Below are positions 1-42,262 of a stretch of DNA of 42,262 nucleotides, one piece after another. The notes under the pieces are model-generated. The model ran no database searches, was not told the DNA's origin, and saw only the letters and a program-made list of their open reading frames with translations. Position numbers and translations under genes: made by a program. How positions within the stretch are numbered: the first letter of the stretch is position 1; every line of letters starts with the position of its first letter. Source of the DNA: an uncultured Flavobacteriales bacterium (lineage in GTDB: Bacteria; Bacteroidota; Bacteroidia; Flavobacteriales; BACL11); the NCBI GenBank assembly GCA_905181635.1, contig CAJIYM010000007.1, forward strand, positions 1-42,262, read 5' to 3'.

Positions 1-290
1 GTTATGATGAGAAAACAATTCGTAAAAAATGGAAAGAAGATACTCCCAAATATGTGCTGGAATTAAAAAATAAATTATCAGTATTATCTGATTTTTCTTC
101 TGAAAATATTGAAGTAGAATTTAAAAAATACTTGCAGGAAAATGAGTTAGGAATGGGAAGATTGTTACCCGCTTTTAGAGTTTGTTTAACAGGACTTGGG
201 ATGGGACCTTCTCTTTTTGATATTGCTTCTCTTTTAGGTAAAGAAGAAACGATTAAAAGAATGGAAACAGCTTTAGAAAAAATTAACTAA
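1..290 (+). CDS. gltX: Glutamate--tRNA ligase, C-terminal fragment
   Basis: This is the 3' end of a gene that enters from the left edge; the first complete codon is at position 3. About 95 residues are visible. They read as the helical anticodon-binding end of a class I glutamyl-tRNA synthetase, which charges tRNA-Glu in the cytoplasm. The supporting stretches are KKWKEDTPKY near the start and FRVCLTGLGMGPSLFDI followed by LLGKEETIKR near the end, which resemble the R-x-x-LTG-x-x-x-GP-x-L tail of GltX. The catalytic HIGH and KMSKS motifs lie outside the window. A GTG at 54 could be misread as a start, but the frame is open to the window edge. The stop codon overlaps the folB start by one base, so the two are probably co-transcribed. 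Confidence 0.88.
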   Translation, partial: YDEKTIRKKWKEDTPKYVLELKNKLSVLSDFSSENIEVEFKKYLQENELGMGRLLPAFRVCLTGLGMGPSLFDIASLLGKEETIKRMETALEKIN

Positions 291-643
291 TGGGATTAAT
301 TACAGTAGAAGGAATTAGAGTTTTTGCTTATCATGGTCATTTGCCAGAAGAAGCGGTTTTGGGGGGACACTTTATAGTAAATGTTTGGGTGGAAGCGGAC
401 ACATCAGAAGTAGAAAAAACAGATGACTTGAACCATACAGTGGACTATGTGAAAATCATAGCTATTGTAAAAGAGAAAATGGCAATTCGAGCGGATATGA
501 TTGAAGTTCCTGCAAAAAGAATTGTTGATACAATTTTACCTTTAAATAAAGTGCAAAAAGTAACAGTAGAGGTGGAAAAAGTATTGCCTCCAATTGACGC
601 TTATTTCGATAAAATTTCAGTGACTTATCAGGGAGAAAACTAA
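290..643 (+). CDS. folB: Dihydroneopterin aldolase
   Basis: This 117-residue protein has the usual FolB length and fold signature. FolB converts 7,8-dihydroneopterin to 6-hydroxymethyl-dihydropterin and glycolaldehyde in folate synthesis, as a cytoplasmic octamer. Visible landmarks are the N-terminal VEGIRVFAYHGHLPEE segment (family pattern L-x-G-h-x-x-x-x-x-G-x-x-x-x-E), the DLNHTVDY segment that shapes the pterin pocket, and the KVTVEVEKVLPPI strand where family members carry the catalytic Lys (typically VxKPxxP). The ATG shares its A with the gltX stop. The stop overlaps the convergent glyQS stop by four bases (640-643), so there is no room for a terminator between the two genes. Confidence 0.92.
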   Translation: MGLITVEGIRVFAYHGHLPEEAVLGGHFIVNVWVEADTSEVEKTDDLNHTVDYVKIIAIVKEKMAIRADMIEVPAKRIVDTILPLNKVQKVTVEVEKVLPPIDAYFDKISVTYQGEN

Positions 644-2175
644 GCCAAATATTTAGTAATATTTACTTTTCCAGCAATAATAGAATGTAGTTTCTCAACT
701 GAAACTCTTTCTTGTATCATAGTATCTCTATCTCGTAAAGTAACCGTATTGTCTTCTAAAGTTTGATGGTCAACTGTAATACAGAAAGGTGTCCCAATCG
801 CATCTTGTCTTCTATATCTTTTCCCGATAGAATCCTTTTCTTCATACTGGCAATTGAAATCTAGCTGTAATATTTTCATTATTTCTCTTGCTTTCTCTGG
901 CATTCCATCTTTTTTAGTAAGAGGTAAGATGGCTGCTTTTATTGGAGCCAAAACTGCAGGAATTTTAAGAACAACTCTGCTCTCTCCATTCTCTAATTCT
1001 TCTTCACGGAAAGAATTACTTAATACACTAAGGAACATTCTGTCCAAACCAATGGATGTTTCTACTACATACGGTACATAGCTTTCTCCTAATTCAGGAT
1101 CAAAATATTGTAATTTTTTTGCGGAATGTTCTTGGTGTGCCTTTAGATCGAAATCCGTACGGGAATGGATCCCTTCTAATTCTTTAAATCCGAACGGAAA
1201 TTTAAACTCAATATCAGTAGCGGCATTAGCATAATGCGCTAAGTTCTCATGATCATGGAAGCGGTAATTATCTTCTCCCATGCCTAATGAATTATGCCAT
1301 TTCATTCGGAAATCTTTCCAATAAGCATACCACTTCATTTCTTCTCCTGGACGAACAAAAAATTGCATTTCCATTTGTTCAAATTCACGCATTCTGAAAA
1401 TAAACTGACGCGCTACAATTTCATTTCGGAAGGCTTTCCCAATTTGAGCAATTCCAAAAGGAATCTTCATGCGAGCTGTTTTCTGGACATTCAAAAAGTT
1501 TACAAAAATACCTTGTGCAGTTTCTGGACGTAAATACAAATCGGAAGAACCATCAGCAGTAGCTCCCATTTGTGTTTTAAACATCAAGTTAAATTGACGA
1601 ACATCCGTCCAATTATTAGTTCCTGAAACAGGACATTTTATGTCTAATTCTTCAATTAATTCTTTTACTTTTTCCAGATTATTTGAAGAAAGAGAAGTAT
1701 TCATTTTCTCATTTATAGCATCAATTTGTTTTTGTCTATCTAAAATCCTTCCATTGGTAGCAAGAAATTCTTCTTTGTTAAAAGCTTCCCCAAAACGCTT
1801 TGCTGCCTTTAAGACATCTTTCTCAATTTTAGCTTCTATCTTAGCAATATGATCTTCTATTAACACATCAGCACGGTATCTTTTCTTAGAATCCTTATTA
1901 TCAACTAAAGGGTCGTTAAAAGCATCTATATGGCCGGAAGCTTTCCAAGTAGTGGGATGCATAAAAATAGAAGAATCAAGTCCTACAATATTTTCGTGCA
2001 TATTTACCATTGATTTCCACCAATAATTTTTGATGTTATTTTTAAGTTCTACTCCATTAGGTCCATAATCGTAAGCAGCTGCTAAACCATCATAAATCTC
2101 GGAGGATTGGAATACATAACCATACTCTTTTGAATGGGAAACAACTTTTTTAAATATATCTTCATAATTTGACAT
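640..2175 (-). CDS. glyQS: Glycine--tRNA ligase, single-chain homodimeric type
   Basis: A 511-residue class II aminoacyl-tRNA synthetase of the alpha2 GlyRS type, which attaches glycine to tRNA-Gly. The N-terminal block has FQSSEIYDGLAAAYDYGPNG, typical of this family. PETAQGIFVNF and RNEIVARQFIFRMREFEQMEMQ form the motif 2 region, and SIGLDRMFLSVL is motif 3. The C-terminal part, from about residue 410, is the anticodon-binding domain. A lineage-type insertion of about 80 residues rich in Lys and Glu (residues about 105-180) sits between the N-terminal segment and motif 2. The ATG at 2175 lies only four nucleotides after a TACTTTTG -7 box on the minus strand, which suggests a leaderless mRNA. 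Confidence 0.96.
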   Translation of the reverse strand: MSNYEDIFKKVVSHSKEYGYVFQSSEIYDGLAAAYDYGPNGVELKNNIKNYWWKSMVNMHENIVGLDSSIFMHPTTWKASGHIDAFNDPLVDNKDSKKRYRADVLIEDHIAKIEAKIEKDVLKAAKRFGEAFNKEEFLATNGRILDRQKQIDAINEKMNTSLSSNNLEKVKELIEELDIKCPVSGTNNWTDVRQFNLMFKTQMGATADGSSDLYLRPETAQGIFVNFLNVQKTARMKIPFGIAQIGKAFRNEIVARQFIFRMREFEQMEMQFFVRPGEEMKWYAYWKDFRMKWHNSLGMGEDNYRFHDHENLAHYANAATDIEFKFPFGFKELEGIHSRTDFDLKAHQEHSAKKLQYFDPELGESYVPYVVETSIGLDRMFLSVLSNSFREEELENGESRVVLKIPAVLAPIKAAILPLTKKDGMPEKAREIMKILQLDFNCQYEEKDSIGKRYRRQDAIGTPFCITVDHQTLEDNTVTLRDRDTMIQERVSVEKLHSIIAGKVNITKYLA

Positions 2176-2179
2176 GCTA

Positions 2180-2187
2180 CAAAAGTA
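2180..2187 (-). promoter_or_regulatory. -7 box of glyQS promoter
   Basis: The minus strand reads TACTTTTG, a match to the Bacteroidota -7 consensus TAnnTTTG. It ends four nucleotides before the glyQS ATG, so the predicted transcript would begin at or next to the start codon. No clear TTG -33 element was found at the usual distance. It lies back to back with the promoter box at 2199-2206. Confidence 0.5.
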
Positions 2188-2198
2188 GTAATTTATTG

Positions 2199-2206
2199 TA
2201 GTTTTG
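2199..2206 (+). promoter_or_regulatory. -7 box of DUF3109 gene promoter
   Basis: TAGTTTTG matches TAnnTTTG and ends four nucleotides before the ATG at 2211. Together with the glyQS box at 2180-2187 it forms a 35-bp divergent promoter in which both transcripts are predicted to be leaderless. The -33 element is not obvious. Confidence 0.5.
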
Positions 2207-2210
2207 TCTT

Positions 2211-2777
2211 ATGATTCAAGTACAGGATAAAATAATTTCTTTAGATGTTTTTGAAAAACATTTTGTGTGCGATTTAAACGCTTGTAAAGGGGCGTGTTGT
2301 GTGGAAGGTGATTCAGGAGCACCATTATTAAAAGAAGAGGGAAAGATACTAGATGAGATTTATGAGGCAGTAAAGCCCTACATGAGAAATGAAGGAATTA
2401 TTGAGATTGAAAACCAGGGAGTTGCAGTATATGATGCAGATGGAGATTTGACTACTCCACTTGTAGATAATAAGGAATGCGCTTTTGTAACTTTTGAAAA
2501 TGGAATTACAAAATGCACTATTGAAAAAGCATATCTAGATGGGAAAACAGATTTTAAAAAACCAATTTCCTGCCATTTATTTCCAATACGCATACAAGAA
2601 TACCGTGATTTTGATGCGGTAAATTATGAGGAAATTAAAATATGTGCCCCCGCTTGCAAATGCGGTAGCAAATTAGAAGTACCTGTTTACGCTTTCTTAA
2701 AAGAACCCCTTATCCGAAAATATGGAGAAGCTTGGTATAAGGAATTGTTGGAAGCAGCAAGAATTTTGAGGGGTTAA
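2211..2777 (+). CDS. DUF3109 family cysteine-rich protein
   Basis: A 188-residue cytoplasmic protein of the DUF3109 family, common in Bacteroidota and without an assigned biochemical role. The sequence has a distinctive cysteine pattern: C-x4-C-x3-CC near residues 20-29 (CDLNACKGACC), single cysteines in the middle (KECAFV, TKCTIE, ISCHLFPIR), and CAPACKCG near residue 145. This arrangement resembles the YkgJ-type zinc or iron-sulfur binding families, so metal or Fe-S binding is a reasonable inference but is not shown. There is no signal peptide. It is transcribed alone from a promoter box immediately upstream and is divergent from glyQS. Confidence 0.85.
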   Translation: MIQVQDKIISLDVFEKHFVCDLNACKGACCVEGDSGAPLLKEEGKILDEIYEAVKPYMRNEGIIEIENQGVAVYDADGDLTTPLVDNKECAFVTFENGITKCTIEKAYLDGKTDFKKPISCHLFPIRIQEYRDFDAVNYEEIKICAPACKCGSKLEVPVYAFLKEPLIRKYGEAWYKELLEAARILRG

Positions 2778-2788
2778 ATTATTCTTAT

Positions 2789-2796
2789 TATGTTTG
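2789..2796 (+). promoter_or_regulatory. Possible -7 box for DUF805 gene
   Basis: TATGTTTG fits TAnnTTTG and lies 53 nt before the ATG at 2850, leaving an AT-rich leader. It is the only match in the 72-bp gap between the DUF3109 and DUF805 genes. Confidence 0.35.
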
Positions 2797-2849
2797 TATT
2801 TAGATAGTTGTTTGCTATAAAAATGACAATAATTAAAATTATAAATTGA

Positions 2850-3185
2850 ATGAAAAATTATTTAGAAGTGCTGCAAAATTATGCGGTTTTTAAAGGTAGA
2901 GCAACTAGGACAGAGTATTGGTCCTTTATATTGATTAATGCTATTATCGGCTGGGTTCTTGGTGTGCTTGAGCCTAGTCAGATTGGATATTCAATCTATT
3001 CGTTAGCGGTATTAATTCCGACTCTTGCAGTTGCCGTAAGAAGAATGCATGATGTTGGTAAAAGTGGATGGTACTTATTGATCCCAATCTATAATTTTAT
3101 CTTAGCTGTTTCTATTGGGGATAGTGGAGATAATGAGTATGGCGTAAGTACATTATATGATGAAAACGGTGAGTTAATTGACTAA
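2850..3185 (+). CDS. DUF805 family inner-membrane protein
   Basis: A 111-residue membrane protein of the DUF805 family (YhaH/YhaI type in E. coli), of unknown function. Typical family stretches are present: FKGRATRTEYWSF near residue 15, followed by three hydrophobic segments (about 25-40, 48-62 and 76-90), then RRMHDVGKSGWYLLIP around residues 64-79 and the GDSGDNEYG tail. The length fits the family. It has its own upstream space and is followed 20 bp downstream by a strong terminator hairpin, so it is probably a single-gene transcript. Confidence 0.87.
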   Translation: MKNYLEVLQNYAVFKGRATRTEYWSFILINAIIGWVLGVLEPSQIGYSIYSLAVLIPTLAVAVRRMHDVGKSGWYLLIPIYNFILAVSIGDSGDNEYGVSTLYDENGELID

Positions 3186-3205
3186 ATCATAAAAAATAAT
3201 ATTAT

Positions 3206-3231
3206 AAAAAAGAGGCATAGGCCTCTTTTTT
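3206..3231 (+). terminator. Rho-independent terminator after DUF805 gene
   Basis: AAAAAAGAGGC and GCCTCTTTTTT form a perfect 11-bp stem around the tetraloop ATAG. Because the stem ends in A6 on one side and T6 on the other, it can act on both strands. It separates the plus-strand DUF805 gene from the minus-strand DUF3817/acyl-CoA dehydrogenase pair. Confidence 0.85.
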
Positions 3232-3301
3232 ATATACTCAAATACTTTTGTCAGTTTTTTAGAAATGGAAAAATTTGGTTTTTTAAATAAGATATTCTTA
3301 T

Positions 3302-3320
3302 CCTTATAATATTAATAAGG
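3302..3320 (-). terminator. Inverted repeat just past the DUF3817 stop
   Basis: CCTTAT and ATAAGG flank a 7-nt AT loop two bases beyond the DUF3817 stop codon. It could be a weak terminator or an mRNA 3'-end stabilising hairpin, but it is not followed by a clean T-run on the minus strand. The stronger bidirectional hairpin at 3206-3231 may do the real work. Confidence 0.3.
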
Positions 3321-3322
3321 TT

Positions 3323-3598
3323 CTAGTTCTTTAAATATTTCCAATCTATATAAAAAGTTCCAAAGGGTAGGATAGAGGCGAGTAATACAATTCCTAGATC
3401 TTTAATTCCCCAGTTCTCATTTTCTTTAATTAGAAATGCGAATAGTATATAGCTGACAAATAAAATTCCGTGTGGCATTCCTAGTAATTTCACATAAGTT
3501 GGGTCGCCTAATTGGTATTTGAAATACAAACCAACTGTCATTAAAAGGATATAAGATACTCCTTCTAAAAATGCAATGATTCTAAAAGTGTTTTTCAT
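3323..3598 (-). CDS. DUF3817 family membrane protein
   Basis: A 91-residue integral membrane protein with three hydrophobic segments (about residues 5-24, 44-60 and 66-84). The opening FRIIAFLEGVSYILLM and the central GMPHGILFVSYI match the DUF3817 pattern (F-R-h-x-x-x-x-E-G-x-S and G-x-x-H-G), which also occurs as a domain of some transporters. Its function is unknown. It starts five bases after the acyl-CoA dehydrogenase stop on the same strand, so the two are probably one transcript. This proximity does not by itself tie it to fatty-acid metabolism. Confidence 0.8.
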   Translation of the reverse strand: MKNTFRIIAFLEGVSYILLMTVGLYFKYQLGDPTYVKLLGMPHGILFVSYILFAFLIKENENWGIKDLGIVLLASILPFGTFYIDWKYLKN

Positions 3599-3603
3599 TA
3601 ATC

Positions 3604-4782
3604 CTATTTAAAAGCGTTCTCTCCCGTAATATCCATACCCGTAATCAACAAGTGAATATCGTGTGTTCCTTCATAAGTAACTACTGATTCTAAATTCATC
3701 ATATGTCTCATGATTGAATATTCTCCTGTAATTCCCATAGCACCTAAAATTTGTCTTGCTTCTCTAGCAATATTTAGTGCCATATCTACATTGTTACGCT
3801 TACACATAGAAATCTGAGCAGTAGTAGCTCTTCCTTCATTTTTAAGCACCCCCAAACGCCAAGTTAATAATTGTGCTTTAGTGATTTCAGTAATCATTTC
3901 AGCCAATTTCTTTTGTTGTAATTGAAAAGAAGCAATTGGTTTCCCGAACTGAATTCTTTGTTTTGCATATCTCAAAGCAGTATCATAACAATCCATTGCT
4001 GTACCAATTGTTCCCCAAGCAATTCCGTATCTTGCAGAGTCCAAACATGCTAGTGGAGCTCCCAAACCATCCTTATTAGGCAAAATATTATTTTTAGGAA
4101 TTTTCACATTATCAAAAACTAACTCTCCTGTTGCTGAAGCCCTTAAACTCCATTTATTATGTGTCTCAGGAGTTGAGAATCCTTCCATTCCTCTTTCTAC
4201 TAATACACCTTTAATTCTTCCTTCATCATTTTTTGCCCATACTACAGCAACGTCAGCAAAAGGTGAATTTGAAATCCACATTTTAGCACCATTTAATATA
4301 TAATGGTCCCCCATATCTTTTATATTGGTTACCATTCCTCCAGGATTTGACCCATGGTCAGGCTCAGTAAGCCCGAAACAACCGATAAATTCTCCAGTTG
4401 CTAATTTTGGTAAAAACTTCATTTTTTGTTCTTCACTACCATATTTCCAAATGGGATACATTACCAATGATGATTGAACGGATGAGGTAGAACGAATTCC
4501 ACTATCCCCTCTTTCTAATTCTTGCATTATTAGCCCATAAGAAATTTGGTCAAGCCCTGCTCCACCATATTCTAATGGAATATAGGGGCCAAACCCACCA
4601 ATTTCTCCTAGTCCTTTTAGAATTTGTTTTGGAAATTCGGCTTTTTGACAAGCCTCTTCAATGATTGGAGAAACTTCTCTTTTCACCCATTCCCTAGCTG
4701 CATCTCTAATTAATTTATGTTCTTCTGTTAAAAGTTCGTCCATTTGAAAGTAATCAGGAGCTTGGTATAAATCTTGTGACAT
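3604..4782 (-). CDS. gcdH: Acyl-CoA dehydrogenase, glutaryl-CoA dehydrogenase type
   Basis: A 392-residue FAD flavoprotein of the acyl-CoA dehydrogenase family. The best fit is glutaryl-CoA dehydrogenase, which oxidises and decarboxylates glutaryl-CoA to crotonyl-CoA at the end of lysine and tryptophan breakdown. RSTSSVQSSL (residues about 97-106) matches the substrate-binding Arg region of GCDH, GCFGLTEPDHGSNPGGM is the flavin-binding stretch, and VTYEGTHDIH near residue 370 carries the catalytic Glu in the GCDH context. The length equals the mature enzyme. The known role would complement the tryptophan cluster at 30.4-39.5 kb, although the usual bacterial route from 2-aminomuconate does not pass through glutaryl-CoA. 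Substrate specificity is inferred from motifs only. Confidence 0.88.
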   Translation of the reverse strand: MSQDLYQAPDYFQMDELLTEEHKLIRDAAREWVKREVSPIIEEACQKAEFPKQILKGLGEIGGFGPYIPLEYGGAGLDQISYGLIMQELERGDSGIRSTSSVQSSLVMYPIWKYGSEEQKMKFLPKLATGEFIGCFGLTEPDHGSNPGGMVTNIKDMGDHYILNGAKMWISNSPFADVAVVWAKNDEGRIKGVLVERGMEGFSTPETHNKWSLRASATGELVFDNVKIPKNNILPNKDGLGAPLACLDSARYGIAWGTIGTAMDCYDTALRYAKQRIQFGKPIASFQLQQKKLAEMITEITKAQLLTWRLGVLKNEGRATTAQISMCKRNNVDMALNIAREARQILGAMGITGEYSIMRHMMNLESVVTYEGTHDIHLLITGMDITGENAFK

Positions 4783-4802
4783 AGTATTGTTAAATTATTT
4801 GA

Positions 4803-4810
4803 CAAAAGTA
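4803..4810 (-). promoter_or_regulatory. -7 box of gcdH-DUF3817 operon
   Basis: The minus strand reads TACTTTTG, 20 nt upstream of the ATG at 4782. It faces away from the TATATTTG box at 4846-4853, so the 90-bp gap is a divergent promoter region. Confidence 0.45.
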
Positions 4811-4845
4811 TATATTTTATAGCTAAAAAATGAGTTCTTAAAAGG

Positions 4846-4853
4846 TATATTTG
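4846..4853 (+). promoter_or_regulatory. -7 box of DUF4271 gene
   Basis: TATATTTG followed by C is a full match to the Bacteroidota -7 consensus TAnnTTTGc. It lies 19 nt before the ATG at 4873. No TTG was seen at the -33 spacing. Confidence 0.55.
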
Positions 4854-4872
4854 CATTGGAATAATAATACTA

Positions 4873-5514
4873 ATGATTGCGTTAATAAAAACCATTTTAA
4901 ATCAGGATATAATATTTGTATTACTTACAATTTCATTTTTATTGATTGCAATGTTAAAGTCTTTCTACTGGAAACATGCTAAGCTTCTTTTTATGGGAAT
5001 TTTTGCTCAACGCTATGCTAGCCAGTACTTGAGGCAAGAAAATGCTTTTACTGAAAGGGTTAGTTTTATCACCTTTTTATTGATGTCAATAAATATTTCA
5101 CTTATCATTCTTAAGCTAACTCCTAAAAATTCCGTTTTAGAAACCTTTAGTGTAATTGTTGGGGTGATGCTATTTTTTATTATTAAAATTGGAGTAATAC
5201 TTTTGTTAGGAAGTATCTTTAGAGTACAGGATATTGCAAAGTTAGGTGTCTTCTTTTCTTTTCTTTTTGACAGGGCTTTTGGATTATTTCTTTTTCCTTT
5301 AGTTATGGTACTATACTTTTTTGCATTTAACATTACTCCACTAGTCACATTAATAGTTTCTATTGTTTTTGTAGTTCTGTTATTGCTAAAGTTGTTTTGG
5401 CTCTGGAAGATAGGGGTCAATTCTTTTGGAATTTCTCATTTCTATATTTTTTTGTATCTTTGCACGCTCGAAATTTCTCCACTCCTATTACTAGGAAAAG
5501 AAGTTGTTTATTAA
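4873..5514 (+). CDS. DUF4271 family polytopic membrane protein
   Basis: A 213-residue inner-membrane protein with about six hydrophobic segments (approximately residues 10-30, 55-80, 92-118, 132-150, 155-180 and 186-205) and a positively charged loop after the first segment (FYWKHAKLLFMG). It fits DUF4271, a Bacteroidota-specific family of unknown function usually found directly before hemD. The same order is seen here, with hemD starting 28 bp downstream. No catalytic or transport motif is recognisable. The final part of the coding region contains a promoter-like box for hemD. Confidence 0.78.
   Translation: MIALIKTILNQDIIFVLLTISFLLIAMLKSFYWKHAKLLFMGIFAQRYASQYLRQENAFTERVSFITFLLMSINISLIILKLTPKNSVLETFSVIVGVMLFFIIKIGVILLLGSIFRVQDIAKLGVFFSFLFDRAFGLFLFPLVMVLYFFAFNITPLVTLIVSIVFVVLLLLKLFWLWKIGVNSFGISHFYIFLYLCTLEISPLLLLGKEVVY
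5455..5462 (+). promoter_or_regulatory. Promoter-like -7 box upstream of hemD
   Basis: TATCTTTG followed by C is a full match to the consensus. It lies inside the last codons of the DUF4271 gene, 80 nt before the hemD ATG. A TTTG occurs 26 nt upstream, which is longer than the usual spacing. It may give hemD a start site of its own. Confidence 0.4.
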
Positions 5515-5542
5515 TCAGAAGGCAAAGGAATGATAGAAAAAA

Positions 5543-6295
5543 ATGAAGAAAGTAAAGTCAATATTAATTTCGCAACCAGAACCTGAAGGGAAATCTCCAT
5601 ATGCTGCTATTGAGCTAAAACACAAATTAAAGATTGATTATAGACCTTTTATGCATGTTGAGGAAATTTCAGCACAAGAATTCAGAGAACAAAGAATTTC
5701 TATCCTTAATCATGATGCAGTAATTTTTACTTCAAAAAATGCCATGGATCATTATTTTGGAATGATGGAAAAATTAAGGTTGAGAATTCCTGATTTTACA
5801 AAATATTTTTGTGTTTCAGAGGCTATTGCACATTACTTACAAAACTTTATAACTTACCGTAAGCGTAAAATATTTACAGGAGAGCAAACTTTAGCAAGTT
5901 TAATTCCCATCATGCAAAAACATAAGGAATCTAAATTTCTATTTCCTTGTTCAGATGTTCTTAAAAAACAGATGAATAAATCTTTAGAGGAGAGCGGATT
6001 GGAATACACAAAAGCACAGATGTATAAAGTAGCTTGTTCTGATTTGTCTGATTTAAATGATGTTAAATATGATGTTCTTGTGTTTTTTAGCCCTACTGGA
6101 ATTAAATCTCTTTTAGAGAATTTCCCTGAATTTGTACAAGGTGAAACTAGATTGGCTGTTTTTGGACCAACAACTATTAAGTCTGTTGAAGACAATGGAT
6201 TAAGAGTTGATATCGCTGCTCCAAATAAGAAGGCTCCTTCTATGTCAATGGCTTTGGACCAATATGTTAAAGAAGCAAATAAAAGAAGACGTTAA
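5543..6295 (+). CDS. hemD: Uroporphyrinogen-III synthase
   Basis: A 250-residue protein with the loose but recognisable HemD architecture, two alternating alpha/beta domains. HemD closes hydroxymethylbilane into uroporphyrinogen III, the branch point of haem and sirohaem synthesis. Support comes from ISQPEPEGKSPYAAIE at the start, DAVIFTSKNAMDHYF (residues about 55-70, family pattern hhFTSxNaV), and KYDVLVFFSPTGIKSLLENFP followed by RLAVFGPTTIKSVEDNGL in the second domain (family patterns hhFxSpsgh and h-a-x-x-G-x-T-t). HemD sequences diverge strongly, so the context (DUF4271 before it, rnpA after it) adds weight. The ATG at 5543 gives the normal N-terminus. Confidence 0.88.
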   Translation: MKKVKSILISQPEPEGKSPYAAIELKHKLKIDYRPFMHVEEISAQEFREQRISILNHDAVIFTSKNAMDHYFGMMEKLRLRIPDFTKYFCVSEAIAHYLQNFITYRKRKIFTGEQTLASLIPIMQKHKESKFLFPCSDVLKKQMNKSLEESGLEYTKAQMYKVACSDLSDLNDVKYDVLVFFSPTGIKSLLENFPEFVQGETRLAVFGPTTIKSVEDNGLRVDIAAPNKKAPSMSMALDQYVKEANKRRR

Positions 6296-6319
6296 TATAT
6301 TTTCAAATAAATAATTTAC

Positions 6320-6343
6320 AGGAGATTTTGAGCTCCTTTTTTT
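6320..6343 (+). terminator. Weak terminator between hemD and rnpA
   Basis: AGGAG and CTCCT pair around an 8-nt loop and run into a T8 tract. The stem is only 5 bp, so some read-through into rnpA is likely. Confidence 0.5.
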
Positions 6344-6356
6344 GTAATTTTATCAT

Positions 6357-6731
6357 ATGTTTGAATTTCCAAAAAAACAGAAGTTGTGCAGTGAAACCGT
6401 TATAAAAGAGATGTTTTATAACGGAAAATCATTTACAACATCTAGTTTTCGTTTAGTTTGGAAGCAAGATGATAATGAAGTTAAAGTTAATTTGAAGTCA
6501 ATCATTGTTGTTCCTAAGAAAAGGATAAGACTAGCCACAAAAAGAAATATTATTAGAAGGAGAATGAATGAGGCCTATAGGTTGCATAAAATTGAATTTG
6601 AAAACATTTTGAAAGACAGGAAATTAAAGTTAAGTATTGCTATTATTTATCAAAATGTAAAAATACTGCCCTATTCGTCTATTGAAGATGAAATAAAATT
6701 AATTTTGGAGCGTTTAAGTAAAGAAATATGA
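6357..6731 (+). CDS. rnpA: Ribonuclease P protein component
   Basis: A 124-residue basic protein, the C5-type subunit that helps the RNase P RNA cleave 5' leaders from pre-tRNAs. [23 protein letters not shown] at the N-terminus corresponds to the family's LxxxxxFxxvfxxGxs opening. [14 protein letters not shown] (residues about 61-74) is the RNR motif that contacts RNA. The yidD start overlaps its stop by four bases (ATGA), the standard rnpA-yidD coupling. The rpmH gene often found just upstream is absent, as is usual in this phylum. Confidence 0.94.
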
Positions 6732-6949
6732 GTATTTTTTTTTCTTTTCTTTTCCGAACAATAATTATTTTATATCAAAAGACACTTTCACCTTTATTGC
6801 CACCAATGTGTAGGTATACGCCCACCTGTTCAGCTTACGGATTAGAAGCAATAATAAAATATGGTCCCTGGAAAGGGGGGAGATTAACTTTGCAAAGAAT
6901 ATTAACTTGCCACCCATGGGGAGGGCATGGACACGACCCCGTTAAGTAA
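6728..6949 (+). CDS. yidD: Membrane protein insertion efficiency factor YidD
   Basis: A 73-residue protein carrying the complete YidD signature: [36 protein letters not shown], then [20 protein letters not shown]. YidD is a small membrane-associated protein that assists YidC-dependent insertion. Two cysteines of the C-R-Y-x-P-T-C-S motif and the third in R-h-x-x-C-H-P are all present. It begins within the rnpA stop (4-bp overlap). The next gene's true start lies just 11 nt after its stop. Confidence 0.95.
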
Positions 6950-6959
6950 AATAAAAAAT

Positions 6960-8606
6960 ATGAAGAAAAGATTTAAACTTATAATTTTAGCATTTGCACT
7001 GTTCTTAACGTCACTAGTTTCTGTAGGCTTTACAGATAATTACTTTGAGATTGCAAAAAACCTTGATATCTTCACAACCCTTTACAAAGAGTTAAATACT
7101 TTTTATGTAGACGAAACTGACCCTGGTAAGTTAATGAAAGAAGGGATTGATGAGATGTTAAAATCGTTAGACCCATATACTGCTTATATTCCAGAATCTG
7201 ATATTGAGGACTTTCGTTTTATGACCACGGGACAATATGGGGGGATAGGCGCAATAATTACAAAAAGAGAAGAGTATGTGTATGTGAGTGAGCCATACGA
7301 GGGGTTTCCGGCACAGAAAGCTGGGCTTATGGCTGGTGATAAAATACTTCAGATTAATGGAAAAACAGCGAAAGATAAAACCACTGAAGAAGTAAGTAAA
7401 GTATTAAAAGGACAGCCAAATACTTCTGTAACTTTATTGATTGAGCGTAAAAACCTTGAAAAACCATTTGAAGTTACTTTTGATAGAGAAAAAGTGTCTG
7501 TAAAAAGCGTGCCTTATTCTGATTATATTGAAGATGGAATTGGTTATGTAAAACTAAGAAGCTTTACTAGAAATTGCAGTAAAGATATTAAAAATGCAAT
7601 AGAGGAATTAAAAGCAGAAGGAGAGTTAAAAGGATTAATTCTAGACTTAAGAAGTAACCCTGGGGGCCTGTTGAACGAATCTGTTGATATAGTAAATCTT
7701 TTTGTTGAAAAAGGAGAAGAGATAGTAAGTACAAAAGGAAAAATTAAATCTTGGGAAAAATCATATATAGCAAACAATAAACCTCTAGACACGTATGTTC
7801 CCTTAGTGGTGTTAATTAATTCGTCATCTGCTTCAGCTTCTGAGATTGTTTCAGGTGCAATTCAGGATCTAGATAGAGGGGTAGTAATCGGACAAAGAAG
7901 CTATGGAAAAGGATTGGTTCAGCAAACAAGAAAGTTGTCCTATAATTCTCAGCTAAAACTTACAGTCGCTAAGTATTATATTCCTAGCGGTAGATGTATC
8001 CAAGCACTAGATTATTCTAATAGAAATGAAGATGGAAGTGTTGGGAAAGTCCCTGATTCACTCATGACATCTTTTCAAACTAAAAATGGAAGAGAGGTAT
8101 TTGATGGTGGAGGGATTAACCCTGATATCATTACTGAAATAGGGACTGTAAGCAACATTGTAATTTCTCTTTTCAGAGAACGTTTATTCTTTGATTATGC
8201 TACTGATTTTAGGTTTGAAAATGATGCTATCCCGGAAAATTTTATTTTTTCAGATGATCAATACAAGCATTTTGAACATTATCTTTCAGATAAAGAATAC
8301 GCTTACAAAACAAATACTGAACAAGCTCTCGAAAAAGTAAAGCAGAAAGCAATTGATGAAGGTTATTTTGCGGCCTTAAGTGAAGATTATGATAACTTAT
8401 TAGTACAATTGGAGGCAAATAAAGGAGATGATTTATTTACCAATAAACAAGATGTAAAAGAAATACTGTCAGGTGAGATTTCAAGCCGTTATTTTTATCA
8501 GGAAGGCAGAATAAAATCAGCTTTAAATTTTGACTCGGAACTTAAAAAAGCAATCGAAGTTTTACAAGATGAAGAGATGTATAATGGTATTTTAGGCAAT
8601 GAATAA
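6960..8606 (+). CDS. S41 family C-terminal processing protease
   Basis: A 548-residue exported serine protease of the CtpA/Prc type, which degrades or trims periplasmic proteins at their C-termini. The start chosen is the ATG at 6960, because it leads straight into a signal peptide or membrane anchor (KKRFKLIILAFALFLTSLVSVGF); a longer frame from 6927 would overlap yidD. Domains in order are an N-terminal helical region, a PDZ domain (about residues 92-175, GGIGAII and AGLMAGDKILQING), and the S41 catalytic domain with LILDLRSNPGG (about 227-236), NSSSASASEI (about 287-296, the nucleophile region) and the catalytic Lys in SYGKGLVQ (Lys317). The C-terminal extension past residue 430 is typical of Bacteroidota members. 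The next gene overlaps by eight bases. Confidence 0.93.
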   Translation: MKKRFKLIILAFALFLTSLVSVGFTDNYFEIAKNLDIFTTLYKELNTFYVDETDPGKLMKEGIDEMLKSLDPYTAYIPESDIEDFRFMTTGQYGGIGAIITKREEYVYVSEPYEGFPAQKAGLMAGDKILQINGKTAKDKTTEEVSKVLKGQPNTSVTLLIERKNLEKPFEVTFDREKVSVKSVPYSDYIEDGIGYVKLRSFTRNCSKDIKNAIEELKAEGELKGLILDLRSNPGGLLNESVDIVNLFVEKGEEIVSTKGKIKSWEKSYIANNKPLDTYVPLVVLINSSSASASEIVSGAIQDLDRGVVIGQRSYGKGLVQQTRKLSYNSQLKLTVAKYYIPSGRCIQALDYSNRNEDGSVGKVPDSLMTSFQTKNGREVFDGGGINPDIITEIGTVSNIVISLFRERLFFDYATDFRFENDAIPENFIFSDDQYKHFEHYLSDKEYAYKTNTEQALEKVKQKAIDEGYFAALSEDYDNLLVQLEANKGDDLFTNKQDVKEILSGEISSRYFYQEGRIKSALNFDSELKKAIEVLQDEEMYNGILGNE

Positions 8607-9783
8607 ACTGGTAAATAGAATTCAACAATTCCTTTTTATTCTATTAGGGGTTTTTATTCCTACTTCCATAGCAATAACAAATTTAATTATTGGTTTTTTA
8701 GCTCTTTGTTGGATTCTTGAAAGAAATTTCATAACTAAATTTGATGTTATTAAATCTTCCAAATGGATGCTTGCAATCTTCGCGTTAATAGCGTTTTATG
8801 TGTTAGGAATGTTTTGGGGTGACCAGCATCTAAATGCTGATTGGCAATTCCAACGCTTAGCTTTATTGCTTATTTTCCCTATTTTGATGACTATGAATTT
8901 AAATCAAGAAACAATTAAAGGAGCAGTTTTTGCATTTCTAGCAACAGTCTTCATTTCTGCTATTGCAGCTATAGCAATTAATAGTAATATTATTTCACCT
9001 TTATCTGAATACCTTTCTTTTATTGACCCATCATGGAGAAATTCTGCATTTATCTCCTATAATTATCATAATGTTATTCTTGCGCTCGCAACAACATTGT
9101 CATTATATATATTAATTGAGAAAAAAAGTAAGTATACTTATTTATTACTATTATTTATAGCAGTTTATTCAATTAGTATATTTACAGAAAGAGGAAGAGC
9201 TGGGCAGGTCATCTTTAATTTATCATTCGTTTTTTATATTATCTACTATAACAGGAGAAAATTACTCAGGTTATTCACCCTTTTAGTATTACTATTTTTA
9301 TTTCAGTGTGTAATATATAGCTCTACAAGTGTGTATAAGGATAGATTTGATGCGGTATCTAATATCATTCAGAATAACGGAGTTAGAGGAGTGGGGAAGA
9401 CTGAAGACATTCGTTATTTATTTATTAGAGAATCATTAAATAGAATAATAGAAAAACCAATATTGGGTTACGGAACAGGTAGTTTTGGTACTATTTTTCA
9501 TAAAGAGGTTAATTCAGGGCATATATTTAACATTCACACCACACCACATAATCAATATCTTTATGTTTGGTTTGAATTAGGTATAGTTGGCTTAGTATTA
9601 CTTCTGTTAATATTCTATCATCAGTCAAAAGAAATGTTCAGAAAAAAGGATGGTGTACATAGGTTGTTACTCCCATTGTCTTTTATAGTCCTAATGCTTG
9701 TTGATTCCTACTTCTTTATCTTTATTCTAACCATCTGTTATATGTTTCTATATACTATATACAGTAGGTATCAAGAGCAATAA
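8599..9783 (+). CDS. O-antigen ligase family membrane protein
   Basis: A 394-residue polytopic membrane protein with about ten hydrophobic segments, fitting the Wzy_C/O-antigen ligase superfamily. These proteins transfer or polymerise surface sugars using lipid-linked donors at the periplasmic face. TERGRAGQV (about residues 195-203) is the S/T-R-x-R-x-G motif seen in WaaL-like enzymes. PILGYGTGSFG followed by HTTPHNQYLYVWFELGIVG (about 285-335) is the periplasmic loop with the family's conserved His. No other surface-sugar genes are nearby, so the acceptor cannot be judged. The start overlaps the S41 protease stop by 8 bp, and the 3' end overlaps the convergent alr gene by 13 bp. Confidence 0.82.
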   Translation: MNKLVNRIQQFLFILLGVFIPTSIAITNLIIGFLALCWILERNFITKFDVIKSSKWMLAIFALIAFYVLGMFWGDQHLNADWQFQRLALLLIFPILMTMNLNQETIKGAVFAFLATVFISAIAAIAINSNIISPLSEYLSFIDPSWRNSAFISYNYHNVILALATTLSLYILIEKKSKYTYLLLLFIAVYSISIFTERGRAGQVIFNLSFVFYIIYYNRRKLLRLFTLLVLLFLFQCVIYSSTSVYKDRFDAVSNIIQNNGVRGVGKTEDIRYLFIRESLNRIIEKPILGYGTGSFGTIFHKEVNSGHIFNIHTTPHNQYLYVWFELGIVGLVLLLLIFYHQSKEMFRKKDGVHRLLLPLSFIVLMLVDSYFFIFILTICYMFLYTIYSRYQEQ

Positions 9784-10850
9784 ACCCGCTTAATTCGTCT
9801 ATTTAAACTAGAAAAAATTTCATAAGGAATGGTGCTTAGCTTGATAGCTATTGATGAAATTGTATTCTCTTCTCCAAAAATAACGACTTCATCACCTGTT
9901 TTTGCAGTTGTTCCCTTGAGATTAATCATACAGGAGTCCATACTAATTTTACCAACAATTGGGCAAGCTATATTTTGGACTATAATAACTCCATTTTTAG
10001 TGCTTAATTTCCTATTTAAGCCATCTGCATAGCCAAAAGGAACTACTCCAATTATCATATCTTCTTTTGCAAGAAAGGAAGCATCATAACCAACCTTACT
10101 GCCTTTTTTTATATTTCTTATTTGTGAAATAACACTTTTAAGAGTACTTACTTGCTGTAGGTTTTTATCATTATTTACACCATATAGTCCAATCCCAAGC
10201 CGTACCATTTCATATTCTTTATTGCTGAAACGTAATACTCCATTGGTATTTAAAATATGTCTATCAATAATTTTACTTAAACTATTTGAAAGTGAAATAG
10301 ATACATTATCAAAAACTTTGAATTGTGCATTTGTAAAACTATCTTCAGTAATATTATCACTAGCAGCTAAATGCGAGCAAATACTTTGTATGTTTAGTTT
10401 TGGATATTTTTGTAAATCAGCTACAACGCTTTCTACTTCACTAGCGTCAAAACCATAACGATTCATACCTGTATCAAACTTAATATGTATCCTAATTTCT
10501 GTGTTTAATTTTCCATAAAGATTAAGTAATTCAGAATTGTAGATAACAACATCTAGTTTATTATCGATAATTTCTTGTGTACTTTTTGTTCCGGGATTTG
10601 CAATAATAATTGGGATGTTAATTCCATTTTTTCTTAAACGAGCACCTTCTTCAAAGTCAGCTACCCATAAAGCATGAGCTCCCAGCTTTTCAAGATAACT
10701 TGCAATAACGATATCACCATGTCCATAAGCGTATGCCTTTACAACTGCAATAATTTTTGTATTTGGTTTTAATTTACTTTTTAAATAATTAAAATTATTG
10801 GCTAATTTATTAAGATCTATCTTTAGTATAGTTTCGTGAATTACTGTCAT
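9771..10850 (-). CDS. alr: Alanine racemase
   Basis: A 359-residue PLP enzyme that interconverts L- and D-alanine for peptidoglycan. The PLP lysine is Lys38 in VVKAYAYGHG, and the second catalytic residue is the Tyr in VGYDASF (about residue 255) opening the C-terminal beta domain. FDTGMNRYGF and VRLGIGLYGV are further family blocks, and KISMDSCMINL is the C-terminal substrate-site motif. The length is normal. It follows tdk by only four bases on the same strand, so the two form an operon. Its 3' end overlaps the O-antigen-ligase-like gene tail to tail, leaving no space for a terminator. Confidence 0.95.
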   Translation of the reverse strand: MTVIHETILKIDLNKLANNFNYLKSKLKPNTKIIAVVKAYAYGHGDIVIASYLEKLGAHALWVADFEEGARLRKNGINIPIIIANPGTKSTQEIIDNKLDVVIYNSELLNLYGKLNTEIRIHIKFDTGMNRYGFDASEVESVVADLQKYPKLNIQSICSHLAASDNITEDSFTNAQFKVFDNVSISLSNSLSKIIDRHILNTNGVLRFSNKEYEMVRLGIGLYGVNNDKNLQQVSTLKSVISQIRNIKKGSKVGYDASFLAKEDMIIGVVPFGYADGLNRKLSTKNGVIIVQNIACPIVGKISMDSCMINLKGTTAKTGDEVVIFGEENTISSIAIKLSTIPYEIFSSLNRRIKRVYCS

Positions 10851-10854
10851 TTCA

Positions 10855-11430
10855 TTAACTCATTTTTCTTAAAAAACAATCTCTACATAGTGGTTTGTAC
10901 TCTTCCTTTTCTCCAATTTGAATTAGATTTTTATCAGTATTTTTTCTAAAAGAATGATTGGCAATTGAACAGCAATCAGTGCATATAGCATGTACTTTAG
11001 TAATGTGCTCTGCTATTGCTAGGAGCTTAGGCATAATTCCAAAAGGTTTCCCTAAAAAATCCATATCTAATCCAGCAATAATTACTCTTATTCCAGAATT
11101 GGCCAATTCAGCGCAGACAGAAACTAATTCTGAGTCAAAAAATTGAGCTTCATCAACAGCTACAACCTGCACTTGATCGATTAGTTTCAAAATATCTTTT
11201 GCACTTTTAATAGATATGGCTTCAATAGTATTATCGTCATGAGAAACTACTTTTTGATTATCATACCGTTTATCAACTTGGGGTTTAAAAACAGCAATAG
11301 TAAGTTTAGAAAACTTAGCTCTTTTTACTCTTCTTAACAATTCTTCTGTTTTCCCTGAGAACATAGAACCACAAATTACTTCAATACTTCCATTTTGCAT
11401 TGGGTGATTTATTTGTGATTCTAAAAACAT
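10855..11430 (-). CDS. tdk: Thymidine kinase
   Basis: A 191-residue type II thymidine kinase for pyrimidine salvage (thymidine + ATP to dTMP). The P-loop GSMFSGKT (residues 21-28) opens the core, VVAVDEAQFF is the Walker B/DEAQF motif, and AGLDMDF follows. The C-terminal CTDC and CRDC pairs form the structural zinc site. The ATG at 11430 was preferred over an in-frame ATG ten residues on, because the N-terminal MFLESQINH resembles the usual opening of related bacterial Tdk proteins. It heads the tdk-alr pair and has a minus-strand TACATTTG box 31 nt upstream. Confidence 0.95.
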   Translation of the reverse strand: MFLESQINHPMQNGSIEVICGSMFSGKTEELLRRVKRAKFSKLTIAVFKPQVDKRYDNQKVVSHDDNTIEAISIKSAKDILKLIDQVQVVAVDEAQFFDSELVSVCAELANSGIRVIIAGLDMDFLGKPFGIMPKLLAIAEHITKVHAICTDCCSIANHSFRKNTDKNLIQIGEKEEYKPLCRDCFLRKMS

Positions 11431-11449
11431 TTAGCGTAATTTGTTTTAT

Positions 11450-11457
11450 TAGTTTTG
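11450..11457 (+). promoter_or_regulatory. -7 box of YfiM-like gene
   Basis: TAGTTTTG followed by C fits TAnnTTTGc and lies 33 nt before the ATG at 11491. It sits only four bases from the opposing tdk box at 11462-11469, so polymerase binding at one should exclude the other. Confidence 0.45.
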
Positions 11458-11461
11458 CTAA

Positions 11462-11469
11462 CAAATGTA
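11462..11469 (-). promoter_or_regulatory. -7 box of tdk-alr operon
   Basis: The minus strand reads TACATTTG, 31 nt upstream of the tdk ATG. The two divergent boxes interlock within 20 bp, so their transcripts would start inside each other's promoter. Confidence 0.45.
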
Positions 11470-11490
11470 TAAAAGCTATTCTATTTTATT

Positions 11491-12378
11491 ATGAATTTTA
11501 AAAGATTGTTTTGTCTATCCTTTTTGGTATTGCTTAATTGTTCTATTAATGCAAAACCAGATTCTACAAAAGTTAAAATGGGAAAAGTATTAGTAGTAAG
11601 TAGTAGCTTGGCAGCTGTATTAGGAGGGTCTTACTTATATGTTAAGAATTCATGGTGGTCTGACAAACAAATTCCATTTCATTTTGATGATGGGGCAGAC
11701 CTTACTTATGCTTTGAATGTAGACAAAGTAGGGCATTTTATGGGTGGCTTGGAAGCAGCTGATTTTTTTTCTTCTTCAATGAAGTGGGCAGGAATGAATG
11801 AAAGAAAATCGCTTTGGTATGGTGCGGCATTTGGTACAGGCTTGCAGTTAACTATTGAAATGAAAGATGCTTACGCCCCTTATTGGGGATTTAGTAAATG
11901 GGATTTAGCACTTGGTTCGGCTGGCTCATTCTGGCCTGTTGCTCAATATTATAATGATGATTTAAAAGCAATTAATTTTAAGTTTTCATATTACAAACAA
12001 TCAAATATCTATTGGGATTTAGACAAGCAAAGAGGAAAAGAAACCAATAAATATGCTTGGCAAGATGATTATCCGAACCAAACCTATTGGGTAACTTTTG
12101 ATGTTAATTATTTTATCGAAACTTGCTGTTGGCCTGATTGGCTAAATATTGCTGTAGGATTTGGAATTGATGATACTCAATATTTAAATGCAAGCAATAG
12201 AAAAACAGGAGGTAATAATGAATGGTATATTGCGCTTGATTATGATGTTCCAAAACTGTTAAAGAAATGGAATAGTCCAGCAGGAAAAAAAATTAAACAT
12301 TGGCTTAACTATTTTCACTTCCCAGCACCTACAATAAGAATCAGTCCTAAACTAGAATTATATCCTTTATTCCTATAG
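11491..12378 (+). CDS. DUF2279/YfiM-like exported protein
   Basis: A 295-residue protein with an N-terminal signal segment (MNFKRLFCLSFLVLLNCSINA). A lipobox is not convincing, since LLNC lacks the usual small residues before Cys. It is followed by a hydrophobic stretch (VLVVSSSLAAVLGGSYLYV) and then the DUF2279 core with KVGHFMGGLEAADFFSSSMKWAG, LWYGAAFGTGLQLTIEMKDAY and FSKWDLALGSAG. These resemble E. coli YfiM, a putative lipoprotein of unknown role. The C-terminal third, with IYWDLDKQRG, WVTFDVNYF and FGIDDTQY, is a Bacteroidota-type extension that may form beta strands. It is probably periplasmic or outer-membrane associated. rsmI begins nine bases after the stop. Confidence 0.78.
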   Translation: MNFKRLFCLSFLVLLNCSINAKPDSTKVKMGKVLVVSSSLAAVLGGSYLYVKNSWWSDKQIPFHFDDGADLTYALNVDKVGHFMGGLEAADFFSSSMKWAGMNERKSLWYGAAFGTGLQLTIEMKDAYAPYWGFSKWDLALGSAGSFWPVAQYYNDDLKAINFKFSYYKQSNIYWDLDKQRGKETNKYAWQDDYPNQTYWVTFDVNYFIETCCWPDWLNIAVGFGIDDTQYLNASNRKTGGNNEWYIALDYDVPKLLKKWNSPAGKKIKHWLNYFHFPAPTIRISPKLELYPLFL

Positions 12379-12387
12379 ATTTGTAAG

Positions 12388-13056
12388 ATGTCAAAATTAT
12401 ATTTAATACCGACTCCAATAGGAAATTTGGAGGACATAACCCTTAGGGCTTTACGCTTATTAAAAGAGGTGGATATGGTTTTGGCAGAGGACACCAGAAC
12501 CACAAGGAAATTATTTACTCACTATCAGATAAGTACTCCATTAGCCCCATTCCACATGCATAATGAACACAAGGTGGTTAATAAATGGATAGAACGATTA
12601 AAGTCGGGAGAAACAATTGCACTTGTTTCTGATGCTGGAACACCTGCAATTTCTGATCCTGGTTTTTTATTGGTTCGAGAATGTGTTAAAAACGATATTG
12701 AGGTAGATTGTTTGCCAGGAGCGACAGCTTTTGTACCTGCTTTAGTAAATTCAGGGTTACCTTCAGAAAAATTTATTTTTGAAGGGTTTTTACCTTCTAA
12801 AAAAGGAAGGCAGACAAGATTAAAAATATTGGCTGAAGAAGAAAGAACAATGATTTTTTATGAATCTCCTCATAGGATTGTTAAAACCTTAAGTCAGTTT
12901 ATGGAATATTTTGGAGACGAAAGAATTGTTTCTGTTTCCAGAGAGATATCTAAAATGTTTGAAGAAACTAAAAGGGGAAGTCTGAAAGACGTAAAGGAAT
13001 ATTTTGAAGAGAAAAAACCTAAAGGAGAATTTGTAATTATTGTGGATGGTAAATAA
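12388..13056 (+). CDS. rsmI: 16S rRNA (cytidine-1402-2'-O)-methyltransferase
   Basis: A 222-residue SAM-dependent methyltransferase of the tetrapyrrole methylase fold that 2'-O-methylates C1402 in the ribosomal P site. Diagnostic blocks are YLIPTPIGNLEDITLRAL at the N-terminus, VLAEDTRTTRKL (about residues 32-43), LVSDAGTPAISDPG (about 79-92), and GFLPSKKGRQ with MIFYESPHR near residues 130-157. It lacks the C-terminal extension of the E. coli protein, which is common in this phylum. The stop codon shares a base with the ATG of the next gene (TAATG), so translation is probably coupled. Confidence 0.96.
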   Translation: MSKLYLIPTPIGNLEDITLRALRLLKEVDMVLAEDTRTTRKLFTHYQISTPLAPFHMHNEHKVVNKWIERLKSGETIALVSDAGTPAISDPGFLLVRECVKNDIEVDCLPGATAFVPALVNSGLPSEKFIFEGFLPSKKGRQTRLKILAEEERTMIFYESPHRIVKTLSQFMEYFGDERIVSVSREISKMFEETKRGSLKDVKEYFEEKKPKGEFVIIVDGK

Positions 13057-14111
13057 TGGAATTTCAGAAATTTATACATAAAAAGCCGTACTTGATAGCT
13101 GGACCCTGTAGTGCAGAATCAGAAAATCAACTTTTAACTATTGCTAAAGCAGTTGAAGGTACTGCTGATATATTTAGGGCTGGAGTTTGGAAGCCAAGAA
13201 CCAAACCTAACTCATTTGAAGGAATTGGGAAAGATGCTTTGTCTTGGCTTAAAACCATTCAACAAGAGACAAGCCTAAAGGTAGTTACAGAGGTAGCAAC
13301 AGCCAAACATGTTGAACTGTGTTTAGAGTCAGGGGTTGATATGCTTTGGATTGGAGCAAGAACAACTGTAAATCCTTTTTATGTCCAAGAAATTGCAGAA
13401 GCTTTAAGAGGAGTAGATATTCCTGTTTTTGTTAAAAATCCTATTCATCCAGAACTGGGACTTTGGCTAGGTGCTTTTGAACGCTTACATAAAGTTGGAG
13501 TAAAACAATTAGCGGCAATCCACAGAGGTTTTTATAGTTATGAGAAAGTTGCTTTCAGGAATGACCCTAAATGGGAAATTCCAATCAAATTAAGAGAAGA
13601 AATTAGAGATTTACCAATTATTTGTGATCCTAGTCATATTGCAGGCAAAGCGGCTTTGGTTGGGGATATTGCTCAAACTGCTATGGATATTAACCTAGAT
13701 GGATTGATGATTGAAACACATCATAATCCTTCTGCGGCTTTAAGTGATGCTGAGCAGCAAGTTACTCCAAAAGAATTAAATAGTATTATGAATAATTTAG
13801 TATTGAGAGATACAAAGTTAAGAGATGAAGAATTTAAAGGTAGGTTGCTAAATTTTAGGAATCAGATTGATAATTTTGACTTAAAAATTATTGAATTACT
13901 AGATAACAGAAAACAAGTGGTAGAACACATAGCAAATTTTAAAAATGAAAATAAATTAACTATTTTTCAAATTGATAGATGGTTTGAAATACTAAATACC
14001 AGAAAAGAAAATGCAAGTTTATTGGGGGTAGATGAGCAGATGGTAGAAGAGATATTTGCTTTAATTCATAAATATTCGATTCTAACACAAACTAAAATAA
14101 TGCGTAGGTAA
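13056..14111 (+). CDS. Bifunctional DAHP synthase / chorismate mutase
   Basis: A 351-residue fusion protein. Residues 1 to about 255 are a short, KDO8P-synthase-like DAHP synthase that condenses PEP and erythrose-4-phosphate at the start of the shikimate pathway (LIAGPCSAESENQ, FRAGVWKPRTKPNSFEGIG, IHRGFYSYE, ICDPSHIAGK, GLMIETHHNPSAALSDAEQQ). Residues about 262-350 form an AroQ-class chorismate mutase (LLNFRNQIDNFDLKIIELLDNRKQV). Joining the first shikimate step to a chorismate-consuming activity suggests allosteric control by prephenate or phenylalanine, as known for similar fusions, though the sequence alone does not prove it. It overlaps both neighbours by one base. Confidence 0.94.
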   Translation: MEFQKFIHKKPYLIAGPCSAESENQLLTIAKAVEGTADIFRAGVWKPRTKPNSFEGIGKDALSWLKTIQQETSLKVVTEVATAKHVELCLESGVDMLWIGARTTVNPFYVQEIAEALRGVDIPVFVKNPIHPELGLWLGAFERLHKVGVKQLAAIHRGFYSYEKVAFRNDPKWEIPIKLREEIRDLPIICDPSHIAGKAALVGDIAQTAMDINLDGLMIETHHNPSAALSDAEQQVTPKELNSIMNNLVLRDTKLRDEEFKGRLLNFRNQIDNFDLKIIELLDNRKQVVEHIANFKNENKLTIFQIDRWFEILNTRKENASLLGVDEQMVEEIFALIHKYSILTQTKIMRR

Positions 14112-15793
14112 TGCAGAAAAATTGGAATATATTAGAATCAAACAATACAGTTGTTTCCAAATTATCAAAAGCTTTAAATGTATCTGAAATTGTGGCGCAT
14201 TTGTTGGTGCTCAGAGGTATTACAACTTTTGAAGAGGCTAAGTCATTTTTTCGACCAGAAATATCTCATTTGCACGATCCTTTGCTTATGAAAAATATGC
14301 AGAAAGCGGTGGATAGAATCCAGACTGTAATTGCAAATGGAGAGAAGGTTTTGGTGTATGGTGATTACGATGTAGATGGCACAACATCAGTGGCTATGAT
14401 GTATTCATTTTTAAAGAAAAAGGTAAAGGAAATAGAATATTATATTCCTTGTAGATATCATGAGGGTTATGGGATTTCTTTAAAAGGTATTGATTATGCT
14501 AAAGAAAATAATTTTGCTTTAATAATTGCTTTAGATTGTGGTATTCGTGCTGTTAATCAAGTTGATTATGCAAATGAAAAAGGAGTTGACTTCATTATTT
14601 GCGACCATCATAATCCAGGTGGAAAAATACCCAAAGCGATTGCAATACTTAATCCCAAACAAGCAGATTGTAATTATCCGTATAAGGAGCTTTCGGGATG
14701 TGGAGTAGGCTTTAAATTGATCCAAGCTTTTAGTCAGCAAAATAATATTGATTTCTCTGAAATTATAGAATACTTGGATTTGCTAACCGTAAGTATTGGT
14801 GCTGATATTGTACCTATGACAGGAGAAAATAGAGTATTTTCTTTTTACGGTTTACAACAAATAAACAAAACGCCTAGAGTTGGTTTAAAGGCATTGATGG
14901 ACATAGCAAATAAAACTAGGGGGGTAACAATAACTGATGTAGTATTTGGTGTTGCACCAAGGATAAATGCGGCTGGTAGAATAGAACATGCAAAAAAAGC
15001 AGTTGAGATATTAGTAGAAACTGATTATGCTAAAGCAAGGCTATTTGCGGATAAAATTGAGGAGAATAATACAACTAGAAAAGGCTTAGACAAAAGCATT
15101 ACCAAGGAAGCTTTGGAAATGATTGATGTGAAAAAAAAATCAATCGTTGTTTATAGTGAAAACTGGCATAAAGGTGTGGTTGGAATTGTTGCATCTCGTC
15201 TAATTGAAACCCACTATAAGCCAACTATTGTATTGGCAGAAAAGAATGGAATGCTTACTGGCTCAGCTCGTTCAGTACACGATTTTGATTTATATGGAGC
15301 AGTAGCTAAGTGCGAACACTTTTGCGAAAAGTTTGGAGGACATAAATATGCTGCTGGTTTAAGTATTAAAAAAGAGAATTTGCCTCAGTTTATTGATGCC
15401 TTTGAAAAAGTAGTAAGCGAGTCCATTGCTGAAGATCAACTTACGCCAAAAATTAATATTGATATGGTAATAGATATTAATGATGCGGATGATAAGCTAT
15501 ATCGAATCATAAAGCAGTTTGCTCCATTTGGACCAAAAAATTTATCACCCATTTTTGTTAGTAAAGGAGTAATTGACAGTGGTTATGGAAAGCAAGTTGG
15601 AGGGGATAAAACTCATTTAAGAATTAATGCAAAAAGAAATAAAGGTGCTATTGCTGGAATAGGTTTTGGTATGGGAGAGTATTTTGAAATTATTAAAGAT
15701 AATCAATCTTTTGATGTTTGTTATTCTATTGATGAAAACGAATGGAATGGTAAAAAAAGTTTACAGTTAAGAGTAAGAGATATTAAAAAATAA
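14111..15793 (+). CDS. recJ: Single-stranded-DNA-specific exonuclease RecJ
   Basis: A 560-residue 5'-3' ssDNA exonuclease used in recombination and mismatch repair. The DHH domain carries the metal motifs VYGDYDVDGTTS (about residues 81-92), IALDCG and ICDHHNPG (about 156-163). The DHHA1 domain has GSARSVHDFDLYGA and CEKFGGHKYAAGLSI (about 410-424), and the C-terminal OB-like domain contains FAPFGPKNLSPIF. The length is normal for Bacteroidota RecJ. Its start overlaps the previous stop by one base. A 91-bp gap with no clear hairpin separates it from the convergent OsmC gene. Confidence 0.96.
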   Translation: MQKNWNILESNNTVVSKLSKALNVSEIVAHLLVLRGITTFEEAKSFFRPEISHLHDPLLMKNMQKAVDRIQTVIANGEKVLVYGDYDVDGTTSVAMMYSFLKKKVKEIEYYIPCRYHEGYGISLKGIDYAKENNFALIIALDCGIRAVNQVDYANEKGVDFIICDHHNPGGKIPKAIAILNPKQADCNYPYKELSGCGVGFKLIQAFSQQNNIDFSEIIEYLDLLTVSIGADIVPMTGENRVFSFYGLQQINKTPRVGLKALMDIANKTRGVTITDVVFGVAPRINAAGRIEHAKKAVEILVETDYAKARLFADKIEENNTTRKGLDKSITKEALEMIDVKKKSIVVYSENWHKGVVGIVASRLIETHYKPTIVLAEKNGMLTGSARSVHDFDLYGAVAKCEHFCEKFGGHKYAAGLSIKKENLPQFIDAFEKVVSESIAEDQLTPKINIDMVIDINDADDKLYRIIKQFAPFGPKNLSPIFVSKGVIDSGYGKQVGGDKTHLRINAKRNKGAIAGIGFGMGEYFEIIKDNQSFDVCYSIDENEWNGKKSLQLRVRDIKK

Positions 15794-15884
15794 AAGTGTC
15801 GGAATATTAGCCTTAAAACCACACTTAGTCCACTAGATTACTAAATAATTTTCCTAAAAAGTCCGAAAAAAATAGATTTTATTC

Positions 15885-16292
15885 TTAGCTTAAATATGTA
15901 AAAGAAATATTTCTCTCTACTCTTTCTGACAAGGTATGATGTACTGGGCAATTATGGGCAGCACTTTCTAAAATATTTTTAGTTTTAGAATCGTATTCTT
16001 TTGGAAAAGTAAAATCAATTTCAATTTTAGCGATTCTTCTAGGATTATTTCCCATTGTTTTTTTAACAATTGCTTTAGTATCTTTAATGTCAACATCATT
16101 CTTTTCTACAGCAATTGCCATAATAGTTAAGATGCAGCTGGCTAAAGCAGAACACACCATGTCTGTTGGTGAAAAGGTTTGACCAAATCCATGGTTGTCT
16201 TTTGGAGCATCCGTACTTATTTCAGAGCCAGAATCTAAATGAATGGCAGTTGTTCTTAAATCTCCTTGGTACTTAATTTCGAATATGTTCAT
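15885..16292 (-). CDS. OsmC/Ohr family protein
   Basis: A 135-residue thiol peroxidase-like protein of the OsmC superfamily, which reduces organic hydroperoxides with a reactive cysteine pair. The pair is Cys53 (in ALASCILTIMAI) and Cys115 (in AAHNCPVHHTLSERV), and both residues are present. An additional Cys47 sits one turn before the first. The YhfA-like length and the motif FSPTDMVCSALASC support OsmC rather than classical Ohr. It is a single gene between convergent recJ and dnaG. A near-perfect 16-bp palindrome lies 20-35 nt before the ATG and could be a repressor site that makes the gene stress inducible. Confidence 0.87.
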   Translation of the reverse strand: MNIFEIKYQGDLRTTAIHLDSGSEISTDAPKDNHGFGQTFSPTDMVCSALASCILTIMAIAVEKNDVDIKDTKAIVKKTMGNNPRRIAKIEIDFTFPKEYDSKTKNILESAAHNCPVHHTLSERVERNISFTYLS

Positions 16293-16311
16293 AATATATC
16301 TTTGAATAAAT

Positions 16312-16327
16312 ATAACCAGGTGGTTAT
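16312..16327. promoter_or_regulatory. Palindromic operator candidate upstream of OsmC gene
   Basis: ATAACCA-GG-TGGTTAT is an inverted repeat with two perfect 7-bp arms and a 2-bp centre. It lies 20-35 bp upstream of the OsmC ATG, where a promoter should be. The short centre suits a dimeric MarR- or TetR-type repressor better than an RNA hairpin. No regulator gene is adjacent, so the protein that would bind it is unknown. Confidence 0.45.
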
Positions 16328-16432
16328 TATTTGTTTTATTTATTTATTAAAACTGTATAGATGTTGGTAGATAGTTTAAAATAACTTTGCTTAGGTCCAC
16401 CAAAAAGAAGTTCCATTAAGTGAGGATTTTTT

Positions 16433-18343
16433 TTAACCTACATTTCTCCCAAGGGATTTAGCAATCTGAGTTTTTATTTGTGTAAGGTGGCTTAACAGTT
16501 TGATCCCTTCAGTGTCAATACTCCCATCTTTTATTTTTAGTTGTAAATCTTTTATTTGCTTATCAATATGTTCTTTTTTAAGTGATAAAATAGCTTTTTC
16601 AGTAGTTTTACGTATTTTTTCATCTTCTCTGCCAGTATGTATTTTATGTCGATCCACCCAATTGCTACTGATGCTATGTTTATTACTAATAAGATCTATT
16701 GCCTTTTGACTAATCTCTTGGTTTTTATGATTAATAAAATGCTGTAAATCAATAATTCCTTTTTCTTTAATCACGCTTATAATTTCAATATACATTGCGT
16801 TAAAACTAGTATTTGTAAATGTGATATTGTCAGCATCAAGGTCACTAAAAATTAGAGAGGCTACACTCTCTTTCTCCTCCTCCTCTGTAATAAAAGTATC
16901 ATTTCCATAATTTATTAATAAGCGTAAAATCTCTTCCTCTAACTTCATTAATTTTTCGTCTGAACTTAGCTTTTCTTTTGGTTTTCTTACAGTCTGTTCA
17001 CTTAGCGTATTTACAGCTGCTATTTGTCCAAAAGAACCAATATTAGCTCTGGCTTTTGCGACTTCACTTAATAGTACATTTTCAGAAATATCTAGTTTCT
17101 TACTGAATGTTTTGCAATACTGTGAACGATTTAAACTATCAGGAATACAAGACATAGATTCAATAATATCTCTTTTTATATTTGTGATTTTTGTAGGATC
17201 CTCAATAGTATTTAAATCAGATATTTTGATTTTATAATCAATAAAATCTACCGCCTCATTAGTCAAGAACTCTTTAAAATCGTCAGTTGATAGTTTTTTT
17301 GATAAAGAATCAGGGTCATCTCCTTTAGGGAAGGCTACAATTTTTACATTCATTCCCTCCTTTAAAATCATATTGATTGATTTGTAGGTAGCTTTTATTC
17401 CTGCGTTATCTCCATCAAAAAGCAGAACTACATTTTTAGCTAGGCGATTAATTAGTTTAATCTGTTCCAAAGTAAGTGCAGTACCTGAAGCGGAAACAAC
17501 ATTCTCTATTCCATTTTGGTGCATAGAAATTACATCAGTATAACCTTCAACTATATAGCAAACGCCCTCTTTTCCTATTGCATTTTTGGAATAATTAAGG
17601 CCATATAAGACTTTGCTTTTGTGATAGATTAAATTTTCGGGGGAATTTAAATATTTTGCTTTTGCATTGGGGTTAAATGCCCTTCCCCCAAAACCTAAAG
17701 TACGCCCAGAATAGGATTGAATAGGAAACATAGTTCTTTCTTTGAAACGATCAACTATTTGCCCTGAGCTTTCATTAATTAAGGACAAACCTGAAGAAAT
17801 AAGCACCTGTTTGTCGTATGCTTTTTTAATGGCCTCTTTGCTGAAGGCATCTTTAGCCTTAGGATTATAACCTAGCTCAAATTTTTTAATTGTTTCATCA
17901 GTAAAGCCTCTTTCTTTAAAGTAACTAAGCCCTACTGATTTGCCTTCTTCTGTATTCCATAGTACATTCTGAAAATATTCCTTTGCATAGTTTGAAACAA
18001 TAAATAAGCTATCCTTTTCATTTGAACGTTCTATTTGTTCTGAGGATAATTCCTCCTCTTCAATTTCAATATTATACTTTTTGGCTACAAATCTTAAAGC
18101 CTCAGGGTAATTGTAATGCTCAATTTCCATGATAAAATTAATACTATTTCCCCCTTTTCCGCAGCCAAAACATTTGTAAATTCCTTTAGTGGGAGATACC
18201 GTAAAAGATGGGGTTTTTTCATTATGAAAGGGACAGTTTCCAATATAGTTAACCCCTCTTTTTTTAAGAGATACAAAGTCGCCAACAATTTCTTCAATTC
18301 TGGCAGTTTCAAATATTTGATCTATGGTTTCTTTAGGAATCAT
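16433..18343 (-). CDS. dnaG: DNA primase
   Basis: A 636-residue primase that lays RNA primers for replication. The N-terminal zinc ribbon has Cys37, His40, Cys58 and Cys61 (CPFHNEKTPSFTVSP and KCFGCGKGG). The catalytic core shows LGFGGRAF, the TOPRIM motifs VEGYTDVISM and LLFDGDNAGIKA, and downstream KGDDPDSL. The C-terminal 180 residues form the helical DnaB-interacting region, variable between phyla. It starts within the polyprenyl synthase stop (4-bp overlap) on the same strand, so the two are translationally coupled. The ATG at 18343 gives the normal MIPKETIDQI start. Confidence 0.97.
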   Translation of the reverse strand: MIPKETIDQIFETARIEEIVGDFVSLKKRGVNYIGNCPFHNEKTPSFTVSPTKGIYKCFGCGKGGNSINFIMEIEHYNYPEALRFVAKKYNIEIEEEELSSEQIERSNEKDSLFIVSNYAKEYFQNVLWNTEEGKSVGLSYFKERGFTDETIKKFELGYNPKAKDAFSKEAIKKAYDKQVLISSGLSLINESSGQIVDRFKERTMFPIQSYSGRTLGFGGRAFNPNAKAKYLNSPENLIYHKSKVLYGLNYSKNAIGKEGVCYIVEGYTDVISMHQNGIENVVSASGTALTLEQIKLINRLAKNVVLLFDGDNAGIKATYKSINMILKEGMNVKIVAFPKGDDPDSLSKKLSTDDFKEFLTNEAVDFIDYKIKISDLNTIEDPTKITNIKRDIIESMSCIPDSLNRSQYCKTFSKKLDISENVLLSEVAKARANIGSFGQIAAVNTLSEQTVRKPKEKLSSDEKLMKLEEEILRLLINYGNDTFITEEEEKESVASLIFSDLDADNITFTNTSFNAMYIEIISVIKEKGIIDLQHFINHKNQEISQKAIDLISNKHSISSNWVDRHKIHTGREDEKIRKTTEKAILSLKKEHIDKQIKDLQLKIKDGSIDTEGIKLLSHLTQIKTQIAKSLGRNVG

Positions 18344-19314
18344 TTTTGGCGGTTTACAACATAATCCAATAATAGTATCAAGGATTCTTTTGCTTGATTT
18401 TCATCAAATGGTTTTAATAAATCAAGGGCAGTATTGTGATATTCATACATTTTTTCTTTAGCATAATCAAGACCACCATTTTCTTTTACAAGAGCTATAA
18501 CCTCCGCTACTTTTTCATCATCCTTATGATGATTTTTTATAACATTGATAATGTAATTTTTAATTTTTTCATTTACAGTATTTAGAGTATAAATCAAGGG
18601 CAGTGTCATTTTCTGTTCTCGAATATCAATCCCCGTAGGTTTTCCTATAAAGGTGTTTTGTGTGTAGTCGAATAAATCATCTTTTATTTGAAAGGCTATT
18701 CCTGCTTTTTCACCAAATAAGCGCATATTTTCAACTACTTCTTTATCCTGCCCTACAGAGTTAGCTCCACTAGCACAACATGCAGCAATTAATGATGCTG
18801 TCTTTTGGCGAATAATATTAAAATATACTTCTTCAGTAATATCAAGTTTTCTTGCTTTTTCAATTTGTAAAAGCTCCCCTTCACTCATATCCTGAACGGC
18901 AGTACTCATTATCTTTAAGAGTTCATATTCCTCATTTTTCACAGCTAATAATAGTCCTCTACTTAGTAAAAAATCTCCGACAAGTACAGCAATTTTATTT
19001 TTCCATATTGAGTTTATAGAAAAAAATCCCCTTCTGAAATTAGCTTCATCAATAACATCATCATGAACCAAAGTTGCAGTATGTAATAATTCAATCATGG
19101 ATGCGGCACGGTAAGTATTTTCTTCAAATTTACTAAAGAGCTTAGCTGATAGAAAAACAAACATTGGTCGCATTTGCTTTCCCTTTCTCTTTATGATGTA
19201 ATGCATTATTTTATCTAATAATGAAACATTACTTTTTAAGGAATCTTTGAACTTCTGTTCAAATAAATTCATTTCCTCTTTTATAGGAGCTTTTATGTTT
19301 TTTATTACAGACAA
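18340..19314 (-). CDS. Long-chain trans-polyprenyl diphosphate synthase (TTG start)
   Basis: A 324-residue isoprenyl synthase that extends IPP onto an allylic diphosphate, most likely to make the menaquinone side chain. The first Asp-rich motif is LVHDDVIDEANFRRG, preceded by KGKQMRPMFVFLSAKLF, and the second is FQIKDDLFDY. GKPTGIDIREQKMTLPLIYTL is the usual flanking block. The proposed start is TTG at 19314, because the SVIKNIKAPIKEEM opening resembles related enzymes. The first in-frame ATG (19272) would remove 14 residues. A minus-strand TATATTTG box with a 21-nt leader also fits the TTG start. Product chain length cannot be read from sequence. Confidence 0.93.
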   Translation of the reverse strand: MSVIKNIKAPIKEEMNLFEQKFKDSLKSNVSLLDKIMHYIIKRKGKQMRPMFVFLSAKLFSKFEENTYRAASMIELLHTATLVHDDVIDEANFRRGFFSINSIWKNKIAVLVGDFLLSRGLLLAVKNEEYELLKIMSTAVQDMSEGELLQIEKARKLDITEEVYFNIIRQKTASLIAACCASGANSVGQDKEVVENMRLFGEKAGIAFQIKDDLFDYTQNTFIGKPTGIDIREQKMTLPLIYTLNTVNEKIKNYIINVIKNHHKDDEKVAEVIALVKENGGLDYAKEKMYEYHNTALDLLKPFDENQAKESLILLLDYVVNRQK

Positions 19315-19335
19315 TATAGATGTTAGCTAGAAGTG

Positions 19336-19343
19336 CAAATATA
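19336..19343 (-). promoter_or_regulatory. -7 box of polyprenyl synthase-dnaG operon
   Basis: The minus strand reads TATATTTG followed by C, a full consensus match, ending 21 nt before the proposed TTG start codon. It would drive both the synthase and dnaG. Confidence 0.5.
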
Positions 19344-19388
19344 TAAAGATTTCTCTCTGAGAAAACTTGTAAATAGCTTTGTTGAAAT

Positions 19389-20429
19389 CTATTTTAGTTT
19401 GTTTACCAATTGCCCGCAAGCAGCATTAATATCTTTTCCTTTACTTTTTCTTAGAGTAACAAGAATGTTACGCTCCTCCAAGTATTTCATAAATTGTTCA
19501 GTAACTCTGTTAGACGATCTTTCATATGGCAAATCTTCAACTGTATTGTACTCAATTAAGTTGATTTTACAAGGACTTGCCTTGGTAAATTGTACTAATT
19601 TTTGAGCGTCCTCAATACTATCATTAAGGTCCTTAAATAAAATGTACTCATAAGTAACTCTACTGCCTGTTTTATCATAAAAATAACGAACTGATTCTCT
19701 AAGTTCTTCAAGGTTAATTTTCTTATTAATAGGCATAATAATATCTCTTTTGCTATCCTTTGCTGAGTGCAGTGAAATAGCTAAGTTAAAACGAACCTCA
19801 TCATCACCTAATTTTTTTATCATCTTAGCAATACCTGCTGTTGAAACTGTAATTCTTTTGGGTGACATCCCAAGTCCTTTTTCAGTTGTAATTAGGTTAA
19901 TACTTTCCAACACTGAATTATAATTTAACAAAGGCTCTCCCATCCCCATAAATACGATATTTGAAAGGGGTTTCCCGAAATTAGAAATTGCTTCTTCATT
20001 TAAAATAAATACTTGATCATATATTTCTGCAGCAGTTAAATTACGAGCTAATTTTAATGTTCCAGTCGCACAAAATTCACAAGCTAAGCTACAGCCAACT
20101 TGAGAGGATACGCAGGCGGTTAATCGATTCTTAGAAGGGATTAGAACCCCCTCTACTAATAACTTGTCGTGCAGTTTTAAGCTGTATTTTATTGTTCCAT
20201 CTATACTTCTCTCCCCTTTGTGAATTTTAACGGCATTAATGCTAAAATGGTTGGCAAACAGATTACGCATAGGTTTTGAAAGTGAAGACATTTCTTCAAA
20301 AGAAACAGCTTTTTTCTTCCATAACCATTCTTGTACTTGTTTAGCTCTGAACAGAGGTAGTTTGTGCTCTGCACAAAACTTTTGTAAGTTCTCTACACTT
20401 GTATTTCTGATGTCTTTTTTTTCTTCCAT
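19389..20429 (-). CDS. rlmN: Dual-specificity 23S rRNA/tRNA adenine-C2 methyltransferase RlmN
   Basis: A 346-residue radical SAM enzyme that methylates A2503 of 23S rRNA and A37 of some tRNAs. The Fe-S cluster cysteines are in SLACEFCATG (C-x3-C-x2-C), preceded by CVSSQVGC. NIVFMGMGEPLLNY is the family's GEPL motif, VSTAGI follows, and the C-terminal INAACGQL carries the mechanistic cysteine near residue 339. The N-terminal helical domain (residues 1 to about 90) is complete. The gene is divergent from the amidohydrolase, with only 31 bp between the two start codons and both promoter boxes in that space. Confidence 0.96.
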   Translation of the reverse strand: MEEKKDIRNTSVENLQKFCAEHKLPLFRAKQVQEWLWKKKAVSFEEMSSLSKPMRNLFANHFSINAVKIHKGERSIDGTIKYSLKLHDKLLVEGVLIPSKNRLTACVSSQVGCSLACEFCATGTLKLARNLTAAEIYDQVFILNEEAISNFGKPLSNIVFMGMGEPLLNYNSVLESINLITTEKGLGMSPKRITVSTAGIAKMIKKLGDDEVRFNLAISLHSAKDSKRDIIMPINKKINLEELRESVRYFYDKTGSRVTYEYILFKDLNDSIEDAQKLVQFTKASPCKINLIEYNTVEDLPYERSSNRVTEQFMKYLEERNILVTLRKSKGKDINAACGQLVNKLK

Positions 20430-20437
20430 TTCTTTTG

Positions 20438-20445
20438 CAAAGATA
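20438..20445 (-). promoter_or_regulatory. -7 box of rlmN
   Basis: The minus strand reads TATCTTTG followed by C, a full consensus match. It ends eight nucleotides before the rlmN ATG, giving a leader of a few bases at most. Confidence 0.55.
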
Positions 20446-20448
20446 TAT

Positions 20449-20456
20449 TACTTTTG
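20449..20456 (+). promoter_or_regulatory. -7 box of amidohydrolase gene
   Basis: TACTTTTG ends four nucleotides before the ATG at 20461, the same spacing as at glyQS and the DUF3109 gene. It lies three bases from the opposing rlmN box. Confidence 0.5.
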
Positions 20457-20460
20457 TGCT

Positions 20461-21591
20461 ATGCGATTTTTAACAGCCGATTATTTATTTACTTTATATA
20501 CTACTCCAATAAAAGAGGGGGTTTTACAAATTTCGGATGATGGGAAGGTTATTTCTGTTTTTAAAAACAGGAGGGAAGTAAATCAAAATCAATTAGAGAT
20601 ATTTGAAGGTATACTATGTCCTGGGTTTGTAAATGCACATTGTCATTTGGAGCTTTCACACTTAAAAGGGAGTGCTAAAAAAGGAAAAGGGTTTTTGGAA
20701 TTTTCAAAAACAATAAGGTTAAGAGATAACTATTCAGACACGGCTAAAAAACAGGCTATTGAAGAAGCAGAAAAAGAAATGATTTCTAATGGAATTGTCG
20801 CAGTTGGCGACATTTGTAATAAAGTTGATACTTTAGAAAAAAAACAAAAAGAGAATTTGACGTATTATAATTTTATAGAAACTTTTGGTGTGGATTTAAA
20901 TAATACTGATGTTGTATTTAATCAAGCAATAGAGTTGAGAAATGAATTTAGAGTTGCTGGTCAAAAAGCTAGCATTGTACCTCATTCTCCTTATTCTGTG
21001 CCACCAGTTTTAATGAACAAGATTATCAATGCTTTTGATAATGCCGATGAATTACTAACAATTCATATGCAAGAAACAAATGAAGAAAATCAGCTTTTTG
21101 AAAATCAGGAGGGAGCTTTTTTTGATTGGTTAAACAGTATGAATGCTACATCAAGTATTTGGTTAAATAGAAACAAACCGACTGATGTTTTACAAGATTT
21201 ATCTGATAAAAAGGTGTTATTAGTGCATAATACTTTTGCAAGAAAAGAAGATATAACAGATAATTATTACTGTACTTGCCCAAGAGCAAATTTGTATATT
21301 GAAAATGATTTACCTGATTATTCTATTTTTGATAGCGACAAATTATGTGTAGGAACAGACAGTTTAGCTTCGAACGATTCCCTTTCAATTTTAGATGAGC
21401 TGTTAATAATTCAGAATAATTCAAATTTCGATTTGAATACACTACTTAAAATAGCATGTAAGAATGGAGCAAAAGCATTGGGATTTAGTAAGTTAGGAAC
21501 TTTTAGAAATGGAAAAATTCCAGGAGTTAATTTAATTAAGAATTTGGATGGATTTAAATTTACCGCCGATTGTTTTATTCAAGTTATCTAG
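20461..21591 (+). CDS. Amidohydrolase family protein, aminodeoxyfutalosine deaminase-like
   Basis: A 376-residue zinc amidohydrolase of the TRZ/ATZ/SsnA deaminase branch. Metal ligands are visible in FVNAHCHLELSHL (the HxH pair), PHSPYSV, LLTIHMQET and LCVGTDSLASND (the catalytic Asp). The family covers S-adenosylhomocysteine, methylthioadenosine and aminodeoxyfutalosine deaminases. The last would place it in the futalosine route to menaquinone, but no other mqn gene is in view, so the substrate is left open. The ATG at 20461 was chosen because the frame upstream runs antisense through rlmN and has no family similarity, and because a TAnnTTTG box precedes this ATG directly. Confidence 0.82.
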   Translation: MRFLTADYLFTLYTTPIKEGVLQISDDGKVISVFKNRREVNQNQLEIFEGILCPGFVNAHCHLELSHLKGSAKKGKGFLEFSKTIRLRDNYSDTAKKQAIEEAEKEMISNGIVAVGDICNKVDTLEKKQKENLTYYNFIETFGVDLNNTDVVFNQAIELRNEFRVAGQKASIVPHSPYSVPPVLMNKIINAFDNADELLTIHMQETNEENQLFENQEGAFFDWLNSMNATSSIWLNRNKPTDVLQDLSDKKVLLVHNTFARKEDITDNYYCTCPRANLYIENDLPDYSIFDSDKLCVGTDSLASNDSLSILDELLIIQNNSNFDLNTLLKIACKNGAKALGFSKLGTFRNGKIPGVNLIKNLDGFKFTADCFIQVI

Positions 21592-21686
21592 TTCATATAT
21601 CCAGGTAAATCTTAATTCTCGCATTTCTATTTTATTGCAATAGTATCTTCTTTTCTAATTTAAATTCAGTTAAGCAATAATTACGA

Positions 21687-22334
21687 TTATAAAATTTCAA
21701 CAATTTTTAAATCTTCTTCAGTTGTAATTTTAAGGTTTTTTTCCTCCCCTAAAACAGCATTTATTTTTCCGCCATGTGATTCAAATACAGAAGCATCATC
21801 AGTAAAAATAGGTGAATAATCTTGGTTGTAAGCTTCCTTTATGTCGGTACTTAAAAAACATTGTGGAGTTTGAACTTTAAACAAATTTTTTCTATCAATT
21901 TGTGTTGATTCACCCATATCAACTTTCCTATATGAATCCTTCACAGGGACAATAGGAATAACTCCAACACCACTTTTAGATTCAGCAACTAGGTTATCAA
22001 TTAATGTCGTAGAAATAAGTGGACGAACACCATCATGAATGGCAACAATAGTGTTATCCGCTATTCTGACTAATCCATTCTTTACTGAATGAAATCGAGT
22101 TTCACCGCCAGAAACTAAGCTATGTTTTTGTGTGAAATTATAGGTTTCACATAGTTCTTTCCAGTATTTAAATTGCAATAGAGGTAAAACTAAAACAATT
22201 TCCTCAAAGTGAGAAAATCGTTTTAAAGTGTGCATCAGTATAGGGGTGCCATGTAATAGTAAAAACTGCTTTGGGATACTCGCTTTCATGCGCTCCCCTT
22301 TTCCTCCAGCAACTATTAAAGCAATTTTACGCAT
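21687..22334 (-). CDS. ispD: 2-C-methyl-D-erythritol 4-phosphate cytidylyltransferase
   Basis: A 215-residue CTP-dependent enzyme of the MEP isoprenoid pathway, converting MEP to CDP-ME. The nucleotide-binding loop is IVAGGKGERMKASIPKQFL (residues about 7-25). VAIHDGVRPLIS (about 97-108), VPVKDSYRKV and FKVQTPQCF are the remaining family blocks, and FTDDASVFE is near the C-terminus. It follows queA on the same strand with a one-base gap, so the two are co-transcribed. It should supply precursors for the polyprenyl synthase at 18340-19314. Confidence 0.95.
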   Translation of the reverse strand: MRKIALIVAGGKGERMKASIPKQFLLLHGTPILMHTLKRFSHFEEIVLVLPLLQFKYWKELCETYNFTQKHSLVSGGETRFHSVKNGLVRIADNTIVAIHDGVRPLISTTLIDNLVAESKSGVGVIPIVPVKDSYRKVDMGESTQIDRKNLFKVQTPQCFLSTDIKEAYNQDYSPIFTDDASVFESHGGKINAVLGEEKNLKITTEEDLKIVEIL

Positions 22335-22335
22335 G

Positions 22336-23391
22336 TTATAGAATTAACATAGCATCTCCATAAGTATGGAAATTGTATTTGTTTTTTAAGCCCTCTTTAT
22401 ATGCTTTCTTCAATAAATCTAATCCTGAAAATGCTGCTACTTGCATCATTAATGATGATTTTGGTAAATGGAAATTGGTTAGCATACAATTAGCAATCTG
22501 GTAGGTGTGTGGAGGAAACAAAAAGATATTTGTCCAGCCTGTAAATGGAATAACTTCACTTTTTGTTGAAACTGAACTCTCCAAAGTACGCATCACAGTT
22601 GTCCCTACAGCACAAATTTTTCTTCTCGAATTTTTTGCTCTGTTAATTTTTATAGCAGCTTCATCTGGAATGATAATTTCTTCAGATTCCATTTTGTGTT
22701 TTGAAAGATCTTCTACCATTATATCATTAAAGGTCCCAAGACCGACATGCAAAGTTGTTTCTGCAAACTCAACTCCTTTTAGCTCCATTTGTTTCATTAA
22801 TATCTTGCTAAAATGCATTCCTGCAGTTGGTGCTGAAATCGATCCATCGTGCTTAGCGTAAATTGTTTGAAAACGTTCTGTATCTTCTTCAGTTGGCTCT
22901 CTGTTAATATGCTTTGGTAAAGGAGTTTTGCCTAATGCAGTTAAGGTTTCTTTGAATTCTTCATGTGTTCCGTCAAAAAGGAAACGTAATGTTCTTCCTC
23001 TTGAAGTTGTGTTATCAATTACTTCAGCTATTAATTCGTCATTATCACCAAAGAATAATTTATTTCCTATTCTTATTTTTCTTGCTGGGTCAACTAACAC
23101 ATCCCAAAGTCTGTTTTCTTGGTTTAATTCTCTTAATAAGAATACTTCAATCATTGCACCAGTTTTTTCTTTATTTGCGTAAAGTCTTGCTGGAAATACT
23201 TTTGTGTTATTTGTTGCTATCACATCTCCTTCATCAAAATAATCACCAAGATCAGCTACTGTTTTATGTTCTATTTCCCCTGTTGATCTGTGTATAACCA
23301 TTAGCTTAGCATCTTCACGGTTTTCAATAGGTTTATCTGCAATTCTTGTTTGTGGTAACTCAAACTTGAACATTGACAATTTGTATTTCAT
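22336..23391 (-). CDS. queA: S-adenosylmethionine:tRNA ribosyltransferase-isomerase
   Basis: A 351-residue QueA that adds the cyclopentenediol-type ring from the ribose of SAM to 7-aminomethyl-7-deazaguanine in tRNA, in queuosine synthesis. Family blocks include [24 protein letters not shown] at the start, [30 protein letters not shown] (about 188-197), [12 protein letters not shown] and [18 protein letters not shown] near the C-terminus. The length is normal. It carries the best-formed promoter in the window upstream (23451-23481) and heads a queA-ispD operon. Confidence 0.96.
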
Positions 23392-23450
23392 AGAATTTTG
23401 GTTTTAGTTTTGCCTTTAGGAAACTCCTGAAAGGTAGAATTTTAAGCCGG

Positions 23451-23481
23451 CAAATATAAAGTATTGACAAGCAGAAGTCAA
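23451..23481 (-). promoter_or_regulatory. queA-ispD promoter
   Basis: On the minus strand a TTG (23481-23479, within TTGAC) is followed after 20 nt by TATATTTG (23458-23451) and C. This matches both parts of the Bacteroidota promoter (-33 TTG, -7 TAnnTTTG) at a normal distance. The predicted leader before the queA ATG is about 55 nt. Confidence 0.65.
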
Positions 23482-23485
23482 GTGA

Positions 23486-24190
23486 TTAGCTGTTTAGTTG
23501 CTTTTCGAAATCAGATAGATCTAGGGCGTTTGCTAATTGATAGTCCCCAATAGCGGTACGGCATAGTTTTGAAAGGTGTGCTCCACTGTTTAATGCAGCT
23601 CCAAAATCATTGGCTATTGATCGTATATATGTTCCTTTACTACACTTTATTTCAAAACTTACTTTTGGCATTTCAATGGTTTTTATATCAAAAGAATGAA
23701 CACTTACTTTTCTTGGTTCAATTTCGAAGCTATCTCCTCTTCTTGCTTTTTCGTATAAGCGTTCCCCACCTCTTTTTAAAGCTGAAAAAATAGGTGGTTT
23801 CTGATCTATCTCTCCAATAAATTGTGCGGTAGTTTCTTTAATAAGGGTTTCAGAAATATGATTAGTTTCAAATTCAGCATTTATCTCTGTTTCCAAATCA
23901 TAACTTGGAGTGGTGCCGCCTAAAGTAATATCTCCAGTATATACCTTTGCTTGCCCTTGCAATTCAGAAATTCGTTTAGTAAATTTACCAGTACAAACAA
24001 TTAGTAAGCCATTAGCTAAAGGGTCTAAAGTTCCAGCATGGCCTACTTTTATTTTTTTTAGACTATATTTTGTTCGTATTAGATTTTTAATTTTTTTCAC
24101 TACATCAAAAGAAGTCCATCCCAAAGGTTTATTAATTAAAAGGATTTGTCCGTCTAAAAAATACTGTTCGTTTTCGGGAAATTTTTTCAT
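23486..24190 (-). CDS. truB: tRNA pseudouridine-55 synthase
   Basis: A 234-residue pseudouridine synthase that makes Psi55 in the T-loop of tRNAs. The catalytic Asp56 is in GHAGTLDPLANG. INKPLGWTSFDVV at the N-terminus, PPIFSALKRGGERLYEKARRG in the middle and SKGTYIRSIANDFG toward the C-terminus are the standard TruB blocks. It lacks a C-terminal PUA domain, as is usual in Bacteroidota. It begins one base after the uppP stop on the same strand, placing it last in the ftsX-DUF3098-uppP-truB run. Confidence 0.95.
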   Translation of the reverse strand: MKKFPENEQYFLDGQILLINKPLGWTSFDVVKKIKNLIRTKYSLKKIKVGHAGTLDPLANGLLIVCTGKFTKRISELQGQAKVYTGDITLGGTTPSYDLETEINAEFETNHISETLIKETTAQFIGEIDQKPPIFSALKRGGERLYEKARRGDSFEIEPRKVSVHSFDIKTIEMPKVSFEIKCSKGTYIRSIANDFGAALNSGAHLSKLCRTAIGDYQLANALDLSDFEKQLNS

Positions 24191-24191
24191 G

Positions 24192-24983
24192 TTATAAAAA
24201 GGATGTAGTGATTACAATTCCTCCAATAGCAAAACAGTAATAGGCGAAATATTTTAATTTACTACTTTTTACTAATTTTATCATCCATTTACAAGCAAAC
24301 ATACCTGTGAGAAAAGCAAAAACAAAACCTATTATTAAAGGTATAAGGGTGGTGGGTTCATAATTTATATTACCTGAAAATATATCTTTAGCCATTTTAC
24401 CAAAGATTAATGGGACAACCATTAAGAAAGAGAATCGTGCTGCTTTTTCTTTGTCTATACCTAACAGTACAGCTGTTGAAATTGTTGCTCCAGAGCGAGA
24501 AATCCCTGGTAATATGGCAATAGCTTGAGAAATTCCAATAAGAATAGAATGTTTAACTCCTACTTTTTTTGATGATGATTTCGCTGTGTCAGCAAGAAAT
24601 AATAATAATCCAGTAATTATAAGCATGCACCCTACTAGATTCAATGATCCTCCAAAAAGAGCTTCTATTTCATTATTAAAAAACACACCCACAATAGCTG
24701 CTGGTATCATTGAAAGAATAATTTTTAAAGAGAACCAAAAAGAATCATTGTTTTTGAACTGTAATAATCCGTATATGATCTCTAGAATATCTTTTCGAAA
24801 AATAATAATTGTAGAAAGAGCAGTGGCAAAATGTAGAATTACAGTCATCAGTAGGCTTTCTTCCCCTACTTTTTTCTCTCCTAAAATCACTTTTGCAATT
24901 TCCAAATGCCCACTACTACTAACTGGCAAAAACTCAGTTAGCCCTTGAATAATTCCAAGGATTATGGCATTTATAATTTCCAT
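24192..24983 (-). CDS. uppP: Undecaprenyl-diphosphate phosphatase
   Basis: A 263-residue integral membrane phosphatase (BacA/UppP) that regenerates undecaprenyl phosphate for cell-wall and surface-sugar export, and can raise bacitracin resistance. The two catalytic blocks are GLTEFLPVSSSGHLEI (about residues 14-29, with Glu and His) and AILPGISRSGATISTA (about 156-171, with Ser and Arg). About eight hydrophobic segments span the length. It is followed by truB one base on and preceded by the DUF3098 gene three bases before. Confidence 0.95.
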   Translation of the reverse strand: MEIINAIILGIIQGLTEFLPVSSSGHLEIAKVILGEKKVGEESLLMTVILHFATALSTIIIFRKDILEIIYGLLQFKNNDSFWFSLKIILSMIPAAIVGVFFNNEIEALFGGSLNLVGCMLIITGLLLFLADTAKSSSKKVGVKHSILIGISQAIAILPGISRSGATISTAVLLGIDKEKAARFSFLMVVPLIFGKMAKDIFSGNINYEPTTLIPLIIGFVFAFLTGMFACKWMIKLVKSSKLKYFAYYCFAIGGIVITTSFL

Positions 24984-24986
24984 ATG

Positions 24987-25208
24987 TTAGGCTTGTTTAC
25001 CTTTATGCATTATGGCGAATATTTCAATAATGAATCCCGAAGCAAGTAAAATAGGAGCGATTGTTAATCGAGTAGTATTAAATATCTCATCTGAAAACAC
25101 TAATGGGTCATCTGACCCCCCTCCAATCATCAAGATTAGTCCGCTTGCCATAAAGGCTAAACCAACAAATAATAAAATGTAATTTTTTTTTGAAAATGCA
25201 AAGTCCAT
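24987..25208 (-). CDS. DUF3098 family small membrane protein
   Basis: A 73-residue protein of the DUF3098 family, found in Bacteroidota between ftsX and uppP. It has two predicted membrane segments (about residues 9-30 and 47-66) joined by a loop with GGGSDDPLVFSDEIFNTTRLTIAP. The start was set at the ATG at 25208 because it opens with MDFAFSKKNY; a longer frame to 25301 would run into ftsX and contains no family sequence. Its function is unknown; the conserved place beside ftsX suggests a link to the envelope or division machinery, but that is inference only. Confidence 0.82.
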   Translation of the reverse strand: MDFAFSKKNYILLFVGLAFMASGLILMIGGGSDDPLVFSDEIFNTTRLTIAPILLASGFIIEIFAIMHKGKQA

Positions 25209-25218
25209 AGGTGATTTT

Positions 25219-26097
25219 TTAGTTGTAAAGTTCGCTTTCGTTTTGTTTAATAAATTTTCGTACTGCAAAAAATGTAGATATCCAGCTGAGAAAAAAACCA
25301 AATATAAATATTAGAGAAAATATCAATCCAATAATTTTTAAATCTGTAATGTTTAGCATGCTTGCTGTTTCGCTTTGTATGAGTTGTATAGACCCAATAA
25401 GCATGAAAATAGCAAAAATAGAGCTGTATACTCCTTGATACATTCCTTTAATTAAAAAAGGTTTTTGAATAAAGCTATTCTTTGCTCCAACAAGCCTCAT
25501 TGTTCGAATTAAAAATCGTTTTGAATAAACAGAAAGACGTATTGTATTGTTGATAAGTGCAAAAGCTATGATGAATAATAAAAGACAAAATGAAAACAAG
25601 AAAAAGCTAAGGCGATTTATATTACTGTTGAGTTTGTCAATTAAATTTTCTTGATAAAAAATAGTGTGTACTAATTGATAATTACTCAATTCAGCTTTGA
25701 TAAATACTAAGCTATCTGTATTGGCGTAATTAGCATTTAACTTTACATCAATTGAGGATAAAAGCGGACTGTATCCTAAAAAAGAAACAAAATCTTCTCC
25801 CAAATCATCTTGTAAATCCTTTGTAGCTTGTTCTTTTGACACAAAAGTACTGTTTTTTGCAAAGTCGGCAGCGTCTAATATTTTTTGAAAATTCATGATC
25901 TCTATTTCATTCACCCCATCTTTTAACATAATAGTAAATCCAATATTTTCTTTTACATAATTAGAGAGTCTTTGTGCATTTATCAGTACAAGTCCAAGTA
26001 GACCAATTACAAACAAAACTAATGATAAGCTAATTACAACTGAGGCGGATGACGATAAAATTCGCCTGTTTAATGATGTGTTATTGCCTGTTGTCAT
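25219..26097 (-). CDS. ftsX: Cell division protein FtsX
   Basis: A 292-residue permease-like protein with the FtsX layout: a cytoplasmic start, one membrane segment (about residues 20-43), a periplasmic domain of about 110 residues, then three more membrane segments in the C-terminal half. FTIMLKDGVNE and LVGAKNSFIQKPFLIKGMYQGV are family stretches. With FtsE it controls peptidoglycan hydrolases at the division site. No ftsE lies in the window, as is normal for this phylum. The ATG at 26097 is preferred over one at 26124, since the extra nine residues (MYFYILAIY) are atypical and come from AT-rich upstream DNA. It heads the ftsX-DUF3098-uppP-truB run. Confidence 0.87.
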   Translation of the reverse strand: MTTGNNTSLNRRILSSSASVVISLSLVLFVIGLLGLVLINAQRLSNYVKENIGFTIMLKDGVNEIEIMNFQKILDAADFAKNSTFVSKEQATKDLQDDLGEDFVSFLGYSPLLSSIDVKLNANYANTDSLVFIKAELSNYQLVHTIFYQENLIDKLNSNINRLSFFLFSFCLLLFIIAFALINNTIRLSVYSKRFLIRTMRLVGAKNSFIQKPFLIKGMYQGVYSSIFAIFMLIGSIQLIQSETASMLNITDLKIIGLIFSLIFIFGFFLSWISTFFAVRKFIKQNESELYN

Positions 26098-26146
26098 ATA
26101 GATCGCTAAAATATAAAAATACAAATTACTATTTGATGTTATTCAT

Positions 26147-26154
26147 TAACTTTG
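26147..26154 (+). promoter_or_regulatory. -7 box of leuS
   Basis: TAACTTTG followed by C matches TAnnTTTGc and lies 22 nt before the leuS ATG. It may be the promoter for leuS and possibly for the closely packed genes that follow it. Confidence 0.5.
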
Positions 26155-26176
26155 CAAAACAGAATAATATTATAAG

Positions 26177-28945
26177 ATGGATTACAATTTTAACAAGCTA
26201 GAAAAAAAGTGGCAAGCTTACTGGAAGGCGAATGAGACCTATAAAGTAGAGGTAGATACAAGTAGGCCAAAGTACTATGTTTTGGATATGTTTCCTTATC
26301 CTTCAGGTGCGGGCTTACATGTTGGCCATCCTCTAGGTTATATTGCTTCTGATGTATACGCTCGTTATAAAAAATTAAAGGGCTTTAACGTTTTGCATCC
26401 TATGGGATATGATTCTTTTGGTTTACCAACTGAACAATATGCTATACAGACAGGTATTCACCCCGCAGTAGCTACAAAAGATAATACAGAAAGGTATAGG
26501 AAACAGCTAGATCAAATTGGCTTTTCATTTGATTGGAGTCGTGAAGTACAAACCTCTGACCCTAATTATTATAAATGGACTCAGTGGATTTTTAAGCAAC
26601 TTTTCGGTTCTTATTATTGTAATGGAAGAAATAAAGCCATACCAATTACAGGTTTAATTTCTGACTTTGAGAAAACGGGTAATACTAAAACTAATGCAGT
26701 TTGTGATGATAATACACCAAAATTTTCATCAATAGAGTGGGGTGATTTTACAGATCTAGAAAAAGAAAAAATGCTGTTGAATTATCGATTAGCATTTTTA
26801 TCAGATACTTGGGTGAACTGGTGTGAAGGTTTAGGAACGGTATTAGCCAATGATGAGGTAAAAGATGGATTATCAGAAAGAGGGGGTTTTCCGGTTGAAC
26901 AGAAGCTAATGAAACAATGGTCATTAAGAATTACTGCTTATGCTGATAGGTTGATTTCAGGACTAGATACAGTAGATTGGTCGGATTCAATAAAAGAAAT
27001 CCAAAAAAATTGGATAGGAAAATCTAAAGGTGTTTCTGTAATTTTTAAATTGGAAAATTCTGAAAATGAAATAGAAGTATTTACAACTCGCCCAGATACT
27101 ATTTTTGGAGTTAATTTTATGGTTTTAGCCCCAGAACATGAGTTAGTAAATATAATTACAACTGCTACACAAATAGATGAAGTAGAAAGATATGTGAATA
27201 AAGCGAAACTAAAATCAGAAAGAGATAGGCAAGCTGATAATAGTGTTAGCGGAGTATTTACTGGAGCTTATGCTATTCATCCTTTTACAGGTAATAAAGT
27301 TCAAGTTTGGATTGGAGATTATGTATTGGTATCTTACGGAACAGGTGCTGTTATGGCGGTTCCTTGTGGTGATCAAAGGGATTGGGATTTTGCTAATCAC
27401 TTTGGTTTGGATATAATTAATATTTTTGAAGAAGTTGATGTTACTGAAGGAGCAAATGAGGACAAAAATGTAAAAATTGCGCACTCCGATTTTTTAAATG
27501 GCATGACAGTTAAGGAGGCTATGAATTTGGCAATTTTTAAAATCGAAGAAGGTCGTTTTGGGAAAAGTAAAATAAATTATCGTTTGCGTGACGCTATATT
27601 TAGCCGTCAAAGATACTGGGGTGAACCTTTCCCTGTATATTATAAAAATGATACGGCTTATGTTTTAGACGATAATAAACAAGTTACATTGCCTGCGATC
27701 GATAAATATTTGCCAACTGTAAGTGGTGAGCCTCCATTGGCAAGAGCAAAAAAAGAGGATTGGAGTATATTTGAAGGAGATAGAATGGAAACCAATATCA
27801 TGCCAGGATGGGCAGGTAGTTCTTGGTATTTTTTGCGTTACATGGACCCAAATAATGATGGTGAGTTTTGTGCAAAAGAAAAATCTGATTATTGGGGGCA
27901 AGTAGATTTGTATATTGGAGGTGCTGAGCATGCTGTCGGACATTTATTATATTCTCGTTTCTGGACTAAATTTTTGTACGATAGAGGATTTATTTCTTTT
28001 GATGAGCCGTTTAAAAAAATGATTAACCAAGGAATGATTTTAGGTAGATCGAGTTTTGTGTATAGAATAAATGACACCAATACTTTTGTGAGCTTTGATA
28101 AGAGAAAGAAATATAAAACTACAAGACTACATACTGATATTAGCTTTGTGAATAATGATTTACTTGATGTGGAGGCATTTAAAAATTGGCGAGAAGAATA
28201 TGCTAATGCTGAATTTATTCTAAATAAGGATGGAAAATATTTATGTGGACATGAAGTGGAGAAAATGTCAAAATCAAAATACAATGTACAAACTCCAGAT
28301 AAATTGGTAGAAGATTTTGGGGCAGATACTTTGCGTTTGTATGAAATGTTTTTAGGACCATTAGAACAGTTTAAGCCTTGGGATGTAAAGGGGATAAATG
28401 GTGTACATAATTTCCTGCGTAAGTTCTGGCGTTTGGTACATGACACAGAAAATAACTTTTCAGTTTCAGACAAAGAACCCTCAAATGAAGATTACAAGGC
28501 TCTTCATAAAACTATTAAAAAAGTGGAGGAAGAGATTGAGCGTTATTCTTTTAATACTGTAGTTAGTACTTTTATGATTTGTATAAATGAATTGACAGAG
28601 CTAAAATGTAATAACAGAGAAATAATCACTGATTTTACAATTTTACTTTCTTCTTACGCGCCTCATATTGCTGAGGAGATTTGGAGTAAATTAGGTAATG
28701 AAACTTCAGTTACTAAGGCAAGTTTCCCCGAATTTAATTCCAGTTATTTAGTAGAAAATGAAGTAAACTACCCAATTTCGTTTAATGGAAAAATGCGATT
28801 TAAAATTATTTTACCTGCTGAAATGAGTAAAGAACAGGTGGAGGTTGAGGTGATGAAACATAAAAAAACAGCTCATTATTTGGAAGGAAAGTTGCCTAAA
28901 AAAATAATTGTAGTGCCAAAAAGAATTGTAAATATAGTAATGTAG
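26177..28945 (+). CDS. leuS: Leucine--tRNA ligase
   Basis: A 922-residue class I aminoacyl-tRNA synthetase charging tRNA-Leu. The HIGH-type motif is HVGH (residues 48-51) in MFPYPSGAGLHVGHPLGY, and the KMSKS motif is at residues 696-700. The CP1 editing domain (about residues 230-440) has FTTRPDTIFGVNFM and the conserved GTGAVMAVPCGDQRDWDF. The tRNA-binding C-terminal domain is complete. A Bacteroidota-type insertion lies before KMSKS (about 620-690). The next gene starts six bases after the stop. Confidence 0.97.
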   Translation: MDYNFNKLEKKWQAYWKANETYKVEVDTSRPKYYVLDMFPYPSGAGLHVGHPLGYIASDVYARYKKLKGFNVLHPMGYDSFGLPTEQYAIQTGIHPAVATKDNTERYRKQLDQIGFSFDWSREVQTSDPNYYKWTQWIFKQLFGSYYCNGRNKAIPITGLISDFEKTGNTKTNAVCDDNTPKFSSIEWGDFTDLEKEKMLLNYRLAFLSDTWVNWCEGLGTVLANDEVKDGLSERGGFPVEQKLMKQWSLRITAYADRLISGLDTVDWSDSIKEIQKNWIGKSKGVSVIFKLENSENEIEVFTTRPDTIFGVNFMVLAPEHELVNIITTATQIDEVERYVNKAKLKSERDRQADNSVSGVFTGAYAIHPFTGNKVQVWIGDYVLVSYGTGAVMAVPCGDQRDWDFANHFGLDIINIFEEVDVTEGANEDKNVKIAHSDFLNGMTVKEAMNLAIFKIEEGRFGKSKINYRLRDAIFSRQRYWGEPFPVYYKNDTAYVLDDNKQVTLPAIDKYLPTVSGEPPLARAKKEDWSIFEGDRMETNIMPGWAGSSWYFLRYMDPNNDGEFCAKEKSDYWGQVDLYIGGAEHAVGHLLYSRFWTKFLYDRGFISFDEPFKKMINQGMILGRSSFVYRINDTNTFVSFDKRKKYKTTRLHTDISFVNNDLLDVEAFKNWREEYANAEFILNKDGKYLCGHEVEKMSKSKYNVQTPDKLVEDFGADTLRLYEMFLGPLEQFKPWDVKGINGVHNFLRKFWRLVHDTENNFSVSDKEPSNEDYKALHKTIKKVEEEIERYSFNTVVSTFMICINELTELKCNNREIITDFTILLSSYAPHIAEEIWSKLGNETSVTKASFPEFNSSYLVENEVNYPISFNGKMRFKIILPAEMSKEQVEVEVMKHKKTAHYLEGKLPKKIIVVPKRIVNIVM

Positions 28946-28951
28946 GTAAAA

Positions 28952-29500
28952 ATGACATTAGATAAATTATTAGCTAATTTTTATAGGAAAAATAGAATTC
29001 CTTCAGATGGAGGTGTCAATAAAAATAATTTTAGGATTAAAGCATTTGGAATTAATTTAAACCTTCCGAATCCAAAATTCAGAAAAGATGTAACTCATAT
29101 TCATGATATTCACCACATACTAAATAAGTGCAACGCAAATTGGAAGGGAGAGGCTTTTATTGCTGGCTGGGAAATTTCAACTGGATTTTGGAAATATTTT
29201 CCGATTTGTATTATAAGTCTATGGGCAATGGCATATAGTCTATGGCTACATACTAAAGCTGTTTTAAAAGGATTCAAAAAAGGCTTGAATAATATTGGGG
29301 TTATTGACTTAAAATTAAGTAGGTCTGAACTTATGAAATTAGAGTTTGACCAGTTAATTAATATAACTACAAAAGAAAAAACTACTCAAATAGTCATTAT
29401 TGACTATCTTCAATTTTTATTTTGGGTTGTAACAAGTCAATTAATATTTCTATTTCCTTTAATTTTAATAATTACCAGTATTATATATCTGAAAAAATAA
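28952..29500 (+). CDS. Coq4-like membrane protein
   Basis: A 182-residue protein whose N-terminal half carries HDIHHILNKCNANWKGE (about residues 50-66), an exact fit to HDxxHx11E, the metal-binding signature of Coq4. Yeast and human Coq4 act in coenzyme Q assembly and C1 modification of the ring. The C-terminal half differs from eukaryotic Coq4: two hydrophobic segments (about 76-95 and 149-178) make it a membrane protein. The phylum normally makes menaquinone, so a ubiquinone role is not expected and the substrate is unknown. It lies six bases after leuS and 9 bp before a UbiA-like gene, which suggests a shared lipid or isoprenoid substrate. Confidence 0.6.
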   Translation: MTLDKLLANFYRKNRIPSDGGVNKNNFRIKAFGINLNLPNPKFRKDVTHIHDIHHILNKCNANWKGEAFIAGWEISTGFWKYFPICIISLWAMAYSLWLHTKAVLKGFKKGLNNIGVIDLKLSRSELMKLEFDQLINITTKEKTTQIVIIDYLQFLFWVVTSQLIFLFPLILIITSIIYLKK

Positions 29501-29509
29501 AATATAGAA

Positions 29510-30322
29510 TTGAAATCATTCATTCGCTTTATTGTTTTTAGTAATATTTGGGTTGCATTTTGTGTGCTCGCTTTGGCTTTGAGTTCGGAATTATTGATTA
29601 GCGCTACAAATTATCAAATTAGTCAATTTGTATTTTTTGCGACTCTATTTACTTATAATTTTCAAAGGATTGTGAGAATTAAAAAGGGCTTGAATCATAT
29701 TCGTAAAGTTTGGCTAGCAAAGCAAAATATTGCTATTTATTTATTAATGGCATGCGGTGGATTAGTAAGTGTCTATCTCTTTTTTGAGTTTCAATTAATA
29801 ACTCAACTTTTTATAATTACTGTAGGCTTGATCTCTATTTTATATCCTTTTGGTTTAAGGGAGATTCCATTTAGTAAAATCTTCATCATTTCTTTTGTGT
29901 GGACCGTAAGCACTATGCTTTTGTTAGTACTTGAAAATAATATCCCCATTTCACAAAATATTGTATTGCACTTATTGTCACGATTTTTGTTTGTTTTCGC
30001 TATAACTATCCCTTTCGATATTAGAGATTTGAAGTATGACGCTCAAAATCTACAAACACTTCCATTATTTTTTGGTATTTTAAAAGCAAGATTTATTGCT
30101 CTTTTTGCTTTGTTTATGTGTTTGGTGATTTCAGTTTTTCAGCACTTAGAAAACACCATAATATCTTCAAATTTACTAGCATTAATTTTTCTGTATTTTG
30201 TTACTTCAATCTTTATAGTTAAATCTGATAAAAAAAGGGGTGAAATGTACTTTTCATTTTGGGTAGAATCTCTGAGTATTTTATGCTATTTATTTTTTGT
30301 AATTTCAGTTTTGATTTTTTAA
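29510..30322 (+). CDS. UbiA-like polyprenyltransferase homologue lacking first Asp motif (TTG start)
   Basis: A 270-residue membrane protein with about eight hydrophobic segments. The second UbiA-family motif is visible as DIRDLKYD (about residues 171-178, DxxDxxxD) after ITIPF. At the place of the first motif (NDxxDxxxD) the sequence instead reads YNFQRIVRIKKG (about 49-60), with no aspartate. True UbiA enzymes need both motifs to hold Mg2+ and the prenyl diphosphate, so this protein may be inactive, altered or acting with a partner. No in-frame ATG exists near the start; TTG at 29510 is the most likely initiator. It lies between the Coq4-like gene and kynA. Confidence 0.66.
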   Translation: MKSFIRFIVFSNIWVAFCVLALALSSELLISATNYQISQFVFFATLFTYNFQRIVRIKKGLNHIRKVWLAKQNIAIYLLMACGGLVSVYLFFEFQLITQLFIITVGLISILYPFGLREIPFSKIFIISFVWTVSTMLLLVLENNIPISQNIVLHLLSRFLFVFAITIPFDIRDLKYDAQNLQTLPLFFGILKARFIALFALFMCLVISVFQHLENTIISSNLLALIFLYFVTSIFIVKSDKKRGEMYFSFWVESLSILCYLFFVISVLIF

Positions 30323-30362
30323 ATCAGATTGCTTACTTTTACTACTTTATAAAAATGAATAA

Positions 30363-31451
30363 ATGTCAGAAGAAACAACATCAGTACATTACATAAATTA
30401 CTTGGCTCTTGATAAGGTTTTAGATTCACAAAATCTACTTAGTGGGGATGGTAAAGAAGCGGCACATGAGGAGATGTTGTTTATTATCATTCATCAAACT
30501 TATGAATTGTGGTTTAAGCAAATTCTTCATGAGATAGGTTCAACAATGGATTTGTTTAAAGCGGATAAAATTAACGAAAGTAGTGTTGGGGTTATAGTTA
30601 GAAGAATGGATAGAGTGAATAAAGTTATGACCACTTTGATTGGTCAGTTGGATATCTTAGAAACTATGACTTCCTTGGATTTCTTAGACTTTAGAGATCA
30701 CTTATCTCCCGCATCTGGTTTTCAGTCACATCAATTCAGAAAGATAGAAGTAATGCTGGGACTAAAGATTAAGAAAAGACATCAGTTTGGAGGATGTCCT
30801 TATCATAGTCAATTTGAGGGGGATAAGAAAGAAGAAATTTTAAATTTAGAAGTAACCGAATCTTTATTTTATTTAGTTGAGAAATGGTTAGAAAGAATCC
30901 CATTTTTAAATATGGAGGGCTTTGATTTTACTCAAAAATATGATGTAGCAGTAAAGCAGATGTTGGACAAAGAAATTGCAGGAATTATAGCAGCAAACTT
31001 AACGGATAGCGATAGGGAAATCAGAATTCGTATGATTGAGGAAAACAAAAAGTATTTTGAAAGAGTGCTTTCTGAATCGGAACACAACAAAGCGATTCAA
31101 GATGGAGAAACAACCCTTTCTTATAGAGCTACAATGTCAGCGCTACTAATTAATTTATACAGAGATCAACCGATCTTACATTTACCATATCAGTTCCTTA
31201 GAAGCTTGGTTGAGTTTGATCATAAAATTGCAACCTGGAGGTTTAGGCATGTTCAAATGGTTGAAAAGATGTTAGGGCAAAAAATTGGGACTGGCGGCAG
31301 TTCAGGTCAAGGATATTTGAAAGAAACAGTGGACAAGCACAAAATATTTACCGATTTGGCAAATATTTCAACACTAATGATTTCTCGCTCCTACTTACCG
31401 GAATTACCACAAAATATAAAAGATACATTAGGATTTAATTATAAAAAATAA
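30363..31451 (+). CDS. kynA: Tryptophan 2,3-dioxygenase
   Basis: A 362-residue haem dioxygenase that opens the indole ring of L-tryptophan to N-formylkynurenine, the first and committing step of the pathway encoded here. IIIHQTYELWFKQILHE contains the active-site His56. GFQSHQFRKIEVMLG (about 119-133) holds the substrate-binding Arg127. WRFRHVQMVEKMLG carries the haem ligand His296, and GTGGSSGQGYLKET is the loop that closes over the substrate. At 362 residues it is longer than the roughly 300-residue proteobacterial enzymes. No -7 box was seen in the 40-bp gap before it, so transcription may come from the genes upstream. Confidence 0.95.
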   Translation: MSEETTSVHYINYLALDKVLDSQNLLSGDGKEAAHEEMLFIIIHQTYELWFKQILHEIGSTMDLFKADKINESSVGVIVRRMDRVNKVMTTLIGQLDILETMTSLDFLDFRDHLSPASGFQSHQFRKIEVMLGLKIKKRHQFGGCPYHSQFEGDKKEEILNLEVTESLFYLVEKWLERIPFLNMEGFDFTQKYDVAVKQMLDKEIAGIIAANLTDSDREIRIRMIEENKKYFERVLSESEHNKAIQDGETTLSYRATMSALLINLYRDQPILHLPYQFLRSLVEFDHKIATWRFRHVQMVEKMLGQKIGTGGSSGQGYLKETVDKHKIFTDLANISTLMISRSYLPELPQNIKDTLGFNYKK

Positions 31452-31462
31452 TTATAGAATAA

Positions 31463-32242
31463 ATGAATTTAGATTTAAAAAATAAAAACGCTATTGTCTG
31501 TGGATGTACTCAAGGAATAGGTCTGGCAACAGCTATTGAATTAGCAAATATTGGAGCCAATATTACTCTTATTGCAAGAAATGAATCAAAACTAAAAGAA
31601 GTCATGACATTACTTGATACAACTCAAGGTCAGAAACATTCTTTATTAGTTGTAGATTTTTCTGAATCAAATAGTTTGAAAGAAAAAATAAAACTGCTAG
31701 CTAGTAATTATCATATCTTAATAAACAATACTGGAGGCCCTGCTGGAGGTCCAATTTCTGCTGCAAATACTCAATCATTTGAAGATGCTTTCAAAATGCA
31801 CTTAATTAACAATCAGATCTTAGTGCAGAAAGTTGTTGATGGTATGAAAAAGGAATGTTTTGGTCGCATAATTAATATTCTTTCTACTTCTGTAAAAGCA
31901 CCAATTCCAGGACTAGGAGTTTCTAACACAATTAGAGCGGCAGTTGCTAATTGGGCAAAAACACTTTCTATTGAATTAGGGGGGCACGGAATTACAGTTA
32001 ATAATGTTCTCCCAGGATTCACAAATACAAATAGATTAGAGAGTATAATTTCTAATAGATCAAAAAAGCAAGGAAAATCAGAAAAGGATATAGCGCAGAT
32101 AATGAAATCTTCAGTGCCAGCAAATCGCTTTGGGGAAGCTAATGAAGTTGCTAATGCAATAGCTTTTTTATGTAGCCCAGCTGCAGCGTATATTAATGGA
32201 ATCAACCTCCCAGTAGACGGAGGAAGAACTGCAAGCTTATAA
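31463..32242 (+). CDS. SDR family protein with atypical active site
   Basis: A 259-residue Rossmann-fold protein of the short-chain dehydrogenase/reductase family. The cofactor loop CGCTQGIGLA (TGxxxGxG variant, about residues 13-22) and the NNTGGPAGG motif (about 88-96) are present, and the C-terminal PVDGG is normal. The active-site Ser (in ILSTSV) is present, but the usual YxxxK is replaced by SNTIR (in LGVSNTIRAA, about 152-161). This LSNxxR-type variant recurs in a subgroup of SDRs. Its place in the kynurenine cluster suggests a role with an aldehyde or keto intermediate, but no reaction can be assigned. Its stop overlaps the next ATG by one base. Confidence 0.8.
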   Translation: MNLDLKNKNAIVCGCTQGIGLATAIELANIGANITLIARNESKLKEVMTLLDTTQGQKHSLLVVDFSESNSLKEKIKLLASNYHILINNTGGPAGGPISAANTQSFEDAFKMHLINNQILVQKVVDGMKKECFGRIINILSTSVKAPIPGLGVSNTIRAAVANWAKTLSIELGGHGITVNNVLPGFTNTNRLESIISNRSKKQGKSEKDIAQIMKSSVPANRFGEANEVANAIAFLCSPAAAYINGINLPVDGGRTASL

Positions 32243-33686
32243 TGGAAAAGATTTTAAATTATATAAATGGAGATTTAGTAGAACCTACAAACGGAAATTA
32301 TTTAGATAATTATAATCCCTCAAATGGTCAGGTATATTCTTTAATACCAGATTCTGAAAAATTAGATATTGATAATGCAGTAGAAGCAGCTAAGGAAGCT
32401 TTTAAAACTTGGAGTGTAACTCCAAAGCAAAAGCGTTCGGATATATTAATGAAGCTAGCAGATACGATTGAAAAATATTCTGATGAACTTATAAAGGCAG
32501 AAAGTAAAGATAATGGTAAGCCAGAATCTTTGGCTGCTCATGTGGATATTCCAAGGGCACCAGCCAATATTCGTTTCTTTGCAGGAGCAATATTACATGA
32601 TAGTTCAGAAATGCATGAAATGGATGGAATGGCTATTAACTATACATTGCGTCAACCAATTGGTGTAGCAGCCTGTATCTCACCCTGGAATTTACCCTTA
32701 TATTTACTTACTTGGAAAATTGCACCAGCTCTTGCTTCAGGAAATACAGTAGTTGCAAAACCCTCTGAAGTTACTCCAATGACGGCTTATATCTTAAGTA
32801 AAATTTGTATTGAATCGGGGTTACCAAAAGGTGTTTTAAATATAGTTCACGGATTGGGAAGTAAAACAGGAGATCCTTTAACTACTCATCTTGATACCCC
32901 TATTATTTCTTTTACTGGAGGAACTATTACAGGAAAACATATAGCAACTGTGACAGCACCAATGTTTAAAAAAATATCTTTGGAGTTGGGCGGTAAAAAT
33001 CCAAATATAATTTTTGCAGATGCTGATTTTGATAAGGCAGTAAGTATGGCAGCTCGTGCAGCATTTACCAATCAAGGTCAGATTTGTTTGTGTGGTTCTC
33101 GTCTGTTTGTTCAAGAAGAGATTTACGATAAATTTAAAGATGCTTTAGTTGCCAAAACTGCAAAACTAAAAGTGGGTGACCCAAAAGATACATCCTCTAA
33201 TTTAGGAGCGGTAGTTTCTAAAAATCATATGGAGAAAATTTTAGATAAAATTGAATTAGCAAAAACTTTAGGAGGAAAAATTTTAATTGGTGGAGAAAGG
33301 GAAATACTCGAAGGAGATTTAAAAAACGGCATACTATCTCCAGCCTACAATTATTGAAGGATTATCTTCTGATTGCGATATTAATCAAGAAGAGATTTTT
33401 GGACCTGTTGTATCTTTAATTTCATTTAAAACAGAAGAACAGGTAGTGGAAATGGCTAACTCTACAAAGTATGGATTGTCAGCCTCTATATTTACCGAAA
33501 ACATAAGTAAAGCCCATAGAGTTGCTGCAAATATTGATGCTGGTATTGTATGGATTAATACATGGCTTGCTTAGAGATTTAAGAATTCCTTTTGGAGGGA
33601 TGAAGCAGTCAGGTGTTGGAAGGGAGGGTGGTTTTAAATCTCTTCAATTTTTCACAGAATCTAAAAATGTATGTGTTAAAATATAA
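32242..33686 (+). pseudogene. 2-aminomuconate-semialdehyde dehydrogenase, interrupted by two +1 frameshifts
   Basis: An aldehyde dehydrogenase that would be 480 residues if two single-base insertions were removed. The uninterrupted frame ends at 33357 (371 residues). It contains the NAD-binding region, the general base Glu248 (SLELGGKNP) and the catalytic Cys282 (NQGQICLCGSR). An extra A at 33331 shifts the frame, and the correct sequence resumes as QPTIIEGLS. An extra G at 33569 shifts it again before RDLRIPFGGMKQSGVGREGG. Best family fit is 2-aminomuconate or 2-hydroxymuconate semialdehyde dehydrogenase, which suits its place before the RidA-type deaminase and with ACMS decarboxylase. The missing C-terminal part forms the dimer and bridging strands, so the truncated protein is unlikely to be stable. 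A sequencing error is a real alternative. Confidence 0.88.
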
Positions 33687-33688
33687 AG

Positions 33689-34145
33689 ATGACAACACAA
33701 TTGCAAGTTGAAATAAATAAAGTAGATGCTGAGAAGATTAGACCTTTAAGGCATTCTGAATTAAGAAAAGGTCAAGATTATTTCTACTACTTCTTATCTG
33801 AAGGATTATGAAGAAGGCACTTTTCACATGGCTTGTATTGTAGATGATAAAATTGTAACCTGCGCTACATTTTATGCTCAGACATCAATGAAAATAAAAT
33901 CCGAATAATGCATATAGATTAAGAGGAATGGCAACTGATTCTCAACTTTCAAAGAAAAGGTTATGCTAGAAATTTAATGTGTAGAATCATTTAAAGAACT
34001 TAAAAAAAGAGATTGTGATATGGTGTGGTGTAATGCCCGTTTAGTTGCAGTCAATTTTTATAAATCTGTAGGATTTAAGATTATCGGAGAGCTTTTTGAC
34101 ATTGAAGCAATAGGTCCTCATTATTATATGTATAAAGAAATTTAA
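33689..34145 (+). pseudogene. GNAT family acetyltransferase, interrupted by four +1 frameshifts
   Basis: A reading frame of 150 codons becomes continuous from ATG 33689 to TAA 34143-34145 if four single extra bases are removed, at about 33779 (T), 33906 (T), 33946 (C) and 33983 (A). The reconstructed protein has an opening IRPLRHSELRKGQ, a middle YRLRGMATDSQ stretch followed by QRKGYARNLM (the acetyl-CoA pyrophosphate loop, Q/RxxGxG/A type), and a C-terminal WCNARLVAVNFYKSVGF, all typical of GNAT N-acetyltransferases. As given, no single frame spans it. The substrate is unknown. It starts two bases after the aldehyde dehydrogenase stop and ends four bases before the RidA gene, so it was built as part of this operon. 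Confidence 0.8.
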
Positions 34146-34149
34146 AGAA

Positions 34150-34566
34150 ATGAACGGAGAGAAATTTAATTCAGATAGAGCGCCTCAGGCAGTAGGGCTA
34201 TACCCTCATGCTCGTAAAGTTGGAGATTTATTGTTTTTATCTGGTGTAGGGCCAAGAAAAGCTGGCCAAATTGATATTCCTGGTGTAACACTAAATACTA
34301 ACGGAGATATAGATAATTACGATATTGAAGCTCAATGTCATTCTGTTTTTGAAAATATTCGCTTTATTCTTGAAGATGCGGGCTCCTCTTGGGGTAATAT
34401 TATTGATGTTCAGGTCTTCCTTACTAATATGAAAGATGATTTTAAAACGTATAATAAAATATATGCAGAGTATTTTAAGGAAAATCAGCCTTGCAGAACA
34501 ACTATTGAAATAAAGAGTTTGCCAACACCAATTGCAATTGAACTAAAAGTAATTGCAACCATTTAA
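34150..34566 (+). CDS. RidA family protein, probable 2-aminomuconate deaminase
   Basis: A 138-residue protein of the RidA/YjgF/UK114 family. The conserved arginine that binds the substrate carboxylate is in QPCRTTIEI (about residue 117), and PIAIELKVIATI is the C-terminal active-site strand with its Glu. LFLSGVGPRKAG is the usual N-terminal block. Most RidA proteins hydrolyse reactive enamines and imines. Members located in 3-hydroxyanthranilate gene clusters are 2-aminomuconate deaminases, and the context here (next to HAAO and ACMSD genes) supports that role. It is the first gene after the frameshifted stretch and is intact. Confidence 0.87.
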   Translation: MNGEKFNSDRAPQAVGLYPHARKVGDLLFLSGVGPRKAGQIDIPGVTLNTNGDIDNYDIEAQCHSVFENIRFILEDAGSSWGNIIDVQVFLTNMKDDFKTYNKIYAEYFKENQPCRTTIEIKSLPTPIAIELKVIATI

Positions 34567-34577
34567 AACTATAAATT

Positions 34578-35108
34578 ATGAGCACTATCAGAAAACCTTT
34601 TAACTTCCTTAAATGGATAGAAGACAATAAAGATTTACTAAAACCACCAGTTGGGAATAAGTGTCTGTATACCGAATCAGGTGATTTTATTATTATGGTA
34701 GTTGGAGGGCCGAATGCTAGAAAAGATTATCATTATAACGAAACAGAGGAATTCTTTTACCAAATAAAAGGAGATATTGTTTTAAGAATTCAGGAAGAAG
34801 GAAATGCTGTAGATATTCCAATTAATGAGGGAGAAGTGTTTTTATTGCCTGCCAAAATTCCACATTCTCCTATACGTTCAGAAGGGTCTGTTGGTATGGT
34901 AATTGAATGTAGAAGAACTGCAAATGAAAGAGATGGACTTATGTGGTTTTGTGATAATTGCAATGAGCCTTTACATGACACTTATTTCCAATTAACTAAT
35001 GTTGAAAAGGATTTTCAGCCTAGATTTAAAGAGTTTTATTCCTCTGAAGATAAGAGAACTTGCAATAATTGTGGAAATACTATGGAGGTAGATAAACGAT
35101 TCATATAA
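34578..35108 (+). CDS. nbaC: 3-hydroxyanthranilate 3,4-dioxygenase
   Basis: A 176-residue cupin dioxygenase that opens 3-hydroxyanthranilate to 2-amino-3-carboxymuconate semialdehyde (ACMS). The catalytic Fe2+ ligands are His52 and Glu58 (in DYHYNETEEFF) and His96 (in IPHSPIR), with substrate-binding Arg99 and Glu110. The C-terminal rubredoxin-like iron site typical of bacterial enzymes is complete: Cys125, Cys128, Cys162 and Cys165 (CDNC and CNNC). The length equals the Cupriavidus-type protein. The gene lies directly before ACMS decarboxylase with a 2-bp gap. Confidence 0.96.
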   Translation: MSTIRKPFNFLKWIEDNKDLLKPPVGNKCLYTESGDFIIMVVGGPNARKDYHYNETEEFFYQIKGDIVLRIQEEGNAVDIPINEGEVFLLPAKIPHSPIRSEGSVGMVIECRRTANERDGLMWFCDNCNEPLHDTYFQLTNVEKDFQPRFKEFYSSEDKRTCNNCGNTMEVDKRFI

Positions 35109-35110
35109 AT

Positions 35111-36127
35111 ATGAATAAACTATTCACCATTGATATTCACACTCATATTTTACCAGAAAACATCCCTAACTTTAAAGAGAAATTTGGATATGGAGGGTTT
35201 GTAAGTTTAGATCATCATAAGCCCTGTTGTGCTAAAATGATGATGGATGATAAATTTTTTAGAGAGGTAGATGATAATTGTTGGTCGGATGAAGCTAGGA
35301 TTAAAGAATGTGATAAGCTAGGAGTGGATGTGCAAGTTTTATCTACTGTCCCTGTTATGTTTTCTTACTGGGCAAAGGACAAGGATACTCTTGTAGTTGC
35401 AGAATTTTTAAATGACCATATTGCCGATATTGTAAAGAGAAATCCTAAACGATTTATTGGTTTAGGTACAGTCCCAATGCAAAATCCAGATTTAGCAATT
35501 CAAGAATTAACTAGATGTAAAGAGCTTGGATTAAGAGGGATACAAATTGGTTCTCATATTAATGACTGGAATTTGGACAGGGATGAACTTTTTCCTATTT
35601 TTCAAAAATGTGAAGAATTAGAGATGAGTATTTTTGTTCACCCTTGGGATATGATGGGCAAAGAGAAAATGGAAAAGTACTGGTTACCTTGGTTGGTTGG
35701 TATGCCTGCGGAAACCTCCTTGGCTATTTGTTCCATGATTTTTGGAGGTGTATTCGAACGCTTACCAAACTTAAAAGTAGCCTTTGCTCATGGTGGAGGA
35801 TCTTTTCCTGCCACTATTGGGAGAATTGAGCATGGGTTTAATGTGCGCCCTGATTTATGCGCTATTGACAACAAGGTAAATCCTAGAGATTATTTAGGTA
35901 ATTTTTATTTAGATAGTTTAGTGCATGAGCCAAAAATGTTAGAATTTATTGTTGATATGATGGGGGAAGATAAAATTTGTTTAGGAACCGATTACCCCTT
36001 CCCTTTAGGAGAATTAGAGCCAGGGAAGCTTATTAACGAAATGAACTATACCAATGCTAAAAAGTCTAAGCTGTTGGCTGAAAATGCTTTGAATTGGTTA
36101 GGGGTCAAAAAAGAAGATTTTATATGA
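35111..36127 (+). CDS. 2-amino-3-carboxymuconate-6-semialdehyde decarboxylase (ACMSD)
   Basis: A 338-residue zinc amidohydrolase-type decarboxylase. It converts ACMS to 2-aminomuconate semialdehyde, so it directs carbon to breakdown and away from spontaneous closure to quinolinate and NAD. Metal ligands are His10 and His12 (DIHTHILPE), the His in SIFVHPWDM (about 177), the His in VAFAHGGGSFP (about 228), and the Asp in CLGTDYPFPLGE (about 293). PVMFSYWAKD is another family block. The stop overlaps the next gene's start (ATGATGA). Product removal needs the aldehyde dehydrogenase that is frameshifted in this cluster. Confidence 0.95.
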   Translation: MNKLFTIDIHTHILPENIPNFKEKFGYGGFVSLDHHKPCCAKMMMDDKFFREVDDNCWSDEARIKECDKLGVDVQVLSTVPVMFSYWAKDKDTLVVAEFLNDHIADIVKRNPKRFIGLGTVPMQNPDLAIQELTRCKELGLRGIQIGSHINDWNLDRDELFPIFQKCEELEMSIFVHPWDMMGKEKMEKYWLPWLVGMPAETSLAICSMIFGGVFERLPNLKVAFAHGGGSFPATIGRIEHGFNVRPDLCAIDNKVNPRDYLGNFYLDSLVHEPKMLEFIVDMMGEDKICLGTDYPFPLGELEPGKLINEMNYTNAKKSKLLAENALNWLGVKKEDFI

Positions 36128-36927
36128 TGAAGGCAAAAATTAGTTTCAAAACTATTGATTTTGAAGTAAACTTTTCTAAAGGAAATGACATTTCTATTCC
36201 TATAAATTTTAATGGAGAACAACCTAATACTTATGGGGTTGACGGCGCAACTTCTAAACCTTATCAAGATGGGCAGTTTATTGGAGATACTCGAAAAGGT
36301 GGCCCTTGTAATTTTGAAACGTATAGTTTTACTCCTCATTGCAACGGTACACATACTGAGTGTATTGGTCATATTACGGATGCAAGGATTAGTATTTTAA
36401 CTTCACTTAATAAGGAAATGATACGGGCAACTTTGGTTTCTGTTACGCCAAGAAACACAACGGAGAATTATACTCCTAACTTAAATAAAGGGGATCTAGT
36501 TATTACTAAAGAAGATTTGGAGTCTAAACTAAAAGCTTTAAACCCTGCTTTTTTGCAAGGATTAATTATTAGAACTACGCCTAATTTAGAAAACAAGAAA
36601 AGTAGAGATTACATGAAATTTGCTCCTGCTTTTTTCAGTATTGATGCAATGAAGTATATTGTAAGTTTGGGTGTAGATCATTTATTGGTTGACACCCCAT
36701 CAGTTGACAGATTGCTTGATGATGGACACCTTTCTGCTCATAATGTTTTTTGGGAAACAAAAGGAAAAGAGTTTAACCCAAATACACAAAATAAAACCAT
36801 AACAGAAATGATATTTGCTCCTTCTTATTTAGAGGATGGAGCCTATTTATTAAACTTGCAAATTCCTGCATTTGTTTCCGATGCAGCACCTAGCAGGCCC
36901 ATAATATACAAGATAAATGAATTATAA
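36124..36927 (+). CDS. Cyclase family protein, probable kynurenine formamidase
   Basis: A 267-residue metal-dependent hydrolase of the cyclase/arylformamidase family. The best fit by context is kynurenine formamidase, which turns N-formylkynurenine into kynurenine. The metal site appears as SFTPHCNGTHTECIGH (about residues 69-84), a variant of the HxGTHxDxPxH motif of KynB in which HCNGTHTE replaces HxGTHxD. DTPSVDRLLDDGHLSAHNVFW is the second conserved block. It is longer than KynB (about 210 residues). ATG codons at 36124 and 36127 are both in frame, and the first overlaps the ACMSD stop. It supplies the only formamidase candidate in the cluster. The last 11 bp overlap kynU. Confidence 0.78.
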   Translation: MMKAKISFKTIDFEVNFSKGNDISIPINFNGEQPNTYGVDGATSKPYQDGQFIGDTRKGGPCNFETYSFTPHCNGTHTECIGHITDARISILTSLNKEMIRATLVSVTPRNTTENYTPNLNKGDLVITKEDLESKLKALNPAFLQGLIIRTTPNLENKKSRDYMKFAPAFFSIDAMKYIVSLGVDHLLVDTPSVDRLLDDGHLSAHNVFWETKGKEFNPNTQNKTITEMIFAPSYLEDGAYLLNLQIPAFVSDAAPSRPIIYKINEL

Positions 36928-38167
36928 AAACACAGCAGATTTTGCTATAGAATTAGATTCAAAAGATGAATTAAGAAGCTATAGAAATGAGTTTTATATT
37001 CCCTTACAAAAAAATGGAGAGGAGCATATTTATATGTGTGGAAATTCTTTAGGGTTGCAGCCTAAACGAACCAAACAATTTTTAAATCAAGAATTAGATG
37101 ATTGGGCTACTTTTGGAGTGGAAGGGCATTTTCATGCTAAAAATCCTTGGCTTCCATATCATGAGTTTTTAGCTGAAAGCTATGCTAAAATAGTTGGAGC
37201 AAAAAGTACCGAAGTAGTTGCTATGAATACCCTTACGGTAAACTTGCATTTAATGATGGTTTCTTTTTATCGACCAACCCAAAAAAGACATAAAATTATT
37301 ATTGAAGGAGATGCATTTCCATCTGATATTTACGCAGTTGAATCGCAAATAAAACATCATGGATTTTTACCAGAAAATTCTTTAATAAAGCTAAGGCCTC
37401 GAGTTGGAGAGTCTGCTATCAGAACAGAAGATATTGCCGAAATCATTCAATCAGAAGGTGGTGAAATAGCTTTGATTATGTTGGGAGGAGTGAACTACTA
37501 TACGGGTCAGGTTTTTGATTTTGAAATTATTACAAAGTTAGCGCATAACAAGGGAATTACTGTTGGATTTGACTTAGCTCACGCAGCAGGAAATGTAAAA
37601 TTAGAACTTCATAAGTGGGAAGTTGATTTTGCGGTATGGTGTTCATATAAATACTTAAATTCTGGACCTGGCTCGGTTGCTGGTGCGTTTATACATGAAA
37701 AACATCATAAGGCAAATTTACCAAGATTTGCAGGTTGGTGGGGGCACAATAAAGAAGAGCGTTTTAAAATGCCAGATAAATTTAATCCTATTGCTAGCGC
37801 TGAGGGTTGGCAATTGAGCAATCCTCCTATTTTATCTTTAGCGGCAATTCGCGCTTCACTTTCTATTTTTGATGAAGTAGGCATTGATAAATTAGTTTTA
37901 AAATCTAAAAAACTTACAGATTATTTAGTTTTTCTATTAAATTCAATTGAAAGCGATCGAATAGAAATTATTACTCCAAAAGAAAGAGGTTGTCAGCTTT
38001 CTATCCGAGTTAAGAATGGTGATAAAAAGTTGTTTGACTCAATAACTGTAAAGGGGGTAATTGCTGACTGGAGGGAGCCAGATGTAATTCGTATCGCACC
38101 AATTCCTCTCTATAATAGCTTTCAAGATGTTTTTAAATTTTACACAATACTAGAAGAAGAATTATAA
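36917..38167 (+). CDS. kynU: Kynureninase
   Basis: A 416-residue PLP-dependent hydrolase that splits 3-hydroxykynurenine into 3-hydroxyanthranilate and alanine (or kynurenine into anthranilate). The PLP lysine is Lys245 in WCSYKYLNSGPG, and Asp219 with His222 in GFDLAHAAGN hold the cofactor ring. IYMCGNSLGLQPK near the start and RFAGWWGH in the middle are typical of kynureninases. It overlaps the formamidase by 11 bp and kmo by one base. Because kmo and HAAO are both present, the 3-hydroxy substrate is the likely one here. Confidence 0.96.
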   Translation: MNYKNTADFAIELDSKDELRSYRNEFYIPLQKNGEEHIYMCGNSLGLQPKRTKQFLNQELDDWATFGVEGHFHAKNPWLPYHEFLAESYAKIVGAKSTEVVAMNTLTVNLHLMMVSFYRPTQKRHKIIIEGDAFPSDIYAVESQIKHHGFLPENSLIKLRPRVGESAIRTEDIAEIIQSEGGEIALIMLGGVNYYTGQVFDFEIITKLAHNKGITVGFDLAHAAGNVKLELHKWEVDFAVWCSYKYLNSGPGSVAGAFIHEKHHKANLPRFAGWWGHNKEERFKMPDKFNPIASAEGWQLSNPPILSLAAIRASLSIFDEVGIDKLVLKSKKLTDYLVFLLNSIESDRIEIITPKERGCQLSIRVKNGDKKLFDSITVKGVIADWREPDVIRIAPIPLYNSFQDVFKFYTILEEEL

Positions 38168-39501
38168 TGAAAAAAAATATTACAATTGTAGGGGCAGGAC
38201 TAGCAGGTTCTTTATGTGCCCTGTATTTAACTAAAAGAGGGCACAATGTTTCTATTTTTGAAAGAAGAAATGATTTGCGGTCTGAAATTATTACTGCAGG
38301 CAAGTCTATTAATTTAGCACTTTCTGAAAGGGGTCTAACAGCATTAAAAAAAGTTGGTGTTGAAGCAGAGGTAATGAACATTGCTATTGCTATGGATAAA
38401 CGAATAATGCATGATGAAAAAGGTAATTTAACAGAGCAACTATACGGAAATGATGGTCAGGCAATTTATTCTGTTTCACGAGCACAACTAAATGTACTCA
38501 TGATGAAATTAGCAGCCAAAAATGGAGCTGATCTTTATTTCAATGAGAAATGTATTGATGCTAATCTTGAGGATGCTAGTGTAATTTTTGAAAATACTAA
38601 TACAAATCAAAAGCAGACTGTTAAGTCTGATTTGATAATTGGTGCAGATGGGGCTTTTTCAGCTGTTAGAAAACAAATGGTGGAGCAGTATGACCATGAT
38701 TTTGATTATAATAAAATTGATCACGATTATAAAGAATTACATATACCTGCAGGAAAAAACGGGTCTTTTTTATTAGATAAAAATGCCCTTCATATTTGGC
38801 CAAGAGGAGAGTTTATGCTTATTGCATTAGCAAATTTAGATGGTAGCTTTACATGTACATTATTTGCACCTAAAAAAGGAGAAAAATCATTTGAAGGGTT
38901 AAACTCCGAGATAGAGGTAGAAAATTATTTTAGTGCTATTTTCCCAGATTTTTTAAATTTAGTCCCTGACTTATATAAGCAATGGATTGCTAATCCAACA
39001 TCTGGCTTAGGTATTATAAAAACTTTTCCTTGGCATATCAAAGATACTGCGGTATTGATTGGTGATTCTGCTCATGCAACTGTTCCGTTTTATGGGCAAG
39101 GAATGAATGCCAGTCTTGAGGATTGCAGAATGCTTGATGAATTATTAGATAAGCATGGTGAAGATCTTAAATCGTGCTTTTCAGAGTACTCTATAACTAG
39201 AAAGCCTAACGGTGATGGGTTGCAGGATCTATCTATGCAGAATTTTATAGTAATGCGTGATAATACAGCTGATCCTACCTTTTTACTTCAGAAAGAAATA
39301 GAAAAGAAATTTTCTAATCTATATCCTGAAAAATGGATTCCACTTTATTCCATGGTTAGTTTTACTAATATTCCTTATGCTGATGCCTGGAAAATAGGAA
39401 TGAAGCAGGAAAAAATGATGGAAGAGATTATGAAAATTAAAAATATTGAAAAAGAGTGGGAAAGTGATGTAATAATGAATAAAATGTGCAGTTTAGTGTA
39501 A
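38167..39501 (+). CDS. kmo: Kynurenine 3-monooxygenase
   Basis: A 444-residue FAD monooxygenase that hydroxylates kynurenine to 3-hydroxykynurenine with NADPH and O2. The dinucleotide-binding GAGLAGSLCALYLTKRGHNV (about residues 8-27) is at the N-terminus. SINLALSERGLTALKKVG, LIIGADGAFSAVRKQM (the DG motif) and LIGDSAHATVPFYGQGMNASLED (the GD motif, about 300-322) are all complete. The C-terminal region lacks the long membrane anchor of eukaryotic Kmo, as in bacterial enzymes. It is the last gene of the cluster, followed by 298 bp of noncoding DNA. Confidence 0.96.
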   Translation: MKKNITIVGAGLAGSLCALYLTKRGHNVSIFERRNDLRSEIITAGKSINLALSERGLTALKKVGVEAEVMNIAIAMDKRIMHDEKGNLTEQLYGNDGQAIYSVSRAQLNVLMMKLAAKNGADLYFNEKCIDANLEDASVIFENTNTNQKQTVKSDLIIGADGAFSAVRKQMVEQYDHDFDYNKIDHDYKELHIPAGKNGSFLLDKNALHIWPRGEFMLIALANLDGSFTCTLFAPKKGEKSFEGLNSEIEVENYFSAIFPDFLNLVPDLYKQWIANPTSGLGIIKTFPWHIKDTAVLIGDSAHATVPFYGQGMNASLEDCRMLDELLDKHGEDLKSCFSEYSITRKPNGDGLQDLSMQNFIVMRDNTADPTFLLQKEIEKKFSNLYPEKWIPLYSMVSFTNIPYADAWKIGMKQEKMMEEIMKIKNIEKEWESDVIMNKMCSLV

Positions 39502-39799
39502 TTTTAGCTCGTTTTTTATATTTTTTGTCATTTTACTAAAATTTATAGACACTATTTTAGTGGATTTTAATATAAAGCACTATTCTTGAGCACATAAATT
39601 ATCCAAAATTTAATAAAAATGTATTATTTTGTGTTAAAATGCTTATTTATTTAGAAATAATGCTATTTTTTGCACAAAAATGAAAGAAAACGATATAAAT
39701 AATAAAATTTACTAAATATACCTGAGATGATAAGTTTGATTATTAATTCGTTAAGAAATAATCATTAATTTTGATCCTAACTTTATAAAACATAAAATT
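39502..39799. other. AT-rich noncoding interval after kmo
   Basis: Almost the longest gene-free stretch in the window. No ORF of note is seen. ACTAAAAT/ATTTTAGT (39535-39542 and 39554-39561) could form an 8-bp stem, without a following T-run. A further nested pair, ATTTTGTG/CACAAAAAT (39626-39633 and 39673-39681) enclosing TTATTT/AAATAA (39643-39648 and 39655-39660), suggests another fold. A promoter box for the next gene is at 39766-39773. Confidence 0.6.
39766..39773 (+). promoter_or_regulatory. -7 box of glutamine amidotransferase gene
   Basis: TAATTTTG matches TAnnTTTG and lies 26 nt before the ATG at 39800. A TTTG is present 27 nt further up, longer than the usual spacing. Confidence 0.4.
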
Positions 39800-40525
39800 A
39801 TGAAAAAGCTAATATTCGCATTAGTTCCTTTCTTATTTCTTTTTAGTTGTCATAAGGAACAACAAAAAACAATTATTTTATCCAAAGCATCTTCAAATTA
39901 TATAAAATGGATAGAAGCTGAAAATGTTATTGTTTTAGATGCTTACACAATTAAGAATACGGATAGTATTTTAGCTTTAGCTGATGGTATTATTTTAACC
40001 GGAGGTGAGGATATCAATCCTTTACAATATAATGACTCTATAAATTTGGCAGTGTGTGGTGATATCAATTACCAAAGAGATACGCTTGAAAGAAAACTAT
40101 TTGATTTTGCTTTTAAAAACAAATTACCACTTGTTGGGGTTTGTAGAGGAATGCAAATGATGAATGTTGCATCTGGAGGGTCGCTTTATGGAGATATTCC
40201 AACAGAAATTGGTACAACAGTTATCCATCGCAACAATGGAGAGGTAATGCATGAAATTGTAATTATTGATACTTGTTCATTAATTTTCCCTATCGATAAA
40301 GATACCTTTATGGTAAACTCTTGGCATCATCAAGGCCTTAAAGATATTTCTGAAAACTTAAGAGTTATTGCTCGCTCCTTTGATGGATTACCTGAAGCAG
40401 TAATAATGGAAAAATCAGCGCATCCTTTTATGATTGCCGTTCAATTTCATCCTGAACGTTTAGGAACAGACAATCCAATTCATCAGAAAATGAGAGATAG
40501 TTTCTATAATGCAATGGGGGAGTAA
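39800..40525 (+). CDS. Exported class I glutamine amidotransferase-like lipoprotein (peptidase C26)
   Basis: A 241-residue protein with a lipoprotein signal (MKKLIFALVPFLFLFSC, lipid Cys17), then a class I glutamine amidotransferase fold of the gamma-glutamyl-GABA hydrolase (PuuD) group. The nucleophile is Cys115 in VGVCRGMQMMNV, with His217 and Glu219 in QFHPER, so the triad is complete. LTGGEDINPLQY (about 67-78) is typical of PuuD. The protein should therefore sit outside the cytoplasm, anchored to a membrane. This is unusual for PuuD-type enzymes, and its substrate there (a gamma-glutamyl peptide is one option) is unknown. Confidence 0.84.
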   Translation: MKKLIFALVPFLFLFSCHKEQQKTIILSKASSNYIKWIEAENVIVLDAYTIKNTDSILALADGIILTGGEDINPLQYNDSINLAVCGDINYQRDTLERKLFDFAFKNKLPLVGVCRGMQMMNVASGGSLYGDIPTEIGTTVIHRNNGEVMHEIVIIDTCSLIFPIDKDTFMVNSWHHQGLKDISENLRVIARSFDGLPEAVIMEKSAHPFMIAVQFHPERLGTDNPIHQKMRDSFYNAMGE

Positions 40526-40547
40526 GATATTTATTTTAATAAATACA

Positions 40548-40568
40548 TTTTAAACGTTTTTTAAACGT
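40548..40568 (+). repeat. Tandem direct repeat upstream of COG2426 gene
   Basis: TTTTAAACGT occurs at 40548-40557 and again at 40559-40568, an 11-bp period, or about one helical turn. It sits 9-29 bp before the TACATTTG box at 40577, over the -33 region, so it could be an activator or repressor site. Confidence 0.4.
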
Positions 40569-40576
40569 AATCCAGT

Positions 40577-40584
40577 TACATTTG
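40577..40584 (+). promoter_or_regulatory. -7 box of COG2426 gene
   Basis: TACATTTG followed by C matches TAnnTTTGc. It ends 18 nt before the ATG at 40603. Confidence 0.5.
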
Positions 40585-40602
40585 CAAACTTAAATTTTAT
40601 AC

Positions 40603-41061
40603 ATGTTGCTTGATATTTTACGTCTTTTCTTATGGAGTATGTCGCCTTTAGGTGAGGCGAAAATTGCTATTCCTCATGCAATAGAAACATCTGAAATTCA
40701 GATTTTTTGGATTTTTATAATTGGGCTTACGGGTAATTTATTAGTATTCCCATTTTTTCATAAATTAATAGAGTTTTCTAATAAGCACTTTAAAAATAAT
40801 CCATTATACATTAAGATGGTACTTTATTTTTCTAAAAGGGCTAAAACAAAAACAAAGGATATAATCCAAAAATATGGTGTTTGGGGGCTAATGATATTCG
40901 TTATGATACCTATTCCAGTAACTGGGGCATATATAGGAACTATTGCAGCATATGTTTTTCGTATTAGTTATAGAAAATCACTTACTGCTATTAGCTGTGG
41001 TATAGTTCTTTCTTCTATTATTGTAATCTTTGGTTGGCCATTGTTTATCTCATTATTTTAA
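40603..41061 (+). CDS. COG2426/small multidrug export-like membrane protein
   Basis: A 152-residue membrane protein of the COG2426 (Sm_multidrug_ex) family, with about four hydrophobic segments (residues about 2-15, 30-50, 90-120 and 128-150). Family marks are SMSPLGEAKIAIPHAI near the start and FVMIPIPVTGAYIGTIAAYVF near residue 105-125, each followed by a short basic loop (RISYRKS). The name reflects old annotation; a real drug-export activity is not established for most members. It has its own promoter and a direct repeat upstream. The gap to gpmI is 47 bp. Confidence 0.83.
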   Translation: MLLDILRLFLWSMSPLGEAKIAIPHAIETSEIQIFWIFIIGLTGNLLVFPFFHKLIEFSNKHFKNNPLYIKMVLYFSKRAKTKTKDIIQKYGVWGLMIFVMIPIPVTGAYIGTIAAYVFRISYRKSLTAISCGIVLSSIIVIFGWPLFISLF

Positions 41062-41093
41062 GTTATTTAGTTCAATAATCTTCGACTAAATTT

Positions 41094-41101
41094 TATATTT
41101 G
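41094..41101 (+). promoter_or_regulatory. -7 box of gpmI
   Basis: TATATTTG followed by C is a full match to the consensus, ending seven nucleotides before the gpmI ATG at 41109. The 5' leader would be very short or absent. Confidence 0.55.
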
Positions 41102-41108
41102 CACTGAT

Positions 41109-42262
41109 ATGAAAGGTAAGAAAACGGTACTTATTATTTTGGATGGATGGGGGCATGGCGATAAAACCAAGTCGGATACAATATATAATGCAAAAACACC
41201 TTTTATTGATTCGTTATATAATAATTATCCTAATTGTGAATTAAAAACCTTTGGAGAACACGTTGGATTGCCTAAAGGTCAAATGGGTAATTCGGAAGTA
41301 GGACATTTAAATATTGGTGCAGGTAGAATTGTGTATCAGGATTTGGCAAAAATTAATATTGCTTGTGAGGATAATTCCATTGCTGAAATGGAAAATTTAA
41401 AATCTTCTTTTACATATGCAAAACAGAATAATAAAGTATTGCATTTAATTGGTTTAGTTTCTGATGGTGGAATTCATTCTCATCAAAATCATTTATATAA
41501 ATTATGTGAGCTAGCTAATAATGCAGGAATTGAAAAAGTATTTGTTCATGCTTTTACTGATGGTAGAGATAGTGATCCAAAAAGTGGAAAAGGATTTATT
41601 AAGCAGTTGCAACAGAATTTATTTGGAGCTAGAATTGCTTCAATTTGTGGTAGGTATTACGCAATGGATAGAGATAAAAGATGGGAGCGCATAAAATTGG
41701 CTTATGATTTACTTACAAAAGGAAAGGGAGAGGCCTCTCAAAATCTTACTGAAAGCATCCAAAATTCTTACAATAATGGGATTACAGATGAATTTATAAA
41801 ACCAATTATTAGTGTAGACGAAAACAGAAATCCGATTGTAAAAATACAGGAAGATGACGCAGTAATTTGTTTTAATTTCAGAACAGATAGATGTAGGGAG
41901 ATTACAACTGTACTTACCCAAACCAATATGCCAGATTTTAAAATGAGCACACTAAATCTGCACTTTACGACTCTAACAAATTACGATTCTTCTTACCAAA
42001 AGGTGAATGTAATTTATGATAAAGCTAATATTACAAATACTCTCGGAGAGGTTTTAGAACAAAACAATAAAACGCAAATCAGAATTTCAGAAACTGAGAA
42101 ATATCCTCATGTTACTTTCTTCTTTTCAGGAGGTAGAGAAAAAGAATTTATTGGAGAAAAACGACTAATGATCAATTCACCAAAAGTGGCAACTTATGAT
42201 TTGCAACCTCAAATGAGCGCCCATGAAGTTACAGAAACTATAGTTGTAGAACTAGAAAAAGG
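41109..42262 (+). CDS. gpmI: 2,3-bisphosphoglycerate-independent phosphoglycerate mutase, 5' part
   Basis: The first 384 codons of a gene that runs off the right edge; the full protein is usually about 510 residues. It interconverts 3- and 2-phosphoglycerate in glycolysis with two metal ions. LIILDGWGHGD (Asp12) and GLPKGQMGNSEVGHLNIGAGR, with the phosphorylated Ser62, are the alkaline-phosphatase-like core. LIGLVSDGGIHSHQNHL, AFTDGRDSDPKSG, RYYAMDRDKRWER and ICFNFRTDRCREIT are the family blocks of the transferase domain in order. FFFSGGREKEF begins the return to the phosphatase domain. No frameshift is visible. Confidence 0.95.
   Translation, partial: MKGKKTVLIILDGWGHGDKTKSDTIYNAKTPFIDSLYNNYPNCELKTFGEHVGLPKGQMGNSEVGHLNIGAGRIVYQDLAKINIACEDNSIAEMENLKSSFTYAKQNNKVLHLIGLVSDGGIHSHQNHLYKLCELANNAGIEKVFVHAFTDGRDSDPKSGKGFIKQLQQNLFGARIASICGRYYAMDRDKRWERIKLAYDLLTKGKGEASQNLTESIQNSYNNGITDEFIKPIISVDENRNPIVKIQEDDAVICFNFRTDRCREITTVLTQTNMPDFKMSTLNLHFTTLTNYDSSYQKVNVIYDKANITNTLGEVLEQNNKTQIRISETEKYPHVTFFFSGGREKEFIGEKRLMINSPKVATYDLQPQMSAHEVTETIVVELEK

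Follow-up and report, generated by a model that had tools for sequence, protein, structure and literature searches.

The window, the whole 42,262-nucleotide stretch of DNA that was analysed, carries a short gene (28952..29500, + strand) whose predicted product is a Coq4-superfamily protein anchored through a hydrophobic C-terminus. The gene begins with an ATG start codon, and at 182 amino acids its product is full length in comparison with its relatives. It is intact and under purifying selection, with dN/dS values of 0.13-0.23 against its three nearest relatives. Upstream lies leuS (26177..28945, + strand), which is a flanking gene and no part of the system, and downstream lies a UbiA-like gene on the same strand (29510..30322). 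Beyond these, 30363-39501 holds an almost complete operon for tryptophan degradation of the kynurenine type. Its genes encode a tryptophan dioxygenase, an SDR, an aldehyde dehydrogenase, a Rid protein, a 3-hydroxyanthranilate dioxygenase, a kynureninase, and a KMO-like monooxygenase, along with an amidohydrolase and a formamidase that were assigned by reading as ACMSD-like and cyclase-like, respectively. Within this operon (32242-34150), two frame changes, one near 33345 and the other at about 33590, interrupt the aldehyde dehydrogenase, and the GNAT-like reading that extends to 34150 also shifts frame; these breaks reflect either assembly indels or pseudogenes.

Coq4 is a metal-binding protein that aids coenzyme Q synthesis. 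A sequence-only reading of this DNA had pointed to an exact match to the Coq4 metal-site motif HDxxHx11E, and the match is indeed exact in a real open reading frame, with HDIHHILNKCNANWKGE at residues 51-67 (29102..29152, + strand). Among the six-frame open reading frames of at least 80 amino acids in the window, the motif occurred in this one only, where 0.017 occurrences were expected from composition. It was also absent from 332 proteins encoded next to relatives of the gene. These relatives were collected from genome contigs and from whole genomes that share the window's family, order, class, or phylum, giving an alignment of 32 rows with proteins of approximately 175-215 amino acids. Eleven columns were invariant (L7, P39, N40, R44, H51, D52, H55, G66, E67, E74, and G111), five of which fall within the motif. 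The exact x11 spacing was kept in 28 of the 32 relatives and was x12 in the other four, which indicates that the motif is more than a chance occurrence.

Two further regions set the protein apart. The first is an insert that precedes the motif (residues 17-44; 29000..29083, + strand) and contains a conserved GG (G20, G21), PN (P39, N40), and R (R44) in the 32-row alignment, but is gapped against Pfam-positive Coq4 relatives in hhalign comparisons. The second is a C-terminal hydrophobic stretch (residues about 152-181; 29405..29494, + strand), which by Kyte-Doolittle hydropathy may fold as a single membrane helix or else as a tight hairpin. Hydropathy reached 2.44 over 19 residues, and every complete relative has a similar stretch. 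In the window protein it is single and continuous, beginning at about residue 147 or 152 and running to 181 for approximately 30 residues with an internal proline; in relatives it extends to approximately 45 residues, and many rows likewise contain an internal proline. Two extra membrane segments had been proposed at the C-terminus, a description that the hydropathy profile does not bear out: there is one stretch, and the other hydrophobic segment (about residues 81-105, mean up to 1.34) lies within the part that aligns to the Coq4 core. The hydropathy profile nonetheless makes it very likely that the protein is anchored in the membrane.

The window protein scored 12.1 bits against the Pfam Coq4 model PF05019 (E 0.12), below the gathering cut-off of 22.9, and the best E-value among the 32 family members was 0.0014. 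As the gathering score was not reached, the protein is filed as a divergent relative within the superfamily and not as a member of PF05019. When the profile built from the 32 relatives was searched against the whole PDB, only two proteins were returned with E <1, and both were of the Coq4 type: 3msq (E 3.8e-5) and 6e12, the structure of Alr8543 (E 0.0059), each aligned over approximately 95 residues. Residues H51, D52, H55, and E67 align with H120, D121, H124, and E136 of 6e12, which are its metal ligands (PMC9774615). In hhalign, the window family matched Pfam-positive Coq4 proteins of Bacteroidota with 98.2% probability (E 5.8e-14), and this match extends beyond the motif; the part after the motif aligned to the same proteins with an E of about 1e-6, a value from a single pairwise comparison and not a database-search E-value. 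Bacteroidota Coq4 proteins that Pfam partly recognises in turn match Alr8543 at 6.6e-9. An AlphaFold2 model built from an input of four sequences only, with a pLDDT of 41 and a pTM of 0.21, was too poor to judge the fold, so that the support for a helical Coq4 fold with clustered H, D, and E comes from the alignment register with Alr8543.

The suggested relation to Coq4 therefore holds as real homology, given the PDB profile matches, the hhalign result, and the register of the ligands with Alr8543. The protein has both the HDxxH-x(10-13)-E motif of the superfamily and homology to solved Coq4-type proteins outside it, and its sequence almost certainly places it as a divergent superfamily member. 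Its low PF05019 score reflects the limited sensitivity of a single profile and does not point to a missing structural feature. The aligned region delimits a predicted Coq4-type core at about residues 48-146 that carries all four putative metal ligands, and the conservation of H51, D52, H55, and E67 makes metal binding by this core likely. The active site may differ from that of Alr8543, since E74, P39-N40, and R44 are also invariant in the family, and E74 pairs with a non-acidic residue of 3msq.

Comparison with known Coq4-type proteins shows which parts are held in common. The COG5031/PF05019 proteins of Bacteroidota (L038-L046) share the HDxxHx11E core, the region after the motif up to a conserved glycine, and a similar N-terminal helix. 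Most of them lack both the insert of approximately 25 residues before the motif, with its conserved GG, PN, and R, and the C-terminal hydrophobic stretch, and six of the nine pass the Pfam cut-off that the window protein fails. One of them (L044, 1243-1944) has a hydrophobic C-terminal extension of its own, and anchoring may therefore have more than one origin. Alr8543 from Nostoc (PDB 6e12, formerly 3kb4) and 3msq have their metal ligands in register with the window family over the approximately 95 aligned residues. Both are longer, at about 225 amino acids compared with 182, their N-terminal region before the motif is unmatched, and the C-terminal extension is absent from them in the alignment. 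Eukaryotic COQ4, a Zn-dependent C1 decarboxylase or oxidative decarboxylase of coenzyme Q precursors, shares HDxxHx11E, and any metal chemistry in the window protein would be attributed to it by analogy. Eukaryotic COQ4 is, however, a peripheral matrix protein of the coenzyme Q complex with a ubiquinone substrate, whereas COQ partners were undetected for the window protein.

The genomic context indicates how the gene came to its present site. The sister genomes lack the coq4-like gene: there leuS is followed by the UbiA-like gene, at a spacer of 15-64 bp, and then by tdo, with no other gene between them. In the window this spacer is replaced by a segment (28946..29509, + strand) made up of exactly the coq4-like gene and two short gaps, 6 bp on the leuS side and 9 bp on the side of the UbiA-like gene, as mapped from synteny and from the spacer sequences of the sister genomes. 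Both flanks match the sisters, with leuS 90-92% identical in the four closest and the leuS, UbiA-like, and tdo proteins 84-96% identical between these and the window, which makes an assembly error at the insertion unlikely. The contig does contain small frame errors at other positions, so the insertion is best read with some caution. No terminal repeats of note that would explain the insertion mechanism were present at the mapped boundaries.

The coq4-like gene was found in one of the 52 genomes of the window's own family, in 5 of 395 at the order level, and in 25 of 395 at the class level by profile search. One additional order-level match (E 5.7e-4) was discarded as spurious, having internal stops and no motif. 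The closest relatives are 65-67% identical and come from Flavobacteriaceae-type genomes where their neighbours are unrelated to those in the window. On the basis of this rarity within the family, the placement of the closest relatives, and the empty site in the sisters, horizontal acquisition of a single gene is the simplest account and a highly probable one.

This history bears on the UbiA-like neighbour, which the sequence-only reading had pointed out. The adjacency is real, and the neighbour passes the PF01040 cut-off (35.2 bits compared with 34.2), but a functional link is unsupported. The two genes might together prenylate and modify a quinone-like lipid, a reading favoured by their shared strand, by the 9 bp gap, and by the fact that the substrates of COQ4 are prenylated aromatic acids produced by COQ2, an enzyme of the UbiA family. 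Against this, the UbiA-like gene is present in 45 of the 52 family genomes, 44 of which lack the coq4-like gene, so co-occurrence of the two is not conserved, and the coq4-like gene has different surroundings in other genomes. Throughout the family, the UbiA-like gene keeps its place between leuS and tdo. Its product also lacks the aspartate of the first motif, which reads YNxQR in 22 of 23 orthologues and YNFQS in the remaining orthologue. The DIRDxxxD motif is intact, and judged by the two motifs the protein represents a degenerate UbiA subfamily. A partnership is thus very improbable and was rejected on the empty site in the sister genomes. The adjacency is instead a result of the insertion, with the UbiA-like gene a downstream flank and not a partner.

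The sequence-only reading had also presumed a menaquinone-producing host, and the quinone genes fit this. None of the 18 genomes that carry the coq4-like gene had a ubiquinone-type hydroxylase (TIGR01988) over the cut-off, and the setting of Coq4 proper, a ubiquinone-making organism with COQ6/UbiH hydroxylase partners, is therefore not the one found here. MenB was over its cut-off in 10 of the 18 carriers but not in the remaining 8, including the window's genome, which is only about 70% complete, making its absences weak evidence. This genome has a UbiA-family gene that exceeds the TIGR01475 cut-off and is MqnP-like, although under the MqnP cut-offs. The matched portion of a CtaB-like gene scores under its cut-off, and both a third UbiA-family gene and a UbiD-family gene (214.6 bits) are present as well. 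The gene set is consistent with menaquinone synthesis, possibly by the futalosine route, for which Coq4 would not be needed.

In animals, Coq4 fills the role of UbiD (PMC7615680), and the best quinone-type prenyltransferase of the window's genome resembles MqnP, so that the coq4-like protein might be thought to replace UbiD/MqnL as the menaquinone-pathway decarboxylase of its host. This is highly improbable and was rejected because the window's genome retains its own UbiD-family gene, as do 37 other family genomes that lack the coq4-like gene; some carriers, moreover, have MenB over the cut-off. One family genome (G007) contains 14 UbiD-family genes, and the others have one or none. Because the host has its own UbiD-family and MqnP-like genes, and carriers occur both with and without MenB, the role of the coq4-like protein would be an accessory one, and the protein is unlikely to belong to the core quinone pathway of its host.

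Clustering of the 332 neighbour proteins of relatives found no conserved operon partner for the coq4-like gene beyond close clades. YitT and acyltransferase genes recur in one clade, and genes for Crp-type regulators occur at five scattered loci, directly upstream at two of them. One relative (L082; G541:C12, 7459-9517) lies inside a phenylacetyl-CoA oxygenase operon in the order paaA-coq4-paaB-paaC, which is an isolated case. Another (L077, 6655-8387) lies between a Crp-type regulator gene and a quinone-reductase-like flavodoxin-fold gene that starts right at its end. A patchy distribution as a single gene with changing neighbours could also be expected of a defence, toxin, or mobile-element cargo gene that uses the Coq4 fold. 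However, the window protein had no PADLOC or PHROG match, its relatives had only weak matches to membrane helices, and no relatives were found in 50,697 phage records, 72,556 plasmid records, or viral contigs, which leaves such a role scarcely credible.

Taken as a whole, we propose a horizontally acquired, membrane-anchored Coq4-type metalloprotein that acts on a lipophilic carboxylate or lipid, a reading to which we give about even chances. The gene would have been acquired horizontally on its own, replacing the spacer between leuS and the resident UbiA-like gene. The Coq4-type core would bind Zn2+ or Mg2+ as its divalent metal, and a lipophilic substrate would be held between the helices of the core, at the face of the membrane, in the manner of the geranylgeranyl or fatty-acid ligand of Alr8543. 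In the least certain step, the protein would use the metal to help decarboxylate a carboxylic acid, lipophilic or aromatic, in an accessory reaction outside the menaquinone pathway. Such catalysis is a tentative suggestion by analogy to ancestral COQ4, which performs Zn2+-dependent C1 decarboxylation of prenylated aromatic acids, an activity that H/H and D/E double mutants lose (PMC7615680). Human COQ4 has likewise been reported as an oxidative decarboxylase (as cited in PMC11495197). The substrate and the reaction are guesses here, since no partner gene is conserved beyond close clades.

The main rival to an enzyme is a non-catalytic carrier or scaffold with the Coq4 fold, in which the metal site would grip a prenyl phosphate or fatty acid by its head group and present it at the membrane. 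Structures of Alr8543 show, between hydrophobic helices, a geranylgeranyl phosphate and, in later work, oleic acid with Mg2+ (PMC9774615), Coq4 was long regarded as a scaffold of the coenzyme Q complex (PMC11495197), and the lack of a conserved enzyme partner points the same way. The four ligands and E74, however, do not vary even among highly diverged relatives, a pattern that a reaction would explain no less well, and catalysis is known for COQ4. Carrier and enzyme are inseparable by sequence, and we consider a carrier somewhat unlikely.

A Coq4 motif in a menaquinone organism had been presented as an oddity. The carriers do lack detectable ubiquinone genes, but the surprise is reduced by the presence of PF05019 Coq4 (COG5031) over the cut-off in 6 of 198 other Bacteroidota genomes and by the annotation of a COG5031 Coq4-like protein in Chryseobacterium oranimense (PMC10710014). 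Coq4-like proteins annotated in menaquinone Bacteroidota are therefore already known; in the literature searched, we found no tested function for a bacterial Coq4 relative. What is new is a divergent, predicted anchored Coq4 subfamily below the Pfam cut-off, together with evidence of single-gene movement. The finding is modest, in that homology is established, Coq4-like proteins in Bacteroidota were annotated before, and the function is proposed by analogy.

It matters in that the Pfam Coq4 model overlooks a whole subfamily and the reaction of COQ4 was assigned only recently. A compact, anchored relative in bacteria with no detectable ubiquinone genes would allow Coq4 chemistry to be studied apart from the coenzyme Q complex, and would reveal a role for the Coq4 fold where ubiquinone is not the product. 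It is possible, though doubtful, that this patchy and widespread anchored subfamily in ubiquinone-free Bacteroidota acts on a membrane lipid or a lipophilic aromatic acid through a new metal-dependent decarboxylation or a related reaction, travelling as a self-sufficient single gene. If so, Coq4 chemistry would be older and broader than ubiquinone synthesis.
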